Assembly: GCA_903864435.1 (NCBI GenBank)
Contig: CAIPFY010000130.1
Location: 1-48,892, forward strand
DNA from: an uncultured Chloroflexota bacterium
Lineage (GTDB): Bacteria > Chloroflexota > Anaerolineae > Aggregatilineales > Phototrophicaceae
DNA length: 48,892 bases
Direction: 5' to 3'
Shown here in pieces: positions 1 through 48,892 of this stretch. Each line of letters begins with the position of its first letter. Position 1 is the first letter of the stretch. The position numbers were made by a program, and so were the translations under genes. The notes under the pieces are model-generated. The model saw nothing but the letters and a program-made list of their open reading frames with translations. It did no database searches and was not told the origin of the DNA.

Positions 1-1625
1 CCCAGAAACGGCGGGTTGCCCACGATCACATCCACTGGCGGCCACTCCGGTTCATACGGGCGGCCTTCGGCATCGTAGCGCAAAATCGCATCCGCGCAGA
101 TGATCCGATCCGGCTCATCCGCCGAGAGCTTGTCCTGCAAAATCGGGTGCGGCAGGGCGCGGGGGTGTGCCTGCTTGCGCGGGTTGACCGGATGCAGCAT
201 CCCTTCGTCCTCATAGCGCCACTGAAGATAGCCGATCCACACCACCACCTGCGCCAGTTTCGCGGCAAATTCGTCTTTCTCGATGCCGTACAACTGGCGC
301 GGCGTGACCACATCGCGGAAGGGCAGCGCCAGCGGTTCAAAGAACTTGCGAACGCGGCCTTCGAGGTCTTTCAGCGCCCGCAGGCTGACGTAGAGAAAGT
401 TGCCGCTGCCGCAGGCCGGGTCGAGTACGCGGGTGCTTTCCAACCGCGCCATGATCGCGGCGTGGAGTTCGGTCAGGCGTTTGTGCGCCGCCTGTGTGCT
501 GCGCGGGGTCTGGGCGGTCAGGAAGGTTTGCAGCAGCGGTTCGGCCTCGGCGCGGAGCGTGTCCCATGCGCGGTACAGCGGCTCCATCAGCACCGGCTCG
601 ATCACAAGGCGAATGTCATCCTCGCCGGTGTAATGCGCTCCCAGTTGCGCCCGCTTGCTCTCGTCCAGCGCCCCCTCGAACAGCGTGCCGAAGATCGAAG
701 GGTTGACGAAGCGCCAATCGGCCTCGCTCACCGCCCCCAGCAGATCGAGCGCCCCGATGATCTCCGTCAAATCCAGCACTTCGTAGCCGTCATTCGCCCC
801 CGGCGCGGACTCATCGAACAGGCCACCGTTGAAATACGGGACGAACTGCATGATATAGGTGGGGTGTTCGCCATTCATGGCCTCGAACAGCGTCCGCAAC
901 TGCGGCACAAATTCGTGCGGGGCTTCGCGTGCGCCGTGTACCAGAAAACGGAACACGGGCTGATTGAACGGGCGCGGCATAATGTCCACATCTTCGGCGA
1001 ACAGCGCGAACACCAGCTTGGTCAGGAAGCGGGCGATCTGCATGGGCGACCATGCCGGCTGTCCGTCCCCGCGCTGGTGCTGGCGCATCAGGTCGGCCAG
1101 ATGCGCGAATTGATAGGCCAGTTTCAGCGTGAGTTGTTCGCGCCGTTCCAGTTCGGTCTGGCGCAGATCGAGGAAGGCTTGCGGGTTTTCCAGCAGCCAT
1201 GTGATGTAGCGGCGGGTTTTGGGGTCGAGCAAATCCTCGTTCTTAAAGACGAACGGTTGCCCGCTGGTGTTCGTCCACTGGGGGTAAATGCGGTATTCGA
1301 GGAAGTCGCACACCACCAGCAGCGGCGGGTTGCCCAGACCGCCTTTGTAGGCCAGCAGTTGCGCATAGGCCGCGTCCAGATCGCGGTGCTTGCCTTTGTA
1401 TTCCCATGCGAAATGCCCTTTGTACCACACATCGGCGCGCCCCTGCCCGCCGGTGGCCTTGCCCACCTGCTCCTCGAAGGTGAAGAACTTGCCTTCGGGG
1501 TCAAGCTGTGTGGGGGTTTTGAAGCCCACCAGTTCGCACAACTCGTTGAAATGGCTCTGCGCGGCCTGCTGCTCACGAAGCGCACTCTGCGCCCAGCGGG
1601 TGACAAAATCGTTGGGGATAATCAT
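1..1625 (-). CDS. MmeI-like type II restriction-modification enzyme, C-terminus off left edge
   Basis: Reads from ATG 1625 leftward off the window, so about 541 residues of a longer protein are seen. The N-terminus has a PD-(D/E)XK nuclease signature, D65-x9-E75-Y-K77, with the spacing known for MmeI (D-x9-EXK). A helical region follows, then an N6-adenine methyltransferase domain: motif I LDPACGSGNF near residue 402 and motif IV NPPF at the edge. This order (nuclease, helical linker, gamma-class methylase in one chain) is that of the MmeI/type IIL family, in which one polypeptide methylates and cuts. The target-recognition domain would lie beyond the edge, so specificity cannot be read. The start is supported by GGAAG seven bases upstream. 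The long plus-strand ORF across the same bases is a shadow. Whether the missing part is intact is unknown. Confidence 0.88.
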   Translation of the reverse strand, partial: MIIPNDFVTRWAQSALREQQAAQSHFNELCELVGFKTPTQLDPEGKFFTFEEQVGKATGGQGRADVWYKGHFAWEYKGKHRDLDAAYAQLLAYKGGLGNPPLLVVCDFLEYRIYPQWTNTSGQPFVFKNEDLLDPKTRRYITWLLENPQAFLDLRQTELERREQLTLKLAYQFAHLADLMRQHQRGDGQPAWSPMQIARFLTKLVFALFAEDVDIMPRPFNQPVFRFLVHGAREAPHEFVPQLRTLFEAMNGEHPTYIMQFVPYFNGGLFDESAPGANDGYEVLDLTEIIGALDLLGAVSEADWRFVNPSIFGTLFEGALDESKRAQLGAHYTGEDDIRLVIEPVLMEPLYRAWDTLRAEAEPLLQTFLTAQTPRSTQAAHKRLTELHAAIMARLESTRVLDPACGSGNFLYVSLRALKDLEGRVRKFFEPLALPFRDVVTPRQLYGIEKDEFAAKLAQVVVWIGYLQWRYEDEGMLHPVNPRKQAHPRALPHPILQDKLSADEPDRIICADAILRYDAEGRPYEPEWPPVDVIVGNPPFL

Positions 1626-1689
1626 CAATTTGCTTCCGGCAAGAATATCTGTTCGATATACAGGTTATTGTAGCGCAAAATCGGCAGAG

Positions 1690-1797
1690 TCCCCACCCAA
1701 AAACCTACCCCATACATGGGGTGGGGGATAGGGGATTCCCACTCTTGTTCCCCCTCGCCTGTTACTACGGCTGAGGGGGCTAGGGGGTGAGGTTCTT
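1690..1797. repeat. Intergenic GC-rich double-hairpin repeat (family copy 1)
   Basis: Two hairpins in tandem: CCCCA/TGGGG around 1712-1727, and CCCCCTC/GAGGGGG flanking the core GCCTGTTACTACGG. It ends in GGGGGTGAGGTTCTTG. The core and right end recur in reverse orientation at 23972-24055. It lies between divergent genes, upstream of the transglutaminase promoter. Confidence 0.6.
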
Positions 1798-1819
1798 GAT
1801 GTCGTATCCCTTCCGTTGG

Positions 1820-1848
1820 TTGCTGATCGCGTCAGGGGCGGCTAGAAT
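1820..1848 (+). promoter_or_regulatory. Putative sigma70-type promoter for the transglutaminase operon
   Basis: TTGCTG (1820-1825), 17-base spacer, TAGAAT (1843-1848). The predicted start of transcription near 1855 leaves a usable leader for an ATG at 1903 but almost none for the TTG at 1861, which argues for the ATG. Confidence 0.45.
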
Positions 1849-1902
1849 GAGCCGTGACCGTTGGGAGGCGAACCCCGCCCCCCTGTGTCTGTGGATGGTA
1901 GG

Positions 1903-4341
1903 ATGACTTCTCGCGCCCGCAGTACAGAGTCGCCCTTGAACCGCTGGCTGCGCCGGCTGGATCATAACCGCCGCACCCTGTTCGCCCCCGGTGACGGGCT
2001 GGCGCTGCTGGTGGCTGCCGGACTGCTGCTCATGCCCATCCTCGCGCTGGCACAGGCCGACTGGCCTGCGGATTTGCGGACGCTGATTCCCGCCATGCTG
2101 CTCGGTCTGGTCTTCGGCTTCCTGCTGGCACGCAGCCACTACAACGAATTGTTCGCGCTCATCTTGAGCGTGGTCTACGGCACAGCCTTCGTCGGCCTGA
2201 TCGCCGCTATCAACGAACCCGGCAACCTGATGGATGGCGTAGGCAGTGTGCTGATACGCTCCGCCCGCTGGCTGGTGGATGCCTTCACCGGCGGGATCAA
2301 TCAGGACGAGATGGTATTCACGCTGCTGGTGAGTGCCCTGTTCTGGTTTCTGGCCTACAACACCGCATGGCATTTGTTCCGCGTGGATCGCGTGTGGCGC
2401 GTCATCCTACCGCCGGGGTTAATCCTCGTCGTCAACACCATCTACTACACCGGACAGGCCAATCTCGACCCGTATTTGCTGGCCTTCGTGTTCCTGTCGC
2501 TGCTGCTGATCGTGCGCTCCACGCTGGATGCGCGGGCGTGGGATTGGTACGTGAATGGCATCCGTATGCCGAAGGGGCTGCGCGGGCAATTCTTCCGCGT
2601 GGGGGCAGTCTTGGCGGCGGTGGCGCTGCTGATCGGCATCATCCCCCCCGCCAACGATCTGCAAGACCGCCTGAACCGTTTTCAGGAGTTCATGCAAAGC
2701 GATCCGCTGTCGCAGTTGACCGAACTATATAATCGCCTGTTCGCCTCGGTGGACACACAGGGGCCGACCACCGCCGATTACTACGGCGGCGATTCGCTCC
2801 AGCTGGGCGGCTCAATCCGGTTGGGCGAACAGGTGGTTTTTTGGGTGGATGCGCCGCAGGGACGCCATTACTACTGGCGTTCGCGGGTGTTCGATGTCTA
2901 CTCGAACGGGCGCTGGTCGCCGGGGGCGGACGTGCGCCTGACGGTGGAACAAGCGCCGTTCATCGTCAAAACAGACCCCAACGACATGAACGCCCGCCAG
3001 CCAGTGCAGCAGCGGTTCACCATCGGGCTGAACGCCTCGCGCCTGATCTATGCCGCGCCGCAACCGCTGCAAGTGGATTTGCCCGCCCGTGCGGATTTAC
3101 AGTACACCGCTGACCATGAGGTGATGAACATCTCGGTCATTCGTCCGGTCAAAGTGCTGAATCGCGGCGAAAGCTACACCGTCACCAGCCTGCTGACCGA
3201 TGCGACAGCGGCACAACTCCGCGCTGTGCCGGCCACCTATTCGGATTGGGTCACGCAGCTATATTTGCAGGTTCCCCCTTCAATCACCGACCGGACGCGC
3301 CTGCTGGCACAGCAAATTGTGGATGCCGCCAGCGCCACCACCCCGTATGATCGTGCGAAGGCCATCGAAACGTGGCTGCGCGCCAACATTCTGTACAGCG
3401 AAACCATCCCGCAGCCGCCGCTTGACCGCGATCCGGTGGAATGGGTGCTGTTCGATCTGAAGCAGGGCTACTGCAACTATTACGCTTCCGCGATGGTGAT
3501 GATGCTGCGCAGTTTGGGCATTCCGGCGCGGGCGGCGGCAGGGTTCGCGCAGGGCAATTATGACGACGCGCAGCAAGCCTTTACGGTGCTGGAGCGTGAC
3601 GCGCATACATGGGTCGAGGTGTATTTCCCCGGCTATGGCTGGATCGAGTTCGAGCCGACTTCGGCGCAAGCCCCGCTGGTGCGCTCCGATGATGCGCCGC
3701 TGCCGCCCGTCCCCAGCGCGACACCGGCCTTCACCGCCACGCCTACACCCACCCGCACCCCCACGCCCTCGCCCACGCCGGACTTGACCACGCCATTGCC
3801 GCAGGTCGCGCCGCAGTTGCCTTCGCTCACGCCCACGCCGAGTCCGTCGCCGACCGCCACGCCAGTGATTGTGCCAACGCAGCCCCCGCCGCTGACGCCA
3901 CGCACCCCGCCCGGCCTGCTCGATCTGGTACTGCGGGCGCTAGGGGTGGCGCTGCTGGTGCTGCTGGTGATCGCCATTCTGGTAGCGATAGGCTTCTACC
4001 TGTACTGGTGGTGGGAATGGCGGGGCTTGCGCCACCTCACGCCCATCACCCGCGCTTATGCCCGTCTGGAACGCTACCTCGACTTGATCGGGGTGCATCT
4101 GACGCCGCAACAAACGACGGAAGAACGCCGCCGCCAGATTGTGAACGTGCTGCCCAAAGCCGAACCGCCCGTCAGCACGATTACGCGCATGTACACTGCC
4201 GAACGCTACGGCCCCGGAATCTCGTCGCCAGAACAAGCCGCTGTGCAGGCGGATGTCGCCGGAGAAGCGTGGTCAGAAACGCGCTGGGTCATCGTGCGGC
4301 GCTGGTTGCGGCGCTTCGCCTTCTGGCGGCGCGGACAATGA
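1903..4341 (+). CDS. Transglutaminase-like membrane protein (TgpA/DUF3488-DUF4129 type)
   Basis: 812 residues from ATG 1903. An in-frame TTG at 1861 would add 14 residues but sits too close to the likely promoter. About six hydrophobic segments fill the first 250 residues. An extracytoplasmic region carries a transglutaminase core with Cys in GYCNYYASAM (about residue 524), His in DAHTWVEV (about 568) and the acidic strand EFEPT in the usual DPT/EPT place. A Pro/Thr-rich linker (PTPTRTPTPSP) precedes one more membrane helix and a C-terminal cytoplasmic DUF4129-like tail. TgpA-type proteins are membrane enzymes with an extracytoplasmic papain-like site; some affect envelope integrity, and the substrate here is unknown. 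The stop overlaps the next start by four bases, so the two are probably translationally coupled. Confidence 0.85.
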   Translation: MTSRARSTESPLNRWLRRLDHNRRTLFAPGDGLALLVAAGLLLMPILALAQADWPADLRTLIPAMLLGLVFGFLLARSHYNELFALILSVVYGTAFVGLIAAINEPGNLMDGVGSVLIRSARWLVDAFTGGINQDEMVFTLLVSALFWFLAYNTAWHLFRVDRVWRVILPPGLILVVNTIYYTGQANLDPYLLAFVFLSLLLIVRSTLDARAWDWYVNGIRMPKGLRGQFFRVGAVLAAVALLIGIIPPANDLQDRLNRFQEFMQSDPLSQLTELYNRLFASVDTQGPTTADYYGGDSLQLGGSIRLGEQVVFWVDAPQGRHYYWRSRVFDVYSNGRWSPGADVRLTVEQAPFIVKTDPNDMNARQPVQQRFTIGLNASRLIYAAPQPLQVDLPARADLQYTADHEVMNISVIRPVKVLNRGESYTVTSLLTDATAAQLRAVPATYSDWVTQLYLQVPPSITDRTRLLAQQIVDAASATTPYDRAKAIETWLRANILYSETIPQPPLDRDPVEWVLFDLKQGYCNYYASAMVMMLRSLGIPARAAAGFAQGNYDDAQQAFTVLERDAHTWVEVYFPGYGWIEFEPTSAQAPLVRSDDAPLPPVPSATPAFTATPTPTRTPTPSPTPDLTTPLPQVAPQLPSLTPTPSPSPTATPVIVPTQPPPLTPRTPPGLLDLVLRALGVALLVLLVIAILVAIGFYLYWWWEWRGLRHLTPITRAYARLERYLDLIGVHLTPQQTTEERRRQIVNVLPKAEPPVSTITRMYTAERYGPGISSPEQAAVQADVAGEAWSETRWVIVRRWLRRFAFWRRGQ

Positions 4342-5276
4342 TGCAAACGATGCGGCTCATGCGCGGGTTCGCTGGCCTATTCCTCCTACTGACCACCCTG
4401 TTGATCGTCCCGCAACCGGCAGCAGCGCAGACCTGTCCGCCTGCGGGTTATACCGCGCAACTGGCAACTGGCGCATGGGGCGCGGTGATCTCCGGCGATG
4501 GGCATAACCTGCGCGACTCTGCCGGACTCACGGGGCGACGCGCTGCACGAATCGCGCCGGATGAGGTGTTCCGCGTGCTGGACGGCCCCCGCTGTGCCGA
4601 TGGGTATGTGTGGTGGCAGGTGGAGTATGCCGGAATGATTGGCTGGACGGCGGAAGGCCAACCGGAAACCGGCACGACGTGGTTGACGACGCTGACGGAT
4701 TCGTCCGTCGCCCCGCCCGCCGAAACGCTGCCGGGGTGCGCCCGCCCGCCAGAGGATTACACGCGGGTGCAGATCGGCTATGCCACGCTCAACCGGCGCA
4801 CGCTGGCGATGCTGGACACGGCGGCGGCGACCTATCGGGCGGCGGGTGGCACGCTGCGCCTGCGCGACCAGATCATGCAGGGCGGCTACAATCCGGGCGG
4901 GGTATCTGCCAGCTTCGGCACACATGACGGCGGCGGCGCGATTGACCTGTCGGTGCGGGAGCCGCAAACGCAAACCGTGCTGGCGGCAGAGATTCCGCCC
5001 CTGCTGCGGTCGCTGCGCGAGGCGGGATTCGCGGCGTGGCTGCGCGAACCGGACGAACTGTACGCGGGGTCGCCCGTGCATATTCATGCCATCGCCGTCG
5101 GGGATGCCGAACTGTCGCAGGCGGCACGCGATCAAATTGACGGCGCGTTCGGCTACCTGCGCGGCTATAACGGCTTGCCGCAGGACGACGGACTGCCGCT
5201 GGCGGATGCGTGGGGCGAACCGGTGATTTGCGCGTGGATGACGGCGGCGGGCTTCACCGACCTGCGCCGGGAATAA
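4338..5276 (+). CDS. Exported SH3-like / M15-type peptidase
   Basis: 312 residues. The ATG overlaps the upstream stop (ATGATG), and a second in-frame ATG follows at 4341. The N-terminus is a clear signal peptide (GLFLLLTTLLIV, cleavage near PAAAQ). Residues 40-105 look like a bacterial SH3 domain (NLRDSAG...WWQVEY...GWTAEG). The C-terminal half has the LAS/M15 metallopeptidase pattern H196-x2-G-x-A-x-D203 and HIH at 248-250, the zinc ligands of D-Ala-D-Ala carboxypeptidase-like enzymes. A role in cleaving wall peptides or another exported peptide is likely but substrate is not shown. It is the second gene of a two-gene operon with the transglutaminase and is followed directly by a terminator. 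Confidence 0.75.
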   Translation: MMQTMRLMRGFAGLFLLLTTLLIVPQPAAAQTCPPAGYTAQLATGAWGAVISGDGHNLRDSAGLTGRRAARIAPDEVFRVLDGPRCADGYVWWQVEYAGMIGWTAEGQPETGTTWLTTLTDSSVAPPAETLPGCARPPEDYTRVQIGYATLNRRTLAMLDTAAATYRAAGGTLRLRDQIMQGGYNPGGVSASFGTHDGGGAIDLSVREPQTQTVLAAEIPPLLRSLREAGFAAWLREPDELYAGSPVHIHAIAVGDAELSQAARDQIDGAFGYLRGYNGLPQDDGLPLADAWGEPVICAWMTAAGFTDLRRE

Positions 5277-5277
5277 G

Positions 5278-5303
5278 AAACGCCCGCGCAAGGGCGGGCG
5301 TTT
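5278..5303. terminator. Bidirectional terminator between convergent genes
   Basis: Perfect 10-base inverted repeat AAACGCCCGC / GCGGGCGTTT with a 6-base loop, flanked by A and T runs on both arms. It starts just after the peptidase stop and ends just before the stop of the convergent 39-residue peptide gene. Confidence 0.85.
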
Positions 5304-5306
5304 GGC

Positions 5307-5426
5307 TTACTTCTTCTGACCTTCTTCGTCGTCCCCTTTACCACCGGCCACCTGATCCAGTTGATCGTCGCTCAGGGGTTGCGGCTTGGGATCGTCCTTT
5401 GGCTTCTGATCTTTTTTGTCTGGCAT
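5307..5426 (-). CDS. 39-residue peptide with double-glycine leader motif
   Basis: A short gene with strong translation signals: AAAGGA seven bases before ATG 5426, stop at 5307-5309, then a terminator. The peptide is very hydrophilic and Lys/Asp/Pro-rich. It contains LSDDQLDQVAGG, which matches the consensus of double-glycine leaders of secreted peptides (LSxxELxxVxGG). Cleavage after GG would release a charged 10-residue tail, KGDDEEGQKK, with no Cys, Ser or Thr, so it is not an obvious lanthipeptide core. Peptides with such leaders are normally processed and exported by ABC transporters with a C39 peptidase domain; none is in this window. It lies 67 bases downstream of the TIR gene on the same strand, with its own -10-like box. 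Function unknown. Confidence 0.7.
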   Translation of the reverse strand: MPDKKDQKPKDDPKPQPLSDDQLDQVAGGKGDDEEGQKK

Positions 5427-5479
5427 ATTCGTATCCTTTCCCGTATTCAGCGTCACGATGGGATGCGCTATCCATCCTC

Positions 5480-5485
5480 ATTATA
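5480..5485 (-). promoter_or_regulatory. Possible -10 box for the 39-residue peptide gene
   Basis: TATAAT on the minus strand, 54 bases before the ATG. No convincing -35 lies at 16-18 bases, so this may be a weak or activated promoter, or the gene may be read through from the TIR gene. Confidence 0.35.
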
Positions 5486-5493
5486 TACGAATT

Positions 5494-8400
5494 TCATGGT
5501 GCGCGGGTCGCTTCCGGCGTGGCTTCTGGTGTCGCTTCCGGCGTGGCTTCCGGTGTCGCTTCGGCAGGCGGCGTGCGGGTGAGAGTCAGCGTATAGTCGC
5601 CGGAAGTGCCGCGTATGCTGGTGACTTGTATCAGATAGTCGCCATCCCGTTCCAGCAACAAATCGTTCAAAACCGAGTTGGTCAGGCCATCTTCCAGATC
5701 GTCATTCTCGCCCAACAGTGTGCCGTCCGGGTTATAGACGCGCAGGAACGTGTCCATTAAGCCCTGCGTGAGTTGTTCCTGCCATTTCACATCGTTGCCG
5801 GGTTGTGCCGCTTCGAGCAGAACCGTCAGGTGTTCGCCCGCTTTGCCGCTAAACGTCCAGAAATCCACCCGATCGCCGGCCAGTGTGCCGCCGTTCGCGC
5901 CGGTTTGCGCGGCGGGAATGGGGGCGATGGGCAGGGCATCCTGCGCGGCCTGCGTGCTGCTCACAGTGGGCAGCGCCACCGGGGGCGACAGCGTGGGATC
6001 GCTGCGCTGGTAAGGCAGCAGCGGCGGGGCGCTCCCATCCGGGGCGCACATCTGCGAAACGCGGTACAGGGTGCGCTCCTGACAGTTCAGGTCAATGATG
6101 TAACGGTTGTGGTAGCTCCACTGAATGAGTTCGTCGCGGTTGGTCACTTGCCAGATGCGAGCCGTATGATCGGCGGAGGCCGACACGATTTCACGCCCGT
6201 CCGGGCTGAAATTGGCGTCCCAAACGGCGTTGGTATGCCCGTTGTAGCGCAGGATTTCCTCGCCGCTGGCAATGTCCCACAGGCGAATGGTGTTATCCAG
6301 CGAGGACGACAGCGCCAACCGTCCATCCGGGCTGAAGGCCACGCTGAACACATCGTCGGTATGCCCGTTAAATTGCTGCAAAATGCTGCCGGAAGCCACA
6401 TCCCACAGGATCATGGTTTTGTCCTGCGATCCGGTGAGGGCGGTCTTGCCATCGGGACTGAAGGCCACATCGTAGACTGGCCCGGAATGCCCGTCCAGCG
6501 TGCGGATAATCGCACCGCTAAGAGTATCCCAGACGATCACGCGGTCATTGCGACTGCTCACCGAGATGGCGGTCTGCCCGTCCGGGCTGATGACGACGTT
6601 ATACACATCGCTGGCATGAGCAGGCATCCGGCGGATTACGCGCCCGCTGGCGATGTCCCACTGAATCACGGTTTCGTCATACGAGGCCGAGAACACCGTG
6701 CGCCCATCGGGGCTAAAGGCGATTCCACCGACGGCTTCTGAATGCCCGGTGAAGCGGCGCACTTCGCGCAGCATCGGGCGGGTTTCGAGGTTCAGCAGAA
6801 TCAGGGTTCCATCGGCATAACCGACCATCGCCTGCTTGCCATCCAAACTGATCGCCAGCGCCTGCGCCGAACTGATGTAACTGCTGTAGCGGGCTTGTTC
6901 ACGCCCCGAACCCGCAGCCCACAGGACGACTTGGTGATCGGCAGAGGCGGTGAGGATGCTGGAACCGTCCGGGCTGAAGGCTGCCGAGTACACCACGCCT
7001 GTGTAGCCGCCAAACCGCTGCACCTGCGCGCCGTTTTCCAAATCCCACAGGCGCAGCGTGCCATCGGTGGAACCGGAAAGCAGTTGCGAACCACCGGCTC
7101 GCAGCGCCACCGCGTAGACGGTGCTGGTGTGTCCGGCAAAAGCGCGATCGCGTTCGCCCGTGTCAATCGTCCACTGGTAGATGTTGCCATCCAGACTGCC
7201 CGAATAGGCGGTGTTCCCATCCGGGCTGATGGCGATACTCAGGACGCCGTTAGTGTGTCCGGTGAAAGTGCGAATCGGGGCGCTGGAACGCACCGACCAC
7301 AAAATGAGTGTGTAGTCTTCCGAGGCGGACATGAACGCTTGCCCGTCGGGGCGAAACGCCAGCCCGCGCACTTGATCGTCATGACCGGAGAAATCGTTGC
7401 GGATGAGTTCACCGCTGCGAACGTTCCACAGGGCGATGCTGCCATTCTCGAAACCGGCCACCGCCAGCACCCCATCCGGGCTGAGTGCCACGCTCAACGC
7501 ATCGTTGTCGCTGGCGGGGGTCAGGTCGCGGTGACTGCCGTCGCTCAATTCCCACACCCGCACTTTGCCACCCTGATAGCCCACCAGTAGCCGGTTCCCG
7601 CTGCGGCTGAACGTCAGCGCCAACGGTTTCTCGTCGGCGGCCAGCAGAGTTTGAGCGCCGGTGGTCAGGTCAAGCAGCACCAGCGTGTCGTCGTCCAGCA
7701 CCAGCGCGGCCTGTTTGCCATCGGTGGGATTAAAGGCGATGCTACGGGCAATATCCGGCATCGGCCAGCGGTTGACTTCGCTGCCGTCATCCAGATTGAG
7801 TAGCACCAGATCATCACTGTCCGCCACCGCCAACGCCTGTGTGCCGTCCGAGCTGACCGCCAGATGGGAAAGGCGGTTGGTGCTGAAACTCGACCACTGG
7901 CGGCGGGTGCCGGGGGTATAGGCCGCCTGCGCCAGAATGCTCCCCGCGAGAGGCGGCGCTTGCTGCCAGCGGTTAGACTCTAAGGCCAGCGCCAGCGCGA
8001 GATCGGTGTTGTTGTCCAGATACAGAAGGCGCTGCGCGTTGGCAGCCAGCGCCAGACTGCGGGCGCGCCCCTCGTTCAGCAGGGCTTCTTCGCGGGCGGC
8101 GCGGGCTTCTTCGGCGTTGCGGTTGGCGATAATGCTCTGAATGAAGGCGATAATGCCGAGGCCGATGATGAGCGTGGTCACGCCCATAATCACCAGATTC
8201 AGCCGCCGCCGCCGGATCGCCACCTTCCGCGACGAGAGGATGTACTCCCGCTGAAGCGGCGTAGCGTTCGGCTGGGTGATCTGGCTTTGATGCAACCACG
8301 CTTCGGCTTCTTTCAGGTCTTTGCCGTGCAGCAGCAGGCTGTCCTCGTGGTTTTTGTCCTCCCACTCGGCAGCACGCACCGTGTAACGGGTGTGGGCGCG

Positions 8401-8814
8401 TACAAAGTCCAGATCGGTATCAATCGCGTTCAGGATGGCGACGAAGGCGCGTTCGTAATCATCCACTTCACGCGATTTCACCCAGTTGTGCGCCGACAGG
8501 GACGGGTGCATCTGCTTCATATCATCGGGATCGGTCACTTCCTGCCGCAAAATAGGAATCAGGCGCTTGTTGTTGACCAGCGCATGTTCCAGTTCAAGGC
8601 GGCAAGGGCCGGAACGCACCGAGGCCGGGGAGATGATAAATAGCAGGGCGTTCGCGCCTTCGATGCCCCGATAGGCTTCATCCAGCCAATCGGCAGTCAG
8701 CGGAATGTCTTCCCAGTCCACCCATGCGTCACGATCATGTTTCAGCAGATCATTGTAAATCTGCCGGACAAACTCACTGTCCTCACGCGCATAGGACATG
8801 AATACATCGGTCAT
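5494..8814 (-). CDS. TIR / transmembrane / 14x WD40 / PPC-domain protein
   Basis: 1106 residues. Residues 1-130 form a TIR domain (start VFMSYAREDS; S68-x2-C71-x2-E74, the usual place of the catalytic Glu of NAD-cleaving TIRs). A linker to about 200 ends in RKVAIRRRR, followed by one membrane helix (about 204-228) and a short Ala/Glu-rich coil. About 14 WD40 repeats follow (about 305-900; e.g. GHTDDVFSVAFSPDG and IRLWDIASG), enough for two seven-bladed propellers. Then comes a PPC-like beta domain (about 975-1085) and a tail of PEAT repeats. By the positive-inside rule the TIR is cytoplasmic and the propellers and PPC are outside, a receptor-like layout. TIR domains can hydrolyse NAD or act as adaptors; which applies is not shown. 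Start at ATG 8814; its ribosome site is weak. Confidence 0.88.
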   Translation of the reverse strand: MTDVFMSYAREDSEFVRQIYNDLLKHDRDAWVDWEDIPLTADWLDEAYRGIEGANALLFIISPASVRSGPCRLELEHALVNNKRLIPILRQEVTDPDDMKQMHPSLSAHNWVKSREVDDYERAFVAILNAIDTDLDFVRAHTRYTVRAAEWEDKNHEDSLLLHGKDLKEAEAWLHQSQITQPNATPLQREYILSSRKVAIRRRRLNLVIMGVTTLIIGLGIIAFIQSIIANRNAEEARAAREEALLNEGRARSLALAANAQRLLYLDNNTDLALALALESNRWQQAPPLAGSILAQAAYTPGTRRQWSSFSTNRLSHLAVSSDGTQALAVADSDDLVLLNLDDGSEVNRWPMPDIARSIAFNPTDGKQAALVLDDDTLVLLDLTTGAQTLLAADEKPLALTFSRSGNRLLVGYQGGKVRVWELSDGSHRDLTPASDNDALSVALSPDGVLAVAGFENGSIALWNVRSGELIRNDFSGHDDQVRGLAFRPDGQAFMSASEDYTLILWSVRSSAPIRTFTGHTNGVLSIAISPDGNTAYSGSLDGNIYQWTIDTGERDRAFAGHTSTVYAVALRAGGSQLLSGSTDGTLRLWDLENGAQVQRFGGYTGVVYSAAFSPDGSSILTASADHQVVLWAAGSGREQARYSSYISSAQALAISLDGKQAMVGYADGTLILLNLETRPMLREVRRFTGHSEAVGGIAFSPDGRTVFSASYDETVIQWDIASGRVIRRMPAHASDVYNVVISPDGQTAISVSSRNDRVIVWDTLSGAIIRTLDGHSGPVYDVAFSPDGKTALTGSQDKTMILWDVASGSILQQFNGHTDDVFSVAFSPDGRLALSSSLDNTIRLWDIASGEEILRYNGHTNAVWDANFSPDGREIVSASADHTARIWQVTNRDELIQWSYHNRYIIDLNCQERTLYRVSQMCAPDGSAPPLLPYQRSDPTLSPPVALPTVSSTQAAQDALPIAPIPAAQTGANGGTLAGDRVDFWTFSGKAGEHLTVLLEAAQPGNDVKWQEQLTQGLMDTFLRVYNPDGTLLGENDDLEDGLTNSVLNDLLLERDGDYLIQVTSIRGTSGDYTLTLTRTPPAEATPEATPEATPEATPEATRAP
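5508..5563. repeat. 12-base tandem repeat encoding the PEAT tail
   Basis: About four to five copies of a 12-base unit (GCTTCCGGCGTG and variants) within the end of the TIR gene. It encodes Ala-Thr-Pro-Glu repeats, a low-complexity C-terminal tail whose length may vary between strains. Confidence 0.8.
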
Positions 8815-8852
8815 TACAAAATCCGTTTCGCAGATTTCGCTTAAATAAGACT

Positions 8853-8882
8853 GTTATACACTGAAAACCAACTCTACACCAA
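8853..8882 (-). promoter_or_regulatory. Putative promoter of the TIR gene
   Basis: Minus strand: TTGGTG, 18-base spacer, TATAAC, ending about 40 bases before ATG 8814. Plausible but not close to consensus. Confidence 0.4.
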
Positions 8883-8912
8883 TTTCGTAAGATAACGGGC
8901 AGTCCATCCTGA

Positions 8913-8942
8913 ATGACGCGCCCTGCCGGACTGCGTTATACT
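8913..8942 (+). promoter_or_regulatory. Putative promoter of the deoxyribosyltransferase-like gene
   Basis: ATGACG (8913-8918), 18-base spacer, TATACT (8937-8942), about 40 bases before ATG 8982. It lies only 30 bases from the TIR promoter and points the other way. Confidence 0.4.
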
Positions 8943-8981
8943 CCACGCTGCGAATGGAGTTTATTTCTTGGAGATGCTGTC

Positions 8982-9392
8982 ATGACACTGGTTTATATGG
9001 CGGGGCCGCTGTTCAACCGGCACGAACGCGCATACATGGAAACGATTACCGCGCTGGTGGAAGCCGCCGGCTACAAGACCTTCCTGCCGCACCGCGACGC
9101 GGGCGTGCTAACCGACTTCCGCGAGGAGATGCGCACGCACATCTTCCGCACCGATATGGTATCGCTCACCACCTGTCAGGCGTGTGTGGCGATGCTGAAC
9201 GGCACCGACCACGACTCCGGCACCTCCGCCGAGATTGGCTACCTGAACGCCAAAGGCATTCCGGTCATCGGCGTGCGTGATGACATTCGCTGGATGAACA
9301 ATTTCATCTGGGGCATGTGCGACGAAGGCCGCCGTCTGGTGCGCACGCCCGAAGAAGCCGTCGAAATCCTCGTCAAGCTGGTCGCGCCCTGA
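8982..9392 (+). CDS. Nucleoside 2-deoxyribosyltransferase-like protein
   Basis: 136 residues from ATG 8982, preceded by GGAG at eight bases; longer in-frame starts lack this. It opens with VYMAGPLFNRHER, the nucleotide-binding start of the PF05014 family. It carries GTDHDSGTSAEIGY, in which E84 corresponds to the catalytic Glu that attacks C1' of the sugar. Family members swap bases between deoxynucleosides or hydrolyse N-glycosidic bonds of nucleotides; the exact substrate cannot be read. Length is normal for the family. It shares TGATG with the following gene, so they are coupled, and is divergent from the TIR gene. Confidence 0.82.
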   Translation: MTLVYMAGPLFNRHERAYMETITALVEAAGYKTFLPHRDAGVLTDFREEMRTHIFRTDMVSLTTCQACVAMLNGTDHDSGTSAEIGYLNAKGIPVIGVRDDIRWMNNFIWGMCDEGRRLVRTPEEAVEILVKLVAP

Positions 9393-9784
9393 TGAGCGCC
9401 GTTCCTTGCCAGTATATTCACCACGCCGCCGAAAACATTCACGAGTTCGTGTTTTACGAACCCGGCCCGGCGGCGGTGGATGTGTACCTGAACACTCTGC
9501 GCGATCTGTTTACGGCGTGGCTGGCGCAACCGGAGCGTCCGCTGCTGCGGATTCTGTACGATGTCACCCGTTCGGGGATGTTCGATATGGATTACGCAAT
9601 TGTGCATTTCGGGCGGCTGAAGGCAGAGTTTACCGAGTCACCCACGCCGCGCCTCGCGTATCTGTTCGCGGAGATTGCCGCCGCGCCGGATTTCATCGCC
9701 AAAGGGTCTGACCCGACGGTGGGACGGCGGGTGTTCGCGGCAGAACAGCGAGCGGAGGCCGTGCGCTGGCTGAACGCCCCGTAA
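9392..9784 (+). CDS. Small conserved protein, paralogue of the one at 17496
   Basis: 130 residues; ATG overlaps the stop of the deoxyribosyltransferase gene (TGATG). It shares with the protein at 17496-17900 an N-terminal IHEFVF strand, the same overall length, a central Asp-rich amphipathic stretch and a C-terminal eAxRWL ending. The alternation of strands and helices and the size resemble STAS/SpoIIAA-like single-domain proteins, but I do not recognise a named family. No catalytic motif, membrane segment or signal peptide is seen. The coupling suggests a role linked to the enzyme upstream. Confidence 0.7.
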   Translation: MSAVPCQYIHHAAENIHEFVFYEPGPAAVDVYLNTLRDLFTAWLAQPERPLLRILYDVTRSGMFDMDYAIVHFGRLKAEFTESPTPRLAYLFAEIAAAPDFIAKGSDPTVGRRVFAAEQRAEAVRWLNAP

Positions 9785-9808
9785 ACGCTCGCCTGCCGCC
9801 CCTTGCGC

Positions 9809-9834
9809 CGCCATCCGGTGTATGATGGATGGCG
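9809..9834. other. Intergenic hairpin
   Basis: Perfect 8-base stem CGCCATCC / GGATGGCG with a 10-base loop, 25 bases after the preceding stop. There is no T run, so it is at best a weak terminator or an RNA-stabilising stem. Confidence 0.4.
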
Positions 9835-9929
9835 GGTGAATGCGCCGCTTTCCTGTCGGCTGTCGTAAAGAAGCCGTGTTTGCCCTGCCTGTATCACAAC
9901 GTCCCCCTTTCTTGAAGGAAAAGCGACCT

Positions 9930-10586
9930 ATGACTCTGCAAGCAAGCCGTTTTGAACACACTGTCACGCACAAGGTTGGCCTGAGCTACTCGTTGTACCA
10001 GCCCGCGCCCGACCCCGCTGTGGAACGCTGGCCGCTGGTCATCTTCCTGCATGGCTTCGGTGAGCGCGGCACAGATTTGTCGCTCCTCGACATACACGGC
10101 CCGACCAAACTGATTCGCGCCGGACAAACCTTCCCCTTCATCCTGATCGCCCCCCAATGCCCGATCCCGTCGTGGTGGCCGCTAGAAACCGAATCGCTGC
10201 GGGCGCTGGTAGATCATGCCCTGAACACCTATCCGGTTGACCCGGATCGCGTCTATCTGACCGGCCTGAGCATGGGCGGCTACGGCACATGGCATCTCGC
10301 CATTCAGCACCCGCACCTGTTCGCCGCCATTGCGCCCATCTGCGGCGGCGGCATTCCGGCGCTGGGGGATCGGCTGGCGCACCTGCCCATCTGGGTATTT
10401 CACGGGGCGAAAGATGACATCGTGCCGCTTTCCGAATCCGAGCGCATGGTGAACGGCATCCGCAATCACGGCGGCGAACCGCGTCTGACCGTCTACCCGG
10501 AAGCCGACCACGACGCATGGACAATCACCTACGAAAACCCGGAGTTCTGGGCATGGCTTCTCGAACACCGCCGCCCTGCACGCTAA
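9930..10586 (+). CDS. Alpha/beta hydrolase (PHB depolymerase / phospholipase-carboxylesterase-like)
   Basis: 218 residues from ATG 9930, preceded by AAGGA. The oxyanion segment is FLHGFGERG (about 39-47), the nucleophile elbow GLSMGGYGTW puts Ser at 114, the acid is in HGAKDDIVP (162/163) and the base is His194 in EADHDAW. The HGFGERG and GLSMGGYG pair is typical of esterases annotated as phospholipase/carboxylesterase or poly(3-hydroxybutyrate) depolymerase-like. There is no signal peptide, so it acts in the cytoplasm unless a start further upstream (9840) is used. Its end overlaps the next gene by 34 bases. Confidence 0.82.
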   Translation: MTLQASRFEHTVTHKVGLSYSLYQPAPDPAVERWPLVIFLHGFGERGTDLSLLDIHGPTKLIRAGQTFPFILIAPQCPIPSWWPLETESLRALVDHALNTYPVDPDRVYLTGLSMGGYGTWHLAIQHPHLFAAIAPICGGGIPALGDRLAHLPIWVFHGAKDDIVPLSESERMVNGIRNHGGEPRLTVYPEADHDAWTITYENPEFWAWLLEHRRPAR

Positions 10587-11128
10587 CCGACCTTGCCGCG
10601 CTGCCTGCGGCGCAGGAGGCCGCCGCCGCGCTGCTGGTGGAAGGCTTCCGCGATCACTGGCCGGACGCATGGCCTGATCTGGACTCGGCACGGCAGGAAG
10701 TGGCGGGGATGCTTGCTGCCGAACGACTCGCCCGCGCTGCACTTGCGCCGGATGGCACGCTGCTCGGCTGGATTGGCGGCATCCCCGAATATGACGGGCT
10801 GGTGTGGGAACTGCACCCGCTGGTCGTCCGTGCGGATGGGCGCGGGCAGGGCGTGGGGCGGGCGCTGGTGGCCGATCTCGAAACGCTGTGCGCGGCGCGG
10901 GGCGGCCTGACGCTCATGCTCGGCACCGACGACGAGGACGGCATGACCACGCTGGCCGGCGCTGACCTGTACCCCGATGTGCTAGGGGCGCTGGCAGCGA
11001 TTCAGGATCGCAAAGGCCATCCGTTCGGCTTTTACCGGCGCTGCGGTTTCAGTTTGATCGGCGTGATTCCAGATGCCAACGGGCGCGGCAAACCGGATAT
11101 TTTGATGGGCAAACGCATCGGGAAATAA
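10553..11128 (+). CDS. GNAT acetyltransferase resembling AAC(6') aminoglycoside enzymes
   Basis: 191 residues from ATG 10553 (GGAG nine bases upstream), overlapping the esterase end. The GNAT core has the acetyl-CoA loop RGQGVGRALV. Around it are blocks I associate with AAC(6')-I enzymes of the Acinetobacter type: WELHPLVV, LMLGTDDEDG, HPFGFYRRCGF and GVIPDANGRGKPDI followed by GKRI at the end. In that family these segments form the aminoglycoside-binding face. Whether this protein acetylates aminoglycosides or another amine is not shown. The call to GNAT is firm; the AAC(6') subgroup is from remembered motifs. Confidence 0.8.
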   Translation: MASRTPPPCTLTDLAALPAAQEAAAALLVEGFRDHWPDAWPDLDSARQEVAGMLAAERLARAALAPDGTLLGWIGGIPEYDGLVWELHPLVVRADGRGQGVGRALVADLETLCAARGGLTLMLGTDDEDGMTTLAGADLYPDVLGALAAIQDRKGHPFGFYRRCGFSLIGVIPDANGRGKPDILMGKRIGK

Positions 11129-11170
11129 CGTGTCATGAACCCGCAACCTCATCACCAGCAAGTTAAGCCT

Positions 11171-11224
11171 GAAAGAATCCCCACCCCGCCCCCTGTATGG
11201 GACGGGGAAACAGGGGAGGGGACT
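11171..11224. repeat. Intergenic GC-rich repeat (short family copy)
   Basis: Contains CCCCACCCCGCCCCCTG followed by GGGACGGGG and AGGGGAGGGG. It resembles the left half of the element at 1690-1797 and lies just before the next gene's start region. Confidence 0.45.
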
Positions 11225-11247
11225 CTGCACCGGTTGGCAAGGGCATT

Positions 11248-12885
11248 ATGAACCCGCAACCGCGCATCTCCCGCCGCGAATGGCGCACTGTCCTGCTGTA
11301 CGGGCTGCTGCTGGTGGGCATCACCACGCTGCCTTATGTGCTGGCGGGCATACGCGCACAAGACGGTTGGACGTTCAGCGGATTCCTGATCGGCGCGGAC
11401 GACGGTTTTTCGTATCTGGCGAAAATGCGGTTGGGCGCACGCGGCCTGTGGGATTTCTACCTGTTCTATACCCCCGAACAGGGGACGGCCTACCCGCTGC
11501 TGTTCCTGCCCTATATCGCCCCCGGTTGGCTGGTCGGGCGCTTCCTGTCTACCGCTGACCCCGCCCTACCCGCTGTGCTGGCGCTGGTCTTTCACGCCCT
11601 GCGCGTCCTGTTCGATCTGCTGTTGATCGCTGTGCTGTACCGCTTTTTCGCCGCGTTTGTGCGTTCGCCGCGTGTGCGCGGGCTGGCGCTGGTATGGGCA
11701 ACGCTCAGCGGCGGATTCGGCTGGCTGCTTTCGCCCATGGGATTCGGAGACTGGCTCGGCTCACTCCCGCCGGAACTGTTTATCCCCGAAGGCTTCACCT
11801 TCCTCATCCTGTACAGTCTGCCGCATCTGGCGCTGGCACGCGCCGCCCTGCTGGTCGGCCTGCTGCTGGTGGGGAACGATTCGGCAGCGGGGCGGCTGCG
11901 GCGGATGGTGCTGGCCGGGGCATGCTGGGGGCTGGTCGGGCTGGCAGTCCCGTTCTACCTGACAGTGACTTACGCGGTGCTGGCCGCATGGGGCGCTGCC
12001 GTGTGGCTGCTGCGCCGTCAGTTCCCGTTCGCGCTGCTGCGACAGGCAAGCGGCGCGGTGTTGCTCACGCTGCCGCTATTCGCCTACTACGCGCTGGTGT
12101 TCAGCGGTGATCCGTTATTCGCCCGCTGGTCGGCGCAAAACAGGCTGCCCTCCCCGCACCCACTGCAATACCTGCTGGCCTACAGCCTGATCCTTACCGT
12201 CGCCGCCTTCGGTCTGCGCTGGGCGTTGCGCCGTGCGCGTATACACGCGGGGGCGGCGCTGCTACTCGGTTGGCCGCTGCTCGTCCCGCTGCTGGTCTAT
12301 CTGCCGATCAATGTGCAACGCCGCCTGTCGGAAGCGGTCATCGTCCCGCTGGCGCTGCTGGCGGCGGTGGGGGGACGGGTGCTGGCGCGGCGCATCGGGC
12401 GGCGCGTGCCACGCTTGCTGCTGGTGGTTGCCAGTTTGAGCAGCGCCTTTCTGCTGCTAGGCGGGCTGTTCGCAGCGCTCATGCTGGAACGTCCGGTGTT
12501 CCGTCCGGCGGAAGAACGCGCCGCGCTGCTGTGGATGAACACGCACCTACCCGCCGACTCGGTGGTGCTGGCCTCGTTCGACACGGGCAACATTCTGCCC
12601 GTTTATACCGATCTGCGCCCTTTCGTCGGTCATGGCCCCGAAACACTGTATTCAGGCGACAAAAAAGCGCAAACCGAGCTATTTTTTGGCGGACAGATGA
12701 ACGCGGCAGAACGTCAAGCCTTATACACAAGGTTCAGGATACAGGCCATCGTATACGGGCCGCTGGAACGCGCCCTTGCCCCGCAAGGCGACATCCCGCC
12801 GGTATGGGCAGGCGACGGCGATCTGGTCTACGAGGCCGACGGCTATACCGTGTACCGCCTGCGCGAGTGCATTGCAGGTTGTTAG
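11248..12885 (+). CDS. Polytopic membrane protein, GT39/GT-C-like topology
   Basis: 545 residues from ATG 11248 (AAGG six bases upstream). There are about ten or more hydrophobic segments spread over residues 12-430, with Arg-rich cytoplasmic loops. A soluble C-terminal domain of about 120 residues follows, including LPADSVVLASFDTGN and a YSGDKKAQTELFF segment. This layout, plus an acidic segment in the first extracytoplasmic loop (GADDGFSYLAKMRLG), fits GT-C glycosyltransferases and related uncharacterised Chloroflexota proteins. I see no diagnostic catalytic motif that fixes the donor. Possibly involved in glycan or lipid-linked sugar metabolism; function unproven. Confidence 0.65.
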   Translation: MNPQPRISRREWRTVLLYGLLLVGITTLPYVLAGIRAQDGWTFSGFLIGADDGFSYLAKMRLGARGLWDFYLFYTPEQGTAYPLLFLPYIAPGWLVGRFLSTADPALPAVLALVFHALRVLFDLLLIAVLYRFFAAFVRSPRVRGLALVWATLSGGFGWLLSPMGFGDWLGSLPPELFIPEGFTFLILYSLPHLALARAALLVGLLLVGNDSAAGRLRRMVLAGACWGLVGLAVPFYLTVTYAVLAAWGAAVWLLRRQFPFALLRQASGAVLLTLPLFAYYALVFSGDPLFARWSAQNRLPSPHPLQYLLAYSLILTVAAFGLRWALRRARIHAGAALLLGWPLLVPLLVYLPINVQRRLSEAVIVPLALLAAVGGRVLARRIGRRVPRLLLVVASLSSAFLLLGGLFAALMLERPVFRPAEERAALLWMNTHLPADSVVLASFDTGNILPVYTDLRPFVGHGPETLYSGDKKAQTELFFGGQMNAAERQALYTRFRIQAIVYGPLERALAPQGDIPPVWAGDGDLVYEADGYTVYRLRECIAGC

Positions 12886-12892
12886 GTTGCCC

Positions 12893-13003
12893 CTCATCCC
12901 CACCCCTTTCCGCTGCGCGGGTCATGGTGAAGGGGGTAAACCGCATTCTTTCCCCTCTCCATAGCGGTACTCCGTGTGATGGTTGAAGGGGCAGGGGGTG
13001 AGG
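12893..13003. repeat. Intergenic GC-rich repeat between convergent genes
   Basis: Left end CCCCTCATCCCCACCCCTTTCCGCTG, right end GGGGCAGGGGGTGAGGTTCT; in the middle TTTCCCCTCTCCATAGCGG. Both ends match other copies in this window; TTCCGCTG recurs at 25010. It fills the gap between a plus-strand and a minus-strand gene and may act as a terminator. Confidence 0.55.
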
Positions 13004-13011
13004 TTCTGGAC

Positions 13012-14124
13012 TCAGCCGCCCACCGAACGCGGCGACCATGTGCGGCGGTTGGCAAGCGCCCGTTCGCGCACGGCGGCGATCTGCGCGGGGGTCACTTCGG
13101 CCTCGAAGCTGCGGAAGCCCGACAAGCGGAAACCATGCCGCGCCGCGATGTCCCCGATTTCGGCGGCCTGCGTCTCACTGATGTTCTTGCCGATGGTGTA
13201 ATCCTCGTAGCGGCCTTCCAGCGCCAGCGCCATTGTTTCCGCCATGCAGGCGTAAGCCATGCGCGGCGGGAAACCGAAGTTAAAGCCAAAGTCCACCGGC
13301 CCCGGCACTTCGATCATGCCGCCTTCGATCACCAGCACATCATCGCGCACCGCCGCGACCTGCTTGGACACATCACGCGGGCGGGCGACATCGCACACCA
13401 CCGCCCCCGGTTTCAGGTGTTCGGGGTAGATGACCTCATGCACCGCGCTGGTCACGGTCAGAATCAAATCGGCCTCGTAAATCGCGTTCATTTCGGTGTG
13501 GGTCGTGACCTGTGCGCCGCGTCCAGCGCATTCCTCGCGCAGCGCGTCCAGCGCGTCCGCCCGTTTGCCCACCAGCATCAATTGACCACAGTCACGGGCG
13601 AGGAGCAATGCGCAGGTTTTGCCAATCGCGCCAGTTGCACCCACCACCGCCACCACCGCCGAGGACAGAGGAATCTCCATTGTGCGGGCGGCCTCGCGAA
13701 TCGCTTCTACCGCCATCGTGATCGTGTAACTGTCGCCTGTGGTGACGGGCATTTCCAGCCGTTCGGCAATCGTCACGCCAGCATCCCCCACCACCGAGGT
13801 ATACGCGCCCAATCCCAGAAGGCGTGCGCCCAGTTCGTGCGCCATCTGCCCGCAGGCCACAATTTTGCGATAGGCCACTTCCACCGGAACGGACATCATC
13901 GTGGGCGGCGTAAACGGGCAGGCGATCAACCAGCCACGCAGTTCGCGGCCTGTGCTGGCGGAAACAATCCCCTTCACTTCCGACAGGTAAACTGGCGGAA
14001 AGTAGCGCGAGAAAAAGTTAATCTGCCCTTCGGTCAGGATTTTGCCGAGCAGCGGATACTTGCGGGCGACATCACGTTTGATCTGGATGGGATGAATGAT
14101 GAAAGCAAATGTGTCGTCCGTCAC
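13012..14124 (-). CDS. Long-chain acyl-ACP reductase homologue (AAR/COG5322 family)
   Basis: 370 residues from GTG 14124, chosen because AAGGA lies eight bases upstream; an ATG at 14133 has the Shine-Dalgarno touching it. The Rossmann motif VVGATGAIGKTCA follows TTGDSYTITMAVEAI, and the C-terminal part has RMAYACMAETMALALEG and ARHGFRL. The order and these blocks match cyanobacterial acyl-ACP reductase, in which the Cys of the FACFAE segment forms the acyl-thioester; that Cys is present here in YACMAE. The cyanobacterial enzyme makes fatty aldehydes with NADPH. No aldehyde-deformylating oxygenase is in the window, so aldehyde or alcohol rather than alkane is the likelier product. It is 11 bases downstream of the universal stress protein gene, same strand. 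Confidence 0.75.
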   Translation of the reverse strand: MTDDTFAFIIHPIQIKRDVARKYPLLGKILTEGQINFFSRYFPPVYLSEVKGIVSASTGRELRGWLIACPFTPPTMMSVPVEVAYRKIVACGQMAHELGARLLGLGAYTSVVGDAGVTIAERLEMPVTTGDSYTITMAVEAIREAARTMEIPLSSAVVAVVGATGAIGKTCALLLARDCGQLMLVGKRADALDALREECAGRGAQVTTHTEMNAIYEADLILTVTSAVHEVIYPEHLKPGAVVCDVARPRDVSKQVAAVRDDVLVIEGGMIEVPGPVDFGFNFGFPPRMAYACMAETMALALEGRYEDYTIGKNISETQAAEIGDIAARHGFRLSGFRSFEAEVTPAQIAAVRERALANRRTWSPRSVGG

Positions 14125-14135
14125 CGGTGGCATCC

Positions 14136-14588
14136 TTATTCTCGATCCGGGTGAATCAACAAAACAGGAACGGTGACGCCTTCCATCACCTTGCTGGCGA
14201 CGCTGCCGAACAGGAAGCGTGCAATCCCCGTTCGCCCGTGTGTACTCATCACCACAAGGTCTACACCCTCATCCCGCACATAATCGCAAATCGCACCGGC
14301 CACCGCCATGCCTTCGATGACATGCGTCCGCACGGTGATGTCCTCGTTGCGCAGTTCCGAACGCACGCCGATCAACATTTGCTTCACGGTTTCGCGCAGC
14401 TGCTGCACCTGCCCGTCTTGCCCCGCCAGCGCGATCTGATCGGTATAGTCCGAAGTCGGCGGGCGGAACACATGCAGCAGGATTAATTCGGAGCCGTTGG
14501 CGCGGGCAATATCTACCGCATGTGGGACGGCGCGACGCGACCAGCCCGATCCATCCACCGGAACAAGAATCTTCTTGTAGCGTCCCAT
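14136..14588 (-). CDS. Universal stress protein (UspA family)
   Basis: 150 residues; AGGAG six bases before ATG 14588. The N-terminal strand is KKILVPVDGSGWSRRAV, and the C-terminal nucleotide-binding segment is STHGRTGIARFLFGSVASKV followed by PVLLI. These are the hallmarks of ATP-binding UspA proteins. Full length for a single-domain member. It is the first gene of a likely operon with the acyl-ACP reductase homologue. Confidence 0.92.
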   Translation of the reverse strand: MGRYKKILVPVDGSGWSRRAVPHAVDIARANGSELILLHVFRPPTSDYTDQIALAGQDGQVQQLRETVKQMLIGVRSELRNEDITVRTHVIEGMAVAGAICDYVRDEGVDLVVMSTHGRTGIARFLFGSVASKVMEGVTVPVLLIHPDRE

Positions 14589-14660
14589 GCGTCTCTCCTG
14601 TGATAGTTTCCTAGCCTGATTCTACTCCATTTTGCCGCACTTCTCATCATACCCTTCCGG

Positions 14661-14688
14661 TTGATCTTCAGCCAACACGGTGTAGACT
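14661..14688 (+). promoter_or_regulatory. Putative promoter of the M42 peptidase gene
   Basis: TTGATC, 16-base spacer, TAGACT. It leaves a leader of about 100 bases before GTG 14795. Confidence 0.35.
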
Positions 14689-14794
14689 CAGGACAGATGG
14701 TTTTGATCCGGGTGTCGTGGAGGGCAATCCTCCCTTGAGAGGCACAGCAGCCTTTCGTCAACAACGGTTATTGCTACACATGGGAGCGAAAAGC

Positions 14795-15802
14795 GTGAAA
14801 GAACTTATTCAAAAACTGGTCGAAGCATGGGGGCCATCCGGCTACGAACATCACGTTCGCCAGTTGATTCAGGACGAAGTGCGCGAGCTGGCCGACGAGA
14901 TTACCGTAGACCCGCTAGGCAACCTGATCTGTCGCCTCGGCAGCAGCGGCCCTAAAGTGATGGTCGCTACCCACATGGACGAAATCGGCGTGATGATTAC
15001 GTATGCCGAACCGAACAGCGGCTACCTGCGCTTTACCGGAATCGGCGGCCTGCTGAACACCACGTTGGCCGGCAGCCGCGTCCGCTTTGAAAACGGCACC
15101 GTCGGCGTGATCGGCATGCCTGACCCGTTCGGCACCGGGCGCATGACGGCCCCCGAACTGGAGGAGTTCTATATTGATGTGAGTGATGGCAGCGCCACCA
15201 GTCCGGTTTCCCCCGGCACACCCGCTACCTTTTGGCGTCCGCTGGAAACACGCGGCTCCCGCCTGATCGCTAAAGCAATGGATGACCGTATCGCCTGCGC
15301 CATCGCCATCGAATCGCTGCGCCGCCTGAAGGCGCTCAAGAAAAAGGCACGCCCGAATCAGGTGTACTTCGTGTTCACGGTGCAGGAAGAAGTGGGCTTG
15401 CGCGGGGCGCGAACCGCCGCTTACGGCGTGAATCCTGATGTGGCGATTGCGCTGGATGTCACCCACACGGGCGACATGATTAAGAACGAGAAAATGGCGG
15501 TCAAGCTAGGCGGCGGCGCAGCCATCAAGATTCACGATCCGGGGCTGGTTGTCCCGCCTGCTGTGCGCGACTGGATGGTAGAACGGGCGCAGGCCGATGG
15601 CATCCCGTACCAGTTGGAACTGCTCACTGGCGGCTCCACCGACGCGGCAGCCATTCAGACGGCACGGGCTGGCGTTCCTAGCGGCTGCATCTCCATCCCC
15701 ACCCGCTTCATTCACACCACCAGCGAAACGGTGGATACTGGCGATGTGGAAGCCTGTACCCGGCTGCTCACGGGGCTGCTCTCCAACGCCGCGCCGTTCT
15801 AA
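14795..15802 (+). CDS. M42-family aminopeptidase
   Basis: 335 residues from GTG 14795, which has GGGAG eight bases upstream and gives the usual start MKELIQKLVEAWGPSGYE. An in-frame ATG at 14780 has no ribosome site. The di-zinc ligands are visible in order: His in ATHMDEIG, Asp in KAMDDRIAC, Glu-Glu in VQEEVGLRGA, Asp in ALDVTHTGD and His in RFIHTTSE. The family forms large tetrahedral cytoplasmic aminopeptidase complexes that degrade peptides; some were first annotated as endoglucanases. Which residue is preferred cannot be read. Full length, single-gene unit. Confidence 0.92.
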   Translation: MKELIQKLVEAWGPSGYEHHVRQLIQDEVRELADEITVDPLGNLICRLGSSGPKVMVATHMDEIGVMITYAEPNSGYLRFTGIGGLLNTTLAGSRVRFENGTVGVIGMPDPFGTGRMTAPELEEFYIDVSDGSATSPVSPGTPATFWRPLETRGSRLIAKAMDDRIACAIAIESLRRLKALKKKARPNQVYFVFTVQEEVGLRGARTAAYGVNPDVAIALDVTHTGDMIKNEKMAVKLGGGAAIKIHDPGLVVPPAVRDWMVERAQADGIPYQLELLTGGSTDAAAIQTARAGVPSGCISIPTRFIHTTSETVDTGDVEACTRLLTGLLSNAAPF

Positions 15803-15840
15803 CCAAAAAGTCCCCGCCTCCCGATGGGGGGGCGGGGACT
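15801..15840 (-). terminator. Rho-independent terminator of the SDR-pentapeptide operon
   Basis: AGTCCCCGCC (15809-15818) pairs perfectly with GGCGGGGACT (15831-15840). On the minus strand the stem is followed by TTTTTGG, so it ends transcripts coming from the pentapeptide gene. It may also stop the M42 transcript from the other side. Confidence 0.8.
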
Positions 15841-15871
15841 CCGCATCGCTGTTACGAACGCTAACCCGCGC

Positions 15872-16321
15872 CTACTTGGTGTAATTCAGCGGGTTGCCCT
15901 GACTGCCTTTTTTGCCGTCCGGCCATGTGGTCTGCTCATCAAACTGCACACCGTTCACATTCGCGCCCTTCATGTCCGCGCCCTGCAAATTGGCTTTGTT
16001 CAAGCGGGCATTGGTCATGTTGGCAGTCGCCAACCGCGCCCCTTGCAGGTTCGTGCCGGTGAAATTCGTCCCCAGCAGCGTCGCGTTGTTGAAGTCCGCG
16101 AACGGCATCTGCGCCATCGAGCAATCGGTTCCGGTCATGTTGGTATTACGCAGGATGGTTTCGCGGCAGGTGCTTGCCATCATGTTCGCGCCACGCAGCG
16201 ATGCGCCTTCCAGATTCAGCCGCGTGATATCCAGTGCGCTCATATCCACGCCAGCCAGACGGGGGTTCGGCCCCGCTGCGGCCAGCGCCAGAATGAGTTC
16301 CTTACGGGTGATTTCCGCCAT
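15872..16321 (-). CDS. Pentapeptide-repeat protein
   Basis: 149 residues from ATG 16321. After a short helical N-terminus (MAEITRKELILALAAAG), residues 30-130 are tandem A(D/N)LXX-type repeats such as LEGASLRGANM, ATLLGTNFTGTNLQGARL and NLQGADMKGANVNGV. They would fold as a right-handed quadrilateral beta-helix. Some members mimic DNA and inhibit gyrase, but most have no known role. A tail WPDGKKGS ends the protein. The start lies 20 bases inside the upstream SDR gene, so the two are cotranscribed. Confidence 0.88.
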   Translation of the reverse strand: MAEITRKELILALAAAGPNPRLAGVDMSALDITRLNLEGASLRGANMMASTCRETILRNTNMTGTDCSMAQMPFADFNNATLLGTNFTGTNLQGARLATANMTNARLNKANLQGADMKGANVNGVQFDEQTTWPDGKKGSQGNPLNYTK

Positions 16322-17291
16322 GCTGCATTTCCTCCCGATAATAAGCAATGATCTGGTCAATTGTCTCGTTGAGCGCGGTACTCGGTTTCCAGTCCACAAC
16401 CGCTGCAATGCGTTCCAGACTGGGAACACGCCGCCGGAAGTCTTCAAAGCCGGCTTCATAAGCCTCATCATACGGGATGAACTGGATGGGTGAAACACTT
16501 CCCGCACGGGCTTTCACCCGTTCGGCCAGTTCAAAAATGGTCACTTCTTCATCAGTGCCGATGTTGAACACCTGCCCCACCGCGTCCGGCGACTCGGCTA
16601 AACGCTGGATGGCATCCACCACATCATGCACGTTGCCGAAACAGCGCGACTGCGCCCCATCGCCATACACGCGCAGCGGTTGCCCATCGAGCGCGGCTTT
16701 CACGAAGCGCGGCAGCACCATGCCGTACTGTCCGGTTTGGCGCGGCCCGACCGTGTTGAACAGCCGGAAGATGACCACCGGCAGCCCTACTTCCTTATGG
16801 TAAGCCAGCGCCAAAAACTCGTCTATCGCTTTGGACGCGGCATAGCTCCAGCGGCTGCGCGTGGTTGGCCCCATCAAGCGGTCATCATCTTCATGGAACG
16901 GAAAGCGCGTGCCTTTGCCGTAAATCTCGGAGGTGGAGGCCACCAGCACCTTTTTGCGGTAGCGCCGCGCCGTTTGCAGCACCACTTCGGTACCGCCAAT
17001 GTTGATCTCGATGGTGGCAATCGGCTCGCTGATGATCTTTTCCACGCCGACTGCCGCCGCCAGATGGAAAATCAAATCGCACTCGCTCACCAGCCGATCC
17101 ATCACATTCACATTGCGAATGTCTTCGATCGCAATGCGTAGTTGGGGATGGTTTTCGAGATGCGCGATATTCGCCATGCGCCCGGTACTCAGATCATCAA
17201 TGATCGTCACCCGGTAGCCTGCGCCCAGCAGCCGTTCGGTGAGATGGCTGCCGATGAACCCGGCGCCGCCGGTGATAAGTGCGTGCTTCAA
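16302..17291 (-). CDS. NAD-dependent sugar-nucleotide epimerase/dehydratase (extended SDR)
   Basis: 329 residues from TTG 17291, chosen because GGGAG lies seven bases upstream and the product then starts MKHALITGGAGFIGSHL. Longer reading to 17315 has no ribosome site. The NAD loop is GGAGFIG (8-14), the catalytic pair is Y150-x3-K154 in WSYAASK, the serine is in ASTSEIYG, and FRLFNTVGPRQ plus GDGAQSRCFGNVHDV form the sugar-nucleotide site. These fit UDP-glucuronate decarboxylase / dTDP-glucose dehydratase / UDP-glucose epimerase-like enzymes; the exact reaction is open. It probably supplies activated sugar for surface glycans. Confidence 0.87.
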   Translation of the reverse strand: MKHALITGGAGFIGSHLTERLLGAGYRVTIIDDLSTGRMANIAHLENHPQLRIAIEDIRNVNVMDRLVSECDLIFHLAAAVGVEKIISEPIATIEINIGGTEVVLQTARRYRKKVLVASTSEIYGKGTRFPFHEDDDRLMGPTTRSRWSYAASKAIDEFLALAYHKEVGLPVVIFRLFNTVGPRQTGQYGMVLPRFVKAALDGQPLRVYGDGAQSRCFGNVHDVVDAIQRLAESPDAVGQVFNIGTDEEVTIFELAERVKARAGSVSPIQFIPYDEAYEAGFEDFRRRVPSLERIAAVVDWKPSTALNETIDQIIAYYREEMQHGGNHP

Positions 17292-17344
17292 CCTGTTTCT
17301 CCCGCTAACGTTCAAACGAGCCGACGAACTGCCGACCCGATGTT

Positions 17345-17373
17345 ATCCTACCGCAAGACGGTAACGACCACAA
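17345..17373 (-). promoter_or_regulatory. Putative promoter of the SDR operon
   Basis: Minus strand: TTGTGG, 17-base spacer, TAGGAT, about 50 bases before TTG 17291. Confidence 0.4.
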
Positions 17374-17426
17374 TACGCGCCCCGTCACCCGATCAGGCAA
17401 ACGCATCCAATCGCTTCACCCTACTG

Positions 17427-17455
17427 TAGACCACTTCCCTCTGGCAAGCTATAAT
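17427..17455 (+). promoter_or_regulatory. Putative promoter of the 17496 operon
   Basis: TAGACC, 17-base spacer, TATAAT, about 40 bases before ATG 17496. The -10 is a perfect consensus. Confidence 0.55.
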
Positions 17456-17495
17456 CACATTGATCCGATTGCGAGCGAGGTCAGAAAATAGGGTG

Positions 17496-17900
17496 ATGAG
17501 TGAAGCATCAGATCAACGCGGGTGCGCCTACCGGCTTCTGGACAGCGGAATCCATGAATTTGTGTTCCTCGATAATGACAAACAATCGCTGGACGATTTC
17601 TTCGTCAAGCTGGAACACATCCTGCGCGAAACGTCGCATACCGCTGTGGCACACTACCTTGTGGATATTGCCCACGCCTCCCGCGATGTGTCGCTGGTCG
17701 GCTTGACGCAGCGGTTTCGCCGGATGGAAACGCAAATCCCGCACCGTCCCAGCGGGCGCACGGTGGTGCTGCACAAGCCCGGTTTCATGCTGACGTTCAT
17801 TGACGGGTTCATTCGCGCACTCGCGCCCAGCCGCGATGAAACCCGCTTTTTTCCCGTTCATCAGCGCGAAGACGCGATCCGCTGGTTATTAAGCGAATAA
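17496..17900 (+). CDS. Small conserved protein, paralogue of the one at 9392
   Basis: 134 residues from ATG 17496; a TTG at 17460 would add 12 residues but lies within a few bases of the predicted transcription start. It shares GIHEFVF, the spacing, and the C-terminal REDAIRWLL with the protein at 9392-9784. Likely one soluble alpha/beta domain of STAS/SpoIIAA-like size. No catalytic residues recognised. Six bases separate it from the thioesterase, so they form an operon. Confidence 0.68.
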   Translation: MSEASDQRGCAYRLLDSGIHEFVFLDNDKQSLDDFFVKLEHILRETSHTAVAHYLVDIAHASRDVSLVGLTQRFRRMETQIPHRPSGRTVVLHKPGFMLTFIDGFIRALAPSRDETRFFPVHQREDAIRWLLSE

Positions 17901-17906
17901 ACCCTT

Positions 17907-18797
17907 ATGCCTGCTGCTGTTCACACCGCGACTTTTCGTGTACGCCATTACGAATGCGATGCCTACGGGCATTTGAACAATGCCAACTATGCCCGCTATA
18001 TGCAGGAAGCCGCTTTTGATGCGTCGGCAGCGGTGGGCTATGGCAAAGACCGCTATGAAAGCATGGGCTTTCTGTGGCTGGCACACGAAACCGACATCGA
18101 ATTTCTCATGCCGGTGCGCTATGGCGACACGGTAGAAGTGCGGACGTGGGTGGGCGACTTTCGCCGTGTGCGTTCCCGCCGCTATTACGAGTTTCGCCTC
18201 GCCGGACAGCCTGATCTGGTCGCCAGCGCCAGCACCGATTGGGTTTATATCGAAGCCGCCACCGAACGCCCGGCCATCGTCCCGCCGGACATGATTGCAG
18301 CCTTCGCGCCCGGTGGCTTGACCGAGGAACAGCCCGCCCGCCCGCGTTTCCCTGCGCCGCCCGCCCCGCCGCCGGATGTGTACAGCACCCGCCGCCGCGT
18401 GGAATGGCGCGATATTGACACCGCCAAACACGTCAACAACGCGGTTTACCTGAACTATATCGAAGATGCCGCGCTGCAAGTCTCGGCGCACTATGGCTGG
18501 CCGCAAACCCGCTGCGATGCCGCTGGTTTCGCGGTCATGGCGCGGGAACATCACATCGAGTACAAGCATCCTGCTATGCTGGATGATGATCTGCAACTCA
18601 CCACATGGGCCGCGCCACACAGCCGCACCACCGCCCACCGCTACACCGCCATCCAGCGGTCACGGGATGGCGTGATCGTGGCGCAAGCGCGGACGCTGTG
18701 GGTGTGGTTCGACCTGAAAAGCAGCCGTCCGATGCGCATTCAGCCAGAACTGCTGGCAGATTTCGCGCCAAATATGATCGAACCGCCGACCACCTGA
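17907..18797 (+). CDS. Tandem hotdog acyl-CoA thioesterase
   Basis: 296 residues with two 4HBT hotdog domains joined by a Pro-rich linker (about 140-155). The first has ECDAYGHLNNANYARYM, the second DIDTAKHVNNAVYLNY; both keep the D-x3-H-(L/V)-N-N catalytic helix. Fused double hotdogs form pseudo-dimers and hydrolyse acyl-CoA or acyl-ACP thioesters; chain length preference is not readable. It lies downstream of the small protein at 17496 in the same transcript. Confidence 0.87.
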   Translation: MPAAVHTATFRVRHYECDAYGHLNNANYARYMQEAAFDASAAVGYGKDRYESMGFLWLAHETDIEFLMPVRYGDTVEVRTWVGDFRRVRSRRYYEFRLAGQPDLVASASTDWVYIEAATERPAIVPPDMIAAFAPGGLTEEQPARPRFPAPPAPPPDVYSTRRRVEWRDIDTAKHVNNAVYLNYIEDAALQVSAHYGWPQTRCDAAGFAVMAREHHIEYKHPAMLDDDLQLTTWAAPHSRTTAHRYTAIQRSRDGVIVAQARTLWVWFDLKSSRPMRIQPELLADFAPNMIEPPTT

Positions 18798-18856
18798 GCG
18801 CCCCACAACGATCACCCGTCAGTTTCATGTGGCTCTAGCGCGTGTTATGTATTTTT

Positions 18857-18960
18857 ACCCTCATCCCCCGTCCCCTTACTCCCTCAGGGCGAAGGGGTGC
18901 AAGAAGGTTACGCGACTCTTAAGTCCCTCGCCCTGAGGGAGAGGGATTTAGGGTGAGGGT
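18857..18960. repeat. Intergenic nested inverted repeat
   Basis: Outer arms ACCCTCA (18857-18863) and TGAGGGT (18954-18960); inner perfect 14-base arms CTCCCTCAGGGCGA (18879-18892) and TCGCCCTGAGGGAG (18928-18941). This is the most symmetrical copy of the intergenic family and fills most of the 276-base gap between the thioesterase and nitroreductase genes. Confidence 0.75.
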
Positions 18961-19073
18961 GGATTTCAAGCGAACACAGTGCATAACAAGTTCTAGCATG
19001 AATCAGTAAGAATTCCCGATGCCGCAGGGTCAAAGGGAAGTCTACTTATTGCTACCCAAAAGGAAGTGAACTA

Positions 19074-19682
19074 ATGGAAAAGCCAACCGCTAACGACCAC
19101 CCGATTCATGATGTCCTGCGTGCGCGCTGGAGTCCGCGTGCGTTCGCTGCCCGTCCGGTGACGGATGACGAACTGTTCAGCCTGTTCGAGGCGGCGCGGT
19201 GGGCGCCTTCCGGTGGGAACTCGCAACCGTGGTCGTTCATCGTGGCGCGGGCAAACGATGCCAGCGCACACGCACGCATGGTGAGCGTCCTCAATCCCCC
19301 CAACGCGGTATGGGCGGCTGCCGCGCCGCTGCTCATTCTGGCAATCGCCCGCCGGGAACGTTCGCCGGGGGTGGATAACCTGTGGGCGTCCTACGATCTG
19401 GGGCAGGCGATGGCGCATCTGAGCGTACAGGCCAGCGCATTAGGGTTGGTGGTGCATCAGATGGGGGGCTTTAATCGTCAGAGCGCCCGCGAACAGTTTC
19501 AGGTGCCAGAGGGGTATGACCCGCTGGTGGTCGCGGCGGTGGGCGCAGCGGGCGATCCGGCGGCGCTGCCAGAGGAACTCCGCAACCGCGAAATGCAGCC
19601 CCGCACACGCAAGGCGCTGACCGAGTTTGTGTTTGAGGGGATGTGGGAACAGTCCATCGCCCCCCTCACCGAGACGGCGTAG
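19074..19682 (+). CDS. Nitroreductase family oxidoreductase
   Basis: 202 residues; AAGGA upstream of ATG 19074. The FMN-binding start RWSPRAFAARPV, AARWAPSGGNSQPWSFIV and the C-terminal PLVVAAVGAAGDP with a NRE segment are typical of the nitroreductase fold. Such enzymes are homodimeric FMN reductases using NAD(P)H; substrate is not evident. Single-gene unit after the repeat. Confidence 0.9.
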   Translation: MEKPTANDHPIHDVLRARWSPRAFAARPVTDDELFSLFEAARWAPSGGNSQPWSFIVARANDASAHARMVSVLNPPNAVWAAAAPLLILAIARRERSPGVDNLWASYDLGQAMAHLSVQASALGLVVHQMGGFNRQSAREQFQVPEGYDPLVVAAVGAAGDPAALPEELRNREMQPRTRKALTEFVFEGMWEQSIAPLTETA

Positions 19683-19700
19683 CGACCCTACCCAGCCCAT

Positions 19701-19730
19701 TCGACAAGGCGGCGGTGCGGCGGGTAGAAT
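19701..19730 (+). promoter_or_regulatory. Putative promoter of ridA
   Basis: TCGACA, 18-base spacer, TAGAAT, about 45 bases before ATG 19775. Five of six bases match the -35 consensus. Confidence 0.5.
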
Positions 19731-19774
19731 GAAGTCCGTCGTAACCCCGCTTTTCACGCAAGGAGTGAGTTTTT

Positions 19775-20155
19775 ATGAGCAAACAAATCGCCCTCACCGC
19801 CAACGCCCCCGCACCGGTTGGCCCATATTCGCAGGCCGTGATTGCGAACGGCATGGTGTTCACCGCCGGACAGATTCCCCTCATCCCCGGCACCAAGAAC
19901 CTGATTGAAGGGGGAATCCGCGAACAAACCCAGCGCGTGCTGGAAAGTGTAAAGGCCATTCTGGAAGCGTCGGGATCGTCGCTGGAGCAAGTCGTGAAAA
20001 CGACCGTGTTCCTGAAGGACATGAACGACTTCGCGGCGATGAATGAGGTATACGCCACCTTCTTCACCAGCAACCCGCCTGCCCGTTCGACGGTGCAGGT
20101 CGCCAAGTTGCCGATGGATGTGCTGGTCGAAATCGAAACGATCGCCCTGCTATAA
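19775..20155 (+). CDS. ridA: RidA family enamine/imine deaminase
   Basis: 126 residues; AAGGAG upstream of ATG 19775. Start APAPVGPYSQAVIANGMVFTAGQ, middle VVKTTVFLKDMNDFAAMNEVY and end PARSTVQVAKLPMD match RidA end to end, including the Arg that binds the carboxylate of 2-aminoacrylate and related enamines. It would remove reactive enamines formed by PLP enzymes such as threonine dehydratase. Confidence 0.94.
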   Translation: MSKQIALTANAPAPVGPYSQAVIANGMVFTAGQIPLIPGTKNLIEGGIREQTQRVLESVKAILEASGSSLEQVVKTTVFLKDMNDFAAMNEVYATFFTSNPPARSTVQVAKLPMDVLVEIETIALL

Positions 20156-20165
20156 GCACCCGTTA

Positions 20166-20197
20166 CCGCCCCCCGCCAACCGTGTGCGTGGGGGCGG
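20166..20197 (+). terminator. Likely terminator after ridA
   Basis: CCGCCCCC (20166-20173) and GGGGGCGG (20190-20197) form a strong stem between convergent genes. No T run follows, so termination efficiency is uncertain. Confidence 0.5.
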
Positions 20198-20207
20198 GAC
20201 ACACGCC

Positions 20208-20801
20208 TTAACTGAACAGGCGCAGCGCCAGCGGCAAATGTCCGGTATCGTTCATCGAAATCAAGCGCATTCGCCCATCCTGCTCAATCGCGCAGCGGGT
20301 AATGCCGCACTGATTGGTTTCCATACTCGTCCACGTATCCACCGGAACACCCAGCGTCATACACACAAAATAGCGGATGATGTTGCCATGACACACCAGC
20401 ACTTCATGCGGGAAGTCATCGGCAGCACCGGGCGGGCAAAATAGGCGGTTGAAGGCTGAATCGGCCACCATGCGCGTGTTCAGAATGTGTTCCTGCGTCA
20501 GCGCGGGGCGATGAATGGCGAAGAATTGCGCGTCCTGTTCGGGAACGGAGGGGATAAACTCGACCAGTTCCGGCACAATCTGCGGCTGCACGTTCGCCAG
20601 CCGGTGACAGAGAATGACCGCCGTTTCTCGCGTGCGCTGCGTAGGGCTGGTGTACACCGTGCGGATGGGCAGCACGCTCAACGCCGCCGCCGTTGCTTCC
20701 GCCTGTTCCCGCCCGATTCCGGTCAATCCCCCGCCCAGTTCCCCCTGCGATTCCAGATCGTACTGCCCATGCCGCACCAAATACAAATAACGGATGCTCA
20801 T
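20208..20801 (-). CDS. Histidine phosphatase superfamily protein
   Basis: 197 residues from ATG 20801 (GAGG five bases upstream); a longer reading frame to 20837 would overlap the upstream gene. The phosphohistidine motif is LYLVRHGQYD; further active-site parts are TSPTQRTRETA and VLVCHGNIIRYFV. This matches the phosphoglycerate-mutase-like branch 1, with some similarity to PGAM5-type serine/threonine phosphatases; substrate unknown. It follows the metallophosphatase gene by seven bases. Confidence 0.88.
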   Translation of the reverse strand: MSIRYLYLVRHGQYDLESQGELGGGLTGIGREQAEATAAALSVLPIRTVYTSPTQRTRETAVILCHRLANVQPQIVPELVEFIPSVPEQDAQFFAIHRPALTQEHILNTRMVADSAFNRLFCPPGAADDFPHEVLVCHGNIIRYFVCMTLGVPVDTWTSMETNQCGITRCAIEQDGRMRLISMNDTGHLPLALRLFS

Positions 20802-20808
20802 ACCGTCC

Positions 20809-21486
20809 TCATTCGCAGCTGCGCACCTGTACCACACGGAACTCTGGCAGCAGCAAGCCGCTTAAATTTCCACCATAGACACATCGTGAGTCTAACCCAA
20901 AAACGCGGTCACGGAAGTTAAGAACTTGCTGCTGCCCCGTGTAATCGCGGTGTCCGACGATCAACGGCTTCTCGCCATCATAGTGTTCATACCATGGCCA
21001 CGCGCAACGTTCGCGCACCAACGCCTCGCCCTCCAGCGTGCCGGTCAACACCATCGGGGGCTGTCCGGTCAGCGGAACCCCCGGCAAATAGAATCCGTGT
21101 ACCAGTAGCGCCTCTGGCAGATCGAGGTAGTTCGGTAGCGCCGCCATCCATGCCAGCGCCGCCGGATAATCCGCTTCGCCAATTTGGGCGCGGGTTTCAA
21201 CCTGTGCGTCGCCAGCCGCCACCTGACCGCGATAGCTCCACACATGCTTGCGCTCATGGTTGCCCATGATGGCGCGAACGTGAGGCGTGTGGCGAAAGTA
21301 GCGCAGCACGCCCGCCGAATTTCCCCCGCCATCCACCATATCGCCAATCGAGATCACTTCGTCCGCCTCGTTCAAGCCCGCTTTGTCCAGCAGGGCGCGC
21401 AGCGTTCGCCAGCAACCGTGAATATCGCCGATGATGAAGCGCCGCGCAGAAGTAGTCCCGCCCTGTTCTGTTACTGATGATGTCAC
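20809..21486 (-). CDS. PPP-family metallophosphoesterase
   Basis: 225 residues from GTG 21486, supported by GGGAG five bases upstream; the ORF is open to 21540 without a better site. The metal and phosphate motifs are GDIHG, GDMVDGGGN and GNHE, with later His in VHGFYL and VGHRDY. This is the serine/threonine phosphatase / diadenosine tetraphosphatase (ApaH/PrpE) fold. It forms a two-phosphatase operon with the gene downstream. Confidence 0.88.
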   Translation of the reverse strand: MTSSVTEQGGTTSARRFIIGDIHGCWRTLRALLDKAGLNEADEVISIGDMVDGGGNSAGVLRYFRHTPHVRAIMGNHERKHVWSYRGQVAAGDAQVETRAQIGEADYPAALAWMAALPNYLDLPEALLVHGFYLPGVPLTGQPPMVLTGTLEGEALVRERCAWPWYEHYDGEKPLIVGHRDYTGQQQVLNFRDRVFGLDSRCVYGGNLSGLLLPEFRVVQVRSCE

Positions 21487-21525
21487 TGGAACTCCCGGAT
21501 ATAGCCGCAACCGGCATAGGGTTAT

Positions 21526-21555
21526 ACAAAAACAGAGCATGATTCCTCATGCCCT
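21526..21555 (-). terminator. Terminator of the TIGR01777 gene
   Basis: Minus strand: AGGGCATGA, GGAA tetraloop, TCATGCTCT, then GTTTTTGT. The stem has one G-U pair, and it lies 40 bases after the stop at 21596. Confidence 0.8.
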
Positions 21556-21595
21556 GCTGGGTGAAAAACGATTCGGTTTCAGCCGATCAACGCGC

Positions 21596-22531
21596 CTATT
21601 TTCCGTTCTGGAACAGGTCGCGCAAAGCAGCTTCCGCTTCGGGGTACTGGAACTGGAAACCCAGTTCGGTCAGCCGTTTGGGGATGGCCTTTTGCCCCTT
21701 CAGCAGCAGCAGCGACAGTTCCCCGAACGCCAGTTGAAAGGCGAAAGCCGGCGTGGGGAAGAACGACGGACGCCCCAATGCTTTACCGAGCGCCTTGCCA
21801 AATGCGGCGTTGCTCAACGGGTGTGGGGCGCTGAGGTTGAACACCCCCCGCGCCTCACTATTGCCGAGCAAGAAGCGAATGACCGCCACTTCATCATCAA
21901 TGTGTATCCAGGGCGTTTGCTGCTTGCCGCTGCCCAACGGCCCGCCCGCGAACAGCTTGAAGGGAAGCGCCTGCATGGGCAGCGCGCCGCCTTTCGTACT
22001 CAACACCACGCCGGTACGCAGCACCACGCGCCGCACGCCCATTTTTTCCACATCAGCAGTGGTGGCTTCCCACGCTTTGCAGGTTTCGCCGAGAAAATCC
22101 GTCCCGGCAGGCGAGTCTTCGGTCACATCGCGGTCATCGTCGTAAGTACCATAGTAGCCGACAGCCGAGGACTGGATGAGAACGGCGGGTTTTTTGCTGG
22201 CATTCTTGATGGCTTCCAGCACCGCTTTGCCCGCGTTCACGCGGCTGTCGAGGATGCTGCGCTTGCGCTCGGCTGTCCAGCGCGAAGGTGGAAACCCTTC
22301 TCCGGCGATGCTCTCGCCTGCCAGATTGATGATCGCATCGGCGCCATCAGCCAGCTCGCCCCAGCCCTTCGCGCTGCGGGCATCCCACGTCACCACCCGC
22401 GCCGCAGCGGGCAGCCCGCTGGTACGATTCGGGTTGCGGCTGAGAATGATAACCTCATGATGATCGTGCGCAAGACTATGTGCCAGCGCCCTGCCGATTA
22501 AGCCGGTTCCGCCTGTGATGATGACGCGCAT
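21596..22531 (-). CDS. TIGR01777 family SDR (YfcH-like epimerase)
   Basis: 311 residues from ATG 22531 (GGAG nine bases upstream). Start [17 protein letters not shown], then INLAGESIA and [50 protein letters not shown], and the DUF1731-like C-terminal tail with [12 protein letters not shown]. This is the full pattern of the TIGR01777 / YfcH group of NAD(P)-binding proteins, whose reaction is not known. Single gene. Confidence 0.92.
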
Positions 22532-22681
22532 CGCTCGTCTCCTCGAAATGGTATAGGTGATTTGAATACAGGGATTGTATGCACGCCAGCGAAACAGCGT
22601 CAACCTATGCTCATCCCCTGTTCAGGTTGGGAAATAGATGGTTATCCTTTTGTCGCGCAAAGGGAATTTGAAGGCAGAAAT

Positions 22682-22777
22682 ATGCTCACCTTCTCTTTAA
22701 CTGATGGAACGGAACGCGCCCCCCCACGCCGCAAATACCGCCTGTCCTACCACGACTGCCGGGTGCGCTACTGTTAG
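22682..22777 (+). CDS. Possible 31-residue peptide
   Basis: ATG 22682 has AAGG seven bases upstream and a short basic reading frame ending at 22777, four bases into the convergent M20 gene. There is no homology I recognise and no other support. The rest of the 22532-22773 gap shows nothing clear. Confidence 0.15.
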   Translation: MLTFSLTDGTERAPPRRKYRLSYHDCRVRYC

Positions 22778-23919
22778 GCGCAGAACGCGCTGATGACCCC
22801 GCTGTACACACGGAAACAGGCTTCCACGCTGTCCAGATCAACCCATTCTTCCATCGCATGTGCGCCGCTGCCCACCGGCCCGAACAGCAGCGCCGGAATG
22901 CCCGCCGCCCACAGTGTCGCGGCATCCGTCCAGTAGGCCACGCCTGCTATTTCGGCTGGGCGCTCCAGCACGGTTTGCGCGATGCGTTCGGTGAGTTGCA
23001 CAATGTCGGAGTCGAGGGGCGTTTCCAGCGGCGTGCGATCCAGCCCGCGCCGGATGACCGCGTTGAACCCCGCATCCGCCTGTGAACAGCGGTTGAGAAT
23101 GGCCTGTAGCTGCGCCTCGACCTGTTCCGGTGTTTCGCCGGGGATGGTGCGGCGCTCGATGGACAGGATGCAGCGGTCAGGGTAGCTCGCCATGTCCTGC
23201 CCGCCGCGAATGAGTGAGGCGTGGATAGACCCCGTTTTCAGATAGGGGTGCGGCGGTTGCGCCTGCAATTCCCGCTGAAGCTGTTCTAAGCCGCTGAGGA
23301 CACCGCCCATTTTGGCGATGGCATCCACGCCCAGATCGGGGCGCGAACCGTGCGCCGCCACGCCAATCGTTTCGACTTCCAGCCACACAAAACCTTTGTG
23401 AGCGACGATCAACTGCAATTCGGTGGGTTCCGCCACAATCGCGCCGTCCGCGTGGTAGGCCTCCACTACCGCCTGCGTACCCAGTCCGGCGTATTCCTCA
23501 TCCATCACGGCGCTGAAGATCACCGTGCCACGCGGGGGGTGTTGGGCGGCTTGCGCCATCGCCAGCATACAGGCCGCCACGCCACCCTTCATATCATACG
23601 CGCCGCGCCCGTACAGCCGCCCGTCCCGTGTGGAGGGTAACGCGGCCTCCCGCGCCATACCCGCCACACCTACGGTGTCAATATGCCCGTTCAGAAGCAG
23701 CGTTTTGCCGCCGCCCGTCCCGCGCACGATGGCGATCACATTAGGCCGCCCCGGACGGACTTCCTGTAGATGCACTTCGCAGCCGGCCTGCTTCAGCCAG
23801 TTAGCGATATAGGCCGCGACTTCGGCTTCACCCGCCGCGCCGGGGACGAGATCGGGGTTGATCGAGTTGATAGCGACCAGATCATGCAGCAGGGTTGTCA
23901 GGGTTTCACGGGGGGTCAT
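22774..23919 (-). CDS. M20 family metallopeptidase (ArgE/DapE/aminoacylase type)
   Basis: 381 residues from ATG 23919; a GTG at 23949 would add ten residues and neither has a strong ribosome site. Metal motifs: LLLNGHIDTVG, GRGAYDMKGGVAA and MDEEYAGLGT with the catalytic Glu, plus the distal His in GSGAHAMEEW. A dimerisation insert occupies about 175-290. The family removes acyl or peptide groups from amino acids; acetylornithine deacetylase or succinyl-diaminopimelate desuccinylase are the nearest named types, but no arg or dap genes are next to it. Confidence 0.87.
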   Translation of the reverse strand: MTPRETLTTLLHDLVAINSINPDLVPGAAGEAEVAAYIANWLKQAGCEVHLQEVRPGRPNVIAIVRGTGGGKTLLLNGHIDTVGVAGMAREAALPSTRDGRLYGRGAYDMKGGVAACMLAMAQAAQHPPRGTVIFSAVMDEEYAGLGTQAVVEAYHADGAIVAEPTELQLIVAHKGFVWLEVETIGVAAHGSRPDLGVDAIAKMGGVLSGLEQLQRELQAQPPHPYLKTGSIHASLIRGGQDMASYPDRCILSIERRTIPGETPEQVEAQLQAILNRCSQADAGFNAVIRRGLDRTPLETPLDSDIVQLTERIAQTVLERPAEIAGVAYWTDAATLWAAGIPALLFGPVGSGAHAMEEWVDLDSVEACFRVYSGVISAFCA

Positions 23920-23971
23920 GGTGGGTTGGTCTTTCGGTGTGCGATTCACGCGCCGGATTTTACCGCGTTTG

Positions 23972-24055
23972 AACCCTCATCCCAAGAACCTCACCCCTCT
24001 GCCCCCGTAGTAACAGGCAAGCGGGTTGGGGGTAAGGTTTCTTGGTGCTGAGGGA
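23972..24055. repeat. Intergenic GC-rich repeat (reverse copy of the 1690 element)
   Basis: CCAAGAACCTCACCCCTCTGCCCCCGTAGTAACAGGC reads, on the other strand, as GCCTGTTACTACGG...GGTGAGGTTCTTG, matching 1747-1797 closely. Right side ends in GGGGGTAAGGTTTCTTGG. Confidence 0.65.
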
Positions 24056-24063
24056 AGGTCGTA

Positions 24064-24363
24064 TCAGCGGCGGCGGATTCCGGTGACGATGAACAGCACC
24101 AGCACCGCCCCCACGAACGACACAATGATGTCAATGTAGCGCAGGGTGATGCCTTCTTCCAACGCGGGCGAAACCGGCCAGCGCAGCACGCCGAACAGCA
24201 GGCCGCCCAACAGCGCACCCACCAGCCCCACGATAATACTGCCCGTGATGCTCATGCCGCGCCCGCGCACCAGCAAACTCGCCATGAAACCCGCCAACAG
24301 GCCGATAATCAGCCATGTGACGATCTGCTGCGGAACAAAGGTGACAGTGACCGCATCATTCAT
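24064..24363 (-). CDS. GlsB/YeaQ/YmgE-type membrane protein
   Basis: 99 residues, three predicted membrane helices: IVTWLIIGLLAGFMASLLV, SIIVGLVGALLGGLLFGVL, and IIVSFVGAVLVLFIVTGI ending in RRR. The G-rich GxxxG pattern in helices 1-2 and the RGRGMS loop match the transglycosylase-associated / GlsB stress family. Four bases separate it from bioY, so the two are cotranscribed. Confidence 0.85.
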   Translation of the reverse strand: MNDAVTVTFVPQQIVTWLIIGLLAGFMASLLVRGRGMSITGSIIVGLVGALLGGLLFGVLRWPVSPALEEGITLRYIDIIVSFVGAVLVLFIVTGIRRR

Positions 24364-24367
24364 CAGG

Positions 24368-24916
24368 TTACCCTCGTAAGAACTTACGTCCGGCTTCGGT
24401 CAATGAGGCCGCGATCAGCGCCTTCGCCATATCCGGCAGTAGGAAGGGAGCCGCGCCCACCGCCCATGCCGCGCTCAAATCCAGATTGGCACGCGCCATC
24501 AGCAGCGCGAGGCCGCAGGCGTAGAGGATGGCGATCCCCACGAGGCCAGCCGCCCACCGCTGCCAGCCGCGTGTCGAGCCGCGCTCCACAAGGAAGCCGG
24601 CCACGCCCGCCGCCAGCACGAAACCCACCAGATAACCAGCGGTGGGGCCGAGCAACGCCGCCGTCCCCAGCCCACGCGCATCGAACGGCAGGCCGAGCGC
24701 GATCAGGCCGAGGTAGGCCAGTTGGCTGAAGAAGCCATCCCGCCCGCCGAGGATCATGCCACTGAGCAGAACCGCCAGCGGTTGCAGCGTGAACGGAATC
24801 ACGCCAATGTCAATTGTCACCCGCGACGAGAGGATCGTCAGCAGCGTGCAGGCAGCGATGGCGACCAACCGTGCGGACAGGCTGAAGTCGCGGGTACGGG
24901 GGAGAGTACGCAGCAT
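24368..24916 (-). CDS. bioY: BioY biotin transporter S component
   Basis: 182 residues; AAGGAG eight bases before ATG 24916. About six membrane helices and the family markers VIPFTLQPLAVLLSG, GLIALGLPF and GPTAGYLVGFVLAA. BioY is the substrate-binding membrane subunit of ECF-type biotin transporters. The energising ATPases and EcfT are not in the window; a shared module elsewhere or solitary function would be needed. No biotin-synthesis genes lie beside it. Confidence 0.93.
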   Translation of the reverse strand: MLRTLPRTRDFSLSARLVAIAACTLLTILSSRVTIDIGVIPFTLQPLAVLLSGMILGGRDGFFSQLAYLGLIALGLPFDARGLGTAALLGPTAGYLVGFVLAAGVAGFLVERGSTRGWQRWAAGLVGIAILYACGLALLMARANLDLSAAWAVGAAPFLLPDMAKALIAASLTEAGRKFLRG

Positions 24917-24987
24917 CAGTCAAACTCCTTCTTGCTCAGGGTGCAGCCGGATGCGTGGGTAGGGAGGTATTCGGATTTGGGGGGCAA

Positions 24988-25117
24988 TGATCCTCATCCC
25001 CTGCCCTTCCGCTGCACGTCATAGCGAAGGGCGTAAGGCAACCGGACACAGTTCGCGCCATTTCTCCCCTCGCCTAGCTGTACTCAGCGGTTGGGAGAGG
25101 GGACGGGGGTGAGGGCT
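24988..25117. repeat. Intergenic GC-rich repeat
   Basis: Left end TCCTCATCCCCTGCCC followed by TTCCGCTG, as in the 12893 copy; middle TCTCCCCTCGCC; right end GGGAGAGGGGACGGGGGTGAGGG. It lies in the gap between bioY and the gene at 25155. Confidence 0.6.
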
Positions 25118-25154
25118 TTTGAATGGTTGCCCCTATTTCCAAATACACCTGTTC

Positions 25155-25445
25155 TTAGCTGACGTTACCCGGCAGCGGTTCCACCGAGATTTCGCTCAAT
25201 TCAAATTCCGAACGCAGTTTGCCCTTGTTGGCGGTGTCCTGATGGGTTTCCACCAGCGTGACGCGGGTTCCCAGCGTGGGCAGGTCGTAGCGGGTCATCC
25301 AGCGGCCCACGCTCTGCGCGTTGCGGAAGAAAACCAACCGGTTCTTCTGATCGAGGCTGCGCAGTTTGGCCTTCGCTTTGTTGAAGTTCATCCCACTCAG
25401 CTCGTTCAATAGCTTTTGGCGCTGTTCAGCGTTCAAATTAGGCAT
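25155..25445 (-). CDS. Small conserved protein, family not recognised
   Basis: 96 residues from ATG 25445, with AGGAG ten bases upstream; a longer frame to 25487 runs into the xseA promoter region. The N-terminal half is a charged helix (LNAEQRQKLLNELSGM), the C-terminal half is strand-rich with TLGTRVTLVETHQDT. It is soluble, with no signal peptide or Cys. Divergent from xseA with 80 bases between starts. Confidence 0.65.
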   Translation of the reverse strand: MPNLNAEQRQKLLNELSGMNFNKAKAKLRSLDQKNRLVFFRNAQSVGRWMTRYDLPTLGTRVTLVETHQDTANKGKLRSEFELSEISVEPLPGNVS

Positions 25446-25489
25446 AGCCGCGTTGCTCCTGATGTCGTGTCGAACAAACGCGCCCATTG

Positions 25490-25495
25490 TATAAT
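25490..25495 (+). promoter_or_regulatory. Probable -10 box of xseA
   Basis: TATAAT 30 bases before GTG 25526, preceded by TTG. No clear -35 hexamer. Confidence 0.4.
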
Positions 25496-25525
25496 ATCCG
25501 ACGCATCCTAGCCAAAGGGAATCTC

Positions 25526-26755
25526 GTGGCGGACGCTTATTCAGTCAAGAAGTTAAACACCTATCTCGCCGAATGGTTCGATTCAAACGAACTGCTGCAA
25601 GACATCTGGGTGGAAGGCGAAGTTTCCAACATGAAACGCGCCGCCTCCGGTCACTGGTATTTCACCCTCAAAGAGGGCGACACGCAGTTGAAAAGCGTGA
25701 TGTGGCGGACGTATACCGAGCGCCAGCACTTTCGCCCCAACGATGGCGATAAGGTGCTGGCACACGGGCGCGTGGGCGTGTACGACGTGCAGGGCGTGTA
25801 CCAACTGTACGCCGACAGTGTGCAGCAGGCTGGTGTGGGCGATCTGTACGCCGAATTTGAGCGCCTGAAAGCGCAACTGATGGCCGAAGGGCTGTTTGAT
25901 GCCGAACGCAAGCGCCCGATTCCGGCCTTCCCGCGCCGCATCGGCGTGGTCACGTCGGCAGAAGCTGCCGCCTTTCAGGACATTCAGAACGTGCTGCGCC
26001 GCCGTTTCCCGCTGGCGGAAGTGCTACTCAGCGCCACGCCGGTGCAGGGCGCAGATGCCCCGCCTAATATCGTGAAGGCGCTGGAACGGCTAAACCAGCA
26101 TGGCGGCTGTGATGTCATTCTGGTGGTGCGCGGCGGCGGCAGCATCGAGGATTTGTGGGCGTTCAATGATGAAGGCGTCGCCCGCGCCATCGCCGCCAGC
26201 CGCACGCCCGTGATTTGCGGCGTGGGACACGAAACCGATACCACGATTGCCGATTTTGCCGCCGACCTGCGTGCCCCCACGCCCTCGGCAGCGGCGGAAC
26301 TCGCCACGCCGGATCGCGCCGAACTGCGTGCAGCCGTGCGCGACCTGAACGACGCGCTGTTCACGCACATAGACGACACCCTCAGCAGCGCCGCCGCCGA
26401 CCTGAACAGCGCGAGGCGCACGATGGGGCATCTCTCGCCCGCAGTGCGGATTCGCAGTTTGCGGCAGCAGGTGGATGATCGGGCACAGCGGTTGAGCGCG
26501 GGACAGGCCGGGCGCTTGGGTCTATTGCGCGAACGGGTGGCGACGCGGCGCTCTGCGCTCCACAACGCCGACCCGCGTGCCATCCTGAAGCGCGGCTATG
26601 CCATCGTCAGCCGCAGCGAGGACGGCGCACAAATGGAAAGCAGCAAGGGCGTGATGCCCGGAACCGGAATCAGCATCCAGTTCCATGATGGGGAACTGAA
26701 AGCGCGTGTAGAGGATAAGGACAGCCATGAACGCTATAAACGAACTCTCTTTTGA
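25526..26755 (+). CDS. xseA: Exodeoxyribonuclease VII large subunit
   Basis: 409 residues from GTG 25526, with AAGGGA six bases upstream and product start MADAYSVKKLNTYLAEW. An OB-fold domain (about 10-110; IWVEGEVSNMKRAASGHWYF) precedes the catalytic domain, which includes RRIGVVTSAEAAAFQDI, VVRGGGSIEDLWAFN and GVGHETDTTIADFAADLRA. With XseB it degrades single-stranded DNA to oligonucleotides. The xseB start lies 29 bases inside this gene. Confidence 0.97.
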   Translation: MADAYSVKKLNTYLAEWFDSNELLQDIWVEGEVSNMKRAASGHWYFTLKEGDTQLKSVMWRTYTERQHFRPNDGDKVLAHGRVGVYDVQGVYQLYADSVQQAGVGDLYAEFERLKAQLMAEGLFDAERKRPIPAFPRRIGVVTSAEAAAFQDIQNVLRRRFPLAEVLLSATPVQGADAPPNIVKALERLNQHGGCDVILVVRGGGSIEDLWAFNDEGVARAIAASRTPVICGVGHETDTTIADFAADLRAPTPSAAAELATPDRAELRAAVRDLNDALFTHIDDTLSSAAADLNSARRTMGHLSPAVRIRSLRQQVDDRAQRLSAGQAGRLGLLRERVATRRSALHNADPRAILKRGYAIVSRSEDGAQMESSKGVMPGTGISIQFHDGELKARVEDKDSHERYKRTLF

Positions 26756-26939
26756 GGCGGCCTATGCCGAGCTGGAAGATTTGATCGCCAAACTGGAATC
26801 GGGTGCGCTGCCACTGGCGGAGTCGGTAGCGGTATTCGAGCGCGGGCGGATGCTGGCGGAACGCTGCCAGACGCTGCTGGATGAGGCCGAGTTGCGCGTG
26901 AACCAACTGACGGACGACGGGCGCGTACAGCCGTTGTAG
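26727..26939 (+). CDS. xseB: Exodeoxyribonuclease VII small subunit
   Basis: 70 residues; SFEAAYAELEDLIAKLESG, LPLAESVAVFERGRML and CQTLLDEAELRV match XseB throughout. It overlaps the end of xseA, the usual arrangement for coupled synthesis of the two subunits. Confidence 0.96.
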   Translation: MNAINELSFEAAYAELEDLIAKLESGALPLAESVAVFERGRMLAERCQTLLDEAELRVNQLTDDGRVQPL

Positions 26940-26963
26940 GCCGCCGCGCCTGCCTGTCGGAAA

Positions 26964-28361
26964 TTAATCCAGTGCGGCGGCCAGCACCGCTTCGGCGCTG
27001 GCGGACTGTTCGGCACTGATCGCTTCTACTTTGACCTGCCGCAGCGCCCACAGGGACACGCCCAACCCGACCACGCCCAGCGCGAACACCACGCCATAGG
27101 CGACGGGCAGACTGCCGCTGACCGCGAGGCCGAGGTCGCGCAGGATGCCGCCGCCCGCCACGCCCATCCCCCGCGCCAGCGTCACCACCAGCGTCCAGAA
27201 GCCGAGGAAAGTGCCTGCCCGCCCGAAGGGACTCATCTCCATCATCAGCCCCAATGTCCCCACGTTCCAGATGCCCAACCCTAGACCGAGAAGGATCAAC
27301 CCCGGCGTGACCAGCGGGCGAATCTGCGCGAAAGCAGCGACTGCGAACACAGCGAACGTGACCAGCAGCAGCCCCGCGCCCACCAGCGACATGCGGGTAT
27401 TCGTCCACGATTTGTAGCGCCGCGACACGAACAGGAACACCACCGTGCCGAGGATGGCGGTGGAAGCCCAGTAGGTAGTGAAGCGGGTGGTGATGCGAGC
27501 ATCCATGCCGAACACCTGCCCGCCGAACGGTTCGAGGATTAAGTCCTGCGAGAAGGCGAAGAACATCGAGAGCGCCAGATACCAGAAAAAGAAGCGCATC
27601 CGGCGCTGGCTCATCGCCAGTTTCAGATCGGCGCGGATCGAAGTGCTGTATTCGGACTGGCTGTGTACCGTGTCCCCGGCACGCGCCCGCCGTTCTTCGC
27701 CCAGAAGCGAGGCGAACCACAGCACACCGAGGATCAGCCCGCCCAGCACGAACACGTTTTGCAACAGTTCGGGGGTGAAGCTCAGGCCGGTTTGCCCTTC
27801 TTTCTGCGAGGGCAGCATGATGCCAAACAGCACCCCGCCCACCGCGAAGCCCACCAGCAGGAACGTCCACACGATGCCCACAGCCCGCCCGCGTTGTGCC
27901 GCGCTGGAACGGTCATAGACCAGCGCAAGGAACGTGCTGCCGGAGAAAGCGTTGCCCATGCTGAACAGCAGCATCGAAAGCACGATCACCGTCCACAGGC
28001 CGGCGTCTTGCCCGGTCATACCTGCCGCGCCGCCGCCCGCCGTCAGCGCAGCGGTGCTGATGCCCAGAATGCCAATGCTGGCCGCCATCATCAGCCGTCC
28101 CAACCATATCCAGAACAGGCGACGGTAGCCGAAAATGACATGCTGGTCGGACATGCGCCCCGCCCACACGCTGAGAGGCGCGAGAAAGTAACGCAGGCTG
28201 ACCAGCAGCCCCACCGGAGTCGCCGCATAGCCCAGATCGCTAATCATGATGCGGTTCCAGATGCCGGTGGCGACCACATCCGCCATGCCCGACCCCAGAT
28301 GAAAGAAACCGATCTTGAGGTTGCGCTTGACAGACAGGTTGGGTTCTTGAATCTCGCTCAT
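26964..28361 (-). CDS. PucC/BCH2-like MFS transporter
   Basis: 465 residues, about 12 membrane helices; AAGG five bases before ATG 28361. The start SVKRNLKIGFFHLGSGMADV, the segment FSQDLILEPFGGQVFGM followed by TTRFTTYWAS, and VSLRYFLAPLSVWAGRMSD are characteristic of the PucC family (PF03209). Classical members act in assembly of light-harvesting or bacteriochlorophyll proteins in phototrophs. Relatives exist in non-phototrophs, and no photosynthesis gene is in this window. The C-terminal tail is Ala/Glu-rich. Single-gene unit. Confidence 0.82.
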   Translation of the reverse strand: MSEIQEPNLSVKRNLKIGFFHLGSGMADVVATGIWNRIMISDLGYAATPVGLLVSLRYFLAPLSVWAGRMSDQHVIFGYRRLFWIWLGRLMMAASIGILGISTAALTAGGGAAGMTGQDAGLWTVIVLSMLLFSMGNAFSGSTFLALVYDRSSAAQRGRAVGIVWTFLLVGFAVGGVLFGIMLPSQKEGQTGLSFTPELLQNVFVLGGLILGVLWFASLLGEERRARAGDTVHSQSEYSTSIRADLKLAMSQRRMRFFFWYLALSMFFAFSQDLILEPFGGQVFGMDARITTRFTTYWASTAILGTVVFLFVSRRYKSWTNTRMSLVGAGLLLVTFAVFAVAAFAQIRPLVTPGLILLGLGLGIWNVGTLGLMMEMSPFGRAGTFLGFWTLVVTLARGMGVAGGGILRDLGLAVSGSLPVAYGVVFALGVVGLGVSLWALRQVKVEAISAEQSASAEAVLAAALD

Positions 28362-28399
28362 CTTGGCCTTTTGGTAGATTTTAGTAGATTATGTGCGAG

Positions 28400-28427
28400 A
28401 TTATATAGCAAATCCTGATCTTGCGAA
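28400..28427 (-). promoter_or_regulatory. Putative promoter of the PucC-like gene
   Basis: Minus strand: TTCGCA, 16-base spacer, TATAAT, about 40 bases before ATG 28361. Confidence 0.45.
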
Positions 28428-28469
28428 GATTCTCTCAGAATTCTCTTTTGACGCGCTCATCTTTACAGG

Positions 28470-30002
28470 TCAGGAGGGGAGCAGCGTGAAGGTGTCCACC
28501 GCACTCCAGTTGCCCCATGTGGCGCTGCCAGTGCGGGCGCTCACCCGCCAGTAGTACGTTCCGGCAGCCGGGAGCGTCACATCGGTGGAGAGCGCGTCCG
28601 GCGGCAGCGTGTTGTCATCCACGATCAGGTTCGTGAATGAGGCCGAGTCCGCCACCTGCACCCGGTAGCCGAGCGCACCGGAGATGTGGCTCCACGTCAA
28701 CGTAACGGGCGTACCCGTGACGGCATTACGGCGCGGCGACTGGGTGAGGTTCACCAGTGGGAAATCCGCGAGATGCACGGTGTTCTGCGCCCATTTTTGC
28801 TGAATCGCCAGCAGCAGCGGGTTGTTCAGCACGTCCCCGATGGGGTTTTGATTGGGGTCAGAACCCATCAGGAAGTCGAAGGTGTTGTCGTAGGTGCGGA
28901 ACGGCACCCAGCCGCCGTGATACATCCACAGCGCATGATGCAGCCCGCGTGACTCGACCACGCTGATATGATCGCTGATATAGGTCGCCGCGCCGGGGGC
29001 AAAACGCGCCACGCCCAGCTCCAGCACTGCCATCGGCGGGTTGTTGTGCGCGGCGCGAAATACGTCTACCGTGTTGACGTAGTTGGCCTCCAGCCACGCC
29101 TTGTTGATGGTATCCGGCACATTGTCATAGTTGCCATCGAACGTCCCCGGATAGGTGATGTTCGCGCCGGAGTCCTGATTGCTATACACGAACGGGTCGT
29201 AGTTGTGGACGGTATAGACCACACGCGGGTCGGCGCTGATATAGTGGTAGGCCTGCCACAGCATCCCGTTCCAACCGTTGCTCGACAGCAAAATCGGCGT
29301 GTCGGTATCCACCTGCCGGATGGTCGCAATCAGGCGCGGTTCCAGTTGATTCCAGTCGTAGAGCGTGCCACCGTACTGGTTGAAAAACTGCTGCGGGTCA
29401 TATTCGTTCAGTAGCGCGTTCGCGTTCGGCTCCACCATCAGATCATAGCCGATGACCGCGTGATGGGTGCGATAACGCTGTGCGGTGTAGTGCCACATCG
29501 CCACCCACGCATCCTGCGCGGCCTGACTCGTCCACACGGTTTCGATCAGGTAGTCAGCGGGATACCACACACCCGCCCCGTCGCGGTAGAAGGTGTAATC
29601 GCTGCGCCCCGGCCCGGTGCGGAAGCTGATGACGGCGAACAGGTTGGCGTTCTCGGCTTTCGTCAACAGGTCATCGAGGTTGGCCTGCGCCTGCGTGTCC
29701 AGCACATAGGGCGGCGATATGGTGTACAGCCCCGGCGTGGAAAGGACGACCATGTTCGCACCCAAACTCGCTAACTGGTCGAAATCGGCCTGCGTATACG
29801 GCGGGCCGATATGCCCGCCCCCCAGAAAGTCCGCCCCATCGTTGGGCGAGACAAAGCGTTGGAAGATGTTCGCGCCGCGCAGCGTGGTCTGCCCGCTATC
29901 CCACAGCGCGAACTTGTCATAGCTGCTCTGCGCCGCCGCCCCACCGACTCCCAACAACATGAGCAGTAGCCCGATCAACAGCCGGAAAACAGTGTGTTTC
30001 AT
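28470..30002 (-). CDS. Secreted GH5-like glycoside hydrolase with C-terminal FnIII-like domain
   Basis: 510 residues with a signal peptide (LLIGLLLMLLGVGGAAAQ); GGAGGG before ATG 30002. A TIM-barrel region covers about 40-400: FDQLASLGANMVVLSTPG, GYDLMVEPNAN (Glu191 in the acid/base place), VHNYDPF, and MAVLELGV (Glu328 in the nucleophile place). The residue before Glu191 is Val, where most GH5 enzymes have Asn (NEP), so activity or subfamily may be unusual. Residues 420-510 form a beta-sandwich (GTPVTLTWSHISGALGYRVQV) like FnIII. Target polysaccharide unknown. Confidence 0.72.
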   Translation of the reverse strand: MKHTVFRLLIGLLLMLLGVGGAAAQSSYDKFALWDSGQTTLRGANIFQRFVSPNDGADFLGGGHIGPPYTQADFDQLASLGANMVVLSTPGLYTISPPYVLDTQAQANLDDLLTKAENANLFAVISFRTGPGRSDYTFYRDGAGVWYPADYLIETVWTSQAAQDAWVAMWHYTAQRYRTHHAVIGYDLMVEPNANALLNEYDPQQFFNQYGGTLYDWNQLEPRLIATIRQVDTDTPILLSSNGWNGMLWQAYHYISADPRVVYTVHNYDPFVYSNQDSGANITYPGTFDGNYDNVPDTINKAWLEANYVNTVDVFRAAHNNPPMAVLELGVARFAPGAATYISDHISVVESRGLHHALWMYHGGWVPFRTYDNTFDFLMGSDPNQNPIGDVLNNPLLLAIQQKWAQNTVHLADFPLVNLTQSPRRNAVTGTPVTLTWSHISGALGYRVQVADSASFTNLIVDDNTLPPDALSTDVTLPAAGTYYWRVSARTGSATWGNWSAVDTFTLLPS

Positions 30003-30028
30003 CGTCCGTTCCCTCCCCTTATCCCAAA

Positions 30029-30098
30029 CCTCACCCCTCTTATCCCCTCAGCCATAGCTATGGAGAAGGGAAGCTAAGCGTAGCGCAGAGGGGTGAGG
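30029..30098. repeat. Intergenic inverted repeat
   Basis: Perfect 12-base arms CCTCACCCCTCT (30029-30040) and AGAGGGGTGAGG (30087-30098), with an inner ATAGCTAT palindrome. Same ends as other intergenic copies. Confidence 0.75.
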
Positions 30099-30099
30099 T

Positions 30100-30145
30100 A
30101 AAAAAAACAACACCCCCTCAAGGACGAACCTATCGGGGGTGTTGT
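30100..30145 (-). terminator. Terminator of clpC
   Basis: Stem ACAACACCCCC (30107-30117) and GGGGGTGTTGT (30135-30145); on the minus strand it is followed by seven or more T. It lies about 32 bases after the clpC stop. Confidence 0.92.
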
Positions 30146-30176
30146 CAGATGAACTTTTTCGCGGCACGGACAATGT

Positions 30177-32669
30177 TTACTGCGCTTCGGGTTCGCCTTC
30201 TTCGACGGCTTCCAGCAGCAGTTCGCCATCGTCGCCCACCGTCACGCGGACTTCACTCGCCAGTTTGAACTGCCCGGAGAGGATACCGTCCGAGAGCGAG
30301 TCCTCGACTTCGTTCTGGATCAAGCGGCGCAGCGGGCGCGCCCCAAATTCGGGGTCGTACCCCTTCATCGCCATCCAGTCACGGGCACCGTCGGTCACAT
30401 CGAGGGTGATGGCATGTTCGATCAGCCGTTCACCGACCTTCTTCAGTTCCAAGTCCACGATCTGCTTGATCTCGTCGCGGGTGAGGGCGCGGAACACGAT
30501 GGTCGCGTCCACACGGTTCAGGAATTCGGGACGGAATGCGCGGCGCAGTTGTTCGGTCACGTTCTTGCGCATCTCGTCGTACTGGAACTGTTCTTCCTTC
30601 GCGTCATCACGGGGCGTATCAAAGCCCAGCGCGGCGTTACGCTTAATCAAATCCGCGCCGACGTTGCTGGTCATGATGATGATGGCGTTCTGGAAACTGA
30701 CGGTGCGCCCACGCGCATCGGTCAACTGGCCTTCTTCCATCACCTGAAGCAGCATATTGAACGCTTCGGGGTGCGCTTTCTCGATCTCATCAAACACCAC
30801 GATGCTGTACGGGCGGCGGCGGATCGATTCGGTCAGTTGACCGGCGTCCTCATAGCCCACGTAGCCGGGAGGCGCGCCCACCAGACGGGCGACGCTGTGC
30901 CGTTCCATGAATTCGCTCATGTCCAACTGCACCAGCGCGTCCTCGCTGCCGAACATGAATTCCGCCAGCGCCTTCGTCAGTTCGGACTTGCCCACGCCCG
31001 TCGGGCCGAGAAACATGAACGAACCAATCGGGCGGCGCGGGTCTTTCAGGCCAGCGCGGGCGCGGCGAACGGCCTTGCTGATGGCTTGGATGGCCTCGTT
31101 CTGACCAATGATGCGCTTGTGCAGCGCCCCTTCCATCTGCATCAGGCGTTCGCCTTCTTCGCCAGCGATGCGGCGGATGGGAATGCCCGTCCACATCGAG
31201 ACGACTTCGGCGATGTCTTCTTCGCTCAGGCGCGGCTGATTGGTTTCGCGGTTCCAGTTGACTTTGAAATCGTCCAGCGTGGCCTGCAAGCTCTCGCGCT
31301 GAGTTTTCAGCTGATTCACCTCGTCGCTGTTGGGTTCTTCCTTCAGCAGCATTTCAAGGTCTTCGTCCACCTGCGCCAGTTCCATTTCAGCCTTGCGAAC
31401 CTGCGCGGCTTCCGGGCTTTTGTACATGCGCAACCGCGCCGCGCCTTCGTCAATCAGGTCAATCGCCTTGTCCGGCAGGAAGCGATCCGGCACGTAACGG
31501 GCGGAGAGATTGGCGGCGGCGTCAATCGCGTCGTCGGTAATTTCGACGTTGTGATGATCCTGATACGGAACTTTAATCCCCTGAAGGATTTCGATGGTTT
31601 CTTCGATGGTGGGTTCATCCACCAGAATTTGCTGGAAGCGGCGTTCGAGGGCGGCGTCGCTTTCGATATGCTTGCGGTACTCGTCCAGCGTGGTCGCGCC
31701 GATGCACTGAAGTTCGCCGCGAGAGAGCGCCGGCTTGAGGATGTTGGCGGCGTCCACGCTGCTGCCCGCGCTACCTGCGCCGACCAGCATGTGTACTTCG
31801 TCAATGAACAGAATGCTGTCGCTGGACTTCAGTTCTTCGATCACGCGCTTCAGGCGTTCTTCAAACTGCCCGCGATACATCGTACCTGCCACCAGCGAAC
31901 CCACATCCAACTGCAACACACGCTTGCCCAGCAGCGGCTTGGGCGTTTCGCCGTTGACGATGCGCTGTGCCAGCCCTTCGACGATGGCAGTTTTGCCCAC
32001 GCCCGGCTCACCGATCAGCGCCGGATTGTTCTTGCGGCGGCGGCTGAGTACCTGAATCACGCGCTCGATTTCGGTTTCGCGGCCTACCACCGGATCGAGT
32101 TTGCCTTCGCGGGCGAGTTCGGTCAGGTCGGTCGCCAGTTGATCCACCAGCGGGGTTTTGTTGTCTTTCTGACGGGGGGCGCTCCGGCGTTCCGGTTCGG
32201 CGGGTTGCTGCGTCTGCACCGGGCTTTCTTGCAGCACGCGGCGCGTCTGACGGCGCACTTCTTCCGGGCTAATCCCCAACCGCTTCAGCACCTCAATCGC
32301 CACGCCGTCCGACTGGCGAACCAGTCCCAACAGCAAGTGTTCAGTGCCGATATAGTGATGCCCCATGCGACGGGCTTCATCCACCGCCAGTTCCAGCACG
32401 CGCTTGGTTCCCGGCGACAGGTCAAGCTGGGTACTGGGCGTGCGGGGCGTGGCACGGGTGAGTTCTTCCACCAGTTCTTCCACGCGGCGCTGTTCCAGTC
32501 CCAGATCACGTAGGACGCGACCGGCGACGCCGCCTTCTTCGCGCATCAGCCCCAGCAGCAGGTGTTCCGTCCCGATGTAATTATGGCGAAGGCGCTCGGC
32601 CTCCTCCTGTGCAAGGCTCAGAACCCGCCGCGCCCGCTGAGTAAAACGTTCCATCTTGTTATTCGGCAC
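30177..32669 (-). CDS. clpC: ClpC-type AAA+ unfoldase
   Basis: 830 residues from GTG 32669, chosen for GGAGG seven to eight bases upstream; ATG 32654 ([12 protein letters not shown]) is the family-like alternative without a ribosome site. Two Clp-N repeats (about 15-160; [11 protein letters not shown] twice), AAA1 with Walker [11 protein letters not shown] and Walker B ILFIDEVH, a middle region with a coiled coil, then AAA2 with [13 protein letters not shown], and a C-terminal D2-small domain. ClpC works with ClpP to degrade misfolded or tagged proteins; no clpP, mcsB or ctsR is nearby. Single gene with its own terminator. Confidence 0.95.
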
Positions 32670-32753
32670 GGTTACTACCTCCGCAGCTTGTGACCATCCG
32701 GCCACCTACTGTTGACTCACGAATGTCTGGATGATTTTTAACACGTCCAAGTG

Positions 32754-32759
32754 ATTATA
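32754..32759 (-). promoter_or_regulatory. Probable -10 box of clpC
   Basis: Minus strand TGTTATAATC, a perfect TATAAT about 85 bases before GTG 32669. No good -35 and no CIRCE or CtsR heptad repeat is seen, so heat-shock control is not evident. Confidence 0.35.
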
Positions 32760-32880
32760 ACATGCCCTGCCCGTCACTCCTATAAGCGCAGCGTAGGAAA
32801 AGGTTAGAAATAGCCGTGAATCTGGCTGATACAGGGGTGTAAACAGCCTATTTGCCTGTGTGGACTAGATGAGCATGGCG

Positions 32881-32908
32881 TTCCGGCTCTTACCACACCT
32901 AGCCGGAA
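32881..32908 (-). other. Hairpin after the glycosyltransferase gene
   Basis: Perfect 8-base stem TTCCGGCT / AGCCGGAA starting two bases after the stop at 32911. No T run; possible rho-assisted or weak terminator. Confidence 0.45.
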
Positions 32909-32910
32909 GT

Positions 32911-34062
32911 CTAGGGTGCAGGTGACATTTTCAGCACGCGCTCGTAAACTGCCAGCGTTTCGCGGGCGGTTTTGCGCCAGCTAAAACGGGTCGCCTGCGC
33001 CAACCCCTGATTCACCAGCGAGTCGCGCAACGGCTGCTGCAAGAGCAGCGCGATGATCGCCCCGGCCATCGCCCGTGCATCCCCCGCCCGCACCAGATAG
33101 GCCGCTTCCCCGGTCACTTCGGGAATTGAGGACACGTCATAGGCCACGACGGGCGTGCCGCAGGCCATCGCCTCCAGCACCGGCAGGCCGAAGCCTTCCG
33201 CGATGCTAGGGAACGCGAACACACTCGCCATGCGGTACAGCGACGGCTTATCGGCCTCATCCACAAAGCCGATCCAGCGCACGTAATCGGTGATTTTCAG
33301 TTCAGCCGCGTAAGCCGGCAGGTCGGGGAACACGCCGCTGCCCCATGCCGGCGGCTTGCCAGCCAGCACCAGCGGGATATTCTCGCCTTCGGCCTGCCCC
33401 ACATAGGTATAGGCCAGCAGCAAATCGTTCACCTGCTTGCGCACATCGAACCCGCCCAGATACAGCACAAACTGGTCGGGCAGGTTGTACTTGGCGCGTA
33501 CTGCCGCATCCCGTTCCGCGCCCAGACGCGGGTGAAAGACTTCATCCGCCGCCAGATAGGTCGGCGTGATGCTGTCCGGCGGCAGGCCGAGGTGCTTCAC
33601 AATGTCGGCTTTGGCGGCTTGGCTCAGGGTGAGCGTGTGCGCCGACCCCCGCGCCGCCGCCGAAACCAGCGAGGTATACAGCCGCGCCCGCATCCCCCGT
33701 GCATAATCCGGTATCGCCAACGGAATCACATCGAGGATGCTGGTCACTAGCGGCGCGGGCGACGACAGCGGCGGCCCCCAGTACGGCACATGGGCGATGT
33801 CCGCGCCCACATGCGCCACCATCTGCGGGAAAATGCGCTGCTCGAACCACACCTTGCCCCAATTGCCGTTCCCGCCGCCCCGTGCAGGAATGGCCTCCAC
33901 GTTCGGCGGCAAATCATCGGGGGCAATCGTGCGCGAAGGGAGGATGAGCGTCAGGCGTGCCTCCGGTACGAGGCGGCGCAGCGCGTGTAGCAGGCGGCGC
34001 AGATATTGGCCGCTGCCCGTGTGCGGTTGATCCCAGAACCAGCCGTTAAAAGCGATGTGCAT
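32911..34062 (-). CDS. GT4 family glycosyltransferase
   Basis: 383 residues. GT-B fold: N-terminal HIAFNGWFWDQPHTGSGQYL; C-terminal donor domain with VLYLGGFDVRKQVNDLL and the GT4 signature PSIAEGFGLPVLEAMACG ending in TPVV, where the two Glu of E-x7-E contact the sugar nucleotide. It transfers a sugar to an unknown acceptor at the cytoplasmic face of the membrane. Its ATG overlaps the fur stop by one base (TGATG), an unexpected pairing that makes it potentially metal-regulated. Confidence 0.9.
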   Translation of the reverse strand: MHIAFNGWFWDQPHTGSGQYLRRLLHALRRLVPEARLTLILPSRTIAPDDLPPNVEAIPARGGGNGNWGKVWFEQRIFPQMVAHVGADIAHVPYWGPPLSSPAPLVTSILDVIPLAIPDYARGMRARLYTSLVSAAARGSAHTLTLSQAAKADIVKHLGLPPDSITPTYLAADEVFHPRLGAERDAAVRAKYNLPDQFVLYLGGFDVRKQVNDLLLAYTYVGQAEGENIPLVLAGKPPAWGSGVFPDLPAYAAELKITDYVRWIGFVDEADKPSLYRMASVFAFPSIAEGFGLPVLEAMACGTPVVAYDVSSIPEVTGEAAYLVRAGDARAMAGAIIALLLQQPLRDSLVNQGLAQATRFSWRKTARETLAVYERVLKMSPAP

Positions 34063-34529
34063 CAGGATGCAGATTCCGTTGTTGAAGGGGTAAAGGTTGA
34101 TTCTGCCGCACAGCGTTCACACAGCCCGTAAAATTCGAGCAGATGTCCGGTGAGTTTGACGTGCAGGCGGGCTTCCAGATCGGTTTCAATTTGTGCCAGC
34201 CCGCAGTCGTCGAACTCGATCACACGATTGCAGCGCGTACAGATGAAATGGTGATGATGACCATCGGGCAGCAAGACGTAAGTCGGGGTCATGCTGCTGT
34301 GCAGATAGGTGGGGCGAATGATGGAGAGGCTGGTCAGCAAGTCGAGCGTGCGGAACACACTGGCACGCCCGATGGTGTGATCCACAAGGTTCACACGTTC
34401 CAGCACTTCCGACGAGGTGATATGGCCGCCGCTGTCCTCCAGCGCCGCCAGCACCGTCAGTCGGGCGTGGGTCAGCTTGTGTCCCGCATCCCGCAGCCGA
34501 CGGGCGCGGGGGGTCAGATCATCGCTCAT
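34062..34529 (-). CDS. Fur/Zur family metalloregulator
   Basis: 155 residues. Winged-helix DNA-binding half (RLRDAGHKLTHARLTVLAAL, HTIGRASVFRTLDLL) and metal half with HHHHFICTRCNRVIEFDDC and a second CERC near the end, giving the structural Cys4 zinc site. Divergent from a ZnuA-like gene with 20-base tandem repeats in between, so Zur (zinc-sensing) is more likely than iron-sensing Fur. The AGGA nine bases before ATG 34529 supports the start. Confidence 0.9.
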   Translation of the reverse strand: MSDDLTPRARRLRDAGHKLTHARLTVLAALEDSGGHITSSEVLERVNLVDHTIGRASVFRTLDLLTSLSIIRPTYLHSSMTPTYVLLPDGHHHHFICTRCNRVIEFDDCGLAQIETDLEARLHVKLTGHLLEFYGLCERCAAESTFTPSTTESAS

Positions 34530-34560
34530 GCTCGGTCGTCCTCGTCCTTGACACAGAAGC

Positions 34561-34604
34561 CCAATTGAGATACCGTATCACATACCAATTGAGATATAGT
34601 ATCA
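34561..34604. promoter_or_regulatory. Tandem Fur/Zur-type operators
   Basis: Two direct 20-base repeats (34561-34580 and 34585-34604), 24-base period, two mismatches. Each contains an AT-rich dyad: GATACcGTATC in the first, GATATaGTATC in the second. They lie between the divergent regulator and ZnuA genes; the second ends 12 bases before ATG 34617, where binding would block both transcription and access to the start. Confidence 0.7.
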
Positions 34605-34616
34605 ACAGGGTTGTGT

Positions 34617-35597
34617 ATGAAGTGGTTTCTGAAGGGTATTGTACTCGCATTGAGCGTCCTTGCGGTAGGCACAGCCGCCGCGCAAGACGCACCGCTGCGC
34701 GTGGTAGCAACCACGACGATTGTAGCCGATGTGGCGCGGCAAATTGGCGGCGATCTTGTGACGGTGACGGCGCTTGTCCCGGTTGATTCCGACGCGCACG
34801 CTTTTGAACCGGCGCCGCAGGATGTACAGGGCGTGGCGGATGCGCAACTGGTGCTGGCGGTGGGTGCGGATTACGAGGCGTTCCTCGGCGGCCTGATGGA
34901 AAATGCAGCTAGTGTGCCGCTGGTCATCGTGAATACAGGCGTGGAAATGTACGGTTTCAGCGACGGTCATGCCGATGATCCTCATGCGGATGAACCGCTG
35001 GGCGTGTTAGGCGAGGCCGGCGTGTGCGAGGCCGTGCCAGCGGCGGACGATCATGAACACGGTAGTTGCGACCCGCACACATGGACAGACCCGCGCAACG
35101 TGATGCTGTGGGCGGATACGATTGCGGCGGCACTAACGGCGATTGATCCGGCGAATGCCGACACTTACACGGCGAACGCAGCGGCCTATCAAGCCGTGCT
35201 GCAAGACGCATTCGACGGGATGACCGAAACGCTGTCCGTCGTTCCTGCCGAACGTCGGCGGTTGGTCACGAATCACGAGTTTATGAGCTATTTCGCCCGT
35301 GCGTTTGATTTCGAGGTAGCCGGCGTGGTCATCCCCGGCGGAACCACCGGCGGCGAAAACGATCCGCAAATGGTCGCCGGACTCATTGACCATATCCGCA
35401 CACTGGGCGTAAGCGTGATTTTCGCGGAGGCCAGCGCCTCCACACAGGTGATTGACATGCTGGCACAGGATGCGGGCGTGAACGTCGTGACCACCCTGAG
35501 CGAATCGCTCACCGCGCCGGACGGCCTCGCGCCAACCTATCTGGATTACCTGCGGGTGAACGCGCAAACCATCGCCGACGCGCTGCGCGAGGAATAA
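34617..35597 (+). CDS. znuA: ZnuA-like zinc/manganese-binding ABC solute-binding protein
   Basis: 326 residues from ATG 34617 (AGGG seven bases upstream). Signal peptide ending at GTAAAQ, no lipobox Cys. Cluster A-1 features: VVATTTIVADVARQIGG, the metal His in DAHAFEP, a His/Asp-rich loop (DGHADDPHADEP and DDHEHGSCDPHTW), TNHEFMSYF and the C-terminal IFAEASASTQ. The long His-rich loop points to zinc. No ZnuB permease or ZnuC ATPase gene follows; the next gene is convergent. It is probably repressed by the divergent regulator. Confidence 0.88.
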   Translation: MKWFLKGIVLALSVLAVGTAAAQDAPLRVVATTTIVADVARQIGGDLVTVTALVPVDSDAHAFEPAPQDVQGVADAQLVLAVGADYEAFLGGLMENAASVPLVIVNTGVEMYGFSDGHADDPHADEPLGVLGEAGVCEAVPAADDHEHGSCDPHTWTDPRNVMLWADTIAAALTAIDPANADTYTANAAAYQAVLQDAFDGMTETLSVVPAERRRLVTNHEFMSYFARAFDFEVAGVVIPGGTTGGENDPQMVAGLIDHIRTLGVSVIFAEASASTQVIDMLAQDAGVNVVTTLSESLTAPDGLAPTYLDYLRVNAQTIADALREE

Positions 35598-35631
35598 GGA
35601 GAAGCGTTTCGGGCGAAAGACCGGGTTGTGA

Positions 35632-36441
35632 CTAGCCGTTGTACAGGAATTCGCGGACTTCTTTATAGAAGCGTTCGGGTTCGTCCATCATGGGGAAGTG
35701 ACCGGACTCGGTAAAGTAGGCGATTTTGCTGTGCGGAGCGTACTGCTTCAGCACTTCGTTCTGGCGGGGGTCTACAATCAGGTCTTTCTTGCCGTAAATG
35801 CCCATGACCGGCACTTTGACCTGATCCATAATCGGGCGTAAATCGGTCTGGCGCAGCGTGGTGATGCTCTCGAAGAACGGTCCCACCGTCAGCTTGGAAA
35901 GATCGCTGGAGAACATCTGCCCCAATGCTTGTCCGTCTTTCGCCAGCAGGTACGAATACCCGCGCAACGACAGTTTGAGGCCACTCATGAAGGTGTTGAA
36001 CAGGAAGGGGGAACTTTCAGCCATTCCCATCCAACCGCGATACCCGGCGACTTTCAGCAGTGGGCTGAGTGACGAGCCGACGATGGGAGAGCCGATGACG
36101 ATGACCTTAACCACTTTATCGGGGTATTTGGTAGCCGCCGTCAGTGAAACGGTGCCGCCCATCGAATGACCGACCAGCGGCGCTTTGACGATGCCTAGCC
36201 GATCCATGAACATATTGACCAGCGAGACAAAGTTGTTGACCGAGAAATCCTGCCCCTGCTCACCGGCCTCGCCAAAACCCCAGAAGTCCAGCGCGTAGGT
36301 GCGGAACTCTTTGCCCAATTCCTCAATCGTGCTTCGCCAGAGCGCCCACGAGCCTAACCAACCGTGCAGCAGCAGCACGGGGCGTCCCCGACCATACGTT
36401 TCATAATGGACAACACCCTGTTCGGTGACGAGCAGCGGCAC
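35632..36441 (-). CDS. Alpha/beta hydrolase
   Basis: 269 residues from GTG 36441; no strong ribosome site, but it follows the GTPase gene by 36 bases. Oxyanion segment LLHGWLGSW, nucleophile Ser93 in VGHSMGGT, acid Asp220 in YGKKDLIVDP, base His248 in ESGHFPMMDEP. A cap domain lies between about 120 and 195. Substrate unknown. Its place as third gene behind a DUF4388 protein and a GTPase is unusual for a catabolic esterase. Confidence 0.85.
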   Translation of the reverse strand: MPLLVTEQGVVHYETYGRGRPVLLLHGWLGSWALWRSTIEELGKEFRTYALDFWGFGEAGEQGQDFSVNNFVSLVNMFMDRLGIVKAPLVGHSMGGTVSLTAATKYPDKVVKVIVIGSPIVGSSLSPLLKVAGYRGWMGMAESSPFLFNTFMSGLKLSLRGYSYLLAKDGQALGQMFSSDLSKLTVGPFFESITTLRQTDLRPIMDQVKVPVMGIYGKKDLIVDPRQNEVLKQYAPHSKIAYFTESGHFPMMDEPERFYKEVREFLYNG

Positions 36442-36477
36442 GGATTTTACGCTTTCATCAATGAGACTGCCAGAAAC

Positions 36478-37017
36478 TTAGACCTGCGCATCCATCTCTT
36501 CAAGGATCGAGTACAGCAGTTCCAGCAGCACGTTCTTCACACTTTCCTTGTTTTTCGCCACGCAGGGCAGCAGTTTCACGCCTTCCTCGATGCGCAGCGC
36601 GATCCGCAGGTCATCGGCGGCCCACGCATCCGGGTGATCCTGCTTGTTGGCGGCCACCACATACGGGGTGGGCGCATAGGCGCGGAAGGTTTCGAGGATG
36701 CTCTTGGCCTCGCGGAAGGTTTCCGGCTTCGAGCTATCCACCATGACGACGAAACCTAACATACCTTCAGCGAGGATTTCCCACATGAAGTCGAAACGGC
36801 GCTGTCCGGGCGTACCGAACAGATACAGCACCAAATCGTCATCCACCGTGATACGCCCGAAGTCCATAGCGACTGTCGTGGCATCTTTCTGCTTCTTTTC
36901 AGCAGGGGTGGTAATTTCGCGCTCGGTGGAGACCACTTCGATTTCGCTGATGGAACGGATGAATTCCGTTTTGCCGGCGCTGAAGGGGCCTGTGATGACC
37001 ATCTTTACGGTTTGCAT
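36478..37017 (-). CDS. Small Ras/MglA-like GTPase (COG2229 type)
   Basis: 179 residues. G1 TGPFSAGKTEFIRSI, G3 as GTPGQRRFDFMW, G4 ANKQD, and a C-terminal helix. The GxxGxGKT-like loop and GTPGQ match the prokaryotic Arf/Ras-like GTPases that pair with roadblock or DUF4388 proteins and control polarity, gliding or signalling. There is no lipidation motif. It lies 30 bases after the DUF4388 gene in the same operon. Confidence 0.87.
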   Translation of the reverse strand: MQTVKMVITGPFSAGKTEFIRSISEIEVVSTEREITTPAEKKQKDATTVAMDFGRITVDDDLVLYLFGTPGQRRFDFMWEILAEGMLGFVVMVDSSKPETFREAKSILETFRAYAPTPYVVAANKQDHPDAWAADDLRIALRIEEGVKLLPCVAKNKESVKNVLLELLYSILEEMDAQV

Positions 37018-37047
37018 AGGTCGCTCACTCTTCCAGTTTGTTCACGG

Positions 37048-37932
37048 TTAGATAGACCGGATTTTGTCGATAAGGCGGCTGACGACGATCTTTTGCACCT
37101 GCGGCTTTTGCTGCGGGCGCGGACGGGTGCGCGTTTGGGCGGCGGCTTGCTCCATGCCGGGCGGCTTGATGAGTTCCACCAGCCCCGCCTGCTCCAACCC
37201 GTAAATGATGCGGCGAATCTCCATTTCCGACATATTGTTGGCTTTGGCGATTTGCCGGATCGAGTTCTTGGGGTTCACAAAGGATACCACGCGCCATTCT
37301 TCGACGCTCAGGTGAATGCCTTTGAACTTCTCTTTGGGGTTATCCGGGAACTTGAGCGCCATATCCAGATTGGGCAGGTGCTGGCTAAGTTCCTCGATCT
37401 CTTTGAGCCGTTTCACCCCTTCGATGATGACATTTTCAAGGTCAATCGGCACCACGATTTTGTCTTTATCGGGCAGCACTTCATCATCGAAGCGGAAGGG
37501 TTCTTCCCTCCAGCTCATCAGGCTGTACACCACATCCAGAACGTGCTGCTGAATGCTGCTGACCACATCGTTCTGGCTGACGTAGTTGGCATTGATGAGG
37601 AGCAACGCCAGCGCCTTGTCGGCTGTATTTTTGGCGCGTTCACGGATGATGCGGGCTTGGTCGTCGGTCAGCTTGCCCGCCTTATTCAAGATCGAGACAA
37701 GCCCCCCTTCGCGGCCTTCCATGCTGGCATAGATCAACTTGCCGCCTTTGAAAGACACCCGCGCCCGTTCAGGGCCGACATCAATCTTTTCGCGTTTTTT
37801 GCCGTTCACTTCTTCCATTACACCGGGTCTGGCGGCCTGGAAAATCGTGAGCGTGCCTGTTTTGCCAGCCAGATTGATGAGATTCAACAACTGGGTGGTA
37901 CTAAAATCTCGAAGTTCACCCTTTAGCGGCAT
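37048..37932 (-). CDS. DUF4388 (PATAN-like) protein
   Basis: 294 residues; GGGGG before ATG 37932. The N-terminal domain starts MPLKGELRDFSTTQLLNLI and continues with GKTGTLTIF and VSFKGGKLIYASM, the DUF4388 signature. The middle is helical (residues 85-190) and the C-terminal part resembles a winged helix (NSIRQIAKANNMSEMEIRRI) followed by a basic tail. DUF4388 proteins occur with two-component and GTPase signalling. First gene of a three-gene operon. Confidence 0.85.
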   Translation of the reverse strand: MPLKGELRDFSTTQLLNLINLAGKTGTLTIFQAARPGVMEEVNGKKREKIDVGPERARVSFKGGKLIYASMEGREGGLVSILNKAGKLTDDQARIIRERAKNTADKALALLLINANYVSQNDVVSSIQQHVLDVVYSLMSWREEPFRFDDEVLPDKDKIVVPIDLENVIIEGVKRLKEIEELSQHLPNLDMALKFPDNPKEKFKGIHLSVEEWRVVSFVNPKNSIRQIAKANNMSEMEIRRIIYGLEQAGLVELIKPPGMEQAAAQTRTRPRPQQKPQVQKIVVSRLIDKIRSI

Positions 37933-38004
37933 CCACGCCCCCTACTTCTGTTGCGTGCGCTCACACGATCTGGTGAGCGCAGGTGGCACACCCTTTTGAT
38001 CGGC

Positions 38005-38033
38005 ATTATAGCCAGCGCCTAAATTCACGTCAA
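38005..38033 (-). promoter_or_regulatory. Strong sigma70-type promoter of the DUF4388 operon
   Basis: Minus strand: TTGACG, exact 17-base spacer, TATAAT. This is the closest match to the E. coli consensus in the window. It drives the DUF4388-GTPase-hydrolase operon with a leader of about 65 bases. Confidence 0.8.
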
Positions 38034-38077
38034 ACCAGCAATGTGTTCATTCTAAACTGCTTTTTTCATTCGGACAA

Positions 38078-38155
38078 CTCAAGGTTCAGAATCGTGTACC
38101 GAGAAGGTGTCCTATGGCCTATAGTATAGCTTAATCCTCGTTCCTGAACCTTGAG
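38078..38155. repeat. Long-range inverted repeat in the 309-base intergenic gap
   Basis: Perfect 12-base arms CTCAAGGTTCAG (38078-38089) and CTGAACCTTGAG (38144-38155), extendable to about 16 matches in 19. The loop of 54 bases contains TATAGTATAGC. The gap 37933-38241 otherwise holds the operon promoter at 38005 and a weak possible plus-strand promoter (TTGCTC 38175, TAGATT 38199). No coding region seen. Confidence 0.6.
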
Positions 38156-38241
38156 AATCTCAAAATTCTTGATGTTGCTCTCAAGAGTAGCGCAGGTGTA
38201 GATTCAGCCGGATAATGAGGGCGCGAGACAAAGGGTGAATA

Positions 38242-39432
38242 ATGAACCAAAAGCTGGTGGAACAGGGGATCAGCGCCATCCAAAAAGGCGCTACAACCGA
38301 GGGCGCACGGATGGTGCGAATCGCGCTCAAAGACCCGCAGCTTCCCGGCGCACTGCGGGCGGTGGCCTATCTGTGGCTGGCGCGGGCAACGGCTGATCGG
38401 GCGGAACAGCGGCGCTGCTGGGACGAGGCTTTAGCCGCAGACCCGCAAAACGCAACCGTGCGGCAGTGGGTGGATTCGGAACGCGCCGTGCAGATGCCGC
38501 TGCCCCCGCCCACCCCCGGCAAAGCGCAGCCCACCGTCCCGCCCCCGCCCGAATTTCTGCCCGGTCAGGCGGCAGCACCCCCCGCACCGAGCAGCCCTTT
38601 CGCGCCGCAATCGCCCGCCTTTACACCGGGCGCACCGATGGGCGCGTTCACGGGCAGCGCCGCCCCGCAAATCACCGCGATCATCGGCGGGCCAAACGGC
38701 ACGGGGACGGGCTTCTTTGTGGCGAAAGAAGGCTTGCTGGCGACCACTCGCTATGTCGTGGGCGGCGAGACTCAGTTGACCGTCGAACTGCAATAGCGGC
38801 AGCAAATAATCGGCTATGTGGTGCGCTCGTATCCCGAATATGATCTGGCGCTAGTCTATGTACAGCAGCCAGTGATGACGCTCATGCCCGTTTCCAATCT
38901 GCTACCCGTGCCGGACTTAACCCCGCTGACAGCGATTTCGTTCAGCGGCGCGGTGGTGCGCGGCAGCCGCCGTTCCATGCCCCGCCGTGTACTGGCCTCA
39001 CACTGGTTCCCGACGGATATGGTGGGCGGGCCGGACGCAGGCGGCAGCCCGATTCTGGACAGCGACCAACGGCTGCTGGGGATGCTGACCACCAACACCA
39101 GCGGCACATCCGGCTATGTCTATGCCCTGCACATTGCCGCCATTCAACAGTTGGTCGAAGCCTTCCGGCAGGAAAGCAGCAGCGGCGGACGCACCTACTG
39201 TCCGCACTGTGGGTATTCCAGCCGTGCGCTGACGGCAGGCGGCTACTACTGCGAAGGTTGCGGGGCGCTGTCCAGCGCGGCGGAGGCGTTGCCCGTGCGC
39301 GTGTATCAGCCGCACATGCGCAGTTATTACGAGCAGCAAGCGGGGATGCCCTGCGCCCGCTGCCAATCCACCGTCGGTTATCACAAGAACGCCTGCCTGC
39401 GCTGCGGGTATACGATGGGGACACCCGTGTAG
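38242..39432 (+). pseudogene. Trypsin-fold pseudoprotease with two zinc ribbons, interrupted by an in-frame amber codon
   Basis: One continuous frame of 397 codons, broken only by TAG at 38794-38796 (codon 185). The two halves join as one trypsin-like domain: GTGTGFFVAKEGLLATTRYVVGG before the stop and YPEYDLALVYV, AGGSPILDSDQRLLGML after it. CAG to TAG is a one-base change in a CAA-TAG-CGG-CAG context. The N-terminus is TPR-like helical, followed by a Pro-rich linker. The catalytic His region reads TTRYVV instead of TAAHVV and the Ser region DAGGSP instead of NSGGP, so only the Asp site is kept. Two zinc ribbons follow: C320-C323-C337-C340 and C371-C374-C385-C388. The second half could start at GTG 38818. 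A sequencing error, true decay or readthrough are all possible. Confidence 0.75.
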
Positions 39433-39504
39433 CGCCGCAAATGGGTAAAGGCGCGGCTTTTGCAGGGCATAGGGAACGCTACCTACGGAGAGGGGATAAG
39501 GAAC

Positions 39505-39969
39505 ATGGTTGGATTTCTGGGGCGCAATCAGCCGCAAGCAGGCGGTTTGCAGGGATACGCGGCAGTTGTGGAGCAGATATTAGCCGCTGCCGGGGTGGAC
39601 GTGACGGCAGCGCGTATGGCTACCGAAACGGGATTCGGTTGGACGTTTGTGCGCGGCTCCGCCACCATCGAGCTTTATGTTTCGCAACAGGACGGCGCGG
39701 GCTATTTGCAGGTGCTTTCGCCCATCCTTCACCTCCCTTCCAACGGGCTACTACCGCTGTACCGGCGCTTGCTGGAGATGAACCTGCAATTGACCAACGC
39801 CGCGATTGGCGTGCATGAGGATAAGGTGTACCTGTTCAGCGAACGCCCGTTGGAAGGGCTGGACGGCGCGGAAGCAAACACGATCATTAACCTTGTGTCG
39901 GGCTATGCCGATGAATTGGACGACAAATTAATTGCGGAATTTGGTGGCCGTCTGTACAGCCGGATTTGA
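39505..39969 (+). CDS. YbjN-like / T3S-chaperone-fold small protein
   Basis: 154 residues from ATG 39505 (AAGGA close upstream, GAGGGG further). It has alternating strands and helices with LPLYRRLLEMNLQLTNAAIGVHEDKVYLF, a pattern typical of the YbjN/CesT-like fold of small putative chaperones or sensory proteins. No catalytic motif. It follows the interrupted gene by 72 bases and may be cotranscribed. Confidence 0.7.
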   Translation: MVGFLGRNQPQAGGLQGYAAVVEQILAAAGVDVTAARMATETGFGWTFVRGSATIELYVSQQDGAGYLQVLSPILHLPSNGLLPLYRRLLEMNLQLTNAAIGVHEDKVYLFSERPLEGLDGAEANTIINLVSGYADELDDKLIAEFGGRLYSRI

Positions 39970-40069
39970 AAGCGACGGTGCTTTCCGCGTAACGTAAAGG
40001 TTCATGGACGCTGAAATGGGCTTATAGTTTAGGAAGATTTGCAAAACGTTACAGAACGGTCATTCCGGT

Positions 40070-42109
40070 ATGCGCAACCTGTTTTCATTCGGTAATGCCA
40101 CGAATATCCGCATTCGGGTACTCTTACCTTTCTGCGTGGTCATCGTCATTCTGGCCTTCGGCTCCCTTCGCAGTTTGCAAGATGTACTCAACACCGAGTT
40201 TCGCCAATCACTCGACCAGCAAATCGAGCGGGTGAAACAAATTATGGATTCTGAGATCGAGCATCAGGCCACGTTCTTGCAGAGCGAACTGGATACCCTT
40301 CTCGAATCGGCTCCGCTTCAACGCGCCTATCTCGCAGGAAATCGGGCGGCGCTGGCAGCGGCGACTGTTCCCATTCTGGATCGTCTCAAAACCAACTACG
40401 GCGTCACGCACTGGCTGTTCACCGGCACTGATCGCGTCAATTTTTTGCGCGTTCACGATCCCTCCACCTATGGCGATGCGATTGACCGCTGGACAACATT
40501 GGAATCCCAACGCACCGGCAAGCCTGCCCACAGCATCGAGTTCGGCGCATCGGGCGTGTTTACGCTGCGCGTGGTCAACCCGTGGGTGGTGAACGGTCAA
40601 TTAGTCGGCTATATGGAATTGGGCAAAGAAATCCACGCCATCGGACAGAATTTGAAGCAAAACCTCGGCTCGGATTTGATCTTTGTGGCGCTCAAGGAAA
40701 ATGTCACCCAGAAAAGCTGGGAAGCCGGCCTGACGAAGTATGGCAAAACGGCGCAGTGGGATCAGTTCGCGGATTATGTGGTGGTTGACCAGACGCAAAC
40801 CAGTTTGCCGCCGGGAATCGAACAGGGTTGGTTCAGCGCAGCGGCGCAGTCTGCCAGTCAAACCGCTTCGTTCGAGATGGATCAACGTTCGATCAATTTG
40901 CGTGCCATCCCCTTTGTGGATAGCAGCGGGAAAACCATCGGCGCGATCATAGTGCTTCAGGATGTGACCGACTTGTTGCAGATTGCGAACGATGCGGCGG
41001 TGTCGTATGCGATCTTTGGCGCGGTGGTGGCCGGCGTGGTGTTCCTGTTCTTCTTCTGGTTCCTCGGACGCATTCAAAAGCAAATGCAAAACTCCACCGA
41101 CAACTTGCGCTCGGTGAATGAAACCCTCGAACAGCAGGCGCAAATTGAGCAGGAACAGCGGCGGCGGCTGGAACAGGTGAATGCCGAAGTGGAGCAGCGC
41201 ATGGCAGTAGAACAGGAGCAGCGTGAGCAGCTTCAGGCGCTAGTAGATCAGGTGCGGACAGCGGCGGCGGGTTTGAATCAGACTGCTGTCGAGATTATGA
41301 CCATCACCAACGAGCAGATGTCCAGCGCCACCACTCAGGATGCCGCGCTGACCGAAACCGGCGCGACGGTGGAACAGATGCGGACGACGGTAGCACGCAT
41401 GTCGCAACATGCTCGTTCAGTAGCCGACAGTGCGCGTCAGTCCATCCAGATTTCGCGCTCCGGGCAAACCGCCGTGACCGACACGGTACACGGCATGGAG
41501 ATGATCCGGCAGCGGGTGCAGGACATCGCCACGACTATTCTCACCCTCGCCGGTCACACGCAGCAAATTGGCGAAATTGTGGAAACGGTCAACCAACTAG
41601 CCGCGCAGTCGAAGCTACTGGCGCTGAATGCCAGCATCGAAGCGGCGCGGGCGGGCGAAGAAGGCAAAGGCTTCGCGGTGGTGGCTTTGGAAGTGCGGCA
41701 GTTAGCCGAGCAATCGCGGGATGCCACCGGGCGCATCCGCGTCATCCTCAGCCAGATTCAGCAGGCGACCAACAGCGCCGTGATGGTGACTGAGGAAGGC
41801 AGTAAAGGCGCGGACAACGGGTTGGGGCTGGTGGCGCGGGCAGGCGAGTCTATCCGGTCGCTGTCAGGCATGATCGAGGAGTCGGCACAGTCGGCGGAAG
41901 CCATCGCCAGCAGCATTCAGCAGCAGTTGTTAGGCATGGAACAGTTGGCACAGACCATGCAAAGCCTGCGGCAGAGCAGCACCCAGACGACGAGCGGCAC
42001 GCGCAAAGCCGAACGCAGCGCGGCGCAACTGAGCGTGATGGCAACCGATATGCAGCAAACCATTACCGGTTTTCACATGCACAGCGGCGGGGCAGCGGCA
42101 AAATCCTAG
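40070..42109 (+). CDS. Methyl-accepting chemotaxis protein without HAMP domain
   Basis: 679 residues. Membrane helix 1 (about 15-34), a large periplasmic double-Cache-like sensor (about 40-305; [15 protein letters not shown] and [11 protein letters not shown]), membrane helix 2 (about 313-334). A Gln/Glu-rich coiled coil (about 340-400) stands where a HAMP domain is expected. A signalling domain follows with hairpin [17 protein letters not shown] (about 522-540). The ligand is unknown; small organic acids are common for double-Cache sensors. No cheA/cheW nearby. A possible promoter is TTCATG-N16-TATAGT at 40001-40028. Confidence 0.9.
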
Positions 42110-42125
42110 TTCCTGCGGGTGTTTC

Positions 42126-42160
42126 ATCCCCCCGTTCCCTTGTGATCGGGGGGATTTTAT
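42126..42160 (+). terminator. Terminator of the chemoreceptor gene
   Basis: ATCCCCCCG (42126-42134) and CGGGGGGAT (42147-42155) form a perfect 9-base stem followed by TTTATTT. Confidence 0.9.
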
Positions 42161-42179
42161 TTGCCTACCCTCCCCTCTT

Positions 42180-42209
42180 TTGCGCCGCCATCGTCATACC
42201 GTTTATGAT
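42180..42209 (+). promoter_or_regulatory. Putative promoter of the 42248 gene
   Basis: TTGCGC, 18-base spacer, TATGAT, about 40 bases before ATG 42248. Confidence 0.4.
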
Positions 42210-42247
42210 AGAAACCAGTATCCAGTATCCGGCTTGGAGGTGTCCAA

Positions 42248-43426
42248 ATGACAATCATCCTGTTCGGGAGTGTGCTGGCGCTGCTGTGGGTGTGCGGCGC
42301 GGTGCTGGCCATCACGCCACACAAAGGCTGCTTGCCGCAACTGGCGCGGTGGGCGGCGGTCATTCTGTCGGTGATCGTCCCGCTATACCTGATGCGCCCC
42401 GAAAAACCGTCGCTCATCAGCGTGCTACCGCTGGCGGCGAGTGCAGTGGTGCTGTCGTTCGCAGTCACGATAGCCACCGCCGGATGGCGAAGCCTATTCT
42501 CGGCGAGGCAACCCGACACCGATGACGAAGTGAGACAGCGTGTTGATCTGTCGCTGTTCAACCCATTCGAGTCCAGTAGCGGCAAATCCTCAAGCCGTTC
42601 AAGTCGCAGCTCATCGGATACGATGGATACGCTCCTCATCATCATCGTGCTGGTGGTCTTTGGCGCGTTGTTCTGGGTCGGCCTACAAATCGCCCTGCTT
42701 GTGATTCGCCTGCTGCCGCGTCCGGCGGGGTTGGGGCGCTTGGCAGGGGCGGTGGTAACGCTGGCACTGACTCTGGCGGCGACAGGCGGGACAATGGTGA
42801 TTATGTCAACAGTGGCCGCTGCGCCGAACGCGCAGGCGGTGGCCTTAAGCGATCAGCCGCTAAGTGCTTCGACCAGCATTCCGCCCACGCCAACGGTGGA
42901 AATCCCCCTGTTGCCCGACCTATACCCCGCCCATCTGCGAACCGATTTGAATGCGGCATGGGACGCGGTGGAAAAGCCAGCGACGTGGTTGGGCTGGCAG
43001 ATGCGAGTCACGCCGCCTTTCCCGGAGGTGTGGCCTCCGACCCGCAGCAGCAAGTGGGTGGTATACGTGTACGCGACGGCGCAGGAGAAAGAGCTGGCGG
43101 ACGGGGTGCGCGTGGCGAACGCTTGGGCGCTGCTGCGGCTCTCCGAAGGCGGCAAGTCCGGCACGCTGGAGATATTGAGCGACGCGCTCGAACCGGCTGG
43201 CATACAGGGGGTGTTCCCGCTGTCTCCTGTTCAGCGTGCCGTCCTGAATGTCAGGGATCAGGTGATCGAGATCATGCTGGCGTTAGAGGCATTCCCCACT
43301 GAAGCGCAGGCCGCCGCCGCGCAGTTGTACTACCGCGCATGGCTTCAGACCAACGGCGCGGTGCTGGAAGCCATGCCCGCCAACGAAGCACAGTCGGCCT
43401 TCATCGAATGGGCGCAAACGGAGTGA
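42248..43426 (+). CDS. Membrane protein of unknown function
   Basis: 392 residues; GGAGG nine bases before ATG 42248. Membrane helices at about 2-22, 32-48, 55-76, then a cytoplasmic loop with a Ser-rich basic run (SSSGKSSSRSSRSSSD), helices at about 127-150 and 165-190, and an extracytoplasmic C-terminal domain of about 190 residues starting after a PPTPTVE linker. That domain has WKVVYVYATAQEKELADG-like helix/strand content but no motif I recognise. The Ser run could be a phosphorylation target, which is speculative. Confidence 0.6.
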   Translation: MTIILFGSVLALLWVCGAVLAITPHKGCLPQLARWAAVILSVIVPLYLMRPEKPSLISVLPLAASAVVLSFAVTIATAGWRSLFSARQPDTDDEVRQRVDLSLFNPFESSSGKSSSRSSRSSSDTMDTLLIIIVLVVFGALFWVGLQIALLVIRLLPRPAGLGRLAGAVVTLALTLAATGGTMVIMSTVAAAPNAQAVALSDQPLSASTSIPPTPTVEIPLLPDLYPAHLRTDLNAAWDAVEKPATWLGWQMRVTPPFPEVWPPTRSSKWVVYVYATAQEKELADGVRVANAWALLRLSEGGKSGTLEILSDALEPAGIQGVFPLSPVQRAVLNVRDQVIEIMLALEAFPTEAQAAAAQLYYRAWLQTNGAVLEAMPANEAQSAFIEWAQTE

Positions 43427-43454
43427 GAAACGCAGATCGAGTCTAGGCACAATC

Positions 43455-43530
43455 GGACGTGTTCCCCGTAGGGACACGATTTTGGGCGGGAAACGGGCGA
43501 ACACGGCTCGCGCCGTGTCCCTACGGAAGC
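43455..43530. repeat. Intergenic palindromic element
   Basis: Arms CCGTAGGGACACG (43466-43478) and CGTGTCCCTACGG (43514-43526) are perfect inverse complements. The left arm is within a GTGTTCCC/GGGACAC hairpin and the right follows the palindrome ACACGGC-TCGC-GCCGTGT. This motif is distinct from the CCTCACCC family. Confidence 0.75.
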
Positions 43531-43565
43531 ATTGTCTTTTTGTAGCGGGGAAAGGTGTATTGAGA

Positions 43566-44015
43566 ATGGATCATATCAACGCCTATATCATTTCGATGCT
43601 GTCCCACTTCCTCGTGATGTTCTTGCAGCAGCACCCGCTAGGCTATGCCCTGACCAAAGCGCGTTACCGGTTGCCCGATGGAACGAGCGACTTCATCCCC
43701 GATCTGTCGTTCGTGGTGCGAGAACGCGCTCCGCTGGTCAGCAGCGGGCCAGCCCTGTATATGCCCGATCTGGTGGTGGAAGTGCAGTCGGACGGTCAGA
43801 GTGACCGTTTTATGCTGGATAAGGCGCTGCTGATGCTGGCGCAGGGTAGCCGCATGGTGTGGCTCATCTACCCGAAACGGCAGCTCGTCGAAGTGCTGAC
43901 CGCAACCGATCGTCAATTCCTGATGCTGCCGGACACGCTGGAAGGGGGAACGGTACTGCCCGATTTTCATGTGCCGGTGCGCGACCTGTTCCCCCCGGAA
44001 GGCACATTCGCCTAA
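43566..44015 (+). CDS. Uma2 family (DUF820) putative endonuclease
   Basis: 149 residues from ATG 43566; a TTG at 43560 is a possible start two codons earlier with AAGG just upstream. The PD-(D/E)XK-like core reads YMPDLVVEVQSDGQSD, then DKALLMLAQGSRMVWLIYPK, typical of Uma2 proteins. Shorter than the usual 180-200 residues, lacking part of the N-terminal helix. Members are abundant in Chloroflexota and cyanobacteria and their substrates are unknown. The stop overlaps that of the convergent gene by four bases. Confidence 0.8.
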   Translation: MDHINAYIISMLSHFLVMFLQQHPLGYALTKARYRLPDGTSDFIPDLSFVVRERAPLVSSGPALYMPDLVVEVQSDGQSDRFMLDKALLMLAQGSRMVWLIYPKRQLVEVLTATDRQFLMLPDTLEGGTVLPDFHVPVRDLFPPEGTFA

Positions 44016-44815
44016 TCCGCGAACGCCTCGATCAACGGTCGCCCCTGCCATTCGCTCGGCGCGTCGAATCCCATCAGGTGCGCCACCGTAGGCGCGACAT
44101 CCAGCAGGCTAAACGGCGTGCGGACGGCGTGACCGGCGCGGATGCGCGTTCCGTGCAGGATGAACGGGATGAGCATGTCCTCCGGCATGTCCGTCCCGTG
44201 ATCGGTGTCGTGACCGCCATGATCGGCCAGCACCAGCACATGATAATCCTCGCGCAGGCCAGCCTGTTCCAGCCGCGCCAACACCTGCCCAACCGCGCTA
44301 TCGTTGCGCTCAATCGCGCCGATGTACTCCGGCGACATCCAGCCGTATAGATGCCCGTGAATATCCACATCGCCCATATACAGCACCATCAAATCAGGCT
44401 GTTCGCTAACCAGATAGTCAGCGGCAGCCAGTGCAACGGGCGTATCGTTGTCGTCGCCATAATCGGCGAAACGGTAATGCGTGGCACGCATGTTGCCGGG
44501 GTGGTTCAGGTCGCGCAGTTGCTCCCACGAGTAGAACATGGCGCAGTGTTTGCCCACCTGCGCCGCCGCGTCTATGAAACTGGGGAAGCGGAGCGCCAGC
44601 GAGTTGAAGTCGTTGTCTATCACGCCATGCACATCCGGCAAGACGCTGCGAAACATGGTGTTGTGGCAGGGGAGCGTGATGCTAGGCATAACCGAACGCC
44701 CTTGCCATGTGACTGCGCCGCCCTGCCAGAGCGCATCCAGCGCGGGCGTGTTGGCCTGTTGCAGCGCGTCCGGGCGGCAGCCATCGAGAATAACGAACAG
44801 GAGTTTAGGGGTCAT
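44012..44815 (-). CDS. Alkaline-phosphatase-superfamily phosphodiesterase
   Basis: 267 residues. Metal and nucleophile motifs in order: LLFVILDGCRPDAL, SVMPSITLPCHNTMF (Thr as nucleophile candidate), MGDVDIHGHLYGW, and VLADHGGHD followed by a late HAMG-like His region replaced by AGHAVRTP and LLDVAPTVAHLMG. This is the type I phosphodiesterase / nucleotide pyrophosphatase branch. No signal peptide, so it is probably cytoplasmic. Confidence 0.85.
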   Translation of the reverse strand: MTPKLLFVILDGCRPDALQQANTPALDALWQGGAVTWQGRSVMPSITLPCHNTMFRSVLPDVHGVIDNDFNSLALRFPSFIDAAAQVGKHCAMFYSWEQLRDLNHPGNMRATHYRFADYGDDNDTPVALAAADYLVSEQPDLMVLYMGDVDIHGHLYGWMSPEYIGAIERNDSAVGQVLARLEQAGLREDYHVLVLADHGGHDTDHGTDMPEDMLIPFILHGTRIRAGHAVRTPFSLLDVAPTVAHLMGFDAPSEWQGRPLIEAFAD

Positions 44816-44902
44816 GGGGCAAACATTTCTCCTTCATGATGAAGTTTCAAACGATAACGGATGAATATGATGCGCCCGTTAAAATGGTTTGAACACATCT
44901 TG

Positions 44903-44932
44903 AACAAAAATGCCCCGCCATGAGCAGGGCAT
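44903..44932 (-). terminator. Terminator of ilvD
   Basis: Minus strand: ATGCCCTGC, loop TCAT, GCGGGGCAT (one T-G pair) then TTTTTG, about 20 bases after the ilvD stop. Confidence 0.85.
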
Positions 44933-44951
44933 CTTAAGACGCTGCGAGGGA

Positions 44952-46658
44952 TTACGGGTTGGTGATCGCGCCGTCGTCCGCCTGCGATGCGGCGCGGGCA
45001 TATTTCGCCATCACGCCGCGTGTGTAGTGCGGGGCGGGCGCTTGCCACGCCGCCTTACGCGCTGCCAGTTCGTCGTCGCTCAGTTCGACGTTGATCGAAC
45101 GCGCATCAATGTCCACATGGATGATGTCGCCTTCCTGAATCAGCCCGATCGGGCCGCCCAGCATGGCTTCCGGCGCGACATGACCGATGCACAGGCCGCG
45201 TGTCGCGCCGGAGAAGCGCCCATCGGTGATGAGCAGCACGTCCGCGCCCAAGCCCTGCCCGGTGATGGCGGCGGTCACGCCCAGCATTTCGCGCATACCG
45301 GGGCCGCCGACTGGCCCTTCATAACGGATGATGACCACATCGCCCGCCACGATCTGACGATGCTGGACGGCCTGCATCGCGTCTTCTTCGCGGTTGAAAA
45401 TGCGCGCCGGCCCATGATGGATGCGCGGTTCCGTCCCCTTCAGCTTGATGACGCTGCCGCGCGGGGCGAGGTTACCCGTCAGGATGTGCAGGCCGCCGTT
45501 GGCGCTGATCGGGTTGGCGAAAGTGTGAATCACTTCCTGATCGGCGGTTTCTTTGGCGGTGGCGGCTTCTTCTGCCAGCGTCTTGCCGGTGCAGGTCATG
45601 GCGCTGCCATCCACATAGCCGCCTTCCACCAACCGCTGCGCGATCAGGCGGATGCCGCCCGCCTTATGCACGTCCAGCGCGGTGTACTTGCCGGTGGGCT
45701 TCAGGTCGCAGATCAACGGCGTATGCTTGTTGATGGCTTCGATGTCCTCCAGCGTCCACGAAATGCCGGCTTCACGGGCGAAGGCCAGCGTGTGCAGCAC
45801 GGCGTTGGTCGAGCCGCCGGTGCAGGCGACGGAGGCCATGCCGTTTTCCAGCGCCTTGCGGGTGACAATCTGGCTGGGGCGAAGGTCGGCTTCGACCATC
45901 TTCAGGATCAATTCGCCAGCGCGATAAGCCACTGCTTCCTTTTCTTTGTCGGCGGCGGGAACATCCGCAAAACCCATCGGGCAAATGCCGATCAGTTCCG
46001 ACAGAGTCGCCATCGTGTTCGCCGTGAATTGACCGCCACATGCGCCGGGGCCGGGGCAGGCCACATCTTCAATCTCTTTGAATTCTTCCTGCGTAATTTT
46101 TCCTGCGGCATACGCGCCGATGGCTTCAAAAACTTCCTGAACGGTAATATCCTTGCCGCGATAATTTCCGGGAGCAATCGAACCGCCGTACAGCATGAAC
46201 GAGGGAATGTCGAGGCGCAGCAGCGCCATAATCGCACCCGGCATGGTCTTGTCGCAGGCGGCGAGGGCGATGATGCCATCGAAATAGTTGGCACGGGCGA
46301 TCAGTTCGATGCTATCCGCGATCATTTCACGGCTGATGAGCGAGGCCTTCATGCCTTCCGTCCCCATCGTGATACCGTCCGAAATGCTGACGGTGTTGAA
46401 TTCCAGCGGCGTGCCACCCGCAGCGCGGATGCCTTCCTTCATCTTGTGCGCCAGCGCCCGCAGATGGAAGTTGCACGGCCCCACTTCCGTCCATGTGTTA
46501 GCGATGCCGATCAGCGGCTTGGCGAGGTCTGCATCGGTCAGGCCGATGGCTTTGAGCATCGAACGGGCAGCAGCGCGATCATCGCCCGCCAGCAGCGTGC
46601 GGCTGCGGGCATTCATGGCGGCGCGAACTTGTTCACGGATTTCAGGCGAGTCGGACAT
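44952..46658 (-). CDS. ilvD: Dihydroxy-acid dehydratase
   Basis: 568 residues from ATG 46658, with GAGGAG six bases upstream; ATG 46661 is one codon earlier. Iron-sulfur and active-site blocks are intact: [45 protein letters not shown], and [16 protein letters not shown] with the base serine. It dehydrates 2,3-dihydroxy-3-methylbutanoate and -valerate in valine, leucine and isoleucine synthesis. No other ilv gene is adjacent. Confidence 0.97.
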
Positions 46659-46691
46659 CATATTCTCCTCGGTGTGCGGTGTTGGTTGCAA

Positions 46692-46697
46692 ATTATA
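46692..46697 (-). promoter_or_regulatory. Possible -10 box of ilvD
   Basis: Minus strand GTTATAATTT, 33 bases before ATG 46658, within the 70-base gap after the GNAT gene. No clear -35. Confidence 0.35.
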
Positions 46698-46728
46698 ACG
46701 CGAATTGCTGAACTGCCATTAGATCATT

Positions 46729-47193
46729 CTAGCCAGAACCTTCATCTGCGGGATGTGCGTCCCTGTCCCAGCGCATCGTGACGATGCGGAAGCCGAACAA
46801 CCGCCCGAACAACTGCCCCGCGCCGGACTTCAGCTTGAGGGGCATGGGCGCTTGATGCCACGCGATAGGTCGGAAGCCGAAACGGAGATAGATGGCTTCG
46901 TTGTGCTGCTCACACTCCAGATAGACCGGCCCCGGTTCGTCCGCCAGTAACGCCTGTATCAGTGCGCCGCCCACGCCCGTCCCGCGCCGTTCCCGCGCCA
47001 CAACAAGGCTGCCCAGTTCGCGGCATTTGGGATACGGGCGAATCTGCCCGATGCCCACCACCACGCCGGAATCTTCCGCCATCAGGAAATGTGACCAGTG
47101 TAAAGCGGTGGGATCTAAACGCGCTTCTTTTACCCATGCCGCGATCAACCCTTGATCGCCCGCAACAGCCTGCCGAATGGTCATCCCGGACAT
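46729..47193 (-). CDS. GNAT family N-acetyltransferase
   Basis: 154 residues from ATG 47193, with GAGGGG ten bases upstream; a longer frame to 47514 lies antisense in the divergent gene and is rejected. Core MTIRQAVAGDQGLIAAWVKE, ELGSLVVARERRGTGVGGALIQAL (acetyl-CoA loop), YLECEQHNEAIYLRFGFRPI. Substrate unknown. It lies upstream of ilvD on the same strand. Confidence 0.85.
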   Translation of the reverse strand: MSGMTIRQAVAGDQGLIAAWVKEARLDPTALHWSHFLMAEDSGVVVGIGQIRPYPKCRELGSLVVARERRGTGVGGALIQALLADEPGPVYLECEQHNEAIYLRFGFRPIAWHQAPMPLKLKSGAGQLFGRLFGFRIVTMRWDRDAHPADEGSG

Positions 47194-47227
47194 TGCATTC
47201 AACCCCTCAACCGCTATACTTTTGCTC

Positions 47228-48544
47228 ATGTTATTGCGATTATATGCCTTTACCGCTTCACTTGCCCTCGCCGGACTGCTAACGGCCTGTGCGCCATCGG
47301 CTCCCGCCGCGCCGACAGTCATTCCCTTTCCAACGACCACGCCCGGACGCGCCATCGAAGGCGTGCTGCCGACGGTGATCGCCCTGCCGCTGGATGGTGC
47401 GCCGCTGGCGAATCCCGCCACCGCCGTCGCGCTCGCCAGCCGTCCCACCGCCACGCCGGACAGCGGCGCGTGTCCCGCGTCCGCCGCACCCGAACTGCCG
47501 CCGCGCCCCACCACCGCCCGCGAAATGGAAGCCGCGCTGCTGGGCTATCTGACCGCTGGCGGTTCACCGGAGGCGCTGGTGACGGTGCTGCGCGATGACT
47601 GGCAAGTGCTGACCGACGCGAACGCCGCCCGTGTGGATGCCGATTTCACAGGTGAGGGCGTGCCGGATGTGCTGCTGGCGCTGCTCACGCCGGACGAGGG
47701 CGGGACGCTGTTGTTGGCGGGCTGCGTGAACGGGGTGTATGCGCCGCTGTACGAGTCGCTAACGGGCGCGACCCCACCGCAGATCATTCAAGCTGGCGAT
47801 TTCAACTTTGATGGTCGCGCCGATGTGCTGTTCGCCACGCCGGTGTGCAGCGGCGATCCCGAATCGTGCAGTTACCGCACCCAACTGGTCGGCTGGCGTG
47901 CCGATGCCGGACGCATCGTCAGCCTGATGAACGCGGCGCTGGCAACGACGAACCTGCCCTCCGCGACGGATATAGACAATGACCGTGTGCTAGAAATCGT
48001 GGTGCGGTTGACGGACGAAGGCGATGCCGACAGCGGCCCGTTGCGCACCGGCGTGAATATCTACGATTGGAACGGCACGGCCTACGTGCTGTCCATCGTG
48101 CAGTTAGACCCGCCGCGCTTCTTGATTCAGGTGGTGCAGGAAGCAGACCGCGCCCTGAACCGCATGGATGCCGAACAAGCCATCTCGCTCTACAATCTCA
48201 GCCTGACCGATAACAGCCTGCGGGCGTGGCAGAATGATGATTCGATCACGCTGCGGAGTTATGCCTATTATCGGCTGTTGCTGGCTTATGCTTATACCGA
48301 TGATGACCGCCTGCTCGCCGCTTATCAGGCTTCGCAGTCCGCTTTTCCCGATCCGGCGGCGGCACCGGTGTATGCGTCGCTGGTCAGTACGTTCTGGAAC
48401 GCTTGGCAGGTGACAAACAACCTGCACAGCGCCTGTGTGGAAGTGGCGGCGGCGGTGGCTGCGCGGCCTGAAGCGGTGGGGCTGCTGAACCGCTACGGCA
48501 CGCGAGGAGCCATCGTCACCGCGCCCGATGTGTGTCCGTTCTAA
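47228..48544 (+). CDS. Lipoprotein with FG-GAP-like calcium repeats
   Basis: 438 residues from ATG 47228. The lipobox LLTAC puts the acylated Cys at 21. A Pro/Thr-rich stretch follows, then repeats with the D-x-[DN]-x-D/E-G Ca-loop pattern of FG-GAP/VCBS propeller blades: DADFTGEGVPDVLLAL, GDFNFDGRADVLFAT, DIDNDRVLEIVVRL. The C-terminal 120 residues are helical (RALNRMDAEQAISLYN, TPR-like). It would sit on the outer face of the membrane. Starts of this gene and the divergent GNAT are 34 bases apart. Confidence 0.75.
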   Translation: MLLRLYAFTASLALAGLLTACAPSAPAAPTVIPFPTTTPGRAIEGVLPTVIALPLDGAPLANPATAVALASRPTATPDSGACPASAAPELPPRPTTAREMEAALLGYLTAGGSPEALVTVLRDDWQVLTDANAARVDADFTGEGVPDVLLALLTPDEGGTLLLAGCVNGVYAPLYESLTGATPPQIIQAGDFNFDGRADVLFATPVCSGDPESCSYRTQLVGWRADAGRIVSLMNAALATTNLPSATDIDNDRVLEIVVRLTDEGDADSGPLRTGVNIYDWNGTAYVLSIVQLDPPRFLIQVVQEADRALNRMDAEQAISLYNLSLTDNSLRAWQNDDSITLRSYAYYRLLLAYAYTDDDRLLAAYQASQSAFPDPAAAPVYASLVSTFWNAWQVTNNLHSACVEVAAAVAARPEAVGLLNRYGTRGAIVTAPDVCPF

Positions 48545-48547
48545 CGG

Positions 48548-48567
48548 GGCCTGAATACGGACAGGCC
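48548..48567 (+). other. Hairpin after the lipoprotein gene
   Basis: Stem GGCCTG / CAGGCC with an 8-base loop four bases after the stop; no T run. Confidence 0.35.
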
Positions 48568-48600
48568 GCCGCTTAACCAATAATCGAGGATTGTTGAATC

Positions 48601-48892
48601 ATGTCTGATTTGTTGAGTTATTACCAAGGCCGTCAGCAGGAAATGGTGGACTTTTTGACCTCACTGGTCAATTTTGAGACTCCCACCACCGACAAGGCGC
48701 TGGTAGACAAACTGGGCGCTTTCATGGAAGGTCAGTTCCGTGAATTGGGCGCACAGGTGACGCGCTTCCCGCAGGAAAAAGTGGGCGATTTCCTGCTGGC
48801 AAAATGGAACGCCGACGCCCCCGGCAAGCCGCTGATGTTCCTCATTCATATTGATACCGTCTGGCCGCAGGGGACGCTGGCAGAGCGTCCGG
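48601..48892 (+). CDS. M20 family peptidase (CPG2-like), cut by right edge
   Basis: 97 residues are visible. Start LLSYYQGRQQEMVDFLTSLV and the first metal motif LIHIDTVWPQGTL (H-x-D) match glutamate carboxypeptidase (CPG2)-type M20 enzymes rather than the ArgE/DapE-like one at 22774. The remainder is outside the window. Confidence 0.8.
   Translation, partial: MSDLLSYYQGRQQEMVDFLTSLVNFETPTTDKALVDKLGAFMEGQFRELGAQVTRFPQEKVGDFLLAKWNADAPGKPLMFLIHIDTVWPQGTLAERP

Follow-up and report, generated by a model that had tools for sequence, protein, structure and literature searches.

To our knowledge, the bacterial TIR proteins characterised so far respond to events inside the cell. Peptide pheromone systems of the ComC/ComAB/ComD type consist of a short peptide with a double-glycine leader, a C39-ABC exporter and a membrane receptor whose output is a histidine kinase. 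Animal Toll-like receptors have a single membrane span with the TIR domain inside and a repeat ectodomain outside (as outlined in PMC7075850), and the Ser/Thr kinase-TM-WD40/TPR proteins of Planctomycetota carry one membrane helix, a cytoplasmic signalling domain and a long WD40 region that is predicted to lie outside (PMC11032199). The stretch of DNA analysed here (the window; 48,892 nucleotides from an uncultured Chloroflexota bacterium) encodes a protein that is predicted to resemble both classes in these respects. We propose that it is a peptide-linked transmembrane TIR receptor whose ectodomain most likely senses an exported peptide, an account that, taken whole, we rate slightly short of even.

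The receptor gene (5494-8814, minus strand, as are all features below) is an ORF of 1106 amino acids. Its product contains, in order, a TIR domain, a linker, a single membrane helix, a neck, 14 WD40 repeats and a PPC-like tail; the preliminary description had given the same ORF with its TIR domain, membrane helix and WD40 array. An AlphaFold model, proposed there as a check, contains a TIR-like region, helices and strands at residues 302-889. The helical juxtamembrane linker (residues 136-199, 8218-8409) is conserved among relatives and can be aligned with the equivalent stretch of an nSTAND1-TM-WD40 protein; the top Pfam match of linker plus membrane helix is DUF2157 (E 0.0025, under the cut-off). 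The basic run RKVAIRRRR is followed by a hydrophobic helix at residues 207-225 (Kyte-Doolittle mean 2.67), the only one in the protein and close to the ∼ 204-228 first estimated. Run and helix (residues 196-225, 8140-8229) lie within one predicted continuous helix, 186-267. The helical neck (residues 226-314, 7873-8139), assigned in part from the AlphaFold model, precedes the WD40 array (residues 316-896, 6127-7869), which is presumed to lie outside and was delimited by repeat HMM, Pfam (WD40, E 2e-96) and AlphaFold. The HMM, built on the receptor's own repeats, found 14, in line with the ∼ 14 estimated earlier, and these probably form two propellers. The C-terminal cap (6025-6126) holds C911 and C923, the only cysteines past the membrane helix, which probably form a disulfide.

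The tail (residues 983-1066, 5617-5868) had been described as a PPC domain. In isolation it scored 21.8 bits against PF04151 (E 3.6e-4), under the cut-off of 25.9, while the orthologs in genomes G001 and G008 scored 28.3 (over) and 22.3 (under). Because its own score is sub-cut-off and only the G001 ortholog lies above, the PPC assignment is probable, not certain. Identity to the G001 ortholog falls from 75% in the TIR domain to 43% in the WD40 array and 36% in the PPC-like domain; this divergence of the ectodomain fits a varying sensor, though it is non-specific. Window WD40 repeats are often closer to differently indexed repeats of the ortholog, but likewise to one another, and ligand diversification through repeat reshuffling was set aside on this ground.

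The TIR domain (residues 1-135, 8410-8814), presumed cytoplasmic, was identified with PF13676, AF2 and Foldseek. TIR_2 (PF13676) matches at G000:C130:8443-8805 with 82.9 bits (E 1e-22, cut-off 28), and SARM1 and MyD88 TIR domains are the best Foldseek matches. The Ser-x2-Cys-x2-Glu pattern singled out in the preliminary description is borne out as a putative catalytic motif, Ser68-x2-Cys71-x2-Glu74 (8593-8613). All three residues are invariant across the 21 rows of alignment A1, and 85 of the 86 named relatives share the full pattern; the exception, L148, retains Ser and Glu. E74 thus provides the catalytic Glu expected of an NAD-cleaving TIR domain. For SARM1, W71 and E75 are named as ligand-binding (in PMC7075850); at Glu-4, none of 85 relatives has Trp (Val in 64, Ile in 13, another non-Trp residue in 8), and the window receptor has Pro. 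With the Glu kept and the Trp missing, NAD cleavage by this domain is a putative activity.

Relatives were gathered with the A1 profile, and 80 loci were kept of 377 encoding a relative; a query of genome contigs with the whole receptor protein gave no match. Family members were found in Chloroflexota and Cyanobacteria and, beyond these, in a few further groups. The membrane helix is at the same position in 84 of 85 assessable relatives, and net charge over 15 residues averages +3.4 preceding the helix and +0.24 following it (higher before in 79/84, equal in 4/84), both as called by Kyte-Doolittle windows rather than a trained predictor. The single relative without the helix (L169) is a TIR-linker-NACHT protein; homologues lacking the helix, which the preliminary description had named as evidence against its layout, therefore exist but as one case in 85. 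Cysteines past the membrane are even in number in 66 of 75 complete distinct members and odd in nine. The WD40 regions of 23 cyanobacterial members have two cysteines per 13,069 residues versus 242 per 9,374 in 16 membrane-helix-free NB-ARC-WD40 controls. Neither the WD40 repeats nor the relatives count as independent observations. Some relatives carry SH3_3 (SH3b), CHASE2 or ARC6-like IMS domains on the same stem instead of WD40. Together these independent, indirect tests favour the N-in/C-out arrangement put forward initially, and we predict with high confidence that the receptor, with its one helix and positive-inside bias, is a single-pass transmembrane protein of this orientation. Searches of the window genome gave four matches to DsbA-like Thioredoxin_4 and none to VKOR.

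Downstream of the receptor, 67 bp from its 3′ end and on the same strand, lies a gene (5307-5426) for a 39-residue peptide with a double-glycine leader (..PLSDDQLDQVAGG) followed by a 10-residue core. It is followed by a terminator-like hairpin (5281-5296; 43-nt fold, z -4.8), one found in 4.2 kb where 2.8 are expected by chance. The link was discovered by inspecting receptor flanks. A profile excluding the window peptide ranked it first of 1,234 window segments (leave-one-out E 8.4e-6), as did a profile from other genera only (E 1.7e-4). The receptor belongs to a clade of seven of the 89 tips (support 0.958), and a same-strand peptide gene follows the receptor in six of these seven sampled members (window, G001, G008, G021, G035, G041; gaps of 61-160 bp). 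Profile matches at E<1e-6 occur in six of 154 genomes of the order; an additional peptide gene, G008:C58 (E 2e-7), stands behind a secreted PPC-like protein that has no TIR domain. Leaders are conserved within the clade and cores vary; the cores are 8-16 residues long, contain no Cys and have many Pro, Gly and charged residues. The window core, KGDDEEGQKK, has little in common with the others. No curated leader model scored above its cut-off against the window peptide (best, NF038167, 18.8 versus 32; NHLP leader, 13.5 versus 50.9). The preliminary description did not mention this gene; an export-type peptide gene downstream of the receptor is the new element of the present analysis.

A candidate exporter is encoded in the same genomes. 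TIGR03796 scores over its cut-off in all six peptide genomes and in 7 of 91 in the family; within the genus it is confined to three of 17 genomes, which are the three with the peptide. In the window genome the exporter (G000:C281, 1071.9 bits versus a cut-off of 853.3) is an NHLM export protein on a different contig from the receptor, and in G008 too it does not adjoin the receptor gene. A complete NHLM cassette lies beside the receptor in G001, G021 and G041, and in G035 its first gene adjoins the receptor before the contig ends. The peptide combines a GG-ending leader motif and a short core with a C39 exporter in the genome, as expected of a double-glycine leader peptide.

The wider surroundings are less distinctive. 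Among the 80 named loci, the largest neighbour cluster (14 loci) resembles generic sensor kinases by eye; a second (10 loci) was rejected as a conserved neighbour, being mostly unrelated ABC proteins chained together, with the C39 signature and NHLM genes confined to L101 and L105. A defence-island reading was also discarded: of 20 other window ORFs scanned with Pfam, several have no match and those recognised are proteins such as ordinary enzymes, transporters and a chemotaxis receptor. For the receptor, PADLOC returned nothing beyond weak TIR matches of partial length and a single match in the WD40 region; among ten other window ORFs scanned, it gave matches to just one, the AAA-type ORF 30177-32705.

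In our model, the TIR domain and helical linker would occupy the cytoplasm, and the WD40 array, cap and PPC-like domain the outside. Since the predicted unbroken helix 186-267 joins these parts, an outside event could alter TIR spacing or rotation, allowing assembly and action. The peptide gene is probably within the receptor's transcription unit; its product would be cleaved after GG and exported by the NHLM-type C39 peptidase-ABC exporter, and the ectodomain would most likely sense the mature peptide, directly or with further components. TIR assembly and NAD cleavage would be the output. The gene linkage and exporter co-occurrence make the peptide a probable partner of the receptor. That it is the ligand is plausible, at somewhat under an even chance, and the complete circuit, from exported short peptide through double-propeller ectodomain and TIR domain to NAD loss or a nucleotide signal, is a tentative proposal.

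Two alternatives concern the receptor itself. The WD40 and PPC-like parts could be cytoplasmic, with the helix re-entrant or buried, as most characterised WD40 proteins are cytoplasmic. Low cysteine content does not decide this in Chloroflexota: the presumed cytoplasmic N-terminal halves of nine nSTAND-TM-WD40 proteins are cysteine-poor too (0.15 per 100), and window-genome ORFs with and without a single N-terminal hydrophobic stretch differ little (0.81 versus 1.09), so that low cysteine alone is no proof of export. We rejected it as sole proof and weighed it only in combination with the charge bias, the even cysteine counts, the exchange of domains and the comparison with cyanobacterial members; these and the conserved helix make a cytoplasmic array very improbable. 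A stronger contender, though still below even, is that the TIR domain is a membrane scaffold that recruits other TIR proteins without cleaving NAD. Twenty TIR matches in the window genome (profile search), MyD88 and MAL filaments among the Foldseek matches and the uniformly missing Trp point that way; the retained catalytic pattern does not, nor does the closest solved chain by sequence, the CRISPR-associated TIR protein Cat1, which we take to cleave NAD.

Other alternatives concern the peptide. The receptor may respond to another ligand, such as cell-wall fragments or phage or competitor proteins, with the peptide co-transcribed either as a passenger or as a small bacteriocin in its own right. 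The wider family mostly lacks such a peptide (among 76 complete named members, a peptide gene lies within 1 kb downstream only in L101 and L105), the SH3b and PPC-like tails point to binding of the wall or the surface, and the seventh clade tip, L107 (G012), keeps its receptor with neither peptide gene nor exporter in the genome. The recurrence of the peptide behind the clade's receptors, its conserved leader and varying cores, and an exporter in each peptide genome argue against this reading, which we consider possible but doubtful. Alternatively, the peptide could act as a bacteriocin or toxin, with the receptor guarding against it or timing it: peptide outside would signal attack or crowding, and the TIR domain would halt growth or kill the cell. 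GG leaders and NHLM exporters are typical bacteriocin features, the leader weakly matches, at scores under the cut-offs, the CTB bacteriocin and NHLP families, and a DUF4062-nSTAND1 gene adjoins the G001 cassette. However, the cores are short and Cys-free, with the amino acid composition given above, and no modification enzymes were seen beside receptor-linked cassettes in flanks that were viewed rather than systematically scanned; we regard this explanation as unlikely.

The peptide-linked receptor differs from each of its closest counterparts. It shares with ComC/ComAB/ComD-type systems a short leader peptide, a C39-ABC exporter and a membrane receptor, but its output is a TIR domain and its exporter NHLM-type. 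Thoeris ThsB-type and other TIR defence proteins have the TIR domain and conserved Glu in common with it, whereas its match to Thoeris type III ThcB4 (NF058526) is far under the cut-off (19.9 versus 220 bits) and Pfam and PADLOC scans of neighbour ORFs recognised no defence system. L177, from the same genome, and nSTAND-like relatives resemble it in linker, TM, neck, WD40 and Cys-pair cap; in L177, Pkinase and nSTAND1 (a kinase and a STAND NTPase) replace the TIR domain. The Planctomycetota proteins likewise have a kinase where the receptor has TIR, and the available portion of their description mentions no linked peptide (PMC11032199). In Toll-like receptors, as outlined in PMC7075850, LRRs come first and TIR last, whereas here TIR comes first and WD40 after; the receptor is thus not of the Toll-like class, and the comparison gave no evidence for common descent of the architecture. 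A TIR family coupled to an outside sensor, with an export-type peptide gene in one clade, would make outside-in TIR signalling directly testable with small parts: one peptide (the candidate ligand), one ectodomain and one TIR domain. If the circuit exists, neighbours or kin could trigger growth arrest, death or immunity in each other, and it would be a self-contained bacterial outside-in counterpart to Toll-like signalling.

The open reading frame at 5494–8814 (minus strand) translates to 1106 amino acids, arranged as TIR, linker, membrane helix, neck, WD40 repeats and PPC-like tail. The preliminary description had assigned this frame, an N-terminal TIR with Ser-x2-Cys-x2-Glu, a single membrane helix after a basic run and about 14 WD40 repeats, and all are borne out: the TIR_2 score is well over the cut-off, the motif lies at residues 68–74, the one hydrophobic stretch at 207–225, and the WD40 match is very strong, with 14 repeats at residues 316–896 (repeat model). 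The proposed PPC domain is borderline, the tail alone scoring 21.8 bits (cut-off 25.9) and that of the ortholog in the related genome G001 28.3 bits. An AlphaFold model of the full receptor (32 input sequences, mean pLDDT 82.9) is good for the TIR, most of which scores around 90 or higher, and for the propeller region, where the same holds for most ten-residue blocks; the PPC part is modelled poorly. A second model, of residues 1–305 (61 sequences, mean pLDDT 93.8), predicts an unbroken helix, residues 186–267, that starts in the cytoplasmic linker, crosses the membrane and extends into the neck. In Foldseek, the structures nearest to the first part of the receptor are SARM1, MyD88 and Toll-receptor TIR, and that nearest to the full model is the highly repetitive propeller 2ymu. 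A sequence-profile comparison puts the CRISPR-associated TIR Cat1 closest among solved chains. Divergent from the receptor lies a nucleoside 2-deoxyribosyltransferase-family gene (PF05014; 8970–9392, plus strand). Elsewhere in the window, an AAA-type ORF (30177–32705, minus strand) matches the PADLOC candidate PDC-M37B and DolB models and is possibly a general AAA protein.

Relatives were collected with an alignment (A1) spanning TIR, linker and helix, from which we took the best 80 named loci of 377 encoding a relative. These 80 are mainly from Chloroflexota and Cyanobacteria, with three from Actinomycetota (L164, L165, L173) and one each from Terriglobia (L154) and Thiotrichales (L171); five (L104, L145, L146, L156, L175) hold at least two family members each. 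They encode 86 matching proteins, and S-x2-C-x2-E is present in 85 of the 86, the remaining one (L148) retaining Ser and Glu. The available part of PMC7075850 names W71 and E75 as ligand-binding residues of SARM1. At the position four before the Glu, the relatives have Val (64/85), Ile (13/85) or another residue (8/85), never Trp, and the window receptor has Pro. Since the motif is kept but this Trp is absent, NAD cleavage by the receptor TIR is plausible, not assured. A profile of linker plus helix (A4) has matches in 47 of the 400 phylum genomes that are at least 80% complete, and its weaker matches may represent an nSTAND version; the 24 members of A4, compared individually with Pfam, gave weak, scattered matches at most. 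The receptor linker aligns (probability 92) with the same region of a Pkinase-nSTAND1-TM-WD40 protein of the window's own genome (L177:3853–8484, G000:C352), which has linker, neck and Cys-pair cap features in common with the TIR receptors. That 5.4 Mb genome contains 20 TIR_2 matches in many architectures.

With one fragment set aside, the membrane helix claimed for the window protein is found at the expected position in 84 of 85 relatives, a count biased toward helix-bearing proteins because the relatives were the top scorers against a profile of which the helix is itself a part. The lone exception, L169, is a TIR-linker-NACHT protein with helices further on. Helices were called in Kyte-Doolittle windows rather than by a trained predictor. 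Mean net charge over 15 residues is +3.4 before the helix versus +0.24 after it in the 84 relatives, being higher before in 79 and equal in four. Among 75 complete distinct members the post-membrane cysteine count is even in 66 and odd in nine (binomial p 4e-12, ignoring kinship); the window receptor has two, C911 and C923. The pre-membrane count is even in just 21/75, in our opinion largely because of the conserved Cys71. Among members with at least seven repeats, the WD40 regions hold two cysteines in 13,069 residues (23 cyanobacterial members) and 22 in 17,735 (34 Chloroflexota members). As controls we used 20 NB-ARC loci (∼ 1,200 amino acids, picked among the matches listed), 16 with 14 WD40 repeats and four with none. 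The 16 NB-ARC-WD40 proteins, presumed cytoplasmic, have 242 cysteines in 9,374 WD40 residues, with cysteine parity even in six and odd in ten; none has a hydrophobic helix directly preceding WD40, and one borderline stretch lies in an NB-ARC half. On the same TIR-linker-helix, WD40 is replaced by bacterial SH3 (L104, L106), CHASE2 (L126) or ARC6-like IMS (L136). CHASE2 is termed an extracellular domain in the available part of PMC5587647; the L126 protein (5146–6510), from a cyanobacterial MAG, fuses TIR to a known extracellular sensor domain. Against reading low cysteine as a sign that WD40 lies outside, there is counter-evidence: the N-terminal halves of nine nSTAND-TM-WD40 proteins are also cysteine-poor (0.15 per 100), and in the window's genome, among ORFs chosen by length, cysteine is hardly lower in 23 with a single N-terminal hydrophobic stretch than in 95 without (0.81 vs 1.09). 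The post-membrane count is even in eight of the nine nSTAND-TM-WD40 proteins.

On the same strand, 67 bp past the receptor stop, lies a 39-codon peptide ORF (5426–5307, minus strand), with GGAAAGGA ahead of its ATG and a double-glycine leader ending in PLSDDQLDQVAGG, followed by a 10-residue core. The hairpin scan placed a terminator-like hairpin with a T-rich tail 3′ of it (5296–5281, minus strand); 2.8 such sites are expected in the 4.2 kb covered, and it is therefore the position that counts. The 43-nt stretch there has a fold z of −4.8. A peptide profile built without the window row ranks this ORF top of 1,234 stop-to-stop segments in the window (E 8.4e-6, runner-up 0.28), as does one built from G021, G035 and G041 only (E 1.7e-4, runner-up 2.4). 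A strict leader-motif scan (ORFs of up to 150 amino acids, all loci collected by then) found such ORFs behind receptors only in the window's clade; the others are longer precursors, by eye RiPP-type, in G036 (L272/L288) and G114 (L298) only. Across 154 genomes of the order, seven have a match at E ≤ 0.001, and tightening the threshold to E < 1e-6 leaves ten matches, spread over six genomes. Nine adjoin a receptor (window one, G001 two, G008 one, G021 two, G035 two, G041 one), eight of which are rows of the profile, the second G021 copy being outside it. The tenth, also outside the profile, follows a secreted PPC-like protein (PPC-like E 7e-4) with no TIR (L334:7187–8202, G008:C58); PPC may be the partner common to both settings.

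In a receptor tree (89 tips, residues 1–305, G035 partial, other paralogs of the G-numbered genomes left out), the receptors of the window, G001, G008, G021 (L105), G041 (L101), G035 and G012 (L107) form one clade of seven (support 0.958). The peptide gene is absent in L107. Among 76 complete named family members, it lies within 1 kb downstream of the receptor in L101 and L105 only and upstream in none; the link is therefore a trait of this clade, not of the whole family. An NHLM cassette comes after the peptide gene in three genomes (G001, G021, G041). It comprises a HlyD-like gene matching TIGR03794 (short of the cut-off in the case of G001), a C39-ABC gene matching TIGR03796 and another gene of ABC type. 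The G001 cassette adjoins a DUF4062-nSTAND1-HEAT protein (L302:346–3069, G001:C118), DUF4062 being a family whose members the available part of PMC13174449 calls TIR-like NADases. In G035 the contig ends after the HlyD-like gene and the C39-ABC gene is on another contig; it lies away from the receptor in the window's genome (G000:C281) and in G008 (G008:C214). TIGR03796 exceeds its cut-off in 19 of 151 relatives (7/91 of the family, 3/17 of the genus), including all six peptide genomes and not G012. The chance of six out of six falling within 7/91 is 1e-8, or 1.4e-7 with G021 and G041 counted once, figures that assume independent genomes and, the genomes being related, are guides only. As the exporter is apart from the receptor in two genomes, simple linkage explains this co-occurrence poorly. 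G001, G021 and G041 too have terminator-like hairpins 3′ of their peptide genes, the one in G041 overlapping the start predicted for the following gene; the scan found none after that of G008, and G035 has three candidates versus 1.3 expected. With hairpins between peptide gene and cassette, the exporter genes may be transcribed separately.

The best account of these data is a membrane receptor in which an outside sensor would be joined by the long helix to an inside TIR, and which in the window's clade would be paired with an export-type peptide. Gene order, the conserved leader with variable core and the exporter co-occurrence suggest that the peptide may be the receptor's ligand. A full-text literature search, with most subscription papers outside its scope, showed, among the papers listed, no description of the TIR-WD40 transmembrane architecture or of a TIR-peptide link, and the available parts of PMC10907252, PMC11032199, PMC7159879, PMC8195603, PMC5587647 and PMC7075850 describe neither. 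We rate the proposed peptide-TIR circuit as the novel element and the receptor family as a variant on known logic, the nearest described being, in the available part of PMC11032199, the kinase-TM-WD40 proteins of Planctomycetota, which have a kinase where the present receptors have a TIR.
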